DNA from: Kiritimatiellia bacterium
GTDB lineage: Bacteria > Verrucomicrobiota > Kiritimatiellia > RFP12 > UBA1067
DNA: 46,316 nt
NCBI GenBank assembly: GCA_024405395.1
Contig: JAKSOW010000009.1
Span: forward strand, 1-46,316
Reading direction: 5' to 3'
The notes below the pieces were generated by a model that was given only the letters and a program-made list of their open reading frames with translations, did no database searches and was not told where the DNA came from. This document shows, piece after piece, positions 1 to 46,316 of the stretch (its first letter is position 1; the number at the start of each line of letters is the position of its first letter). Both the position numbers and the translations under genes were made by a program.

Positions 1-92
1 CGGCGGAAATGCCCGACGGCGACGCGGCGCTCGAAGGGCTGACCGCCTTCCTCGCCCGCTTCCGCAAGGTCCTCAACCCGCTTTTCGTTTGA
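1..92 (+). CDS. C-terminal end of an unidentified protein (partial)
   Basis: An open frame (codons beginning at base 3) enters from the left edge and ends at TGA 90-92. About 29 residues are visible, beginning AEMPDGDAALEG and ending RKVLNPLFV. The third codon positions are strongly G/C, unlike the AT-richer genes that follow, which supports real coding. The frame overlaps the 3' end of the convergent DjlA-like gene by 20 nt, an arrangement seen at other convergent pairs in this window. There is too little sequence to name a family. Confidence 0.5.
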   Translation, partial: AEMPDGDAALEGLTAFLARFRKVLNPLFV

Positions 93-1053
93 GATTGCGG
101 GCTTTCTTGACCTTGTCCCATGCCGAATTTATTCGTGCCATCCTCTCATTGGCACGGCCCATCAACGACTCAGGCAAACCCTGTGCCCTTAAAATATCGG
201 GATGTAATTTCTTCGCAAGATCGCGATACGCTTTCCTCAACTCGTCATCAGACGCGCCACAGTTGCAACCCAATTCGTCATAGGCATCTGCAAGAGGATC
301 GCGTCGTGGCGGAGGTTCATCTCGCTCATATCCATTTGAATTTCCCGTATTTTTCTGTCGAACACGTTTGCGATAATACCGTTCAAAAGTACCCGGGGCA
401 AGCGCCAGTTGCCTCACCAACTCTTCAAGTAACGCTTTCTCCTCCTTCGATAAGATCCCATCGGCACACGCGATTTCCCAAAGGACCTCATAAGCCACCA
501 TCCGCATTTCATAGCTGAAACCAAGTTTCGTCATGCGAAGTGCATATTGGTCTGCCGAGTATGGATCTCGTAACGCATCTCGAAACGCCGCGATACACGC
601 CTCCCGTTGAGACGGCGTGAAACCCAACCGCGAAAAAGCTTTTTCTGCAGCGCGAATTTCAGTCACATCCACATGGCCATCCGCCTTGGCCATTTTTGCC
701 ATCATTGATACCAATAGCCGGAGATACGTTACCTGATTGAGTCCCTCATCACTTCTTCCTGCATTGCCTGTCGGCCTCGCTGATTTACTTTTCGAAGAAT
801 TCACCTTCGTTTTCACATCTTTCGCATCCGTTCCAAATGCGCAGCACCACAAGCAGAATGTTGCAACCGGAAGAACAAACGCCATCACAATCGAAAGCAA
901 TCCCGCGCCCCAGCCCCATTCTTTCGCAGCCGTCTGATAGGCACCGAAGCAAAGACAGATAAGCCAGATTGGCCAGAGATTGAACAGATACGCCAGAATA
1001 AACATAATAGGCGTTGACACGATCTTCCACAATATTTCGAAGAAGGTTTTCAT
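73..1053 (-). CDS. DjlA-like membrane co-chaperone (TerB + J domain)
   Basis: 326 residues. Two hydrophobic segments (about 10-40 and 50-74) anchor the protein. A charged linker follows, then a helical TerB-like domain (about 105-225) and a C-terminal J domain (about 252-318) with the HPD signature at 284-286, which stimulates the ATPase of a DnaK partner. The order membrane anchor, TerB, J domain is that of DjlA, although DjlA usually has a single short membrane segment. The ATG lies one base after the stop of the upstream gene (TGA C ATG), so the two are almost certainly co-translated. The gene closes a minus-strand accessory operon and overlaps the partial plus-strand gene at its 3' end. 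Family assignment is confident; the client process is unknown. Confidence 0.8.
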   Translation of the reverse strand: MKTFFEILWKIVSTPIMFILAYLFNLWPIWLICLCFGAYQTAAKEWGWGAGLLSIVMAFVLPVATFCLWCCAFGTDAKDVKTKVNSSKSKSARPTGNAGRSDEGLNQVTYLRLLVSMMAKMAKADGHVDVTEIRAAEKAFSRLGFTPSQREACIAAFRDALRDPYSADQYALRMTKLGFSYEMRMVAYEVLWEIACADGILSKEEKALLEELVRQLALAPGTFERYYRKRVRQKNTGNSNGYERDEPPPRRDPLADAYDELGCNCGASDDELRKAYRDLAKKLHPDILRAQGLPESLMGRANERMARINSAWDKVKKARNLKRKAG

Positions 1054-1054
1054 G

Positions 1055-1633
1055 TCAGAAATCCTCCTTCCTCATCTTGGAAGTGCGAAGATTTCCGTTT
1101 CTGACCCTGTACAACGTCAACTCATAACCCGACCCCTCGCTGAAATCGAACAAACCCTGTGCCTTTGCATACGAGGCCGTATCACCGAACATTTCACCGT
1201 CGCCAAACCATTCAGTACCGCACGTATAACGAATCTCGAACTTGCCAGAAGGCATATCTATCTCCTGCGACGTTCCCGAGGGGAGATAACACATCATCAT
1301 GATTTCGCCGTCGTATGGATCAACCACTTTTATGACATAGCTTGCGTCATGCGACGTGTTTATCTTCAGCACTGAATTACAGCGATATCTTGGGCGTTGA
1401 ATGTAGTATGCGTAATCTGGCGGTGTTTCTCCACGTCGCCTCGGCCTATCGTCATAATCTCTATTCGAGTAATAGCTAGCACTTACATTCTTTGTCTTCT
1501 GTGATGATATGCTTTTACTGCTTCGCGCTCTCGGCGGATCGTCGAGATGGACCCACGCTGGAATCATCCACGCATAATAGGCAACAGTCAGTAGCGTGGA
1601 AATGACTGCAAGTATGAAATACTTCTTGTCCAC
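1055..1633 (-). CDS. Membrane-anchored hypothetical protein
   Basis: 192 residues from a GTG start (1631-1633) with AAGGAT about 7 nt upstream. An N-terminal transmembrane or signal-anchor helix spans about residues 5-28. A polar, serine- and arginine-rich linker follows to about 80. The rest is a compact beta-rich domain with the pieces VIKVVDPYDG, MPSGKFEIRYTCG and TEWFGDGEMFGDT. I recall similar small domains in uncharacterised proteins but cannot name a family. It is coupled by a single base to the DjlA-like gene, so the pair probably acts together at the membrane; that is inference from gene order. Confidence 0.6.
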   Translation of the reverse strand: MDKKYFILAVISTLLTVAYYAWMIPAWVHLDDPPRARSSKSISSQKTKNVSASYYSNRDYDDRPRRRGETPPDYAYYIQRPRYRCNSVLKINTSHDASYVIKVVDPYDGEIMMMCYLPSGTSQEIDMPSGKFEIRYTCGTEWFGDGEMFGDTASYAKAQGLFDFSEGSGYELTLYRVRNGNLRTSKMRKEDF

Positions 1634-1700
1634 TACACGATCCTTACATCGTCACAAGCAGAACATAAACTCGAAAAGACGTAAGGTCATCTTGTCTTCA

Positions 1701-1949
1701 TCATGCCCAAATGACCTTGTTCCCGTCCTCGGCGAACATCTTTCGGTTCTTGAGGATCATGTAGATCTTCTCGGCCTGTTCGTCAGAGACATCGGCCTTG
1801 AAGTTGAACGCATTCTTGATGCCGTTGAGAACTCCAACCTTCTTGCCTGGAGCGAGCTTGCGAACCTTCGGGGCGCAATACTCGGCACAGTCGTTCAGCG
1901 TCATCTTGACCATGATGGTCTCGGGTTCCTTGCCTGCTACTCCGCTCAT
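1701..1949 (-). CDS. Hypothetical protein, 82 residues
   Basis: A small basic protein with no signal peptide or membrane segment. ATG at 1949 is preceded by AGGAG with good spacing; an internal Met13 is an alternative start. The middle (LAPGKKVGVLNGIKNAF) and the C-terminal part look like a small folded helical domain. It starts 16 nt after the end of the methyltransferase remnant, in the same direction, and may once have been an accessory gene of that system. No family recognised. Confidence 0.5.
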   Translation of the reverse strand: MSGVAGKEPETIMVKMTLNDCAEYCAPKVRKLAPGKKVGVLNGIKNAFNFKADVSDEQAEKIYMILKNRKMFAEDGNKVIWA

Positions 1950-1965
1950 GTTCGGTTCTCCTGAT

Positions 1966-2202
1966 TTACCGCATTTCTACTGACACCTTGAAGACCGCGC
2001 CGAAAATCGTGGGATTGATCTCCGGCCAATCGGGATCGGCGATTTTGAAGACATCATGAAGGAGACCGCGCCAGAACTTCTGGCACTCGCCTTTCTCGTA
2101 GCCCTTGCCGACCCACTTCGCCGCGAAATCCGCCGCGGCCTTTTTCTGTTCCTTCGCCGTCATCGCTGCCCGTTTCTCCATCTCAAAGGCAACGCCTCGC
2201 AC
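1966..2202 (-). pseudogene. Internally deleted DNA methyltransferase (type IIG/MmeI-like) remnant
   Basis: A 78-codon frame. Its first part (KKAAADFAAKW, GYEKGECQKFWRGLLHDVF) matches from memory the conserved N-terminus of large class I SAM-dependent DNA methyltransferases of the type IIG/MmeI-like group. It then jumps straight to DWPEINPTIFGAVF, which in intact proteins lies a few hundred residues further on (the IxPTIFGxVFE block before the methylase motifs). The frame stops about seven residues later. The simplest reading is an in-frame internal deletion plus loss of the whole catalytic C-terminus. Met14 (MTAKEQ) is the likely original start. No functional enzyme is possible, but a short peptide could still be made. 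Confidence 0.65.
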
Positions 2203-2219
2203 TGCCCATCATGAGGATT

Positions 2220-2834
2220 CTACGATAGGGGCTCTCCCGGGGTGGGTTCATCCTTCAGAACGCAGAGCATCTGATCATACTCGATCGCGTCCTTCTTTGA
2301 AAACCGGCGATTCCACGACTTGAAGCCGTTGGCCTGATAGAAGTCGAGGAGCTTGGGCTGATCCGATTCACGATCAATCAGCACCAGCTTGCCGCCGACC
2401 AGCTTGCGGGCTTTGCGCAGAACATCGAAGGCAAGGCCGAGCAATTCCGATCCGCTGATTCGCCGCGCTTCATCCAGCGCGAAGTTCTTTCCAAGATGTG
2501 CAATGAGGTAAAGCGCCGCGGTGTAGGTCTTCCGGTCTTCATCCAGTTCCGAGAAACGCTTGATCAAATTGCGGTTGCGCGAAGATAGCCCAGCCTCGGC
2601 CACGGTGAACGGTTTCAAGACAAGCGTAAAGAAGCCAAGGATCTCATCCTTGGCCGAGAGTGCAAGATAGGTAACTGTCGAGCCCAGCCGTTCGGATTGA
2701 ATTGCATTCTCCCGAATGAACTCTTCGACGCGCTTGTTGAGCGGACAGGAGAACTCGGACAGCATCGCCGCAAGGCATTCCGCCCCGGCGATTTCCTCCA
2801 GTTGCTCCAACGACAGGACCCGCGCCGTGATCAT
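2220..2834 (-). CDS. GNAT-family acetyltransferase, toxin-like
   Basis: 204 residues from the ATG at 2832-2834, which overlaps the stop of the upstream small gene as ATGA; an earlier in-frame ATG (2852) lies inside that gene and is less likely. The C-terminal half has the GNAT pattern GGKLVLIDRES followed by LLDFYQANGFKSW, the usual acetyl-CoA-fold ending. Size and the small gene coupled upstream resemble TacT-type GNAT toxins, which acetylate aminoacyl-tRNA. This function is inferred from architecture; it could instead be a non-toxic acetyltransferase. It sits next to a decayed methyltransferase gene, in keeping with an accessory island. Confidence 0.7.
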   Translation of the reverse strand: MITARVLSLEQLEEIAGAECLAAMLSEFSCPLNKRVEEFIRENAIQSERLGSTVTYLALSAKDEILGFFTLVLKPFTVAEAGLSSRNRNLIKRFSELDEDRKTYTAALYLIAHLGKNFALDEARRISGSELLGLAFDVLRKARKLVGGKLVLIDRESDQPKLLDFYQANGFKSWNRRFSKKDAIEYDQMLCVLKDEPTPGEPLS

Positions 2835-3046
2835 GCGTGAACCGCTCCACAATACTTGCGACGCAGCCGTTCACCGAAAGAACGCCGCTGAGCCTCGTTG
2901 CGGAAATCGGCACCAATCACAACACCCGTCGATTTCGGCGTCTGCCACGAATCGCGGGCCTCCTTCGAAAAAAGGAGACGCACGATTGCGTTGGCGGCCT
3001 TCGGGTCGTCGCAATAGAAGCTCTCTGTGATGCTTGATGTTGCCAT
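2831..3046 (-). CDS. Small protein coupled to GNAT gene, candidate antitoxin
   Basis: 71 residues beginning MATSSITESFYCDDPKA, with a basic C-terminus (RRSFGERLRRKYC). It does not look like the ribbon-helix-helix DUF1778 antitoxins that usually precede TacT-type toxins. I do recall short proteins with a similar opening upstream of GNAT genes in gut bacteria. The stop overlaps the GNAT start by four bases, the coupling typical of antitoxin-toxin pairs. The leader upstream holds an interrupted inverted repeat AGGGCA/TACCCT at 3071-3086 that could be an autoregulatory operator. The antitoxin role is inference. Confidence 0.55.
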   Translation of the reverse strand: MATSSITESFYCDDPKAANAIVRLLFSKEARDSWQTPKSTGVVIGADFRNEAQRRSFGERLRRKYCGAVHA

Positions 3047-3103
3047 TTTTCGTATCTCGCTTTCTGTTTCAGGGCATAGTTACCCTAAGTAGAAAACGCT
3101 ATT

Positions 3104-3114
3104 ATTTTATCATA
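3104..3114 (-). promoter_or_regulatory. Extended -10 promoter for the GNAT pair operon
   Basis: The minus strand reads TATGATAAAAT, a TG-extended -10 with hexamer TAAAAT. Transcription would start near 3097 and give a leader of about 50 nt before the small gene at 3046. No convincing -35 box is visible. It matches the TATGRTATAAT promoters seen elsewhere in this window. Confidence 0.45.
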
Positions 3115-3182
3115 ATTCAGCTCGGCAATCAACCGGTCGTGAGCATTTTGAACGGATAACGCGGCAAAACCGCAACATAACG

Positions 3183-3226
3183 AAAAAACGCCCCGCCGTT
3201 CACATGCAGGAAAGAACGGCGGGGCG
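3183..3226 (-). terminator. Intrinsic terminator on minus strand with no gene feeding it
   Basis: A perfect 13-bp GC-rich stem (3189-3201 pairing with 3214-3226, 12-nt loop) is followed in the minus direction by six T residues (3183-3188). The plus direction has no T tract. The genes to its right (purC onward) are on the plus strand, so any transcript it ends must start between about 3230 and 3370 or be antisense to purC. Confidence 0.65.
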
Positions 3227-3308
3227 ATGAGGGTTAGTCGGCCACGGCGGCTCGGCGCAGCCGAGACGCGCGGGGTCATTTGTAATTCGTACGAGCTGTG
3301 AATGGGTA

Positions 3309-3337
3309 TTGCGCGGGCGCGTAGATTAGTGTACAAT
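3309..3337 (+). promoter_or_regulatory. Sigma70-type promoter of the purC operon
   Basis: TTGCGC (3309-3314), a 17-nt spacer and TACAAT (3332-3337) precede purC. The predicted start near 3344 gives a leader of about 25 nt that contains AAAGGGA before the ATG at 3369. Confidence 0.55.
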
Positions 3338-3368
3338 ATTGTCTCCTTGAACCGAAAGGGATTGACTA

Positions 3369-4271
3369 ATGAAATACGACAAAAATGGGGCGTTGCTGGA
3401 AACGCTCATTCCTGGCTTGCCGGCGCCTAAGAGTGGCAAGGTACGCGATGTTTTTGATCTGGGCGACAAGCTGCTGATGGTCGTCTCGGACCGCATCAGC
3501 GCATTTGACGTTATTCTGCCAACAGGCGTGCCGGACAAGGGCAAGGTGCTGAACCAGCTTTCGCTGTTCTGGCTTGATTTCCTGGGCATGCCCAACCACC
3601 TCATCACGGCGGATGTGGACCAGTATCCGGCCGAACTGCAGTGCGCCAAGGACGATCTGCGCGGGCGTTCGATGCTCGTGAAGAAGGTGAACATGGTGCC
3701 CGTCGAGTGCATTGCGCGCGGATATCTGACCGGCAGCGGCTGGAAAGAATACCAGAAGAGCGGCACGGTGAACGGTCAGCAGCTGCGGACGGGGTACGAG
3801 AATGCCTCCAAGCTCGATGACGTGCTTTTCACCCCGACCACAAAGGCTGAGATTGGCGATCACGACGAAGCCATCGACTATGCGCAGACGGAGAAGCTGG
3901 TTGGCGCCACGACGGCCAAGGCCCTCAAGGACGCGACGATCGGCCTCTACACCAAGGCGGCCGACTATGCGCGTGGCCATGGCATCATCATCGCCGACAC
4001 GAAGTTTGAATTCGGCCAGGCGGCGGATGGTTCGCTCATCCTCGCCGATGAGGTTCTGACGCCCGACTCGTCTCGCTTTTGGCCGGAGGCCAGCTATGTG
4101 GTGGGCAAGAATCCACCGTCGCTTGACAAGCAGTATGTGCGCGATTGGCTAGATTCGATCAACTTCAACCACCAGCCGCCGGGGCCGGAACTGCCGGCCG
4201 AGGTCATCGCCCGCACGCGTGAGATCTACGTTAAGGCGTACGAGGAGCTGAGTGGCAAGAAGCTGGTCTGA
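3369..4271 (+). CDS. purC: Phosphoribosylaminoimidazole-succinocarboxamide synthase
   Basis: 300 residues. SAICAR synthase ligates aspartate to CAIR using ATP in de novo purine synthesis, in the cytosol. Visible family features are SGKVRDVFDL and VVSDRISAFDV near the N-terminus (nucleotide site), then VPVECIARGYLTGSGWKEY, IIADTKFEFG and ILADEVLTPDSSRFWP. The length fits the longer SAICAR synthase form of about 300 residues rather than the 240-residue form. AAAGGGA precedes the ATG. It opens a plus-strand operon; its last 20 nt overlap the next frame. Confidence 0.95.
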   Translation: MKYDKNGALLETLIPGLPAPKSGKVRDVFDLGDKLLMVVSDRISAFDVILPTGVPDKGKVLNQLSLFWLDFLGMPNHLITADVDQYPAELQCAKDDLRGRSMLVKKVNMVPVECIARGYLTGSGWKEYQKSGTVNGQQLRTGYENASKLDDVLFTPTTKAEIGDHDEAIDYAQTEKLVGATTAKALKDATIGLYTKAADYARGHGIIIADTKFEFGQAADGSLILADEVLTPDSSRFWPEASYVVGKNPPSLDKQYVRDWLDSINFNHQPPGPELPAEVIARTREIYVKAYEELSGKKLV

Positions 4272-4611
4272 CGCCGCGCGCGCCGTGCTGGAAGCCTATC
4301 CCTGGACATCAGCCAGGGATAGGGCCAAGGCGGTCGAAGAGGCCGAGCTCGTCTCCTTTGGCGAACTGGTTGAAGTGGACGACTTGCCGTTGTCGTTGCG
4401 GCAGTGGCATCGGCGGCAGCGTAACCAGGCCACGTTGACCAGGCCACTCTGGAAAGGGGAGAGCTGGCGCGAAGCCACTGAGGGCTTTGAGAAGGCGATT
4501 CTCCTCCAGGCGCTGCAGGCTAACGACGGAAATCTGGCGGCCACTGCACGGGCTCTCAAGACAACACGGCGCGTGGTGGCCTACAAATCCAGAAAATATG
4601 GACTGGTGTGA
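4252..4611 (+). CDS. Free-standing NtrC-type C-terminal fragment (AAA lid + Fis HTH)
   Basis: 119 residues from a GTG at 4252 inside the end of purC, with GAGGAG four bases upstream. Residues 1-50 (ARAVLEAYPW, VSFGELVEVDDLP) resemble the C-terminal lid of sigma54 activator AAA+ domains. Residues 76-118 (FEKAILLQAL, NDGNLAATARALKTTRRVVAYK) are a Fis-type helix-turn-helix like the NtrC DNA-binding domain. The receiver domain and the AAA+ catalytic core are absent, so it cannot activate sigma54. It could be a Fis-like DNA-binding protein or a decayed enhancer-binding protein captured behind purC. Confidence 0.65.
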   Translation: MARSWSDAARAVLEAYPWTSARDRAKAVEEAELVSFGELVEVDDLPLSLRQWHRRQRNQATLTRPLWKGESWREATEGFEKAILLQALQANDGNLAATARALKTTRRVVAYKSRKYGLV

Positions 4612-4661
4612 TGCCAGACGAAAAGTAACGGTTTTAAAAAAACAAAAGAAGGAAAATAGAC

Positions 4662-4997
4662 ATGGGTATGTTTGATCAGATGAAGCAGGCTCTGCAGATG
4701 CGCTCGGAAATGAAACGCATTCAGGCGGAGGTCGAGAAGATTTCGGCGAGCTACGCCAACGGTGGCATCACGGTGACCGTGCGCGGCGATTTCACGGTGC
4801 AGTCCATCAAGATCGAGCCGGACACCTGGGCTGAAGTCCAGAAGGGCAAGACCGAGCGGTTTGAGACGATGTTCCTCAACGTCCTCAATGGTGCGATCAA
4901 GAACGTGAAGAAGACCACGCAGGAGCACATGGCCAAGATGATGCAGGCTGCGGGTGTCGGCGGGGCCGGCGGCCTCGGCTCGCTCTTCGGCAAATAA
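4662..4997 (+). CDS. ybaB: YbaB/EbfC nucleoid-associated protein
   Basis: 111 residues, the usual size. This family forms dimers that bind DNA without strong sequence preference. It begins MGMFDQMKQALQMRSEMKRIQAEVEKI (helical) and carries the typical beta segment GGITVTVRGDFTVQSIKIEP. AGAAGG lies about 10 nt before the ATG. The stop TAA shares one base with the ATG of recR (TAATG), the conserved ybaB-recR pairing. The dnaX gene often found upstream in other bacteria is absent here. Confidence 0.92.
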   Translation: MGMFDQMKQALQMRSEMKRIQAEVEKISASYANGGITVTVRGDFTVQSIKIEPDTWAEVQKGKTERFETMFLNVLNGAIKNVKKTTQEHMAKMMQAAGVGGAGGLGSLFGK

Positions 4998-5608
4998 TGC
5001 TGGCGCCGATTGAAGAATTGGTGAAGAACCTCGCGCGGTTGCCCGGCCTTGGGCGGCGTAGCGCGGGACGGGCTGCGCTCGCGCTTCTGCGCGAGCCAGA
5101 TCGTCTATTGGAGCCGTTGATATTGGCGTTGAGGACGGCGCGCGACACGGTGATATGCTGCCCGCGGTGTGGTGCATTCACTGTTGTAGGCAAGACACCT
5201 TGTGCCTTCTGCTCGGATCCGCTTCGTGAAGGCGAGATTGTCTGTGTGGTGGAGGATCCGGCCGACATCGTGACTCTAGAGGCCTCGGGAGCCTTCAAGG
5301 GACGCTATCATGTGCTGGGGGGCAAACTCTCGCCCGTACACCACGCCGGTCCCGAAAAGCTGCGCTGTGCCGAACTACGCGAACGCATCACATCCGAGGG
5401 TTTCAAGGAGGTGCTGTTGGCGCTTTCCACTGACATGGAGGGCGATGCGACAGCAGGGTATCTCGCGGAGATGCTTCGGGATTGCCCTACAACTGAAGCG
5501 CCAGTCAAGGTGACGCGCCTGGCCTTCGGTCTGCCGGCAGATTCGGGTGTAGCCTATTCCGATCCGCTTACACTGCGACGGGCCATTGTCCATAGGTGTG
5601 ACGCATGA
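4997..5608 (+). CDS. recR: Recombination mediator RecR
   Basis: 203 residues. RecR works with RecO (and RecF) to load RecA at gaps. The N-terminal helix-hairpin-helix region (LARLPGLGRRSAGRAAL) is followed by a four-cysteine zinc site (C55, C58, C69, C72) and a Toprim domain beginning GEIVCVVEDPADI, with the clamp-facing segment after it. The start overlaps ybaB and the stop overlaps the amidase as ATGA, so translation of the three is coupled. Confidence 0.95.
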   Translation: MLAPIEELVKNLARLPGLGRRSAGRAALALLREPDRLLEPLILALRTARDTVICCPRCGAFTVVGKTPCAFCSDPLREGEIVCVVEDPADIVTLEASGAFKGRYHVLGGKLSPVHHAGPEKLRCAELRERITSEGFKEVLLALSTDMEGDATAGYLAEMLRDCPTTEAPVKVTRLAFGLPADSGVAYSDPLTLRRAIVHRCDA

Positions 5609-6621
5609 AGACGTTTTCATTCCTTTGGGCGGCAGTTCTGCTCGCACCGATTTTGTCCGTGTGTGCAGAGGAGGTGACGGAGGATGTCCCCATGCCGCCG
5701 CCCGCGCTTTCCATTGCCTATCCGTACCCCAAGGCACGTTTGCCGGGCATCACCAACCTCTGCTGTCTGGGCGCAGTAGACGGCACCAACGGCCTGCTCA
5801 CGGTAAACGGAGCGGCAGTGCCCATCCATCGTACGGGGGCCTTTCTGACGATGGTGCCAGTGAAGCCCGGAACCAATACGATCACCGCCGCCTGGGGTAC
5901 GAACGTACTGGTGCGTAGCGTGGTTGTGGCGTCGGTCGAGATCGCGAAGCCGTTGGGGGCACGGCCCGACAGGATCGTGCACCCCATGCCGCCGAGAGAC
6001 CCCTACAAGGACCTGGGCATCCCAACCAATGCCGTCTTTGAGGTTTCGCCGCCGCGCGGCAAGATGATTTCCGACATATTGGTGATGGTTGATCCTGGCC
6101 ATGGCGGCGACGATCCTGGTGCCTTCTCGCCCCATATGTTGCCGGAGAAGGACGTGAACCTCATGCAGGCGCGTGCCATTCGGGATGAGCTCAGACGGGC
6201 GGGCTTCAAGGTGGTCATGACTCGCGATGACGACGTCACAATGCCGCTCTATGACCGACCGAAAAGCGCTTGGCGGCTGAAGGCGGATGCTTTCATCTCC
6301 GTGCATCACAACGCTACAGCGCCACAGACGGATCCGCGGCAGAGTCGACACATCACGTCATATGGCTCCAATGCCCGCGGTATGCCACTTGCCCGAGCCA
6401 TCCAGAAGCATTTGGGCCGCACGCTCGCGCCGATTCCCGACATGGGCGCGCAGCTGAAGTCGTTGGCCGTATGCCGCAATCCTGCCGTCGCCAGTTGCCT
6501 GCTGGAGGTTGATTTCATCAATCTGCCCGACGGCGAGGAGGCGTCGTGGGATCCCTCACGCCACACGCAGGTGGCCAAGGCGGTGGTTATGGGGGTTCTG
6601 GACTGGCTGATGGAGAAGTGA
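5605..6621 (+). CDS. Secreted N-acetylmuramoyl-L-alanine amidase (Amidase_3)
   Basis: 338 residues with a signal peptide (about 1-21, cleaved after SVCA). Residues 30-150 form a proline-rich beta region. The Amidase_3 domain (about 155-335) holds the zinc set H166 (DPGHGG), E181 (PEKD) and H234 (SVHHNA) plus catalytic E301 (LLEVDF). The enzyme cuts the amide between N-acetylmuramic acid and L-alanine in periplasmic peptidoglycan. The beta region could be an AMIN-like targeting module, though I do not recognise a clear one. The ATG overlaps the recR stop; the next gene begins one base after its TGA. Confidence 0.9.
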   Translation: MKTFSFLWAAVLLAPILSVCAEEVTEDVPMPPPALSIAYPYPKARLPGITNLCCLGAVDGTNGLLTVNGAAVPIHRTGAFLTMVPVKPGTNTITAAWGTNVLVRSVVVASVEIAKPLGARPDRIVHPMPPRDPYKDLGIPTNAVFEVSPPRGKMISDILVMVDPGHGGDDPGAFSPHMLPEKDVNLMQARAIRDELRRAGFKVVMTRDDDVTMPLYDRPKSAWRLKADAFISVHHNATAPQTDPRQSRHITSYGSNARGMPLARAIQKHLGRTLAPIPDMGAQLKSLAVCRNPAVASCLLEVDFINLPDGEEASWDPSRHTQVAKAVVMGVLDWLMEK

Positions 6622-6622
6622 C

Positions 6623-7570
6623 ATGCTCATCATTGACGGGAAGAGAGTGAACGACGAGGTCGCTGGACGCGACTTCAAGTACTATATCTTCGATTGGGAT
6701 GACAATATTCTCCACATGCCCACGCGTATCCATCTCGAAAAGCTCTGCACAGATGGCACCTGGCGCCCGGTCTCCGTCTCCACAACCACTTTCACCTTGG
6801 CGCGCACGGACGAGCAGAATTACCGTTTCCCGCGCAATGGAGGGCGTGAGGCAGCGTTCCGCGATTTCCAGGACAAGCCAGGCGAAATGACAGGCCAGGC
6901 CTTTATCCGCGACACGCGGGCTGCGCTGGCGCGTGTGGCGGCAGGGGAGAAGCCCGGCCCCTCCTTCGAGACGATGCGCAAGACGTTGCGCGAAGGGCGC
7001 CTCTTTGCTATTGTCACGGCGCGCGGACACGAACCCAATACCATCCGCGAAGCTGTGCGCATCTTTATCGACGAGGCGCTCACTGAAACCGATCGCGAGG
7101 AGATGCTGGAGAATCTGCGCGGCTATCGCTGGTGGCTGGACAAGCGTGAGACCTTTGGTACGGATGCCGAGGAGATCGACTACTATCTTTCGATGTGTCG
7201 CTACCATGCGGTGACATGTCCGTCGTTCCTGGAGCGTCTGTCGGAAGATGACGACTTTGGTTCGCGTGTGGCCGAGGCTTCTTCCGCGCAACGTCCGGAA
7301 CTCGCCAAGGAATACGCCATCCGCGACTTTACGGATCATCTGATCCACACGCTCGATCGCACCGGTGGGCTGGAACTTCGTCGCCCGATGTCTGTGGGGT
7401 TCTCGGATGATGATCCTGGCAATGTGCAAGCGGTATCGGATTACATTCAGGCCGAGTTGGCACGGCGCTACGGGTCAATCAAGTTCGTCGTCTACGATAC
7501 GAGCGACGCCGAATTGACCTCCGGACGTAAGGTGACGGTGGCTGGTCAACTGGATCTGCCAGGATTTTGA
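6623..7570 (+). CDS. HAD-like hydrolase family protein
   Basis: 315 residues. The HAD core is visible as FDWDDNIL (D24 and D26, nucleophile and acid/base pair), IVTARGH (T132, motif II) and GFSDDDPGN (D262-D264, metal-binding acidic motif). A long helical insert separates motif II from the last motif (about 140-250). The protein is cytosolic, with no signal peptide. The substrate is unknown. It is the last gene of the purC operon; its 3' end overlaps convergent tilS by 25 nt with no terminator between them. Confidence 0.75.
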   Translation: MLIIDGKRVNDEVAGRDFKYYIFDWDDNILHMPTRIHLEKLCTDGTWRPVSVSTTTFTLARTDEQNYRFPRNGGREAAFRDFQDKPGEMTGQAFIRDTRAALARVAAGEKPGPSFETMRKTLREGRLFAIVTARGHEPNTIREAVRIFIDEALTETDREEMLENLRGYRWWLDKRETFGTDAEEIDYYLSMCRYHAVTCPSFLERLSEDDDFGSRVAEASSAQRPELAKEYAIRDFTDHLIHTLDRTGGLELRRPMSVGFSDDDPGNVQAVSDYIQAELARRYGSIKFVVYDTSDAELTSGRKVTVAGQLDLPGF

Positions 7571-8688
7571 TTCGTCAGTTCCTGGTTCAGCGTGAAACGC
7601 CAGCTGGGGGAGTTGGGGTATTCGACGGCGGCGCTGGCCGCCACGCGGTAACCAGGTACCCACAGAACTTCGTCTGTGGCAGCGTCAACAAGCACTGGTA
7701 GTACATGACGCCAGGCGGGCGGCGTTTTGGCCGTCACAAAGACATCCTGCAGTTTCCGTGATTTCCCGTTCATGCCGATGGGGGCAATGCGGTCTCCCGC
7801 CTGCCAGGTACGTAGTGCCAGCGTGCGCCCAGCAAGTGCGGTGCGGCTCAGACAGGCGACTGCCGGCAGTTTGCCGAGTGCCTGGGGTTCGCGTGTGAAA
7901 CCGATGCTCGGGGCGATCTCCAGGGTGAATGCCTTCGGCGGCGTGTCGACGGAAGGCTTCGACTCGTCCGTTTCCTGAACGTTGGAGGCTGTCGCAGGTA
8001 CCTCGGGCTCCGCCAATGTCAGATCGCCGCGCAAGATGGCTGCTGATTTGCAGAGGTGCTCGGTGAGATGGGGGTCGAAATTGGCCTTGAGCCAGGGCAA
8101 GACGACATGACGTACCTTGTTACGCAGGATTGATGTATCGGCGTTGGTCGAGTCCTCGCGCCAGGTTTGGCCATTCCGCTGGAGATAGGCCCGCAAATCG
8201 GAGTCGCGCACGTTCAGCAGCGGACGGATGAAGACGATCGGCAAGCGGCCTGTGGGTGTCTCGACCGTCAGACGCGAGATGGGCTTGATGCCGGCGAGCC
8301 CCTCAGGGCCGGCCCCACGCGCCAGTCGCATGAGGAATGTCTCAGCCACGTCGTCCGCATGATGGCCTGTGGCGATGGCGTCGAGCTTCAGCTCCAACAT
8401 CATCTGCGCGAAGAAGTTCAGTCGTTCGCGGCGTGCCGCCATCTCAAGTGATTCGCGTGAACGACGCCGAATCTGTACCCGCGTGCCATAGAAAGGCAGA
8501 TGATACTGATGCGCCAGTTTCTTGACAAATCGGGCGTCATCCGCAGAATCGGGGCGCAAACTATGGTCGACATGCAGCACGACGGCGGAAAAGCCCTCCG
8601 TACGCTGCAAGCTGGCCATCAGCAACAGCAGAGCGGTGGAGTCTGCGCCGCCTGAGACAGCCAATCCAATTTTCCGTTTCTTTGCCAT
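7546..8688 (-). CDS. tilS: tRNA(Ile)-lysidine synthase
   Basis: 380 residues from the ATG at 8686-8688. The P-loop SGGADS (residues 12-17) and the ATGHHADDVAETFLMRLARG block identify TilS, which makes lysidine at C34 of tRNA-Ile(CAU). A C-terminal tRNA-binding region follows. The frame stays open 12 codons further upstream, but the -10 and -35 boxes lie in that extension, so the ATG at 8688 is the start. The -10 ends 7 nt before this ATG, which implies a leaderless mRNA. Confidence 0.93.
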   Translation of the reverse strand: MAKKRKIGLAVSGGADSTALLLLMASLQRTEGFSAVVLHVDHSLRPDSADDARFVKKLAHQYHLPFYGTRVQIRRRSRESLEMAARRERLNFFAQMMLELKLDAIATGHHADDVAETFLMRLARGAGPEGLAGIKPISRLTVETPTGRLPIVFIRPLLNVRDSDLRAYLQRNGQTWREDSTNADTSILRNKVRHVVLPWLKANFDPHLTEHLCKSAAILRGDLTLAEPEVPATASNVQETDESKPSVDTPPKAFTLEIAPSIGFTREPQALGKLPAVACLSRTALAGRTLALRTWQAGDRIAPIGMNGKSRKLQDVFVTAKTPPAWRHVLPVLVDAATDEVLWVPGYRVAASAAVEYPNSPSWRFTLNQELTNQNPGRSS

Positions 8689-8695
8689 TGAGGTT

Positions 8696-8724
8696 ATTAT
8701 AACACCGAATCGACAGACGTACAA
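8696..8724 (-). promoter_or_regulatory. tilS promoter, leaderless
   Basis: On the minus strand TTGTAC (8719-8724), a 17-nt spacer and TATAAT (8696-8701), with TG one base before the hexamer. Only seven bases separate the -10 from the tilS ATG, so transcription should start at or next to the start codon. No ribosome-binding site is visible. Confidence 0.6.
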
Positions 8725-8791
8725 TCGCTATGTGAGTACGAGCGGACGTCAAAGACGAAGACATGTTTTTACGCTCTGAAGCACAAGAATC

Positions 8792-8820
8792 TTGCCGCTA
8801 GTGGGACAATGTGGTAAAAT
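8792..8820 (+). promoter_or_regulatory. hisD promoter
   Basis: TTGCCG (8792-8797), a 17-nt spacer and TAAAAT (8815-8820). The predicted start near 8827 gives a leader of about 20 nt containing AGGAG before the ATG at 8847. Confidence 0.55.
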
Positions 8821-8846
8821 AACGGCGATTTGAAATAGGAGCTGAA

Positions 8847-10148
8847 ATGTTACGCATCATCGACTGGTCGGCTGCGAAGCCGCAGAATAGATTTGTCACG
8901 AAATTCCTCGCCCGCAGCGCATTTCCCGAAGAGGCAGAGAAGGCGGCGGCGGAAGTCTTGGCCGACATTCGGGCTGATGGGGACAAGGCCGTGGCCCATT
9001 ATGTCGCGAAATTTGAGGGGGCACAGCTTACGCCGAAGAAATTCCGCGTGACGGAAAAGGAGCTTGCGTCTGCCGAAGCGCAGGTTCCTCCAGCACTCAA
9101 ACGCGCGGTCAAAGATGCCTATACGCGCGTGATGCGCTTTTCCAAGGCCTCGCTCAAGGCTCCGTGGACGATGAAGACGCCCAGAGGCGGTTCGGCGGGC
9201 GAATTCTATTCACCGATGGACCGTGTGGGCGTCTATGTGCCGGGTGGCACGGCTCCCCTGGCCTCGACTTCAGTGATGACGGTTACCCTAGCCAAGGCGG
9301 CAGGTGTCAAGGAGATTGTCGCGTGTACGCCTGCAGGACCTACGGGAACGCCAAACCCTGTGCTGCTCTATGCACTGAAGCTGGCTGGTGCCACTGAAGT
9401 TTATCGCGTAGGCGGAATTCAGGCGATTGGTCTAATGGCCTTCGGTACCAAGTCGGTGAAGAAAGTTCAGAAGATCGTGGGGCCCGGCAATGCCTTTGTC
9501 ACGGCAGCCAAACGCCAGGTCTATGGCTATGTGGGCATTGACCAGGTTGCGGGACCAAGCGAAATTGCCGTGTTGGCAGATGGCACGGTAAGTGCGCGCT
9601 GGGTGGCCGCCGACTTGCTCAGCCAGGCCGAGCATGGCAGCGGCTGGGAGAAATCGTTGCTGGTGACGCAGTCTGCCAGCTTTGCGCAGGAAGTCAAGCG
9701 CGAATTGCTGGAGCAGACAAAATCGCTTTCGCGCAAGGCGCTGATCCAGCGCGTCCTGGATCGCGATGGCGTTCTGTTCTGCGTAACGCCCACGCTGGAA
9801 GAGGGGCTGGAACTCGTCAACCGCTTTGCGCCCGAACACTTTGAGATCATGTGCAAGGACGCGCTCAAGCTCATGAAGGGGGTCCGGAGTGCAGGTGCTG
9901 TGTTTGCCGGTGCCTGGACGCCTGAATCCGCCGGTGATTTTGTGGCCGGGCCCAGCCATGTGTTGCCCACGGGCGGCGCCGCGAATATGTTCAACGGCCT
10001 TACGCCCGATGACTTCAGGCGGCGCCACAGCTTTGTGGCCTTTACGAAAGACGATCTCGACGAGACCAAGGACACAATTGCCGCCTTTGCCCAGGTCGAG
10101 GGGCTTGATGCCCATGGCCGCGCGGCCAGCATTCGGTTCGAGAAATGA
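8847..10148 (+). CDS. hisD: Histidinol dehydrogenase
   Basis: 433 residues, the usual length. It catalyses the last two NAD-dependent steps of histidine synthesis, L-histidinol to L-histidine. Visible signatures are RVGVYVPGGTAPL, KIVGPGNAFVTAAKR, DQVAGPSEIAVLAD, the zinc-site segment LLSQAEHGSG and PEHFEIM near the C-terminus. AGGAG sits six bases before the ATG. It overlaps the patatin gene as ATGA. The only other his gene in the window is hisA, about 20 kb away, so histidine genes are dispersed. Confidence 0.95.
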   Translation: MLRIIDWSAAKPQNRFVTKFLARSAFPEEAEKAAAEVLADIRADGDKAVAHYVAKFEGAQLTPKKFRVTEKELASAEAQVPPALKRAVKDAYTRVMRFSKASLKAPWTMKTPRGGSAGEFYSPMDRVGVYVPGGTAPLASTSVMTVTLAKAAGVKEIVACTPAGPTGTPNPVLLYALKLAGATEVYRVGGIQAIGLMAFGTKSVKKVQKIVGPGNAFVTAAKRQVYGYVGIDQVAGPSEIAVLADGTVSARWVAADLLSQAEHGSGWEKSLLVTQSASFAQEVKRELLEQTKSLSRKALIQRVLDRDGVLFCVTPTLEEGLELVNRFAPEHFEIMCKDALKLMKGVRSAGAVFAGAWTPESAGDFVAGPSHVLPTGGAANMFNGLTPDDFRRRHSFVAFTKDDLDETKDTIAAFAQVEGLDAHGRAASIRFEK

Positions 10149-10957
10149 AGATCGGTCTCGCCCTCAGTTCGGGCGGCGTGCGCGGCATGGCGCATTTTGG
10201 TGTCATCCGCGCTTTGCAGAAGCTCGGCGTCAAGATATCATGCGTGGCGGGTTCGTCATCTGGAAGCCTCATTGCGGCTGCTCTGGCGGCCGGTCGGCTT
10301 GATGAGATGGAGGATTTCTTCCGTCACATGACCTGGTGGCGTGCGTTTCGCCTATTCAATGAGCTCTCGTGGCCGTTGAAGGGTGGTTGGCTCACTGGTA
10401 AGCGTGTGAAAGCCGCGCTGCGGGAACGTCTCGGAACCATTCGGTTTGAAGATTGCCGCATTCCCTTTACGGCTGTCGCCATGGACATGATGAACGGGCA
10501 GGACTACCCAATCACGACCGGCGACCTGGTGGAGGGGACATTCGCCTCCATGGCCGTGCAGGGTCTTTTCAAGCCCGTTGCGCGCGACGGCAAGTGGATT
10601 GCCGATGGCGGGCTCAACAATCCATTCCCGGTTGGCGTCTGCCGTGCCATGGGTGCGGATTTTGTCATCGGGGTTGACGTCAATCTCGGTCAGCAACTCA
10701 ACACACCCTACAATCCGGCAAAGATGCCATCGCTGTGGACGCTCTTCAATCAGACCTGCCGCATCGTGCAGAACAACTGGACCAAGCGCATCCTGCGGAC
10801 AGACAGTCCAGACCTGCTCCTTCAGCCCCATTTGCATGACGTCAGCATGTGGCGTTTCCGCGACGTCACACGCGCCATCGTTCGCGGACGCGCAGCAGTT
10901 GAAAGCCTCTTTGCCAATCTGACTCCCGAGATCAAGACGCGCCTGCTTGAAGGCTAG
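10145..10957 (+). CDS. Patatin-like phospholipase (RssA-like)
   Basis: 270 residues. The glycine-rich oxyanion segment [10 protein letters not shown] (8-17), the nucleophile elbow G-S-S-S-G with S38, and catalytic D154 in [11 protein letters not shown] make up the complete Ser-Asp dyad of bacterial patatin-like hydrolases. No signal peptide is present, so the protein is probably cytosolic or membrane-peripheral. The start is coupled to hisD by a 4-nt overlap. The TAG stop shares the palindrome CTAG with the stop of convergent ruvB. The physiological lipid substrate is unknown. Confidence 0.88.
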
Positions 10958-11955
10958 GCTTTGGCGGGGCGCAGTCCCAGGCGCTCCCAGGCTCGCTCCG
11001 TGGCCACGCGGCCCTTGGGCGTACGATCTAAATAGCCTTCCATGATGAGGAAGGGCTCGTAGGCTTCTTCAATAGTGTCGGGTTCTTCGCCCACGGAAAC
11101 GGCAATTGTCGAAAGTCCCACAGGACCGCCGCCAAACTTGCCACAGATCGTCTCGAGGATCTTGATGTCCATCTCATCAAGTCCCTGAGGATCAATTTCC
11201 AGCAACGAAAGGGCGTCCACGGCAACTTGACGCGAAATGAGATTGTTGGCCTTCACCTGTGCATAATCACGCACGCGACGCAGCAGATTATTGGCGATGC
11301 GCGGCGTTCCGCGTGCGCGAGAAGCGATCTCAAGCGCACCGTCTGGCTCGATGTCCACATTCAACTTCCCGGCCGAACGCGTGACAATCGCCGCCAACTC
11401 CTGGGGCTGGTAGTAGTTCAGGCGATTGACGAGACCAAAGCGGGCCCGGAGCGGTGCGGCAATGAGACCTATGCGCGTGGTAGCGCCGACAAGCGTGAAA
11501 CGAGGAAGCTCCAGCCGCACACTGCGCGCATTGGGCCCCTGGTCGATCATGATGTCGATGGCGAAGTCCTCCATCGCAGAGTAGAGATATTCCTCTACTG
11601 TCTTTGCCATGCGATGAATTTCGTCGATGAAGACAATGTCACCTGGCTCAAGCGACGTAAGAAGTCCCGCCAAATCGCCGGGCTTCGTCAACACGGGACC
11701 AGAGGTAGTCTTGACGTGTACGCCCATGGCATCACCGAGGATGTAGGAGAGTGTGGTCTTACCGAGCCCGGGAGGGCCTGAAAACAGCACATGGTCCAGC
11801 GATTCGCCGCGCTCCTGCGCCGCCTTGACGGCGAGCTCCAGGCGATCGCGGATCTTCTGCTGGCCAACAAACTCCCCAAACTGACCAGGTCGGAGCTTGT
11901 TGTCGAACGCCGCATTGCGTCGATTCAGCTCATCTGATGTACGCTCGTTTTTCAT
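10954..11955 (-). CDS. ruvB: Holliday junction branch migration helicase RuvB
   Basis: 333 residues. An AAA+ motor with Walker [10 protein letters not shown] (60-68), Walker [10 protein letters not shown], sensor GATTR and a C-terminal winged helix containing GPVGLSTIA. It drives branch migration with RuvA; ruvA and ruvC are not in the window. Seven to eight bases separate a TATAAT box from the ATG, so the message is probably leaderless. The stop is shared with patatin through CTAG. Confidence 0.96.
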
Positions 11956-11963
11956 CTGCTCTC

Positions 11964-11974
11964 ATTATATCATA
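11964..11974 (-). promoter_or_regulatory. ruvB extended -10 promoter
   Basis: The minus strand reads TATGATATAAT (TG-extended -10). It ends eight bases before the ruvB ATG at 11955, placing the transcription start about two bases upstream of the codon. No clear -35. It mirrors an identical plus-strand copy at 11991-12001. Confidence 0.6.
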
Positions 11975-11990
11975 TTCCATCAAACGTGGT

Positions 11991-12001
11991 TATGATATAA
12001 T
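11991..12001 (+). promoter_or_regulatory. SIS-isomerase gene extended -10 promoter
   Basis: The plus strand reads TATGATATAAT, the same 11-mer as the divergent ruvB promoter. The -10 ends seven bases before the ATG at 12009, again pointing to leaderless transcription. No clear -35. Confidence 0.6.
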
Positions 12002-12008
12002 ACTGGAT

Positions 12009-12650
12009 ATGAAAGATTCTGCACGCGAGATATTCGACAACCTCTTTGCGCGTTTGCCTGAGCTGACTTGTTGCCGCGAGGACGTGGCACAGGCCTTTGA
12101 GCTGATTCTTGGCACCTATCGGCAAGGTGGGCGCGTTTTCACCTGCGGAAATGGCGGCAGTGCCGCTGATGCCGACCACATTGTGGGCGAACTGCTCAAG
12201 AAGTTCCGCAAGGAACGAGACATTCCGGCAGAGGTGAAGGTGCGGTTACTTGACAATGGCGATGAAGATGGCGCCTGGCTGGCCGAAAAACTGGAGGGAT
12301 CACTTGCGGCGGTCTCATTGTCGGCACAGAGTGCGATTCTCTCAGCCTATGCCAATGATGTGGCTTGGGAGGGGGCTTTTGCGCAGCAGCTCCTCGGGTT
12401 GGCGCGTGAAGGGGATACGTTGATCGCATTGTCCACCTCGGGCAACTCCCGCAATTGCGTTCTGGCTGCTTCGCTTGCCCACGAACTCGACGTAAACGTC
12501 ATATCCTTCACAGGCGAAGGCGGTGGTCGACTGGCTGCCACGGCCGATGCCGCTATCCGCGTGCCGGCAACCGAGACCTACCGCATTCAGGAATACCATC
12601 TCCCCATTTACCATGCGCTCTGCGCCATGCTAGAGGAGGAACTATTCTGA
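12009..12650 (+). CDS. SIS-domain sugar-phosphate isomerase (phosphoheptose isomerase-like)
   Basis: 213 residues starting MKDSAREIF. An open frame extends further upstream, but the promoter lies within it. The SIS fold shows FTCGNGGSAADADHIVGEL and LIALSTSGNSRNC, as in GmhA, which converts sedoheptulose 7-phosphate for heptose synthesis. A segment of about 25 residues (KVRLLDNGDEDGAWLAEKLE) is longer than in classical GmhA. The C-terminal RIQEYHLPIYHALC matches the conserved His/Glu-bearing helix of phosphoheptose isomerases. GmhA activity is likely but unproven. Confidence 0.75.
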   Translation: MKDSAREIFDNLFARLPELTCCREDVAQAFELILGTYRQGGRVFTCGNGGSAADADHIVGELLKKFRKERDIPAEVKVRLLDNGDEDGAWLAEKLEGSLAAVSLSAQSAILSAYANDVAWEGAFAQQLLGLAREGDTLIALSTSGNSRNCVLAASLAHELDVNVISFTGEGGGRLAATADAAIRVPATETYRIQEYHLPIYHALCAMLEEELF

Positions 12651-12690
12651 TCGTCCAACGCCATTTGATCATCACTACGAAAGGAATACC

Positions 12691-13746
12691 ATGAAATGCT
12701 CAATTGAAAAGATGCCTTGGGGTTGCTTTGAAGGCCAGCAGGTTTCGCTTTGGCGCTTGACAAACGCCAATGGTGTCGAACTTGACATCACAGACTTCGG
12801 TGGACGTCTTGTCAAAGCCATAGTGCCTGACCGAGACGGAAATTTTGACAATGTCACGCTGGGTTGGAACACCCTTGACGAGTATGTCGCTGAACATGGC
12901 GGAACATACTATGGTGCCCTGGTCGGGCGTTACGGCAACCGAATCGGGAAGGGGCGTTTCACTCTTGAGGGCAAAGAGTACACGCTTGAGCTCAACAACG
13001 AGCCAGGTGGCATTCCCTGCGCGCTTCATGGTGGTTTGCGCGGCTTCTCGCTGCGCATGTGGAAATGCGTAGAGGAAATCAAGGATGACGACAGAGTTGG
13101 TCTGGCTCTTGAGATATCCTCGCCGAATGGAGAAGGGGGATACCCCGGCAATGTCTCCGTGCGCGTCTTGCTGACGCTGGACAACAACAACGTGTGGCAT
13201 ATCGGCTGGCGTGCCGAAACGGACCAGGCGACGCCCTTGTCGTTTACGGATCATGCCTATTGGAATCTGGATGGCGTCGAGGCCAACACTTCTGTGCTGG
13301 ACCATCAGCTGTTCGTCAATGCCGACTTCTTCACCACTTATGGTACGGACATGATTCCGACGGGCGAGTTGCGCGATGTCTCCGGCACGCCCTTTGATTT
13401 CCGCACGACACATGCAATCCGCGACAATCATGATGCCGATTATCCGGATATCGCCTATGGCGCCGGCTATGACATGAACTGGGTGGTTCGTCATACACCT
13501 GGCGACGAATTGGCTTTGGCGGCCATTCTGACCTCCGACAAGACCGGTCGTCAGATCGAAGTGTGGACAACCGAGCCTGGAATGCAGATCTATGACGGCT
13601 ACTACCTGCCAGTCCGCAACGCAGGTGTGGCGCTTGAGACTCAGCATTTCCCTGATTCGCCCAACAAGCCTATGTTCCCGAACACGATTCTGCGTCCGGG
13701 TGAGGTGCTCTATTCGACGACTGAATTCAGGTTCAAGACGGTTTAA
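12691..13746 (+). CDS. galM: Aldose 1-epimerase (galactose mutarotase)
   Basis: 351 residues. It interconverts alpha and beta anomers of galactose or other aldoses. Signatures are GNRIGKGRFTL, CALHGGLRGF (substrate His), DHAYWNLDG (catalytic His) and the C-terminal VALETQHFPDSPN (catalytic Glu). AAAGGA lies seven bases before the ATG. It follows the SIS gene by 40 nt without a visible terminator, so they probably share a transcript. Its last 14 nt overlap convergent rarA. Confidence 0.93.
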   Translation: MKCSIEKMPWGCFEGQQVSLWRLTNANGVELDITDFGGRLVKAIVPDRDGNFDNVTLGWNTLDEYVAEHGGTYYGALVGRYGNRIGKGRFTLEGKEYTLELNNEPGGIPCALHGGLRGFSLRMWKCVEEIKDDDRVGLALEISSPNGEGGYPGNVSVRVLLTLDNNNVWHIGWRAETDQATPLSFTDHAYWNLDGVEANTSVLDHQLFVNADFFTTYGTDMIPTGELRDVSGTPFDFRTTHAIRDNHDADYPDIAYGAGYDMNWVVRHTPGDELALAAILTSDKTGRQIEVWTTEPGMQIYDGYYLPVRNAGVALETQHFPDSPNKPMFPNTILRPGEVLYSTTEFRFKTV

Positions 13747-15016
13747 TCGCTTGAAGCGCTTCCATGCGCTTGGCGATAGTGGCCTCATACCCCTGATCAG
13801 AAGGGTAGTAGTAACGCTTGGGGATACGCAGATAATTCTGCTCCACCCAGGCCTCACGAAAGGCGTGCGGGTACTTGTACTTGGGCGCCTTTTCGTGTCC
13901 TACGGCCTTGATGTGTACGTTCTTCAGATGTTCGGGAACCGGCTGCACGGCACCATGCTCAATGTCTGCCATCGCTTGGTTCACGGCCTCGTATGAGCGA
14001 TTGGATTTTGGTGCTGTGGCCAAATAGGTTGTGGCTTGCGCCAGTGTAATGCGAGCTTCTGGCATACCAATGAACTCAACGACCTGAAGGGCATTGACGG
14101 CGATGGTGAGGCCACGAGGGTCTGCATTGCCAATATCCTCAGAGGCCAGGATGACGAGGCGCCGGGCTATGAACCGCGGATCTTCGCCGGCCACCAGCAT
14201 CTTGGCCAGCCAATAGATCGCCGCATCGGGGTCTGATCCCCGTACGGATTTGATGAAAGCCGAGATTGTGTCGTAGTGGCCGTCTTCCTTTTTGTCGTAT
14301 TGGACTTGTCGGCGCTGCACGCATTCCTGAATCACATCCAGCGTAAGCTGTATCACGCCTTGGTCATCTGCTGGGGTGGAGCGGACGGCAACCTCAAGTG
14401 CCGTAAGCGCATGGCGGCCATCACCATCGCAGATTTCCGCGAGGAATTGCCGCGCATCTGAAGCCAAATGAGTGGGAAGGGTACCATAGCCGCGTTTTTC
14501 ATCCGTCAGTGCACGGTCCAGCAACGCACCAACCGAATCTGCCGACAGTGGCTTGAGCTCGAAAACGAGTGAACGACTCGTAAGTGGCGTATTGACGAAC
14601 ATGGAGGGATTGTGCGTTGTTGCGCCTATGAGCACAACTGTGCCGTCTTCGACATAAGGCAGAAGCACATCCTGCTGAGCTTTGTTGAAACGGTGGATCT
14701 CATCCACGAAAAGAATTGTTCCGGGACCTCCAAGCTCTGTACGCGCACGTTCACATACTTTCCTGATTTCAGCGACATTCGAGACAACGCCAGAGCAACG
14801 GACAAAATTGCGTTTCGTGGCTTTGGCGATGACTTCTGCAAGAGTCGTCTTGCCGCAGCCGGGCGGCCCATAGAGAATGATGTTCGTGAGGCGATCAGCC
14901 TCAATGACGCGTCGCAGAAGTTTGCCTTCGCCCAGAATGTGCTCCTGGCCGACAACTTCATCGATGGTAAGCGGTCGCATCCGCGCAGCCAATGGTTCTG
15001 TGTTTGAGTAGTCCAC
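13733..15016 (-). CDS. rarA: Replication-associated recombination protein RarA (MgsA)
   Basis: 427 residues, AAA+ ATPase of the RarA/Mgs1/WRNIP1 family acting at stalled replication forks. Visible: LAARMRPLTIDEVVGQEHILG, Walker A GPPGCGKTT, Walker B ILFVDEIHRF, sensor GATTHNPS and the tetramerisation region ASEDIGNADPRGL. The start is GTG (15014-15016), six bases from a TATACT -10, so it is probably leaderless. It overlaps galM at the 3' end. Confidence 0.95.
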   Translation of the reverse strand: MDYSNTEPLAARMRPLTIDEVVGQEHILGEGKLLRRVIEADRLTNIILYGPPGCGKTTLAEVIAKATKRNFVRCSGVVSNVAEIRKVCERARTELGGPGTILFVDEIHRFNKAQQDVLLPYVEDGTVVLIGATTHNPSMFVNTPLTSRSLVFELKPLSADSVGALLDRALTDEKRGYGTLPTHLASDARQFLAEICDGDGRHALTALEVAVRSTPADDQGVIQLTLDVIQECVQRRQVQYDKKEDGHYDTISAFIKSVRGSDPDAAIYWLAKMLVAGEDPRFIARRLVILASEDIGNADPRGLTIAVNALQVVEFIGMPEARITLAQATTYLATAPKSNRSYEAVNQAMADIEHGAVQPVPEHLKNVHIKAVGHEKAPKYKYPHAFREAWVEQNYLRIPKRYYYPSDQGYEATIAKRMEALQAIKPS

Positions 15017-15022
15017 GGATAT

Positions 15023-15033
15023 AGTATATCATA
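15023..15033 (-). promoter_or_regulatory. rarA extended -10 promoter
   Basis: The minus strand reads TATGATATACT, with the -10 hexamer TATACT at 15023-15028, six bases from the GTG start. No convincing -35 and no ribosome-binding site in between. Confidence 0.5.
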
Positions 15034-15152
15034 AATGCAGGAGCGGTTCTACAGAAGGGTTCGTTCGTCCAGTACGTCAGTTCAATAACGCGTAGTTTAC
15101 ATAACAGGCATTATGCGAACAAAGGGTATAACTTGAAATATTAAGTTTTAGA

Positions 15153-15181
15153 TTGCATACATTATGCGCGGATGATAAAAT
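15153..15181 (+). promoter_or_regulatory. Promoter of the coiled-coil/NYN gene pair
   Basis: TTGCAT (15153-15158), a 17-nt spacer and TAAAAT (15176-15181) with an upstream TG. The predicted start near 15188 leaves a short leader carrying GGAGGT. The 9-mer CATTATGCG occurs at 15109-15117 and again at 15160-15168 inside the spacer, so it could be a regulator site. Confidence 0.5.
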
Positions 15182-15204
15182 ACTCTAAAAATTTGGAGGT
15201 AATG

Positions 15205-16443
15205 ATGGACATATCGGAAAATCCTGGTGAGAATCCCACGACGGCTATGAGTCTTTTCGGTTCGGCGCAGAATGGCGGCGATTTCCCAGTTCTTAAAGCC
15301 TTTCAGGAATACATCGATGCTGAGCAGGCTAAAGCCCGCAAGCGCATGCTTGGTCTTTCCATTTTCTTTGTTGTGTTGCTGATCATAGTCGTCGTCACGT
15401 TCACGTTGATAGTTGTTGGTGTCATCAACCGCAACCAGACCCTGTCGGATCGGCTTCTTGACGTAGCCTTGCGCCAGCAGGCCGCCTCTGTTCAGCCGCA
15501 GCCTCAACCAGTCGTGAACGTTCAGCCTGCCCCCGTTCCGCAGCCAGACCTGAAATCGGACCTTAAGCCGGTTCTGGAAAAAATCGAACAGTTGGCTTCG
15601 GCTGTCGCTAATCAAGTTCGCCAACCCCAACCCATCCTCCAGCCTGTCATGCAGCCGATGCCCATTATCCAGCCCGCTCCGGCAGTTACGCCTGCGAAAG
15701 CGGATGATACTGCTGCACAGGCTGAAGCCGCACGCCTCCGTGAGGAGCTGAAACGCGAGAAGGAAAAGATGGAGATTGAGCGCAAGAAACTCAAAGAGGC
15801 GCAACGGCAGGCAGAGGTGGAGGCACACCGCCGTCGTCTATATCCAGAATTCTATGCAAAGAAGGATGCCGAGGCTCAGGCACAGAGGCAAAAGGGGGCT
15901 ATCCCCCTTCCCACTGTCCCCCCTTCTCAAACTGCCCGGAAAACGATGACCATAAAAGTTCCTTCTGAAGCTAGTGAATCCGAAAGCATCAAGCCGCGTG
16001 ACTATTCTGCACGTGCCACGGATGATGACGATGCCCGCATAGAAGCCCTGGCTCAGGAAGTGCGTCGCCGTCAGGCGGCTGAGGCCAAGCAAAAGAAAGC
16101 TGCGGCCGATGCGGCTGAAGCGGCGCAGCGTGCGGCTGCGGCTGATGCGGCTGCCAAGAAGTCTCAGGCGGAAGCTGCTGAGGCTGAACGCAAAAAAGCC
16201 GCTGCCGATGCCGAAAAGAAAAAAGCCACGGCTGCTGCTGCCGAGGCTGATTCCCGTAAGGCTGCCGCGTTGGCCGCAAAAAAACAGGCTGATGCCATAG
16301 TCGCAGAGGCTGAACGCGAAAAAGCCGAATACAAGCGAGCCAAGGCTGAGGCGCAGATGAAGGCCAATGCTGCGGAGACACTTACGGTCAAAACGAAAGA
16401 CGCTGATTCAGTGCCATGGATCATCCAGCGCTTGAATGATTGA
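15205..16443 (+). CDS. TolA-like single-pass membrane protein with Ala/Lys-rich coiled coil
   Basis: 412 residues. GGAGGT precedes the two tandem ATGs at 15202 and 15205; the second is better spaced. A cytoplasmic N-terminus (1-48) is followed by one transmembrane helix (about 49-74), a Pro/Gln-rich stretch (about 95-170), a charged coiled coil (about 175-225), a loop, then a long Ala/Lys/Glu-rich helix (about 280-390) built from repeats like AEAERKKAAADA. The layout resembles TolA or other envelope-spanning spacers, but the C-terminus (DSVPWIIQRLND) is not a TolA domain III. It is followed at once by the NYN gene. Function unknown. Confidence 0.65.
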   Translation: MDISENPGENPTTAMSLFGSAQNGGDFPVLKAFQEYIDAEQAKARKRMLGLSIFFVVLLIIVVVTFTLIVVGVINRNQTLSDRLLDVALRQQAASVQPQPQPVVNVQPAPVPQPDLKSDLKPVLEKIEQLASAVANQVRQPQPILQPVMQPMPIIQPAPAVTPAKADDTAAQAEAARLREELKREKEKMEIERKKLKEAQRQAEVEAHRRRLYPEFYAKKDAEAQAQRQKGAIPLPTVPPSQTARKTMTIKVPSEASESESIKPRDYSARATDDDDARIEALAQEVRRRQAAEAKQKKAAADAAEAAQRAAAADAAAKKSQAEAAEAERKKAAADAEKKKATAAAAEADSRKAAALAAKKQADAIVAEAEREKAEYKRAKAEAQMKANAAETLTVKTKDADSVPWIIQRLND

Positions 16444-16490
16444 TGATCTCCCCTTCCCGTCAGCGAATCACTTTTATCAAGGAGTACGCA

Positions 16491-17192
16491 ATGTCGCTTA
16501 AGGCTATGGTTTTCATAGATGGAGGTTGGCTTTATCGCAGTCGTGGAGCGCTTTTCCAGAAACTTCGCGAAGAGAACGGCTTTGAGATCGACTACGCCAA
16601 ACTTCCGAAAGTTCTCTGTGAAGATGTCGCAAACTATCTTGATGAGGACATTTCGCTTGTCCGCACCAACTATTTTGGGACTATCCCCTCCGCGCGATCC
16701 GGCTACAACACGAATAAGCAGTACTCCTTCTATGATTTTCTGGAGGTCAACTGTAATTACGAGACGGAGATCCATGAAGTTGACGTTGGCAGCGCTTCCG
16801 ATGTTCGGTCGGACGAACTCTGGACAAAGGTAGCCTTGGCGTCGGCTTTGGTCTTCTTTGCGGCTCAACCTGGAGCCTATGATGTGGCCCTTGTCATTGG
16901 CGACGATCCTGACCTGGCGCCTGCCCTTCGCCGTGTGCGCCTCATGGGTAAGCGCGTTCAGATCATCGGAATTCGCCCTTCCGATACTACCAAGCCACAG
17001 AACTCGATTTTCGGGAAATCTCGCGTGACCGATTTCCCGCCCATCTATCTAGATGATCATGCCGCAGACATTAGGCTCGTGAGGGAACATCGACTGAGAA
17101 CCTGCAAGCAATGCGGACACGAAGAGGAAACAACTTGGGCCGGCCCTGATTTCTTCTGCTCGCACTGTCGGGGAAAATACCGCCACTCTTAA
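16491..17192 (+). CDS. NYN-domain (PIN-like) protein with C-terminal zinc ribbon
   Basis: 233 residues from the ATG at 16491 with AAGGAG six bases upstream. The NYN fold is shown by MVFIDGGWLYRS (acidic D10) and VALVIGDDPDLAPALRRV followed by GKRVQIIG, as in LabA/YacP-like putative RNases. The C-terminus has CKQCGH and CSHCRG, a four-cysteine zinc ribbon that probably binds nucleic acid. It lies 47 nt after the coiled-coil membrane protein and shares its promoter. Its TAA overlaps the MATE gene stop in the palindrome TTAA. RNA cleavage is inferred from family. Confidence 0.78.
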   Translation: MSLKAMVFIDGGWLYRSRGALFQKLREENGFEIDYAKLPKVLCEDVANYLDEDISLVRTNYFGTIPSARSGYNTNKQYSFYDFLEVNCNYETEIHEVDVGSASDVRSDELWTKVALASALVFFAAQPGAYDVALVIGDDPDLAPALRRVRLMGKRVQIIGIRPSDTTKPQNSIFGKSRVTDFPPIYLDDHAADIRLVREHRLRTCKQCGHEEETTWAGPDFFCSHCRGKYRHS

Positions 17193-18604
17193 GTGAGTGA
17201 CTTGTGTGGACTGCGGGCGCGAGACAGAAAACCCAAATGACTAATCAGGGGCGGAATGGTCGCCACATTGGCCAGGACGTCCGATAGCGGCAGGGCCAGC
17301 CAGATGCCAAAGGCATGATCCCTGAAGAAGTAAGGCAGTATCCACACGCAGGGCAGAAGACACACAAATTGTCTGAGCGCAGAAAGCAGAATCGCCATTT
17401 TTGGGCGACCAATGGCCTGGAAATAGGTGGTGGAGACCACGTTGACGAAGATGCACCAGATCATGCAATTTGAAAGTGTCAGATCGCCGGCGGCCAGTTC
17501 TCGCAATGCCCCTTCCGCAGAAGGAACAAAACAGGCGACAAGCAACTGCGGAAACGGCGGAACGACCTGAACAAGGCAGGCCAAAACGCATAGGATAGCC
17601 GTGACGCCAAGCCCAAGAATCATGGTCTTTCGTACACGCTTGAAATTACGCGCCCCCCAATTATAGCCAAAGATGGGCGCGAGTCCTTGCTGCGCGCCCA
17701 AAATGGGCATGAAAGTCAGGATCATGACGCTTTGAAAAACACCCAACGAGGCAACCTGCCGAGTGGCTGAAGCGTCATCGGTAGCCCATTTCGCGAAAGC
17801 CGCCGCCAAGGAAAGATTGATGAGCGCTCCGGCGAACTGCTGCAGAAAAGGCGACAAACCAATACCCGTTGCCCGCCACAACAGACGGGGATAGATTCCT
17901 ATGCGCCGCCAACGCAGCCGCACGGAACTACGGCGGCGAAGATAATAGGAAAATGCCCAAAGACAACTGCACAGCATGGCGACGTTGGTTGCCCATGCAG
18001 CTCCGGAAATGCCCATCTTGAGTCCAAATATGAAAATCGGATCAAGAATGAAGTTCACGCCAAACCCCACCGCAAGACTAGTCATTGACTGAACTGCGGC
18101 ACCCTCGGCGCGCATCATTGCCGATAATCCAAAGGCCAAGTGCGAAAAGATATGGAAAAAAAGGACAAGACGTAGGTAGTCATGCGCAGCCGCATATGCT
18201 CCCGCAGAAACCTGTCGCCCACCGCACCAACCCAGAATCGTGTCCAGATTCCAATATACAAGAAAAGGAAGAAGTATGAAAAAAAGGACCTTGAACGCAA
18301 TCAGTTCTCCCAAGGTCTTCTCGGCACCGACTCTGTCCCCTTCTCCCAACTGAAGTGACAAGACCGTGGAATGCCCTACCCCAACTAACATGCCAAATGC
18401 AACGAAAACCATGGTCACAGGCATGGCTAAGGTAAGACCAGCCATTGAATCGGCACCACACCCCTGTCCAATGTAGAAACGATCAACAACCGCATAAAGG
18501 GCATTGAGCGACATGGACACCAGTGCCGGCCAGGAATACCGAAACAAGAGGCGCCCCAGGGGCGCCTCTGCAAGTTCCTTAAGCCGTTTCGATGCGGGAG
18601 CCAT
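17189..18604 (-). CDS. MATE-family efflux transporter
   Basis: 471 residues with about 12 hydrophobic segments. Family features are LLFRYSWPALVSMSLNALY, VVDRFYIGQGCGADSMAG and, near the middle, GISGAAWATN. This fits the MepA/DinF-like branch, which exports drugs or metabolites by cation antiport in the inner membrane. The ATG shares one base with the stop of the LRR gene (TGATG). A perfect 23-bp palindrome lies in codons 12-19. The substrate is unknown. Confidence 0.85.
   Translation of the reverse strand: MAPASKRLKELAEAPLGRLLFRYSWPALVSMSLNALYAVVDRFYIGQGCGADSMAGLTLAMPVTMVFVAFGMLVGVGHSTVLSLQLGEGDRVGAEKTLGELIAFKVLFFILLPFLVYWNLDTILGWCGGRQVSAGAYAAAHDYLRLVLFFHIFSHLAFGLSAMMRAEGAAVQSMTSLAVGFGVNFILDPIFIFGLKMGISGAAWATNVAMLCSCLWAFSYYLRRRSSVRLRWRRIGIYPRLLWRATGIGLSPFLQQFAGALINLSLAAAFAKWATDDASATRQVASLGVFQSVMILTFMPILGAQQGLAPIFGYNWGARNFKRVRKTMILGLGVTAILCVLACLVQVVPPFPQLLVACFVPSAEGALRELAAGDLTLSNCMIWCIFVNVVSTTYFQAIGRPKMAILLSALRQFVCLLPCVWILPYFFRDHAFGIWLALPLSDVLANVATIPPLISHLGFLSRARSPHKSLT
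18547..18569. repeat. Perfect 11-bp palindrome within the MATE gene start region
   Basis: AGAGGCGCCCC at 18547-18557 pairs with GGGGCGCCTCT at 18559-18569 around a single central base. It lies 35-57 nt inside the MATE coding sequence. In RNA the tip must open to form a loop of three or more bases, leaving a stable GC stem. Confidence 0.7.
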
Positions 18605-19389
18605 CAGAAAAGAATGGCGACATCCGGCAAAGCGGTACGAATGCGCTTGGACTCTTCTTCACTGATTGGGCAGCCACTGAGCACCAGCGAGTTGAGCTTC
18701 TTCCAGGCTGACAAGTCGGCCGGCAGTTTCGACACGCGTGTACCGGCCAAAGAGATGGATTTAAGTGCTGGAAGTGAAGTGAGCCAATCAGGAACTTCGG
18801 CAATCGGATTGTTGTCTAGAAGAAGATCCTCCAAAGCGGTCCAATTCTTTGCGACTTCCGGAATGGACGTCAGATGATTGCGCCGCGCGTAGAACCTACG
18901 AAGGTTTTTGAGGGCCGCCAATGAGGCTGGTATCTCCTTCAACTGATTCTCATTGAGCCGTAGCCATTTCAAGGCAGTCAGCAGCGATATAACGTCTGGA
19001 ACATTCGTTAACTGGTTGCCGTCTAGGTTCAGATACCGTAGAGCGTTAAGTTTCGCCAAATCGGCCGGAAGATTTGTCAGGCCATTGCGCACGAGATACA
19101 GATCTTTGACTGTCGACAAGGCAAAGACCGTGGACGGGATTTCCTTGATGCCAATCTCGGAAAGATCTAGCACTTCCAATTTGGGAAGGTTCGACAAGGA
19201 CTCTGCTGATATGGGCTGCTTTTCTCCGCGCAGGAAGAGCCGGACGACTTCTGCACGGTTGGTCTTCGACAAGGCATCAAGTCCTGCGACCGTGGGAACA
19301 TCCGAAGGACGGGAATGATTGTCGAAACAGCCCGTCACAAACGCAAGCGACGCCGCCAAAAGCAAAACAACAGAATTTTTCATGATCAT
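18604..19389 (-). CDS. Leucine-rich-repeat lipoprotein
   Basis: 261 residues. A signal peptide ends at a lipobox VTGC (Cys about residue 21), so the protein is probably lipid-anchored and periplasmic or surface-facing. It then has about eight LRR units of roughly 23 residues (for example LRYLNLDGNQLTNVPDVI, LKWLRLNENQLKEIPASL), the pattern common in bacterial adhesion or scaffold proteins. AAGAAGG precedes the first ATG (19389); ATG 19383 is the alternative. It is coupled to the MATE gene downstream and 11 nt from rfbA upstream. Confidence 0.82.
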   Translation of the reverse strand: MIMKNSVVLLLAASLAFVTGCFDNHSRPSDVPTVAGLDALSKTNRAEVVRLFLRGEKQPISAESLSNLPKLEVLDLSEIGIKEIPSTVFALSTVKDLYLVRNGLTNLPADLAKLNALRYLNLDGNQLTNVPDVISLLTALKWLRLNENQLKEIPASLAALKNLRRFYARRNHLTSIPEVAKNWTALEDLLLDNNPIAEVPDWLTSLPALKSISLAGTRVSKLPADLSAWKKLNSLVLSGCPISEEESKRIRTALPDVAILF

Positions 19390-19400
19390 GGATACCCTTC

Positions 19401-20264
19401 TTAGCCAACAAGATTCCTAAGATAGATGCCGTAGGTCGATTTGCCGTAGGCATCAGCAAGTTTCTGAAGTTGATGGTCGTCAATCCAGCCCTTATGCCAG
19501 GCAATCTCTTCAATGCAGCTCATCTGCAACCCTTGTCGCTCTTCAATGGCGCGAACAAAAGATGTGGCATCGGCTAGCGACTGATGTGTGCCAGTGTCAA
19601 GCCAGGCGAATCCCCGGCTCATAAGCTTTACACGCAGACGCCCCTCTGCCAGATAAGCTTTATTGACGTCGGTGATTTCATATTCCCCACGAGCCGAAGG
19701 CTTGAGCGCTGCAGCGATCTTCACTACATCGTTGGGATAGAAATAAAGGCCGGGCACAGCATAATTGGACTTAGGCTTGGCGGGCTTCTCCTCCAAAGAC
19801 TCCACCTTGCCGTCTGCGTCAAAAGCCACTACACCATAACGTTCAGGGTCGGTGACGCGGTAGCCGAAGATTGTGGGATCGGCAGATCTGTCGGCCTCCA
19901 TGAGCAGATGTGGAAGTTCGGCACCATAGAAGATGTTGTCGCCCAGCACCAGGCACACGTCATCGTCGCCGAGGAAATCACGCCCCAGCACAAAGGCTTG
20001 GGCTAGTCCGTTGGGAACTTCCTGCACCTGATAAGTGAATTTCATGCCAAGATCTGAACCATCGCCCAGCAGGCGCTCGAAGTTTGGCAGATCCACAGGC
20101 GTGGAGATGATCAACACCTCTCGAATGCCGGCGAGCATCAACGTGGAAAGCGGAAAGAAGATCATGGGCTTATCGTAAACCGGCAGCAGCTGCTTGGATA
20201 CGACACGCGTCAACGGATGCAGACGCGTCCCTGCGCCGCCCGCCAGAATGATGCCCTTTCTCAT
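19401..20264 (-). CDS. rfbA: Glucose-1-phosphate thymidylyltransferase
   Basis: 287 residues, near the usual 290. It makes dTDP-glucose, the first step to dTDP-rhamnose and related surface sugars. Signatures are the nucleotide loop [32 protein letters not shown], and [12 protein letters not shown] near the C-terminus. The other rhamnose genes (rfbB, C, D) are not next to it, which is unusual. It lies between ileS and the LRR lipoprotein on one strand with short gaps, so co-transcription is likely. Confidence 0.93.
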
Positions 20265-20286
20265 CTTCCCGCTTACCTTTCGCTGA

Positions 20287-23200
20287 TTAGACCTTGGCTA
20301 CGACGATCTTAACGGCGTGACCGTTGAGGTCAACCTCCTGAGCCTCGTTAGTGTCGAAATTCAAGGCTTTGGCCAGAATTTCACCCTTAACGTAGTCCAC
20401 ATGAGCCTCCAGCGCAGCCTCTACCTCATCATCGCACGCCACAGTGACCGTAATCCGCTGCGTGACCTCAAAATCGGCTGTCTTGCGCATGGCTTGGACA
20501 TGGCTGATGAACTCGCGGGCAAGGCCTTCGGCAACGAGCGCAGGCGTCAGAGCCGTTTCAAGGCCCACTACGATGGCATTCTGAGAGGCCACCACCAGCC
20601 CTTCCTTTGGCTTACGTGTGACAAGCACGTCTTCCGTCGTCAGCTCAAAGCCTTCGATGGTGGCTGTCCCGTCAAAACTCTTGAGATTTGCGATTGCCGC
20701 CGCAACCGCCTTCATCTTCGGACCACACTTCTTGCCAAGTGTCTTGAAATTCGCCTTGAACGTGACATCGCAAAGCTCCGTCTCATCTGTGATGAGCGAG
20801 AGTTCCTTGATGTTCAGTTCATCAAGGATGAGCGCTTCCAGCTCGCGCGCGTCCTTGCACGCTTTCTGCGAAAGCCCCGCAATCTTGATCGCCGGCAACG
20901 GTTGGCGGACTTTGAGATCATTGTCCACACGGAGGCGACGTCCAAGTTCCACCACTGTCTGCACGCCTGCCATGGCCTTCTCGAGCGCCAAGTCGCGTGC
21001 CGCCGCGTTGGGTTCCGGGAACGTGCACAAATGCACGCTCTCAGGATCACTGGCCCCCTTGAGATTTCCGTAGATCTCCTCTGCGATGAACGGCGTAAAG
21101 GGCGCAGCCACCTTAGCGAGTTGCACCAATACGTAGCGTAGCGTGCGATAGGCGTTGAGCTTGTCCCCATCGTCCTGGCTTTTCCAGAACCTGCGGCGAC
21201 TACGGCGAATGTACCAGTTCGTCAGATCCTCGACGAACGCAACGAAAGGCCTGACGGCCTTCTGCAGATCATACTGGTCCATGGCCGCGGTGACGTCAGC
21301 AATCAGCGTCTCCATCGAGCTCACAATCCAGCGGTCAAGCACATTGTCACTCTTGGGATAGACCACCTCTGCATCCGCGAAGCCATCCACATTCGCATAC
21401 GTCACAAAGAACGAATAGGCATTCCACCACGGAATCAGCAGGTCACGCAACAACTGCTTGACGCCATTCTCCGAGAATTTGAGGTTTTCGGCACGAACCA
21501 CCGGCGAGTAGATCATGTACAGACGAATGGCATCCGCACCATAAGTGTCCAACATGAGGGTCGGGTCCGGATAGTTCTTCAGGCGCTTCGACATCTTCTT
21601 GCCGTCTTCAGCCAGCACTAGTCCGTTGACGACAACGTTCTTGTATGGGCTCTTGCCGAAGAGCATCGTGCCAAGCAACATCAGCGTGTAGAACCAACCA
21701 CGCGTCTGATCAAGACCTTCGGCGATGAAGTCAGCCGGGAAGAAATTCGCGAAAGTTGCAAGATCGGGTTTTCCGTCCGCACCGCCCATGTAGTGCTGCT
21801 GAGCATAAGGCATGGAACCACTTTCGAACCAGCAGTCGAGCACTTCCGGCGTGCGGTGGTACGTCTTGCCGTCGCGCGTAATGACAATCTTGTCCACATA
21901 ATGCTTGTGGAGATCGGTCACCTTAACGCCGCTCAGCGCCTCAAGCTCCTTAATGGAACCCACGCAGATCATGTCATCGGGATCGGCGTCATTGATCCAC
22001 ACCGGGATGCAGCTGCCCCAGAAACGGTTGCGGCTGATGTTCCAGTCGCGGGCATCCTTCAGCCAGTTGCCGAAACGCTTGTCGCCCACATAGTCGGGCG
22101 TCCAGTGCACTCCATCATTGTTGGCAGAGAGCTTCTCGTGCAGATCCTCCACCTTCACGTACCATGCATCGATGGCGCGATAGATGAGCGGCGTATCCGT
22201 GCGGTCGCAGAACGGATAGGAGTGGGTAATCGTAGCCTGATGGACGATTTTGCCCTCGACCTTCAGACGTTTGATGATGTCCTTGTCGCAGTCTTTGCAG
22301 AAGCGGCCGGCATATTCAGGCAACTTGTCCGTGAAGTTGCAGCTGGCATCCAGTGGATCGGCAATCGCCGTCATCCCGGCTTCCTTGCAGACGCGGAAGT
22401 CGTCCTCACCATAGGCCGGTGCGATATGGACAATGCCCACGCCGTCGTCTGTGGTCACATAGTCGTCGTTGAGCACGCGGAAAGCGCCTTCGGACTTGAG
22501 CTCAGCGAAGTACGGGAAGATGGGCTCATAGCACATCCCCTTCAGCTCCGTTCCCTTGCAGGAAAGCACAATCTCGTACTGCTCGGGCTTTTTGAAGATG
22601 TGGGGCAGTCTGGCCTCGGCCATCAGATAGACAGGACGGGCGTCATCGGTGAGGTCACGCACGGCCACGTAGTCGATGTTCGCGCCTGCGCACATCATCA
22701 AGTTTTCCGGCAAGGTCCACGGCGTCGTCGTCCAGATGAGCAGATAGACCATTGGCTCCTTGGCCAGCAAGTCCTGGATGACCGCGGATTCGGCGGAAAG
22801 CGCTTTGGTCCGCACCGTGACAGTTGGATCCTGTACGTCCTTGTAGTTCGAGCCGGCCTCAAAATTGGAAAGCGGCGTGGACAGCTTCCAGGAGTACGGC
22901 ATGATGCGGTGGCTCTTATAGACACGCCCCTGCTCCCAAAGCTGCTTGAAGACCCACCAAATAGTCTCCATGAAGTCAGGGTTCATCGTCTTGTAGTCGT
23001 TGTCGAAGTCAACCCAGCGCCCCATGCGGGTGACTGTCTTGCGCCATTCGGAGACGTATTTGAGAACCATCGAGCGACACTGCTCGTTGAATTTGTCGAC
23101 ACCCAATGCCTTGATTTCAGGCGTACCCGAAACACCAAGAGCATCCTGTGCAAGCGCTTCAATGGGGAGCCCGTGCGTATCCCAGCCGAAACGACGTTCC

Positions 23201-23436
23201 ACGTACTTGCCGCGCATGGTCTGATAACGCGGCACAATGTCCTTGATCGTGCCCGCAAGCAGGTGTCCATAATGCGGCAGGCCAGTCGCAAAGGGAGGTC
23301 CGTCGTAGAACTTGTAGCGTTCGCCGCCAGCATTCTTGGCGAGCGACTTCTTGAACGTATCGTTCTCGGCCCAGAACGCGAGAACGCCTTCCTCCATCTT
23401 GGGGAATTGGACCTTGTTTGATACCGGCTTGAACAT
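20287..23436 (-). CDS. ileS: Isoleucyl-tRNA synthetase (long, type II-like)
   Basis: 1049 residues from MFKPVSNK at 23436, with AAGGAG five bases upstream; the frame is open further upstream but includes the uxaC terminator. The HIGH-type motif is HYGH in [16 protein letters not shown], and the KMSKS loop reads KMSKR. An editing (CP1) domain with [13 protein letters not shown] and a long C-terminal anticodon/DUF5915-like region are present. Length and motifs fit the eukaryote-like IleRS2 type, often linked to mupirocin tolerance; that property is inferred from the family. Confidence 0.95.
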
Positions 23437-23450
23437 GTGAACTCCTTGAC

Positions 23451-23490
23451 AAGAACAGAAAACGCGGGCGGCCCCCTGTGGCCGCCCGCG
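23451..23490 (-). terminator. Intrinsic terminator after uxaC
   Basis: A perfect 11-bp GC stem (23463-23473 with 23480-23490, 6-nt loop) is followed on the minus strand by TTTTCTGTTCT. It lies 10 nt after the uxaC stop and separates uxaC from ileS. Confidence 0.75.
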
Positions 23491-23499
23491 GGAACGCAC

Positions 23500-24903
23500 T
23501 TAGGCGTTGAAACCGAAGTAGCGGTTGGCGTTGTTGAACGAGATGTCCTGGACAATGCCGCCGAGCCACTTCATGTCGTTCGGGATCTCGCCCGCCTCGA
23601 CTTCGGCGCCGAGCTTCTGGCAGAGGATGCGGCGGAAATATTCGTGCCGCGTATAGCTGAGGAACGAACGGCTGTCCGTGAGCATGCCAACGAAGTTGCC
23701 GAGGCAGCCAAGGGCGGAAAGCGCTTCGATCTGCTTCTTCATGCCGTCCTTCTGGTCCAGGAACCACCAGGCCGAGCCCAACTGGATCTTGCCGCGGTCC
23801 GGAGCCTTCTGGAAGCAGCCCATGAGCGTGGCCAGCATCTCATTGTCTTTCGGGTTGAGAGAGTAGAGGATGCAGCGCGGAAGCGAATCTTCGCGCTCAA
23901 GACGATCGAAGAGCTTCGACAGCGACTCCGTAACCGACCAGTCGCCAATGCAGTCAAAGCCCGTGTCGGGGCCGAGCTTCTCGAACATCCGAGAATTGTT
24001 GTCGCGCAGGCAGCAATAGTGCAGCTGCGTCGTCCAGTTGGCCTTGGCGTCAGCCTTCAGCCCTTCGTAGAGCCAGGCGCTCTTGATCTTGAGCGCCTCT
24101 TCCGCCGTAAGAGCCTTGCCGGACCGTGCCTTCTTGAAGATGCGGCGGCAGTCGGCTTCCGTGTAGGGCGCCGCGAAGATCTCGGTCACGCCATAGTCGG
24201 AAATCACGCACCCCACCTTCTCGAAGAAGGTATGGCGCTTGGCCATGGCCGCAAGGAAGTCATCCCAGGTCTTGACGGGCATTTTGGCCGCCGCGGCCAG
24301 CTTGTCCATCCAATCGTTCCATGCCTTGAGATTCTCGACCTTGGAGGCCTTGTCGCTGCGCCAGGCCGGGCGAATCTGCGTCCAGAAAGGATTCTTGGCA
24401 ATGGCCAGGTGATGTTCGAGGCTGTCCACGGGGTCATCCGTCGTACACACCACCTTCACATTGGACTTCTTCATGAGGCCTCGAGCGGAGAAACCCTTAC
24501 CGGCCAGTTTGGCGTTGCACTTCTTCCAGATCTTCTCGGCGTTCTTGGTGTTGAGCAGATCCGTCACGCCGAAATAGCGCGCGAGCTCGAGATGACTCCA
24601 GTCGAAAAGCGGATTCTTGACCAGGCGCTCCATTGTTGCGGCGAAGGCCATGAACTTGTCATGCCAATCAGCATCGCCGGTGATGAACTTCTCCTCAATC
24701 CCATTGGAACGCATCTGGCGCCACTTGTAGTGGTCCCCGCCCAGCCACACCTGCGCAATATCGGTCCAGCGTTTATCTTCGGCAATCTCAATCGGCGGAA
24801 GGTGGCAGTGGTAGTCGATGATGGGCATCTTCTCGGCATAGCCGTGATACAACTCACGCGCCGCCTTGGTGTTTAGGAGAAAGTCGTCGTTGATGAATGC
24901 CAT
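23500..24903 (-). CDS. uxaC: Glucuronate isomerase (uronate isomerase)
   Basis: 467 residues from the ATG at 24903, with AAAGGAAA about nine bases upstream; an earlier ATG at 24921 has no such site. It converts D-glucuronate to fructuronate and galacturonate to tagaturonate. The metal-site segment MPIIDYHCHLPP near the N-terminus and the WLGGDHYKWRQMR stretch are characteristic, and the length matches UxaC. It has its own promoter upstream and a strong terminator. Adjacent beta-helix and other glycan genes suggest use of uronic acids from polysaccharides, by inference. Confidence 0.94.
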   Translation of the reverse strand: MAFINDDFLLNTKAARELYHGYAEKMPIIDYHCHLPPIEIAEDKRWTDIAQVWLGGDHYKWRQMRSNGIEEKFITGDADWHDKFMAFAATMERLVKNPLFDWSHLELARYFGVTDLLNTKNAEKIWKKCNAKLAGKGFSARGLMKKSNVKVVCTTDDPVDSLEHHLAIAKNPFWTQIRPAWRSDKASKVENLKAWNDWMDKLAAAAKMPVKTWDDFLAAMAKRHTFFEKVGCVISDYGVTEIFAAPYTEADCRRIFKKARSGKALTAEEALKIKSAWLYEGLKADAKANWTTQLHYCCLRDNNSRMFEKLGPDTGFDCIGDWSVTESLSKLFDRLEREDSLPRCILYSLNPKDNEMLATLMGCFQKAPDRGKIQLGSAWWFLDQKDGMKKQIEALSALGCLGNFVGMLTDSRSFLSYTRHEYFRRILCQKLGAEVEAGEIPNDMKWLGGIVQDISFNNANRYFGFNA

Positions 24904-24938
24904 GATGGTGTTTCCTTTCATTCGAGATGAATGTCGAT

Positions 24939-24949
24939 ATTATACCATA
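24939..24949 (-). promoter_or_regulatory. uxaC extended -10 promoter
   Basis: The minus strand reads TATGGTATAAT, a TG-extended -10, giving a predicted start near 24932 and a leader of about 30 nt. No good -35. The same 11-mer occurs upstream of the SGNH gene (39261-39271). Confidence 0.6.
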
Positions 24950-24980
24950 TTCACATCGGAATTGGAAGCAAACAGGCATC

Positions 24981-25029
24981 TCGCGCCACGGTTTTGCAGG
25001 AGCTTTTGAGCGGAAGTCGATTGGCGCGA
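24981..25029. repeat. Spaced inverted repeat upstream of uxaC
   Basis: TCGCGCCA (24981-24988) and TGGCGCGA (25022-25029) form an 8-bp inverted repeat 33 nt apart, in the gap between the uxaC promoter and the beta-helix gene. It could be a paired regulator site or a weak hairpin; there is no T tract to make it a clear terminator. Confidence 0.35.
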
Positions 25030-25053
25030 AAACCATCGAAAATGAACGAAGTT

Positions 25054-27375
25054 CTACTGGCGCAGCCACAGCCAATTCTCGAAACGGATGCGATTTGTCT
25101 GTTCCGGAAGCATGGGTCGCGAAATCGACAGCGTGGAGAACATCACCGACACGGCATTGTCCGAATCGGTAAAGATCGGAGCCTGGCGGCAGCAGAACGT
25201 CTTGTACTCGCCAAACTGGCCGACAATATACGTCTTTGCGTCACCAAAGGCATACACAGGCACGAGGCCGCCATATTCGCCGCCAAAGCGGACATGTTCG
25301 GCTTGAAGCGTGCCGTAGTTATCGATCCACCGGAAATCGCCGCGCTTGACAGACGGGTCGTTTCGTGCCTCTCGTCCCTTGTGCAGCAAGGCAATGGGAA
25401 CACCGAGTACGTCTGTCAAGCGCAACTGACCACCCTTCTCGTTCACCATTGATGTCGACCATGTGGTATCCTTGTCCGCCGTGCGCGGCAGACTACGAAA
25501 CCACAAGCCATCCAGATGGACTGTCACATTGCCGCGGTAGAGGACTGATGCATAATAGCTACCACCCGTCACGCGCAATTCAGCGGCGGTGGCGTTCTGT
25601 CCCGCTCGCAGATCGAACATGGCACCGTCGAACTTATCCCAACGTACCGTGTTGAACGCAAAGCAGTTGTCGAGAAGAATTTGTGTGGACAGCGCCGCAT
25701 CTTCATTGTAGGCAACAACATGCTTGCCGTCCTGAAAAACAAGATTTTTGAGCTGAACCGCCGCGCCATTTGCGATGCGGAAAAACGCACTCGCGCCGTT
25801 GCCTTGGCAGAACGCCGATCTACCTGCTCCCACCAGCGCAATCTTCCCCCTCAGCACAACGGGATGCGAAAGGCAGATCCACTCTGGCGGAAGCATGCCG
25901 ACCGACTCGGGCTCATCTGCGAGCGTATCCGCGAAACGCTGCATCGCCGCCGTGTCGTCAGTTTTTCCATCCGCCACAACGCCATAGTCGGCTGCACGCA
26001 GCACCTTGCCGGCGTAGGCCCGACATATCCTGCGAGGTACGTTTACCAAGGGTAGATCTTTCGGGAACGGCTTGACGAAGCGATTGAGGTACGGTCCGAG
26101 GTCGGTAAGGACATTGGCGGAACAGCTTCCGAATGTGAACGTATAGCGCTGGTTCATGGTGATTCGCGGCGAATTGAATCGGTCAAGCGCCTGTCGCAGC
26201 CACGCTTCGTCCACTTCACCCTCGCTCGCGATCAGCCGAACCGGCTTGCCAGTAACATCACGCACGTTTTCGAACGCTAGAATCTGTGGTGCCGAGCCGC
26301 GATGCAAACGGATGATCCCTTGCTCGGGCAGACCGCCACAGGTGACGTCGCAATTCTTCACGATGTAGGAGGTGAAGAAATATGGACTGGCTGACCAGCT
26401 ATCGAAAAGCGGAATGCCCGAACCGTCGGAGGTGCGGAAAGACGAATCGTCTATGGCAAGGACATGTGTGCCGCGCCGCAGGTCGAAGAATGCCTGATTG
26501 TCGAGACCATTTCGCTCGACCAGAACGTCAAGACCGTAGTAATGGACTTCCTGTGACGAAGAGGCGGCAATCGACGGGCCGATGAACGGCGCACCAGAAG
26601 AATGGGCGGGATGAATAACGCGGCAGTTGCGCACTACGCCGCCATCAGAATGGAACTCAACAGCATGCGCGCATCGATCAAAGAACGAATCTTCAATCAG
26701 GTAAAAGGTCGAATTGTTGTAGGGACGAGCGCCCGGGAAGCGCGCATCACGGCGGAAAACGCCGTCTGCCGCCGGCATGAATTCACCAAGAGCCGTGGCT
26801 TTGTTTCCCTGCAAGGCTCGCGACACGGAGAAGATGCCGTTTGAGGCCGCCCCCTCGAACACACACTTCCTAACGTGGAAGTTCGCATTCTCCTGGTTGA
26901 GGGTCGCCAAATTGAGCTGGTGGCGACCACCCTTGAAGTGGAGTCCCTCCACCTGTACACGTGTGCCGTGGTGGAAATAGAAGATGTCCGCATCGGCGTT
27001 GTCCATGACGATCAATGCCCCCGGCAGACCCCTGAGATGCGCATCACGTCCAGTGAAGACCGTCGTCGTCATCCGATAAACGCCCCTCGGGAAGACGACC
27101 GCTTGGTGCGGTCCGTCGTTTTCGCCCATCGTGCCGCGCGGCGAAGCCCTCTCTGCATCGTGCCGCTGTGCAGCCTTGATTGCGCGGTCAATGGCTGCCG
27201 TATCATCAGCGACGCCATTGCCAATGGCACCGAAGTCCCTTACGTTCAGTTCGCCGGGAAAGATCTCTGCAGACACTTCAACGACGCCTGCCGGATTCAC
27301 GGGAAGACCCGCGGCCTGCAGGAAAACAGATGCCAATCCCACCAATGTACAAACACACAACGCAGACATCTTCAT
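25054..27375 (-). CDS. Secreted double beta-helix protein (pectate-lyase_3-like)
   Basis: 773 residues from MKMSALCVC, which begins a clean signal peptide (about 1-22). A start at 27420, overlapping the upstream stop as TGATG, is possible and would add 15 residues. Two modules open with the Pectate_lyase_3 signature: NVRDFGAIGNGVADDTAAID (about 44-63) and ADYGVVADGKTDDTAAMQRF roughly 410 residues later. Right-handed beta-helix repeats follow each (for example VEGLHFKGGRHQL, VQLKNLVFQDGKHVV). Such proteins cleave or bind polysaccharides; I see no motif that fixes the activity. Next to uxaC, uronic-acid polymers are a reasonable guess. Confidence 0.7.
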   Translation of the reverse strand: MKMSALCVCTLVGLASVFLQAAGLPVNPAGVVEVSAEIFPGELNVRDFGAIGNGVADDTAAIDRAIKAAQRHDAERASPRGTMGENDGPHQAVVFPRGVYRMTTTVFTGRDAHLRGLPGALIVMDNADADIFYFHHGTRVQVEGLHFKGGRHQLNLATLNQENANFHVRKCVFEGAASNGIFSVSRALQGNKATALGEFMPAADGVFRRDARFPGARPYNNSTFYLIEDSFFDRCAHAVEFHSDGGVVRNCRVIHPAHSSGAPFIGPSIAASSSQEVHYYGLDVLVERNGLDNQAFFDLRRGTHVLAIDDSSFRTSDGSGIPLFDSWSASPYFFTSYIVKNCDVTCGGLPEQGIIRLHRGSAPQILAFENVRDVTGKPVRLIASEGEVDEAWLRQALDRFNSPRITMNQRYTFTFGSCSANVLTDLGPYLNRFVKPFPKDLPLVNVPRRICRAYAGKVLRAADYGVVADGKTDDTAAMQRFADTLADEPESVGMLPPEWICLSHPVVLRGKIALVGAGRSAFCQGNGASAFFRIANGAAVQLKNLVFQDGKHVVAYNEDAALSTQILLDNCFAFNTVRWDKFDGAMFDLRAGQNATAAELRVTGGSYYASVLYRGNVTVHLDGLWFRSLPRTADKDTTWSTSMVNEKGGQLRLTDVLGVPIALLHKGREARNDPSVKRGDFRWIDNYGTLQAEHVRFGGEYGGLVPVYAFGDAKTYIVGQFGEYKTFCCRQAPIFTDSDNAVSVMFSTLSISRPMLPEQTNRIRFENWLWLRQ

Positions 27376-27419
27376 ACCAAAGCCACCCATGATCTTTGCG
27401 TCTGTGCAGGAGACTGACA

Positions 27420-28454
27420 TCAGCAGTTGATCTTCAGCTCGGCGCTCAAGATTTCGGGGTGCGTGATGCGGTCGGAATTCTCGTAGAGCGGCAGGTTGGC
27501 CATCTCAGGCGTGATGCCAAAATGGTAATCGGCACGCGAGCCTTCGATCTTGATGCGGCCATCCGGCCACAACGAAATGATTGCCGACAGCGGCTTTGTC
27601 CAGGCCAAGGTGTGCCGGATGCCGTGCAGTCGCTTTGTGAGCTCAGCCGGATACTTGTCGTGCGTGGCACCGAACCACTGGAAATTGGCGCTGTTCACGT
27701 CCAACCAAGCGATGTTCTCCATCAGGGAGAGGTGATCGATGTGCATGTGGCCATTCATGACCAAGCGCACATGCCCAGGCCGCTTGGCGTTGATCTCACG
27801 AAAGAACTGACGGATCTCGTGTCGGTTGTTGATGCCGGCATTCGGACGTTCCAAGCTCTGATGCGATCCGATGACGCAGGGGTAAGGCGAATTGCGGATC
27901 GCATCCTTCAGCCATTCCACCTGAGCCGGCGGCAACCAGTTGATGGTAGAGGTCTTTGACCGCTTGAAATAGTTGCCGGAACTGTGGTGGATGTACTCGC
28001 CCGGCTTCTCGCAGACATAGTTTGGATCGAGAATGATGAAACGGAATCCGCCCTTGTCCACATAATAGCACCCCTCTTCGGGCATGTTGTAGGCGGCCAA
28101 GGTGAGCTTGTAGTCGTTTCCATCCTGGTCGTGATTGCCCAGACAGTGGAAACTGGGGATGGCGAAGTCATTGTACTTCTTGATGAACGCCTTTTCGTCC
28201 GCACGCGTGACATTGTGCACAAAGTCACCCAAGTGAAGCACCATGTCGCACTGTTCGCGTTCTGCGCGAGCCTGGATCTGCTCCAGGAAGCTCTGGTCGT
28301 CGCTGTTGAGCCAGGATGACGGATTGTAGTGAAGATCGGAAAAGAGGCACACCTTGAACGGCTTGTCCGTCTTCGCTCCTTCAGCTGCCATCACCCTGCC
28401 CGGCAGCGCCATGGCGCCCAAAGCCATTGAACCCAGAAAATCTCTTCTGTTCAT
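27420..28454 (-). CDS. Tat-exported calcineurin-like metallophosphoesterase
   Basis: 344 residues. The N-terminus NRRDFLGSMALGAMALPG is a twin-arginine signal. The metallophosphoesterase motifs are complete: D40-x-H42 (FSDLHYN), GDFVH (D77), GNHD (107-109), GSHQ and NGHMH. This is a two-metal enzyme acting outside the cytoplasm on phosphate esters; the substrate is unknown. AAGGA precedes the ATG. It is upstream of and coupled (TGATG) to the beta-helix gene or close to it, and follows the M16 peptidase gene by 34 nt. Confidence 0.85.
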   Translation of the reverse strand: MNRRDFLGSMALGAMALPGRVMAAEGAKTDKPFKVCLFSDLHYNPSSWLNSDDQSFLEQIQARAEREQCDMVLHLGDFVHNVTRADEKAFIKKYNDFAIPSFHCLGNHDQDGNDYKLTLAAYNMPEEGCYYVDKGGFRFIILDPNYVCEKPGEYIHHSSGNYFKRSKTSTINWLPPAQVEWLKDAIRNSPYPCVIGSHQSLERPNAGINNRHEIRQFFREINAKRPGHVRLVMNGHMHIDHLSLMENIAWLDVNSANFQWFGATHDKYPAELTKRLHGIRHTLAWTKPLSAIISLWPDGRIKIEGSRADYHFGITPEMANLPLYENSDRITHPEILSAELKINC

Positions 28455-28488
28455 GATTTATCCTTTTTTGCGCAAAAGACACTGCCAC

Positions 28489-29724
28489 CTATTTGGGCAC
28501 CACCCACGAAACGGCGCGATTGGCCGGATTGAGAATGTCGCGAGCCACCGACAGCACATCTTCGGCCGAGACGGATTCGATCTGCGCCACGGCCTCCTCC
28601 GGCGGCACGATGCGTCCATGCGTCAGCACGCCCAGGCCAAAGTAGAAGAGCCGTGTGCGGGGCTGCTCAAAACCCAGACGGAAATTTCCGAGAATGTATT
28701 CTTTTGTGCGCCCCAGCTCCGAAGCAGTTGGCTTGCGCTGACAGATGCGGTCCAATTCGCCATCGATCACCTTTAGGGCCTTTTCCGCCCGAGAAGCGTC
28801 AAGCCCCGCCGTGACACACCAGCCTCCCGTCTCAGTGAAGAACTGCAGCTGGGAACGGATGTCGTAGCTGAGGCCATGCTTCTCACGCACCGACTGGAAC
28901 AGACGCGAACTCATCGTGCGCCCCATGAGCGTGTCAAAGACCACGGCTGCGTGACGGCGCGGATCCGACACGCCAAACGTGCGATAGCCCAGGGCAAGCT
29001 GCGTCTGCTGTATCTGGCGGGCGACCCGCATCTCGGGAATGACAGGCGTAGCCTCGTCAACTGGCATGAAAGTGCGGGCGGGCGCCTTGGGCAGACGGCC
29101 GAGGCGCGATACGATGAGCCTTCTGGCCGTGGCGCGGTCGAAACGCCCGGCCACCACGGCAACAGTCGCCGCGGGCACATAGCCACGGCGCATGTAGCGC
29201 CGCAGGTAGGCCGGTGTCATCTTCTGCAGCGTCTCCGCACCACCGGCAATGGGAAGGCCCAGTGCATTGTTCGGGAAAAGAAGACGCGAAAGGTTCTCCG
29301 ACGCCACCGAATCCGGCTCGTCGTCGTACATCTTGATCTCCTCGAGGATAACCCGCCGTTCGCGCGCGAATTCAGCGGCGGGCAGCGCAGCGTTGAGATA
29401 CATGTCGCACAACACGTCAACGGTGACGGCTATTGAGTCGGCGGGAAGATAGGCGTAGAAGCACGTCCCCTCCTCGCTCGTCCACGCATTGAAATTGCCG
29501 CCGCGCCCTTCCACGGCCTGTGTGATGGCCAGCGCCGACCGACGCTTGGTGCCCTTGAAGAGCATGTGCTCGATGAAATGCGAGGCCCCCGCGTCGGCGG
29601 GAGCTTCGTGACGCGACCCGCTGGCGACGAACAATCCGAAACTCACGCTCTCGGCGTGCGCATCATTCGCATAGACAATCCGGAGCCCATTCGGGAGCTC
29701 CTCCATCTCCGCTACAGGCAACAT
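28489..29724 (-). CDS. M16 family zinc peptidase
   Basis: 411 residues. The inverted zinc motif HFIEH (49-53) with the downstream glutamate in RRVILEEIKMYDDEP gives a complete M16 active site, and a second, inactive homologous half follows (RIQQTQLALGYRTFG). The size fits the M16B group of about 420 residues. No signal peptide is visible, so it is probably cytosolic. Some M16B enzymes pair with an inactive partner; none is adjacent here. The ATG lies one base after the hisA stop (TGA T ATG), so the two are co-translated. Confidence 0.87.
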   Translation of the reverse strand: MLPVAEMEELPNGLRIVYANDAHAESVSFGLFVASGSRHEAPADAGASHFIEHMLFKGTKRRSALAITQAVEGRGGNFNAWTSEEGTCFYAYLPADSIAVTVDVLCDMYLNAALPAAEFARERRVILEEIKMYDDEPDSVASENLSRLLFPNNALGLPIAGGAETLQKMTPAYLRRYMRRGYVPAATVAVVAGRFDRATARRLIVSRLGRLPKAPARTFMPVDEATPVIPEMRVARQIQQTQLALGYRTFGVSDPRRHAAVVFDTLMGRTMSSRLFQSVREKHGLSYDIRSQLQFFTETGGWCVTAGLDASRAEKALKVIDGELDRICQRKPTASELGRTKEYILGNFRLGFEQPRTRLFYFGLGVLTHGRIVPPEEAVAQIESVSAEDVLSVARDILNPANRAVSWVVPK

Positions 29725-29725
29725 A

Positions 29726-30454
29726 TCAGGCCTTTGCCGCGTCGTTCATCGCCTTGATGGTCGTACGACCGTCGTAGAGCGCCTTGCCGACGATCGCCGC
29801 GCGGAGATTGGGCTTGCCCAGGGCAAGCAGATTGGCCACGTCCTTCGGGGCCGAGACGCCGCCCGAGGCCGTGATCTGGCAGGTCGGCGCCGCGTCGCAG
29901 ATGGCGGCCATCTGTTCCAGATTGGGTCCCCCCAGCATGCCGTCCGTGGCAGTGTCCGTGTAGATGATGGTCTTGACGCCAATGCGCGCGACGTCACGCG
30001 CAAGGTCCACGGCCTTGATTTCCGTGGTCGTCACCCAGCCGCGCGTCTGCACCAGTCCGCCACGCGCGTCGATCCCCACGGCAATGCGATCGCCATAGTT
30101 CTTCACGGCCTCGGCCAGAAACGTCGGATTCTCCAACGCCGCCGAGCCGAGTATTGCGCGCGTCACTCCGGCATCGATGATGGCCTTGAGCGTCTCCGGG
30201 GTACGAAGCCCACCACCGACTTCCACCGGCCCGCCAAAGGCTTCGATGATCTTGGCGATGATGGCGGCGTGTTTGGGCGTACCGGCAAAGGCGCCGTCGA
30301 GATCAACGACGTGCAGCTCCTCGCCTCCCTGTTCGCGCCAGTCGCGCGCCTGTGCGGTGGGATCGGGATTGTATTCGGTGACATCGTCGGCGCGCCCCTG
30401 GCGAAGCCGCACGCAAACACCGTTCTTCAGATCGATTGCAGGAAGGATGACCAT
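29726..30454 (-). CDS. hisA: ProFAR isomerase (HisA)
   Basis: 242 residues from ATG 30454 (MVILPAIDLKNG). HisA isomerises ProFAR to PRFAR in histidine synthesis, in a TIM barrel. Signatures are PAIDLKNGVCVRLRQG (catalytic Asp), VDLDGAFAG, GGGLRTPE, and YTDTATDGMLGGPN (second catalytic Asp) and ASGGVSAPKD. No Shine-Dalgarno is seen: the start follows the heptamer repeat directly. Neighbours are nadB and M16, not his genes. Confidence 0.94.
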   Translation of the reverse strand: MVILPAIDLKNGVCVRLRQGRADDVTEYNPDPTAQARDWREQGGEELHVVDLDGAFAGTPKHAAIIAKIIEAFGGPVEVGGGLRTPETLKAIIDAGVTRAILGSAALENPTFLAEAVKNYGDRIAVGIDARGGLVQTRGWVTTTEIKAVDLARDVARIGVKTIIYTDTATDGMLGGPNLEQMAAICDAAPTCQITASGGVSAPKDVANLLALGKPNLRAAIVGKALYDGRTTIKAMNDAAKA

Positions 30455-30463
30455 AGTAGACAA

Positions 30464-30498
30464 TAGGTATTAGGTGATAGGTTATAGGTGATAGGGAA
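30464..30498. repeat. Heptamer tandem repeat between nadB and hisA
   Basis: Five heptads in a row on the plus strand: TAGGTAT, TAGGTGA, TAGGTTA, TAGGTGA, TAGGGAA. The array fills almost all of the 48 nt between the nadB stop and hisA start. It resembles short tandemly repeated heptamers described in some cyanobacteria. Copy number may vary between strains. Confidence 0.7.
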
Positions 30499-30502
30499 TG
30501 TC

Positions 30503-32116
30503 TCAGCACGCATTCGAGGACTCGCGCGCCTTGACGGGAAAGCCCGGCAACTCCGTGGGGTGCGGATGGCGCACCTGGCCCGGATAGTCAAGCGTGTAGT
30601 GCAGGCCACGCGACTCATGGCGCTTCTGCGCGCTCTTGACGATCAGCTCGGCGCAAACCGCAAGATTGCGCAACTCCAGCGTATCAGGCGTGACAAGATA
30701 GTCGAAATAGTATTCGCGAATCTCCTTGCGCAGCGTCTTGATGCGGTGCAAGGCGCGCTCAAGGCGCTTGTCGGTGCGCACAATGCCCACGTAGTCCCAC
30801 ATCAGACGACGGATTTCGTCCCACATGTGCGCCACGAGCACGGCTTCGTCCGGGGCGACGGCACGCCCGATCTTCCAGGCGGGGATGGCGGTCTTCTCGC
30901 GCTTGACGCCCTTGGCGGCCAATCGCTTGGCCGTAAGCCGCGCCGTGACCAATGCCTCCATCAGCGAATTCGACGCCAGTCGATTGGCGCCATGCAGACC
31001 CGTACAGGCCGTTTCCCCCACAGCGGAAAGGCCCGCGACCGAGGTGCGCCCATCCACCGTCGCCTTGACGCCGCCACAGCAATAGTGCGCCGCCGGAACG
31101 ATGGGGATGAGGTCCTTGGCCATGTCAATGCCGAAGTCCAGACACTTCTGGTAGATGTTGGGGAAACGCTTCCGAAGGAAGTCTCGACCCTTCTTGCGGA
31201 TGTCCAGACAACAGTAGGGAGCGCCGGTGCGCTTCATCTCGCTGTCGATGGCGCGCGCGACAATGTCACGTGGCGCAAGAGAACCGCGCGCATCATATCG
31301 CTGCATGAATGGCTCGCCCTTGCGGTCGACCAGGATCGCCCCCTCCCCGCGCACAGCCTCGGAAATGAGGAAGCGCTTGGCCTTGGGATGGTAAAGGCAG
31401 GTGGGATGGAACTGGATGAACTCCATGTTCTCGATCTTGGCGCCCGCGCGCCAGGCCAACGCCACGCCATCGCCGGTGGCCGTATCGGGATTGCAGGTGT
31501 AAAGATACACCTTGCCGCAGCCGCCGCACGCCAGAATGGTTTCGGCCGCCCGAATGGCGTAGATCTCGTTCGTTGTCGTATCGAGCACGTACGCACCCAC
31601 ACAGCGGTTGGGACCTTTGAGGCCCAGGCGCTTGGTCACCACAAGATCGATGACCACCGTGTCTTCGCGCACATCGATCTCGGGGGTCTTGCGAAGCGTT
31701 GCGATCATCTCCTCCTCGCACTTCTGCCCCGTGATGTCGCCGGCATGGAAAATGCGGCGCGCGCTATGGCCGCCTTCACGCCCCAGTTCCCAGGAGCCGT
31801 CCTCCTTCTTGGCAAACTTTACGCCACACTGGATCAGATCGTCAATGCCGCCACGAGCCTCCTCGACGATCTGCCGCACGACGGCCTCGTCGCAAAGCCC
31901 CGCGCCGGCCACGAGCGTATCGGCGACATGGGCGTCGTACGAATCATTGGGATCCGCCACGCAGCAGATGCCGCCCTGGGCGAAGTTGGAGTTGCAGTCG
32001 GCCAGTTTCTGCTTGGTCACCAGCACGACCTTTCCCGCTTTGGCAAGGTGAAGCGCCGAGATGAGGCCGCTCATTCCCGAACCGACAACGAAGAAGTCGC
32101 AATCGACAATACGCAT
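30503..32116 (-). CDS. nadB: L-aspartate oxidase
   Basis: 537 residues from ATG 32116 (MRIVDCDFF); the frame is open upstream but overlaps the next gene. It oxidises L-aspartate to iminoaspartate for NAD synthesis. The FAD site is VVGSGMSGLISALHLAKAG. Active-site segments QFHPTCLYHPKAKRFLISEA, RGEGAILV and SNSLMEALV are present, with a helical C-terminal domain. GGATT lies eight bases upstream of the ATG. nadA and nadC are not in the window. Confidence 0.94.
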   Translation of the reverse strand: MRIVDCDFFVVGSGMSGLISALHLAKAGKVVLVTKQKLADCNSNFAQGGICCVADPNDSYDAHVADTLVAGAGLCDEAVVRQIVEEARGGIDDLIQCGVKFAKKEDGSWELGREGGHSARRIFHAGDITGQKCEEEMIATLRKTPEIDVREDTVVIDLVVTKRLGLKGPNRCVGAYVLDTTTNEIYAIRAAETILACGGCGKVYLYTCNPDTATGDGVALAWRAGAKIENMEFIQFHPTCLYHPKAKRFLISEAVRGEGAILVDRKGEPFMQRYDARGSLAPRDIVARAIDSEMKRTGAPYCCLDIRKKGRDFLRKRFPNIYQKCLDFGIDMAKDLIPIVPAAHYCCGGVKATVDGRTSVAGLSAVGETACTGLHGANRLASNSLMEALVTARLTAKRLAAKGVKREKTAIPAWKIGRAVAPDEAVLVAHMWDEIRRLMWDYVGIVRTDKRLERALHRIKTLRKEIREYYFDYLVTPDTLELRNLAVCAELIVKSAQKRHESRGLHYTLDYPGQVRHPHPTELPGFPVKARESSNAC

Positions 32117-32135
32117 GATGTTCAATCCATCCTTA

Positions 32136-33212
32136 TCATTTCGCAAAAGGCGAAGATTGCTTGACGACCTGCAGATAGCGCACCGTCTCCACTGCATCCT
32201 CAAGCGAAACCACAAAAGGCGCGGCCCTGCAGACGCTGTCGTGGAGCGCGCGCCAGAATCCCACGGCGGCGGAATCCGTCCCTGCCCAGGAGACGGCGTA
32301 GTCCTTGACCGGAATCTCCTCGTGCATATCCGCCACTGGCGGTGTGCGCACAGAACAGCGACGACGAGCGAACTTGAAATCAGGGTCGATGGCCCGGATT
32401 CTACCCTCCAGCACCCCCGGCATCACCGAAAACGCACCGCGATCCCCCCGAACCTCAAAGGCCGGCAATCGGGCATCCATGCGCCCGCCGCCCACATCGA
32501 TGTACACGGACATGTTGCCGCGCCCCTTGAGCACAAGGTGCAGCGTGTCCTCCGCGTCGCCAAGGGATACCACGCGCTTGAGTTCACCCCACAGCTGGAC
32601 TGGGGCGCCCCCCAGCAACATCACGGCCTGCTGCACGACCTCGGGCCCCTCATACCAAGTCGCCCCGCCGCCACAACGCTTCAGGCTTTGCCAGTCATCA
32701 CGCCGCACATAATCCTGCCTCCGCACGACGGCCTCGTAGATGGTGCCCAGACGCGAATCCGACAGCATCTGGCGTGCAAGCAGGAATTCGGGGGCGAACA
32801 GTCCCGGCAAACACGGGAACAACTTGCCACGAGCCTTGAGGGAGGCAGCCTTCAGCAGGGTGGCCTGCTCATGGGACAGGGCAATGGGCGATTCCAGCAC
32901 TGTCCATTTTCCACGGGCCAGCGAGGAGAGCGCGCACGCGACATGTTCACTGGAGGGCAACGCGATGAACACGAGGTCCATTTCCGGATCATCCAGCATA
33001 TCCTCAACGCGCCGATAGGGGCGAACCGCAGGATAAACCTGTGCCACCCGATCCCGACGCTCCTTCTCCAGATCGCAGACCGCTGACACCGTGTAAAGCT
33101 CCGGCAAGGCCTGGAAGGCGCTGAGATGCGTCAGCAGCACTGACCGTCCCGCGCCGACAATGCCAACGCGAACGGGTGGACGATGGGAGGAGATGTCTGC
33201 CGCAGTTTCCAT
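32136..33212 (-). CDS. Gfo/Idh/MocA oxidoreductase homologue with altered EKP motif
   Basis: 358 residues from ATG 33212; a TTG four codons earlier also reads in frame. The N-terminal Rossmann domain starts VRVGIVGAGRSV and continues DLVFIALPSSEHV. In the family the next motif is E-K-P, with the lysine catalytic; here it reads ESP at 107-109 (WTVLESPIAL), so the lysine is lost. The C-terminal alpha/beta domain is intact. It may bind sugar without redox activity or use another residue. It lies in the secreted-glycan gene group. Confidence 0.8.
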   Translation of the reverse strand: METAADISSHRPPVRVGIVGAGRSVLLTHLSAFQALPELYTVSAVCDLEKERRDRVAQVYPAVRPYRRVEDMLDDPEMDLVFIALPSSEHVACALSSLARGKWTVLESPIALSHEQATLLKAASLKARGKLFPCLPGLFAPEFLLARQMLSDSRLGTIYEAVVRRQDYVRRDDWQSLKRCGGGATWYEGPEVVQQAVMLLGGAPVQLWGELKRVVSLGDAEDTLHLVLKGRGNMSVYIDVGGGRMDARLPAFEVRGDRGAFSVMPGVLEGRIRAIDPDFKFARRRCSVRTPPVADMHEEIPVKDYAVSWAGTDSAAVGFWRALHDSVCRAAPFVVSLEDAVETVRYLQVVKQSSPFAK

Positions 33213-33234
33213 GGGTGATTGCAAGATGCGGGAA

Positions 33235-34620
33235 TCAATGCGTCAGCAGGCGCTTCAGCTGCTCCAGCTGGCCGCCCACCAGATCCTTCTCAAGTGCTTC
33301 TGTGTAGAACGAACTCCGCGCCTCGTAGCCGCCTTCGGCAAACGCCGAGGCAACCGGCAGATAGCCATAGCTGCCGTTGGTCAGGCAGGCCGGCAATGTC
33401 ATTTTGTATGGCGACCCCTTCTTGACCGCCAGGCCATAAGCCGTAAACGGTTCGCCCGGAAAACCGGCGAAGGCCAACGCATCGCCAATGACAATCGTGC
33501 TGATGGGCAGCTCAAAGAAGTCTGGTCCGTCAATGAGGCGCATCACGCGACGCGCCCAGGCCTTGTTCGTGGTCTTCTGCATGCCAATGCCGGGGATTTC
33601 CGAATCTTTGCCGGCGGCAGCCAACTCCGTGATGCGGCGGGCTTCCGGGATTTCGCTCGCTTTCGGCCGATTGGACGCCGTGCGCACCCAAGAAACCGCA
33701 TAACGCACAGCGCCCGCATTGACGGGCACACATTCATCCCAGATGCCGATTGCCGCACCGGCGATCTTGCGTCCCATGTGGCGGAAGACAACATTGCGTC
33801 CACGCGGCACGTTCTTGGAGGAGTCTGTGCAGATGTGGTTGGTGTCGCCCTGCGCCCCGTTGAGACATACGCATTTGACCCCATTCAGTGCCCGCTCGAC
33901 CGTCTCGCGCACTTCGCGAGGCCAGTCCGCCGAGATCTTGTTGCCGCCAATCGTGTCGGGATGGCACTGGAAATTGACGAGCGCAACAGCCTCACGCCCT
34001 TCGCGGTCGAAGCGCACCAGCTGCACCTCCTCGTCGGCGGCGCCGATCGGCCCGGCGATCTGCGGATTGTCCAGACCGGGGTTCGTGCGCACCGAACCGT
34101 CCTTCATGCGGTACCGGCGGATGAAGGAGATGTTCTTGGCCTCACCACGCGCGACGGCGATTGTGGCGGGCGCAAGATCCGTCAGCGCCAACTGGGCGGC
34201 GGACGCCAGACGGTCCCCCAGCGACCGCACATAGGTGTTGGCGTCCGCGAAGTCCTTGGCGACGTCGCCATAGTGGCTGACGCCGAGCACGGGGCCCGTA
34301 TGCGTGTGCGTGGCGGAGAGGAAGATGGCCTCCGGCGGCAGGCCAGTCGCCTTGGCTACGCCGGCGCGGTAGAGTTCGGCGTAGGCGCGCAGACTGATCA
34401 CGTCAACGGAAATGACGACGGCCTTGTTGGTGCCGTCCGAAAACGCGAGCGCATTGGCCTGTAGGGTGTCAAGGACCCCATCCGAAACACGCTTATGGAA
34501 ATAGCCCGAGAGCTCCGTCCCCAGCGGCGGCGTGACATCCACCCGCGAGAAGCCCACCTCAAAGCCAGCCTGGGCGACCGCCGCCCAAAGCGCCAATCCC
34601 ACCACGATCACGTTTCTCAT
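33235..34620 (-). CDS. Neutral/alkaline ceramidase-like secreted protein
   Basis: 461 residues from ATG 34620 with GGGAG upstream; an ATG at 34635 is an alternative. A signal peptide (about 1-18, cleaved after AQA) is followed by the ceramidase N-terminal domain: GFSRVDVTPPLGTELSGY, the zinc motif THTHTGPV, and FQCHPDTIGGNKISADWP with GAQGDTNH. Family members hydrolyse N-acyl bonds of sphingolipids, but many bacterial relatives in glycan loci have unknown substrates. This protein is shorter than the two-domain enzymes and lacks the C-terminal beta domain. Confidence 0.82.
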   Translation of the reverse strand: MRNVIVVGLALWAAVAQAGFEVGFSRVDVTPPLGTELSGYFHKRVSDGVLDTLQANALAFSDGTNKAVVISVDVISLRAYAELYRAGVAKATGLPPEAIFLSATHTHTGPVLGVSHYGDVAKDFADANTYVRSLGDRLASAAQLALTDLAPATIAVARGEAKNISFIRRYRMKDGSVRTNPGLDNPQIAGPIGAADEEVQLVRFDREGREAVALVNFQCHPDTIGGNKISADWPREVRETVERALNGVKCVCLNGAQGDTNHICTDSSKNVPRGRNVVFRHMGRKIAGAAIGIWDECVPVNAGAVRYAVSWVRTASNRPKASEIPEARRITELAAAGKDSEIPGIGMQKTTNKAWARRVMRLIDGPDFFELPISTIVIGDALAFAGFPGEPFTAYGLAVKKGSPYKMTLPACLTNGSYGYLPVASAFAEGGYEARSSFYTEALEKDLVGGQLEQLKRLLTH

Positions 34621-34649
34621 TTCACACACTCCCATTTCTGAAACCCAGA

Positions 34650-36944
34650 CTACTGAACCTCTTCAAGCCGCATGCCGTCAAACCATGCCGTCCCGGTGGA
34701 CTTGAAGGCCCGCAGCCAAATCATGCTGCGATCCCGTTCCGTGCCGGCGTCTGCGCTGGTAGTGAACTCGGCGGCGAAATGCCCCCAGTCCTCAGACCCC
34801 TGCACCAACACCTCGGGCACATGCAACGCCGTGTACTTCGGCGTGTACTCTTCGTATTCCATGCAGACCCCGCGACCCTTGGCGTTCTCGGTCTTCAGGA
34901 AATAGGAGAGCCGATAACGCGTGTTGGGCTTGAGCTGCCCCTTCACGGAAAAGCCCACATAATGGTTGCCGCCGGAAAGGTCCAATCGAAGGGCCCCTTC
35001 CGCCGTGACGCAGACGTTGGTGTCGACGACATATCTGGCACCCTTCCACTTCGACCGATCCGACACAAGGTTGACGGTATTGGGACGCTTGGCGCGGCGC
35101 GCCAACTCAGCTGCCACAGAGACACGCTCGGCGAAGGCGGCCTGGCGTGTGGCCATGGGCGTAAAGAAATTGTCGCGAATCCAGGCGATGCGCTTGGCCT
35201 CCATCGATCCGGCGGCAACTGCGGCCTGTGCCCGGTTCAGATACCCGGCGAACTCGGCAATGGCCTCTGTTCCCCAGATGTTCGTCCACAGGGCCTTTTC
35301 CGTTGGGCCCACAAGCCAAGGGCCGATCTCGGTTTCGCCGATAAGCGACGGGATCGCAATCTCGCCGATCCACTTGCGCTCCAGCCCATCGAAGAACCTG
35401 GTCATTTCGGCGGCGCCCGCACCAAACATCAGGCGATGGTGTTCAGCCAGCATCTCATCCACGTCCACATCATTGTCCCAGGCGAAACGCGACCACACGT
35501 AGTAGTTGAGGTAATTGTAGATGAGTGAATCCTCGCCCTGATTCGACTCAACAAATGAGCCGTCAATATATGGCGCGGCGCGCTTGTAGAACGAGATGTA
35601 TGCACGTGGCGCATGCTGCGGCACGTCCGGCGCCTGAAGACGACCGTAGTTCTTCATCGGATAGGTCCATATCCAGGCCACCTTGCGGCCTAGCTTCTGC
35701 GCCCAGCCACGGACAAAGTCGATCTGCTTGTCGCGGATGTCGGGATACGACTCGGACCAGGGACCGCCCACGGCCAACACGACCGCCACATTGTTCGGGA
35801 TCTCGATTGACGGCAGATTGCGGTAGGTACCATACGCCATCTGGGAAACGCCGCCGTCCAGTCCCGCCGCCGTGATCGCCTTGGCCACGGAGACCGTGTT
35901 CGACCAGATCAGTTCAGTGGCGTAGCCAGAGGCCAGCGTGAAGTTCGTGGTGTTGAAGACACGCTGGCAATTTTCGCAGCGGCAGGCCTGCATGCCGTCC
36001 TGCGGCATCACGTCAACCCATTTCTTCCCCTTCCTTATCCGTTCCACCGTCTCCTGCCGGATGATGTCCCACACTGGCGAGGTGTGGCACAATTGCCGCC
36101 CCTCATAGCCATGCTTGAACACCGTTCCCGTGCAGCGCGTGCCATTCTTCCGAAGCTGAAAGTATTCGGGATGGGTTTCGCTGAAGCGCTCGGCGATGCG
36201 GAAGCCATTCTGGCCATGGCAACAGGGGATCTTGAAGGTGCTTTCGCGCAGCCGCAGCTTGTACAGTTCCTTGGCCTGATACTGAGCAAGGACATTGGTG
36301 GCCACTCCCGGATAAGTGCCCGCGCCCCGAATGTAGCAGTCACGGTAGGAAAACGCAGGCGACACCGACGTTTCGCCTTCTGGCACGGTGAAACTGGTTT
36401 TCTGCGGGACATAGGTTCCCATCTCGCCCGGGAAATAGAAGCGAACACCAGCAGCGCGATGCAGGAACTCATAAGTGCCAAAGAGCGTGGCCCGCTCAAA
36501 AAGCCCCACGCCACCCCGCATGACGCCTCTTGCCGGATCCTGCTGTGGATCATCCAAACCGCACACGTAGACCCGACGCCCCTGCGCCTTGATGACAAAG
36601 GCGTCGCGCGCCAGTTTTTCCGGCGCCAAGCCGGCTGCGGCAGACCATTCATTCTGTCCCAGGATGAGGACCGTCTTGCCCTCGCTGGGGGTGCCGACAA
36701 TCGGCACGGCGGCCCCCAGAACCTGGGCGAGAAAATTCGTCGCCTCCTGGGCGGCAAAACGCACAGTAGGCACCGCGCTCGGCGCCACTACCACTTCCAC
36801 ATTCCCTGCCGCAAAAGGCACATCCGCAGCACCCGCGGCCAACGCCATCGTTCCGGCCAGCAGGAACGACCAAAAGGCATTGGGCTTGGGCCGGCCAGTC
36901 AGGTGACGCGTCGGCGGATGACTTTCCGTCTTGTTTCGTTTCAT
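34650..36944 (-). CDS. DUF4838-type secreted glycoside-related protein (internal start)
   Basis: 764 residues from the internal ATG at 36942-36944, which has AAGAAGG eight bases upstream. The N-terminus has a basic region, then a hydrophobic core (AFWSFLLAGTMALAAG) that looks like a signal peptide. An alpha-glucuronidase N-domain-like beta fold (about 45-160) leads to DUF4838 with FYFPGEMGTYVPQ, the cysteine cluster CRCENCQ and WTYPMKNYGR. The last 150 residues are a jelly-roll carbohydrate-binding module (LKPNTRYRLSYFLKTEN). DUF4838 proteins occur in polysaccharide-use loci; the enzymatic activity is not established. Confidence 0.72.
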   Translation of the reverse strand: MKRNKTESHPPTRHLTGRPKPNAFWSFLLAGTMALAAGAADVPFAAGNVEVVVAPSAVPTVRFAAQEATNFLAQVLGAAVPIVGTPSEGKTVLILGQNEWSAAAGLAPEKLARDAFVIKAQGRRVYVCGLDDPQQDPARGVMRGGVGLFERATLFGTYEFLHRAAGVRFYFPGEMGTYVPQKTSFTVPEGETSVSPAFSYRDCYIRGAGTYPGVATNVLAQYQAKELYKLRLRESTFKIPCCHGQNGFRIAERFSETHPEYFQLRKNGTRCTGTVFKHGYEGRQLCHTSPVWDIIRQETVERIRKGKKWVDVMPQDGMQACRCENCQRVFNTTNFTLASGYATELIWSNTVSVAKAITAAGLDGGVSQMAYGTYRNLPSIEIPNNVAVVLAVGGPWSESYPDIRDKQIDFVRGWAQKLGRKVAWIWTYPMKNYGRLQAPDVPQHAPRAYISFYKRAAPYIDGSFVESNQGEDSLIYNYLNYYVWSRFAWDNDVDVDEMLAEHHRLMFGAGAAEMTRFFDGLERKWIGEIAIPSLIGETEIGPWLVGPTEKALWTNIWGTEAIAEFAGYLNRAQAAVAAGSMEAKRIAWIRDNFFTPMATRQAAFAERVSVAAELARRAKRPNTVNLVSDRSKWKGARYVVDTNVCVTAEGALRLDLSGGNHYVGFSVKGQLKPNTRYRLSYFLKTENAKGRGVCMEYEEYTPKYTALHVPEVLVQGSEDWGHFAAEFTTSADAGTERDRSMIWLRAFKSTGTAWFDGMRLEEVQ

Positions 36945-37721
36945 GGGGAATGCCTTCTTGGGGGATTCAGAACGTACGGGCTTGAAATCGTCGTACTGCG
37001 ACAGTTGGGCGATTTCCGCCTCTGACAGGTCGCGCCATTGGCCAGGCGCCAGATCCTCGGGCATGCGAAAGGCCCCCACGGCCACGCGCTTGAGCGACAG
37101 CACCACAAGATGTGCGGCCGAGCACATGTAGCGGATCTGCCGTTTGCGGCCTTCACGCAGCTTGAAGCACAGCACATGCACGTTGTCGCGACCCTCGCGC
37201 ACGACCTCGACAGGGACGGGACGTGTGACATAACCGTCGGGCATTGTCACGGGACCGCGCAGGATGCGCAACTTGTCTTCGTTCCATCGGCCGGCGGCAC
37301 GCACGATGTAGGTCTTCTCATGCTCATACCGCGGATGGGTGAGCTTGAGAGTGAGATCGCCGTCGTTCGACAGGAGCAGAAGCCCTTCCGAGTCCTTGTC
37401 AAGCCGCCCCACCGGCACAAGGCGTTCGCTCATGCCGCCGTTCTTGCGCAGCAGGTCGATGACCGTTTCGCCGTGCGGGTCCGAGACCGAGGACAAAACA
37501 CCGACCGGCTTGTACATGACGATTGTGCGGGTGCGTTCACGGGCCGTGGCAAGCGGCTGCCCATCCACGGAGATGCGTGCAGTCGCCGGGTCGAATCGTG
37601 CGCCGGGCTCGCGAACGACCAGCCCGTCCACGGCCACGCGCCCTTCTTCGATCATTGTGGCGGCCGCGCGCCGCGAAGCCACGCCACGATGGGAAAGGAT
37701 GTTCTGCAGACGCTCTTCCAT
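34650..37721 (-). CDS. Rlu-type pseudouridine synthase frame continuing into DUF4838 protein
   Basis: One uninterrupted 1023-codon frame. Residues 1-250 are a complete RluB/RsuA-type pseudouridine synthase: S4 RNA-binding domain (1-50), VMYKPVGVLSS, the catalytic Asp108 in GRLDKDSEGLLLL, and the typical C-terminal GRKRQIRYM and LKRVAVG. There is no stop after it; nine residues of linker lead to Met260, where a signal peptide and a DUF4838 protein begin. A cytosolic rRNA enzyme and an exported protein in one chain make little sense, so the synthase may be made as a fusion or the DUF4838 part separately from the internal start. Confidence 0.8.
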   Translation of the reverse strand: MEERLQNILSHRGVASRRAAATMIEEGRVAVDGLVVREPGARFDPATARISVDGQPLATARERTRTIVMYKPVGVLSSVSDPHGETVIDLLRKNGGMSERLVPVGRLDKDSEGLLLLSNDGDLTLKLTHPRYEHEKTYIVRAAGRWNEDKLRILRGPVTMPDGYVTRPVPVEVVREGRDNVHVLCFKLREGRKRQIRYMCSAAHLVVLSLKRVAVGAFRMPEDLAPGQWRDLSEAEIAQLSQYDDFKPVRSESPKKAFPMKRNKTESHPPTRHLTGRPKPNAFWSFLLAGTMALAAGAADVPFAAGNVEVVVAPSAVPTVRFAAQEATNFLAQVLGAAVPIVGTPSEGKTVLILGQNEWSAAAGLAPEKLARDAFVIKAQGRRVYVCGLDDPQQDPARGVMRGGVGLFERATLFGTYEFLHRAAGVRFYFPGEMGTYVPQKTSFTVPEGETSVSPAFSYRDCYIRGAGTYPGVATNVLAQYQAKELYKLRLRESTFKIPCCHGQNGFRIAERFSETHPEYFQLRKNGTRCTGTVFKHGYEGRQLCHTSPVWDIIRQETVERIRKGKKWVDVMPQDGMQACRCENCQRVFNTTNFTLASGYATELIWSNTVSVAKAITAAGLDGGVSQMAYGTYRNLPSIEIPNNVAVVLAVGGPWSESYPDIRDKQIDFVRGWAQKLGRKVAWIWTYPMKNYGRLQAPDVPQHAPRAYISFYKRAAPYIDGSFVESNQGEDSLIYNYLNYYVWSRFAWDNDVDVDEMLAEHHRLMFGAGAAEMTRFFDGLERKWIGEIAIPSLIGETEIGPWLVGPTEKALWTNIWGTEAIAEFAGYLNRAQAAVAAGSMEAKRIAWIRDNFFTPMATRQAAFAERVSVAAELARRAKRPNTVNLVSDRSKWKGARYVVDTNVCVTAEGALRLDLSGGNHYVGFSVKGQLKPNTRYRLSYFLKTENAKGRGVCMEYEEYTPKYTALHVPEVLVQGSEDWGHFAAEFTTSADAGTERDRSMIWLRAFKSTGTAWFDGMRLEEVQ

Positions 37722-37730
37722 GGGGCGATC

Positions 37731-39227
37731 TTAACGGCCAAGGATCTGCTTGTAGAGCGGCAGCACCGCGTCGGCCCACACCGTATAGCCGGCCGCATTC
37801 GGATGCGTGCCATCACCCAGCAGCGTGATATCGGGAAGGCCTTCCTTGTCGGTGAACTTGCCCGTGAGATCGCACCACAGGACGCGCTCGCCGTCCGCCA
37901 GCGGGCGGATCAGCTCATTGACCTTCTGGTGCTTGGGCATCAGTTCGTCGCAGGCCCGGCCTTCACGGCGGAAATTGCGCTCGCCGCGCTTGTGGGCCAC
38001 CTCACGGGGCAGGAGGGGCATCAGGAGCACCTTCGCCTGAGGCTGCTTGGCACGGATCGTCTTCAGGCATTCGGCGATGCCGGCGGCGATGTCCTCGGCC
38101 GTGTCGCCCCAGGCGTTGTTCGTGCCGATCATCAGCGTGATCAGGCGCGTGTGCACGCCGTCGAGTATGCCGCCATGGCGGATGTTCCACAACAGGTTCT
38201 GCGTCTGGTCGCCGCCAAAGCCGGCGTTGAGGATCTTGTACGCGCCAAACTTCTGCTTGAACACTTCGTCGTTTCCCTTGTGCTCCCAGAAGTGGGTTAT
38301 CGAATCGCCCAGCCAGATCGCGTCATAGTAGCGCTCGACATTGGCGCACTCCTCCGCGCGCTTGTTGCGGATACGCGGCTCCACCTTCTTGTTGGGGTTG
38401 TCAAGCCAATACTTCTTGATCTGCGGAATCGTGGTGCGCGGCCCCGTCTTGGGCAAAGCCGTGGGCATCAGCTTCGCCGGACGGCGCGGGGGCACTTTCG
38501 TGGACAGGCCGAGCGCATAGTCAAGATAGGGCTTCAGCTCCTCGGCCCAGATCTCATATCCCGGCTCACGCGGATGGAGCAGATCGGGCGCCATCGTCTT
38601 CTCCAGCACGCCTTCGGGCGTGACGAGCTTCGCGTTGAAGTCGCACCAGAAGATGCGCTTGTTGTCCGCAAAGTCGCAGATGACGGAGTTGACCAGGTCA
38701 TTGCGCACGCGCATCGGATCGTTCGTGGTGGCCCCACGCGGGAAGATCGGGTGCAGGATGACCTTGGCCTCGGGATACGAGGTTGTCAAACGTGCCAGGA
38801 TTGACTGCACGCCCAAAATGGTGTCTGTAGGCGGCTCCTCCCAATCGTCACGATGGCCGGTGTTGTTGGTGCCGATCATCAGCACAAAGGCTTTGGGAGT
38901 GAGCTTGGCCAGCTGCCCATGATCAAGCCGCCAAAGCAGATGTTCCGTGCGGTCACCCGAAATGCCACAGTTGAGCGCCTTGTAGGGGCCTTCCGCAAAG
39001 ACACGTTGCCACACGCCCGTGCCATAGCGCTCCCAGTTGTGCGTAATCGAGTCGCCCAGGAACACGACGTCATAGCCACCTTCTGCAGCCAAGGCGCGCT
39101 TGGCGTCAAAACGCGGCAGCCACATGCCATGCGTCCAGTGTCTTTCGGGAATCGACGGCGTGACCGCGAGCTGTGCACAGGCAGCAAGGCCAACCAAGAG
39201 AAGACCCGAAACGATGAATTTATGCAT
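37731..39227 (-). CDS. Tandem SGNH/GDSL hydrolase lipoprotein
   Basis: 498 residues. The N-terminus ends in a lipobox LAAC (Cys17), so probably a lipoprotein. Two SGNH domains follow: the first with GDSI (Ser60), GTNN (119-122) and DLLHP (Asp215, His218), the second with GDSI (Ser309), GTNN (369-372) and DGTHP (Asp472, His475). Both triads are complete, so both could be active esterases removing acetyl or acyl groups from glycans. AGGAG precedes the ATG; an extended -10 promoter lies 34 nt upstream. It is next to the Rlu/DUF4838 gene. Confidence 0.85.
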   Translation of the reverse strand: MHKFIVSGLLLVGLAACAQLAVTPSIPERHWTHGMWLPRFDAKRALAAEGGYDVVFLGDSITHNWERYGTGVWQRVFAEGPYKALNCGISGDRTEHLLWRLDHGQLAKLTPKAFVLMIGTNNTGHRDDWEEPPTDTILGVQSILARLTTSYPEAKVILHPIFPRGATTNDPMRVRNDLVNSVICDFADNKRIFWCDFNAKLVTPEGVLEKTMAPDLLHPREPGYEIWAEELKPYLDYALGLSTKVPPRRPAKLMPTALPKTGPRTTIPQIKKYWLDNPNKKVEPRIRNKRAEECANVERYYDAIWLGDSITHFWEHKGNDEVFKQKFGAYKILNAGFGGDQTQNLLWNIRHGGILDGVHTRLITLMIGTNNAWGDTAEDIAAGIAECLKTIRAKQPQAKVLLMPLLPREVAHKRGERNFRREGRACDELMPKHQKVNELIRPLADGERVLWCDLTGKFTDKEGLPDITLLGDGTHPNAAGYTVWADAVLPLYKQILGR

Positions 39228-39260
39228 TTACAAACTCCTATCCTAAATTTGAATGGGAAA

Positions 39261-39271
39261 ATTATACCATA
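39261..39271 (-). promoter_or_regulatory. Promoter of the SGNH gene and downstream genes
   Basis: The minus strand reads TATGGTATAAT, identical to the uxaC promoter, without a -35. The predicted start near 39254 gives a leader of about 27 nt with AGGAG before the ATG at 39227. Confidence 0.6.
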
Positions 39272-39290
39272 ATTCGAAGAGTTATTCTCG

Positions 39291-40559
39291 TCAGTTGTTC
39301 TCAAAGAAGACGCGGGAACAGGCGTTGAGGAACCCATAACCGCGCTTGGTGTCGGGCATCAAGGATTCACCTTCTGTCCATTCGTTCCAGGCGTTGATGA
39401 GAACGAGCTTCTTCGAGCCCTTCGTCTTCGTGAGGGCGTGTTCCTTGCACTTGCGCATGAAGTCCTCGACAAGCTCAGGCGTGTTGTTGACGATGATCTT
39501 CTTAGTCACATGCGCCGGATGGCGGGCATTGTTGTCCCAGCCCGTTGAGACGGTCGGGAAGAACGGGACGTTCGTCAATTCGGCGATGGCGTCGTATTTC
39601 TTCATTGCGTGAGGTGCATACAGGGCATACTCCATGTGGTTCGTCGCCGGCGGACGATTGAATTCCGGCGGCCGCGGCGCATTGTAGGTACAGAAGCTGT
39701 CAATGCCGAGGTAGGCGGCGAATTCGTCGACGGACGGCTTGTCGTTACCGGGGATTGGCGGGCACTTGGATTCAGTCTTGTCGTTCCACATCGAGACCAG
39801 ATAACCAGCGTGGAACTGAAGATGGATGCCAGGGAAGCCGGCTTTTTTCGCCTCAGCGCGGAAATAGTCGAACTCGGCCTTCGCCTTGGCCGTCATGTCC
39901 GCCGTTATCTTCGCATGCTTGCGGGCATCGGTCTCGCCGGCAATGCCGCGATAGAAGTCATCCGCGTTGTACAGCCAGAAGACCGGCTTATTGTCGATCT
40001 TGTAGTAGTTGGGCTTCTTGAAGTAGGAGATGAAACGGGGCACGAGCTTCGAGCGGAATTCATCGCTCGTGACGAAACAGGACCACTTAAGCGTATTGAG
40101 GGAGGAATCAGCCTCCTTGTTGTCCCACAGGCCGGTCACGTGGTGGTTTGCCCACATGATGTAGAACTTCATGCGCTCGTTGTTCGGAGCCTGAAGAAAG
40201 CCGTTGTTCAGGGCGTTTTCCAGGAAGGGTCGACCAGCATACCAGTACCAGTCGTAGATGAACACATTCACGCCGGCGGCGAGGGCGGCATCGATCTGGC
40301 GCGCCAGCGCCTTGGGGTCGTCGTCTCGCTCATAGCCCCAATAGGGAACGACGGGCTGGTAGTGCCCTTCAAAACGCGGCGTGCCTTCATAGACGTTCTG
40401 CCATTCGCCGAGGCCATGCTTAAAGATTCCGAGCTCCTCGCTCCAGCGAGGATCTCCCTGATAGGCGGGCCAGATGATCGCCGCCGTATCGACCTGGCGA
40501 GCGAAAAGGACGCCGGCAGCCAGTGCCAGCGAGGAGAATGCAACAGTCTTGATCGACAT
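39291..40559 (-). CDS. Secreted WbsX/GH99-like TIM-barrel protein
   Basis: 422 residues with a signal peptide (about 1-20). The family pattern is clear: AAIIWPAYQGDPRW, GHYQPVVPYWGYERDDDP, GVNVFIYDWYWYAGRPFLE, KPVFWLYNADDF, and the C-terminal LINAWNEWTEGESLMPD with GYGF. This is the Glyco_tran_WbsX/GH99-like group, whose bacterial members occur in glycan loci and include proposed alpha-mannanases; activity here is not known. A strong promoter (40598-40627) and AAGGAC precede it. It stands between the LWPF gene and the SGNH gene. Confidence 0.82.
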   Translation of the reverse strand: MSIKTVAFSSLALAAGVLFARQVDTAAIIWPAYQGDPRWSEELGIFKHGLGEWQNVYEGTPRFEGHYQPVVPYWGYERDDDPKALARQIDAALAAGVNVFIYDWYWYAGRPFLENALNNGFLQAPNNERMKFYIMWANHHVTGLWDNKEADSSLNTLKWSCFVTSDEFRSKLVPRFISYFKKPNYYKIDNKPVFWLYNADDFYRGIAGETDARKHAKITADMTAKAKAEFDYFRAEAKKAGFPGIHLQFHAGYLVSMWNDKTESKCPPIPGNDKPSVDEFAAYLGIDSFCTYNAPRPPEFNRPPATNHMEYALYAPHAMKKYDAIAELTNVPFFPTVSTGWDNNARHPAHVTKKIIVNNTPELVEDFMRKCKEHALTKTKGSKKLVLINAWNEWTEGESLMPDTKRGYGFLNACSRVFFENN

Positions 40560-40597
40560 AAAAAAGTCCTTCTTTGTTTCAATTCAGCAACACTGAA

Positions 40598-40627
40598 AGT
40601 ATACCCAACCCTGCGTCAGATTGTCAA
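40598..40627 (-). promoter_or_regulatory. Sigma70 promoter of the WbsX-like gene
   Basis: On the minus strand TTGACA (40622-40627), an 18-nt spacer and TATACT (40598-40603). The leader is about 30 nt and includes AAGGAC before the ATG at 40559. This is the closest match to the classic consensus in the window. Confidence 0.65.
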
Positions 40628-40664
40628 CATGATTCCGCCCAGACACGTGATGTCTGAAAGAGCC

Positions 40665-41990
40665 TCATTCGGAAGTCCAGGTAATCAGATTCCAGAGCAC
40701 GGAATGCCGGACGGGGCCATTGGGTTCGGAAGACGAGCTCCAGAAGGTCCAGAACGGGGCCCAATTGCGGTCAAATCCTTCGGCATGGCGGATGGGAATC
40801 AGTTCCAATGCCCGACTCTTGGAGTACCCGTTCTGCGCAGATGAGCTCCAGAACGGCCAGATACGTCGATAGGAGGCCACCTCATGGCGTGTGCCATTCG
40901 CCGACTTCACGTACCGACACTCCGATGTCCAGAACGGGAAAAACGAGAAGCGCGTCTCCAGCGTGGTTTCGGTCTCCAGCTCCGTATCCTCCACTAGCTT
41001 CCAGAGAATGCGGTACGTACGCTCTTCCGGAACCTGTTTTGCGAATGAAAACCCTTCCACCTGTTCATAGAATGGCCACACGGATATTCGGTCACGTTTG
41101 GTGCCGTGCTCGACATCCACAAACGGCCATGGCAAGCGCCAACGCGTGACATGTGGCGTATGGGTATAGGAGAAGAACGGCGGCAGCACGAGATGCTGCT
41201 CCTCGCGCGCCCGGAAAACGGTACCATAGAGCGGCCAGAGCATCCAGGAATGTCCCGCACCTGCCGTATCGCGGTCTTCGTCATAGCGTGCCCATGTGGC
41301 CAGAGGCCACAGCGCATACCAGTGATCGCTCTCGCGAAGGCGGGCATGGCTGAAGATCGGCCATAGGCCAATCGTACCTGTGCCATTCTCCTTCCAGGTT
41401 AGAAATGGCCAGAGAACGGCGCCATGATGAATGGCCTTGACGTCATAGTCCATCCACAGGGGCCAAAGCCCAAAGCGCCAATGGTCCATCAGGAGAAAAT
41501 GCGGATGGGAACCATAGATCGGGAAGATGCCCCAGTAGTCCCCTTCCCGGCGGTCAGCGCCACAGAAGATGAGCGGCAGGAGATTGAAGCTCCAGGAATC
41601 GTCCACTCCGTCACGCGCATCGCCATAAGCCAGAAAGAAGGCGCGCCACCAGAGATGGTCCTGATTGCGGTGGCTGGTCACCAGGGGCCAGACGATGTCG
41701 CGGGTGGTGACTTCCGGCGAACGGAGCTGGGAATAAAACGGACGGAAAGCCCAGAACGTGCGCAACCGCTCTTCGGCAGTTCCACCTGCAGGCGTAGGGC
41801 CAACGGCCCGCCGATATTCGAAGAACGGCCCGCCATGCCAATGGGAACGGACTTCGCCGCCCTCCGTGACCTGTTGGACCTCCAACGACTGCCCACACAC
41901 AATCTGCGCAACACCCAGCAGGCAAAGCACAACGGCGAGGATCGCCATCCTCGCCGAATGTACTGCCTTTTCGTGGGTTGACCGCGTCAT
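40665..41990 (-). CDS. Secreted tryptophan-rich LWPF-repeat protein
   Basis: 441 residues from ATG 41990 with AGGAGG four bases upstream. A signal peptide spans about 1-33. After it come about 15 irregular repeats of 20-30 residues, each centred on W-P-[LFI] or P-[FI] followed by a polar loop: IVWPLVTSH, FGLWPLWMD, AVLWPFLTW, IGLWPIFSH, WMLWPLYG, LPWPFVDV, ISVWPFYE, RRIWPFWSS. Alternating aromatic strands and polar loops suggest a beta-barrel or beta-rich outer-membrane protein. I recall similar unnamed proteins in other PVC-type genomes but no function. It is the last gene after rph in the gltS operon. Confidence 0.7.
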   Translation of the reverse strand: MTRSTHEKAVHSARMAILAVVLCLLGVAQIVCGQSLEVQQVTEGGEVRSHWHGGPFFEYRRAVGPTPAGGTAEERLRTFWAFRPFYSQLRSPEVTTRDIVWPLVTSHRNQDHLWWRAFFLAYGDARDGVDDSWSFNLLPLIFCGADRREGDYWGIFPIYGSHPHFLLMDHWRFGLWPLWMDYDVKAIHHGAVLWPFLTWKENGTGTIGLWPIFSHARLRESDHWYALWPLATWARYDEDRDTAGAGHSWMLWPLYGTVFRAREEQHLVLPPFFSYTHTPHVTRWRLPWPFVDVEHGTKRDRISVWPFYEQVEGFSFAKQVPEERTYRILWKLVEDTELETETTLETRFSFFPFWTSECRYVKSANGTRHEVASYRRIWPFWSSSAQNGYSKSRALELIPIRHAEGFDRNWAPFWTFWSSSSEPNGPVRHSVLWNLITWTSE

Positions 41991-42007
41991 CAGGCCTCCT
42001 CTACGCC

Positions 42008-42703
42008 TCACGCACGTTTCTGCAGCGTGAATAGGCGCTTGAGCCCCTTCTTTGCCAGGGCTCGGAGCTGGTCAAGCTGCTCTTCCGTGAAGGGATCGTG
42101 CTCGGCCGTTCCCTGCAGCTCGACAAAACGCCCGTCATCCGTCATCACGACATTGAGGTCGACGTCAGCCGTCGAGTCATGCACATAGTCCAAATCCAAC
42201 GTAGGCGTGCCCCCGCAAATGCCCACAGAAACGGCGGCGACATTATGAACAATCGGGTTCTCGGTGATCTTGCCTTCGGCCAGCAACTTGGCGACGGCGT
42301 CCTTTAGCGCCACCATGCCGCCCGTGATCGAGGCACACCGCGTACCGCCATCGGCCTGGAGCACGTCGCAGTCGATTGTGATGGTGCGCTCGCCCAGCTT
42401 GGTCATGTCCACCGCCGCACGCAGCGCACGCCCCACCAGACGGGAGATCTCGGTGCCGCGCGCATCTGGCTTGCCCTTCTTCGACTCGCGCTCCTTGCGC
42501 GTCACCGTTGAAGACGGCAACATCGCGTATTCGGCCGTCACCCACCCTTTGCCCTGGTCACGCAGAAAAGGCGGAACCTTCTCTTCCACGCAAGCCGTGC
42601 ACAGCACCCAGGTGTTGCCCCATTTGATGAGCACCGAACCTGCGGCATGGTGCGTGAAGTTACGGATGATTTCGACCGGACGAAGCTGATTGGCGGATTT
42701 CAT
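42008..42703 (-). CDS. rph: Ribonuclease PH
   Basis: 231 residues from ATG 42703, two bases after the gltS stop. A phosphorolytic 3' exoribonuclease that trims tRNA 3' ends. Signatures: [67 protein letters not shown] and [20 protein letters not shown]. It is somewhat shorter than the usual 238-240 residues but complete. An upstream in-frame ATG lies inside gltS and is unlikely. A tRNA gene heads the same transcript. Confidence 0.94.
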
Positions 42704-42705
42704 GT

Positions 42706-44088
42706 TCAGGCCTTTTTGTTCTTGAAGATCAGAATCAAGGCGAAGATCGCCCACACCACGAAGACGCCCACGCTGAACAGCCAGACGCCAAACCAGTTGG
42801 CGGGATTCGAAAGCACCAGCGTCATCGCTATGGCGACCCATACGCCCATCACCGGCTCATGGAAAAGCTGCTTGTAGCCGAAAGCCGTGGCAGCCGCCGT
42901 CTTGTTCTCGGGATCCACCGTGCGCAGCAGCAGCAGGCCTGTGGCCGTGACGCCCGTAGCCTGCCCGAATTCCGTGATCGAACGTTCAAACCAGGCGTCC
43001 TTGAAGATGCGCGGTCCGATGAAGAACACCGCCAACATCGTCCACACGAGACCGGATGCGACAAGGATGACCAAGGGCTGCCAGTTCTGCGCCACAACGG
43101 AGATCTGAATCGTCGCCACGGCAGACAGCGACAGGAAATCGAGCGCCGTGCCGGCGATGCGCTGCATCTGATGGCGATCGATGAAGAGGCGCAGCCGCAG
43201 ATGATGGGCAATGGCCTGCAGGACGACACCACCCAGCATGCAAAGCGGGAAAAGCGGGAACCCCTTGAACAGACGCGTCTTGGCGCTCGGGAACAGGGCC
43301 ACCTCAGTCCCTTGAAGCCCCTTGAGCACCAGAAAGCCGATCAGTACCGAAAGGCCGACCATAGCCAGATGCCAGGCAAGAGAGTCAACGCTGTCGGAAC
43401 AGACGGTCTGCCTTCCGGCCTCAGGACGATCCTTCTCCGGATAGACGCCGATGCGCTCATGGAACGTGCGTTCGGAGAACGGACGCACACTAGAGACATG
43501 CCCCCGCTTGTAGGCGAAGTTGATGAAGAACATGCCCAGGATGATGCCCATGATCATGCCGGCCGTGGCCACGGTATAACCCAGCGCCAGTCCATCTTGC
43601 CAACCATAGGCGCTGAATACGCCCTGCATGCCGCCCACCGTGCCATGCCCTCCTTCGAAACCAAGCTCAAGCAGGTTTCCGAATGCTGGCGGCAACCCGA
43701 AGGATTTGGCCAGCACAAACCCCGCCAGCCCAATGCCGAGCACGAGCTGTCCCCAGGCCACGATCTGGCCAAAGCACAACTGGGAGAACGCACCACCGAT
43801 CACGTCCTTGACTTTGGGCGTCACCTTACCCAGGAAGAGCGTCGCGAAGATCACATTGATGAAGAATCCCGGCAACTGACGCAGTACCCCTGCCACATTC
43901 TGCGACTCCTGCGCGAATTCAGCGGAGGCGAACTTGGCGATAAGAGAGAAGCCCAACAGGCCAATCAGGCCACCAATCACAGCGCCGGGCAGATACAGTT
44001 GCTGAAGAAGCGGGACACGAAGACGAATCGCCTTGCCAAGGACGAGCAGAACTGAAAGCGTGCAAAAAGCGATGATTGCTGTGGTCAT
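42706..44088 (-). CDS. gltS: Sodium/glutamate symporter GltS
   Basis: 460 residues from ATG 44088, with AAAGGGA upstream; a longer frame would run into the tRNA. About 10-12 membrane helices in the inverted-repeat layout of the ESS family. Typical pieces are [37 protein letters not shown] (the glycine-rich reentrant loop) and [15 protein letters not shown]. It imports glutamate with sodium across the inner membrane. It directly follows tRNA-Arg and is two bases upstream of rph. Confidence 0.88.
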
Positions 44089-44100
44089 TCGGGTCCCTTT

Positions 44101-44177
44101 TGGTGGGACTGGCGGGGATCGAACCCGCAACCTACGGTTTAGGAAACCGTCGCTCTGTCCAGTTGAGCTACAGTCCC
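44101..44177 (-). tRNA. tRNA-Arg (anticodon CCT)
   Basis: The minus strand folds as a full cloverleaf: acceptor GGGACTG/CAGTCCC, D stem GCTC/GAGC, anticodon stem ACGGT/ACCGT with loop TTCCTAA (anticodon CCT, reading AGG), T stem GCGGG/CCCGC with TTCGATC, discriminator A and an encoded CCA (44101-44103). 74 nt plus CCA. It has its own promoter, and gltS starts 13 nt after it with no terminator. Confidence 0.95.
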
Positions 44178-44196
44178 GAGTGAAAACAGGTCATTT

Positions 44197-44224
44197 ATTG
44201 TAGCAAAACCTCTCTCAATGTCAA
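44197..44224 (-). promoter_or_regulatory. tRNA-Arg / gltS promoter
   Basis: On the minus strand TTGACA (44219-44224), a 16-nt spacer and TACAAT (44197-44202). The predicted start near 44190 is about 13 nt before the tRNA 5' end. With no terminator after the tRNA, it should also serve gltS, rph and the LWPF gene. Confidence 0.65.
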
Positions 44225-44324
44225 GCCAAAGGAATTTGCGAAAAAAGGTAATTTAGTGGCGCAGAGGACAGCCCTCCAGACACCAGCAACAGAAAGGGAG
44301 CCCTCGATTGGGACCGTGGCGCTT

Positions 44325-45278
44325 TTACTGCGCAACTAGATCGTAGACGCGCACGTAGTCGACCACGAAGTCATCTCCCTTCCGTGACGTCGCGTACGAT
44401 TCAGAGGTAGCCTTCCCGCTGCCATAGGTCGAATCAACGGCGTCGGGCTGGCGGTACCCCTTGGCTTCTGTGGTAATCAGAATGAACTCGGGCACGTGTG
44501 AAACGGCCTCCCCAGGACCAGTTCCCACCTTGAATCCACGCTGCCGGCCATCCAGATAGAGCGTATAACCATCCGGCTCCCAAAGCATGCCGAAAGTATG
44601 GAATTCCGTCTTGTCAACCCGCTCAACGCATTTCCCGTTCTCGCCCATCGGACGACGAGATGACGCGAAACTGCGATATTCGGCGCCATAGCCATTGTAG
44701 TGGAACCACGCGGGTATCACTTCCCCGGGTGCGAAGGACTCCATGATGTCATGCTCAATGCCGGAATAGGCCGGATCCGTCGTTGCCCCATGTGCCTCCG
44801 CCTGCATCCAGAAAGCCGACCACCAGCCAGGAAGCTGCTGCAGCCGACACCGGCATTCAAAGTATCCATACCTCTTGAGGTATCTGGCCTTGTCGCGTTT
44901 CGGGAACGGCCAAATGCCTTTGCGCAGTTGCGGAATGTCCCAGAGCAGAGTGGAGGTCTGCAGCTGCGGACTCTTCAGCTGCCCATCCTTCTCAATGAGC
45001 TTAAGCCGCACAACGCCATTGCTGACCTCGACGGCATTATCCTCCGGTGCTGCGAACCAGACGGCACGGCGCCCCCAGAAATTCGTGCGATAACACCATT
45101 TTGTCGAATCCAGCGCCGTTCCATTGAACTCGTCATGCCAGACAAGCTTCAGCTGCTTGCCCCTGGGCAAGAGTGAGGGCGCCTCCCCATCGACTACATT
45201 GACGGAACGACAATCCTGTGCGCCAGGCAACACACTGCCGCACAACGCCATGATGATAAGAGACAAAATCAGTTTCAT
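44325..45278 (-). CDS. Secreted glycoside hydrolase family 16 protein
   Basis: 317 residues from ATG 45278; the longer open frame contains the promoter. A signal peptide (about 1-20) is followed by a GH16 jelly-roll: LVWHDEFNGTALDSTKW, GYFECRCRLQQLPGWWSAFWMQ, the catalytic EHDIME (E175, D177, E180), HTFGMLWEPDGYTLYLDG and the C-terminal VDYVRVYDL. The nucleophile, helper Asp and acid/base are all present; His replaces the usual Ile after the first Glu. GH16 enzymes cut beta-glucans or marine galactans; the exact substrate is unclear. The mRNA is predicted to be leaderless. Confidence 0.9.
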   Translation of the reverse strand: MKLILSLIIMALCGSVLPGAQDCRSVNVVDGEAPSLLPRGKQLKLVWHDEFNGTALDSTKWCYRTNFWGRRAVWFAAPEDNAVEVSNGVVRLKLIEKDGQLKSPQLQTSTLLWDIPQLRKGIWPFPKRDKARYLKRYGYFECRCRLQQLPGWWSAFWMQAEAHGATTDPAYSGIEHDIMESFAPGEVIPAWFHYNGYGAEYRSFASSRRPMGENGKCVERVDKTEFHTFGMLWEPDGYTLYLDGRQRGFKVGTGPGEAVSHVPEFILITTEAKGYRQPDAVDSTYGSGKATSESYATSRKGDDFVVDYVRVYDLVAQ

Positions 45279-45285
45279 TCGAAGG

Positions 45286-45314
45286 ATTATGCCATTTCCA
45301 TTCGGCAAAGTCAA
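45286..45314 (-). promoter_or_regulatory. GH16 gene promoter, leaderless
   Basis: On the minus strand TTGACT (45309-45314), a 17-nt spacer and CATAAT (45286-45291) with an upstream TG. The -10 ends seven bases before the ATG at 45278, so the transcript should begin at the start codon. Confidence 0.55.
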
Positions 45315-45474
45315 CTATATAAACCACCATAACGATAAAGTGGAAGTGTTTCAAAGACGTTCCGGACACCCAAGCGACGGCCCTCTGCAAAAAAGACATC
45401 CCGCTGACCTGCGCCTCCACCCAAAGGACAAGCTGTCACCCTAGAACAACGGTCTGAAAGGCAGTGTGATCCAT

Positions 45475-45730
45475 ATGCGGCACTTCTACTTCGGCACGCG
45501 CCAGGCCGTCACCCACCTCACCGGCGTCACCTTCGGCACAGGCGCCGTACAGCGGCATTTGTCACTTGTCACCCCCTCCCCCGTAGGGGGAGAAGGGGTG
45601 AACAATGGCGGAGCCATTCAAATGACAAATGCGCCGTCCGCCGCCGAAGCCGTCCCGCCCCCCCCAGATCGAGGACTATGGACCCGATTCCGTCGAGGCC
45701 GAGATCCTGGCGACAGAGGCACTGTCATGA
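45475..45730 (+). pseudogene. Small gene split by a palindromic element
   Basis: A coding-looking, GC3-rich start (MRHFYFGTRQAVTHLTG, frame from 45475) runs into the 78-bp palindromic element. Beyond it, in another frame, a similarly biased stretch from about 45632 encodes PPQIEDYGPDSVEAEILATE and ends at TGA 45728-45730, overlapping the next ATG as ATGA. Joining the two gives a protein of about 60 residues. I infer an element insertion with frame change. The alternative is that the second part is its own 33-residue gene from ATG 45629. Confidence 0.4.
45555..45632. repeat. 78-bp nested-palindrome element (REP/MITE-like)
   Basis: The ends are a perfect 10-bp inverted repeat, GCATTTGTCA (45555-45564) and TGACAAATGC (45623-45632). 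Inside lie a GC-rich hairpin (CACCCC at 45570-45575 to GGGGTG at 45595-45600 with a C/G-run stem) and a smaller AATGGC/GCCATT hairpin. The heptad TTGTCAC appears twice at the left. It encodes nothing and looks like a REP or very small MITE. Confidence 0.6.
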
Positions 45731-46122
45731 GCTGGCGCAGCGAACGCTTCAACGACGCCATGCCGTCGCTCGACCGAATGCTCAAGGACGTGGACGCCAC
45801 CAAGGCTCCGATTCTCTTCGACAATGGGACTGGCGCGACACGCATTGTCGCCGCCTGCGACCGGTCGCCTGAGGACGAGGAAAAGAATGAGCGAGAATAT
45901 CTTTCGACCTACAACCGGAGGATCGCCGCCGCACGGATGCGCCTTGTCCGGCGCGGACTCGGCTACACGGTGCCCACGCTGATGTGCATCATCCGCAACG
46001 GCAGACGCTACGGCGACTCCGTGCGGGAGATCGCAACCTGCCGCCAAATCGGCTACGGGGCCGCGAAAAAACTCTATTTTGAACATCGCAAAAAAATTGA
46101 AGAAAGTTATTTCGGCCAATAA
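45727..46122 (+). CDS. Hypothetical protein, 131 residues
   Basis: Starts MSWRSERFNDAMPSLD at ATG 45727, overlapping the preceding small frame as ATGA; the frame is open further upstream only because the palindromic element changes phase. The C-terminal half is basic and helical (RRIAAARMRLVRRGLGYT, REIATCRQIGYGAAKKLYF), possibly a helix-turn-helix-like nucleic-acid-binding region, but I recognise no family. No signal peptide. Codon bias is GC3-rich like the piece before it. Confidence 0.55.
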   Translation: MSWRSERFNDAMPSLDRMLKDVDATKAPILFDNGTGATRIVAACDRSPEDEEKNEREYLSTYNRRIAAARMRLVRRGLGYTVPTLMCIIRNGRRYGDSVREIATCRQIGYGAAKKLYFEHRKKIEESYFGQ

Positions 46123-46203
46123 AATCAAGGGTCTCATGCATGCCGCCCAGGCGAAAGAAGGCGTTTTCAGGTTACTGAAGCGCACATGGATATATAGGGG
46201 GCA

Positions 46204-46277
46204 CGAGTGATGGTTCACTCGCCCCGAGAAACAAGAACGGCCGAGGGGCGGCACCGTCGAAAGACAGGCGCCGCCCC
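46204..46277 (+). promoter_or_regulatory. Structured leader before the last gene
   Basis: Two hairpins lie between 46123 and 46300: CGAGTGA/TCACTCG (46204-46221, 4-nt loop), which can extend with a GGGG/CCCC pair, and GGGGCGGC/GCCGCCCC (46245-46277). TATATA at about 46190-46195 could be a -10. The leader would be about 100 nt, ending in AAAGGA before the ATG at 46300. No known riboswitch recognised; no terminator T tract. Confidence 0.35.
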
Positions 46278-46299
46278 CGGCATCTACCGAAAGGACAGA

Positions 46300-46316
46300 A
46301 TGAGAATGACGAAGAT
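46300..46316 (+). CDS. Start of a gene cut by the window end
   Basis: ATG at 46300-46302 (MRMTK...) with AAAGGA seven bases upstream. Only five codons are visible, so nothing can be said about the product. Confidence 0.45.

Follow-up and report, generated by a model that had tools for sequence, protein, structure and literature searches.

What does a bacterial reading frame encode when it begins as a cytosolic rRNA pseudouridine synthase and ends as an exported DUF4838 protein: one new kind of protein, or two ordinary genes between which the stop codon has been lost? The question is raised by a frame on the minus strand of a 46,316-nucleotide stretch of Kiritimatiellia DNA, hereafter the window, which corresponds to contig C271 in a draft genome of 4.04 Mb (MAG, 281 contigs, 84% complete). 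The relatives of this organism are Kiritimatiellae MAGs, many of ruminant-gut origin. The first-pass annotation had described a single frame without a stop from 34650 to 37721, and all 1023 codons (1023 aa) are indeed open, i.e., the fused frame is real in the sequence as given. We conclude that a new kind of protein is the less likely answer: the frame most probably arose by recent loss of the stop codon, or it reflects a sequence error of one base.

From the N-terminus to the C-terminus, the frame consists of the synthase (residues 1–241), a tail of 18 residues, Met260, a long leader and the DUF4838 protein with a carbohydrate-binding fold at its end. On re-reading the sequence, the positions first given for these parts, including Asp108, the AAGAAGG motif, Met260 and the hydrophobic core, were all correct. 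The features of the frame and its two neighbours are as follows:

37731..39227, minus strand: upstream gene for an exported protein with two GDSL/SGNH hydrolase domains, 9 nt before rluB (Pfam, spacing)
34650..37721, minus strand: whole frame, RluB/RsuA-type synthase, tail, signal-like leader and DUF4838 protein (open reading frame)
36999..37721, minus strand: pseudouridine synthase part, residues 1–241 (Pfam, TIGR00093 above cut-off, PDB RluB 9cl9/4lab, relatives 50–82% identical)
36945..36998, minus strand: non-conserved tail, residues 242–259, where the stop codon of the relatives falls (comparison with relatives)
36953..36959, minus strand: AAGAAGG, Shine-Dalgarno-like, 8 nt before ATG260 (sequence; pairing energy -4.5 kcal/mol)
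36942..36944, minus strand: ATG260, candidate own start of the DUF4838 gene (sequence)
36825..36944, minus strand: signal-peptide-like leader, residues 260–299 (n-region 260–281, core 282–299, possible cleavage at AGA-AD; disordered in the model)
34650..36824, minus strand: mature DUF4838 protein, residues 300–1023 (Pfam, AlphaFold, Foldseek)
35397..36431, minus strand: Pfam DUF4838 (PF16126), residues 431–775 (95.7 bits against a gathering score of 26.6, profile positions 2–321 of 325)
34749..35048, minus strand: CBM-like end, CBM_4_9, residues 892–991 (Pfam, below the curated cut-off)
33235..34635, minus strand: downstream gene for an exported neutral-ceramidase-like protein, 14 nt after the DUF4838 stop (Pfam, spacing)

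The synthase half belongs to the RsuA/RluB family. An S4 domain (Pfam, residues 3–43, 36.9 bits, cut-off 22.8) is followed by the catalytic domain PseudoU_synth_2 (residues 66–202, 69.8 bits, cut-off 26.8), and the NCBIfam pseudouridine synthase model TIGR00093 scores 135.6 bits against a cut-off of 109.3. The catalytic Asp108 lies within GRLDKDSEGLLLLSNDG, with its codon at 37398–37400 of the window, and the motifs GRLDKDSEG (D108), HEKTY and GRKRQIR are all retained in the aligned relatives. The closest solved chains, aligned over residues 1–249, are named RluB (PDB 4lab, 9cl9). The half scores 119 bits with the NCBIfam RluB equivalog model (23S U2605), below its cut-off of 290, and is also under the equivalog cut-offs of RsuA and RluF; judged by these scores, "RluB" is a label of convenience here. 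Its sole other match in the same genome is distant (32% identity, E 7e-4, on contig C213) and there is no close paralogue, so no gene of this type other than that in the fused frame was detected there.

The exported half is a full DUF4838 protein, as first annotated: the Pfam match is above the gathering score over the full domain. Its structure was predicted for this part alone. The AlphaFold model has a pLDDT of 84.5 and is confident from about residue 40 on, with the first 38 residues, the leader, disordered (pLDDT < 50). A Foldseek search with this model finds GH115 alpha-glucuronidases first (best matches 4c90 and 5by3), then GH84, GH67 and GH20, with E-values of 1.7e-19 to GH115 and 1.4e-9 to GH67. 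The fold is thus of the GH115/GH67 type, though the TM-scores over the whole chain are low (0.3–0.45), and the C-terminal sandwich resembles CBM16. A sequence search of the PDB with the same part gave no significant match, only weak ones to CBM16. From the model it can be suggested that this half is an exported glycoside hydrolase acting on plant or host glycan. DUF4838 is almost absent from the open literature that was searched, with a passing mention in one paper, and the model of 34650–36824, with its likeness to GH115, GH67, GH84 and GH20 and its CBM16-like sandwich, is a lead to the activity of this unnamed family.

Between the two halves, the tail (residues 242–259) has no counterpart found in the relatives. 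The anti-Shine-Dalgarno pairing energy at Met260, -4.5 kcal/mol, is stronger than that at the start of rluB, which is only -1.5 kcal/mol. The motif is supportive evidence for a start but not strong, because 20% of the 228 other internal in-frame ATGs reach the same energy. The leader that follows has a hydrophobic core, AFWSFLLAGTMALAAGAA (residues 282–299), behind an n-region of 22 residues, which is unusually long compared with the relatives, and residues 242–281 are rich in K and R, which places positive charges ahead of the core. The core is somewhat less hydrophobic than the signal peptides of the relatives, with a best 15-residue mean of 1.67 against 1.83–2.47. In the fused frame the tail has a coding score of 4.8 bits, compared with -6.5 +/- 4.3 for stop-free shuffles (p about 0.003). 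As a control, stop-free stretches behind the stop codons of relatives were scored in the same frame, and 2 of 27 score as high; such scores are therefore not rare and that of the tail is only suggestive.

In the relatives the two halves are separate genes. An RluB-type synthase is present in 107 of the 115 genomes of the family, the own genome included. Its 3' end was read directly in 44 of the 107, among them nearly all genomes with long open frames, and the stop falls at codon 235–361, mostly 237–249, followed by unrelated genes. In the remaining family genomes the stop-to-stop frames of the synthase are too short for a fusion. The fused architecture is therefore found in none of the 106 other RluB-bearing genomes of the family; it is also absent among the matches listed from 288 genomes of the class, where the long frames that were read stop normally. 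Not one of these relatives shares the architecture, as at least one would for a conserved multidomain fusion. One class member with a 1129-aa frame (G284) was considered as a second fusion and rejected, as its extra length lies upstream of the synthase and its stop is normal.

In the sister species (G021), the only other member of the genus that was compared, the gene order is dnaE, PHP protein, rluB, exported alpha/beta hydrolase, nagB, tRNA and tuf, the names being assigned by reading the translations. Here the 3' end of rluB overlaps the start of the signal-peptide-bearing alpha/beta hydrolase by 37 nt (L059:14337-14373) in another frame, i.e., the rluB tail of the sister has also run into a downstream gene for an exported protein. 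The first-pass annotation had proposed that a stop between the domains in close relatives would make them two ordinary genes. A stop does follow the synthase in every relative examined; in none of these relatives, however, are DUF4838 and rluB adjacent, and the precise arrangement in the ancestor, before a stop loss, is therefore not observed.

Orthologues of the DUF4838 half, 58–62% identical, exist in about ten genomes of the family (gut MAGs), none of them near rluB, and most of those with the start present open with their own short signal peptide, e.g. MKSRTIIMVAMFCAVCTAHA. The window's own genome contains several DUF4838 paralogues. In one (C204, L145:3261-8120, minus strand, 1619 aa) the domain is fused to an exported FAD-dependent oxidoreductase, and another (C222, L146:3521-8167, plus strand, 1548 aa) is a tandem double DUF4838 with weak matches to the N- and C-terminal GH67 models. 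In a further family genome (G033, L074:1717-4782, frame 1030), DUF4838 forms one frame with a Y_phosphatase3 protein, which has a signal peptide at its N-terminus; no internal one is present, and this true but export-compatible fusion was rejected as a parallel. DUF4838 thus combines with other proteins, but these are exported and preceded by an N-terminal signal; a cytosolic partner followed by an internal signal was found only in the frame of the window. Two other long DUF4838 frames are not fusions: one (G031, 1323) has open sequence upstream of a normal start, and the other (G111, 1346) a normal signal peptide just before the domain.

The frame lies between same-strand neighbours at 9 and 14 nt, and with such gaps a short spacer with a stop would be expected between synthase and DUF4838 as well. 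Among other gene pairs of the window, an overlap of -4 (ATGA) is seen four times. Elsewhere in the window, a 448-aa frame upstream of a WbsX-like gene (40665–42011) has no Pfam match, and two listed frames with TTG starts, 32136–33224 and 30503–32215, overlap by 80 nt; the start of the FAD protein among these is probably further downstream.

We suggest, with a probability of about 0.58, that two ordinary operon neighbours have lost the stop between them and that the exported enzyme is still made from Met260. Loss of the synthase stop, with two nested starts in one frame, was one of the two options first offered for this locus, and it fits best because the fusion occurs in a single genome, the orthologues are separate genes, and Met260 carries a Shine-Dalgarno motif and a signal-like leader. 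By the generally accepted route to overlapping bacterial genes, a mutation turns the stop of the upstream gene into a sense codon, and translation then runs on until it reaches an in-frame stop within the next gene (PMC10666635). With a neighbour in the same frame, as at this locus, that stop is missing, and a single merged frame results. We infer the event that removed the stop, the use of both starts and the fate of the fusion as follows. Ribosomes starting at 37721 would read through into the DUF4838 gene and yield a long fusion, and those starting at ATG260 (36944) would yield the normal exported glycosidase-like enzyme. The synthase domain of the fusion would stay cytosolic and functional, and the leader inside it would probably serve as a type II (internal) export signal or else remain an inert tail. 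In Sec-dependent signal anchors, a positively charged N-side suggests a cytosolic synthase and an exported DUF4838 part, perhaps with a cut by signal peptidase. Against this reading stand the unobserved state before the loss, the long n-region, the weaker core and a Shine-Dalgarno level that is common among internal ATGs.

A serious alternative, though a clearly less probable one, is that a one-base sequencing or assembly error has removed the stop in the draft contig and that the organism has two separate genes. A single indel anywhere in the tail would suffice, since frame +2 has a TGA at codon 251 and in frame +1 the A after ATG260 creates a TGA overlapping the start codon; this ATGA is the same -4 overlap that other gene pairs of the window show. 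In addition, a single substitution would create a stop at any of eight codons in 237–259 (seven of these at or after codon 241), there are runs of five C at 36960–36964 and four C at 36945–36948, and the genome is a draft MAG in 281 contigs at 84% completeness. However, the contig is not rich in errors, as the neighbouring genes that were checked are all intact. Up to Met260 the tail also resembles coding DNA in the frame as assembled, and runs of five bases are short for an error of short-read sequencing.

Stop loss or error is preferred over a selected fusion, i.e., one functional protein whose core would hold the synthase at the membrane's inner face and leave the DUF4838 enzyme outside. 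This second of the options first offered has no comparative support, and a selected, membrane-tethered rRNA modifier is improbable and unsupported. The frame is open, the K/R-rich stretch precedes the core, and DUF4838 accepts partners in the clade, as the phosphatase, oxidoreductase and double fusions show. These known partners, however, follow a signal peptide at the N-terminus and do not require a second, internal one, the fusion is absent from every other genome examined, and the join bears the marks of a gene start (Shine-Dalgarno, ATG, signal) and not those of a domain linker. To our knowledge, rRNA modification and glycan digestion have no functional link. A chimeric contig, with rluB and DUF4838 lying apart in the organism itself, is also very unlikely. 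Neither gene keeps the neighbours known from its relatives, and elsewhere neither rluB nor DUF4838 was seen next to relatives of the flanking genes, but in this family gene order is, as a rule, not conserved. The genome has a single copy of the junction, no repeat lies at it, GC is uniform across it, both genes are complete and on the same strand with normal operon spacing, and a chimeric break would have to hit a few dozen bases by chance while harming neither gene. A further reading, also very unlikely, takes the frame as real, with both products made from a nested-start gene whose internal signal peptide splits the fusion at the membrane; this would be a bacterial self-separating polyprotein that gives an exported glycosidase and an rRNA modifier, the latter either cytosolic or membrane-tethered.

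The finding is mainly a caution and a small natural experiment. Stop loss between packed operon genes that are in phase produces a biologically odd annotated fusion, and automatic annotation of the frame would wrongly link the domains of rRNA modification with those of glycan digestion. The locus would also allow testing whether an internal signal peptide rescues the export of a downstream protein.

Compared with known systems, the synthase half shares with the RsuA/RluB family (TIGR00093, PF01479 and PF00849) the S4 and catalytic domains and the GRLD motif with Asp108, but it has no stop after the domain. With the DUF4838 proteins (PF16126) of Kiritimatiellae, Lentisphaeria and relatives, the exported half shares the full domain, the leader and the CBM-like C-terminus, whereas its start sits within a longer frame and its n-region is long. 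It has the N-terminal alpha/beta domain, TIM barrel, helical part and beta-sandwich of the GH115 and GH67 alpha-glucuronidases and the GH84 and GH20 hexosaminidases, at a sequence identity of about 10% and with the low whole-chain TM-scores given above. Finally, the locus resembles overlapping genes that arise by stop loss (PMC10666635), in that an upstream stop would have become sense and reading continues into the neighbour. An out-of-frame version of this arrangement exists in the sister species, while in the window the neighbour is in the same frame and the two frames have merged.
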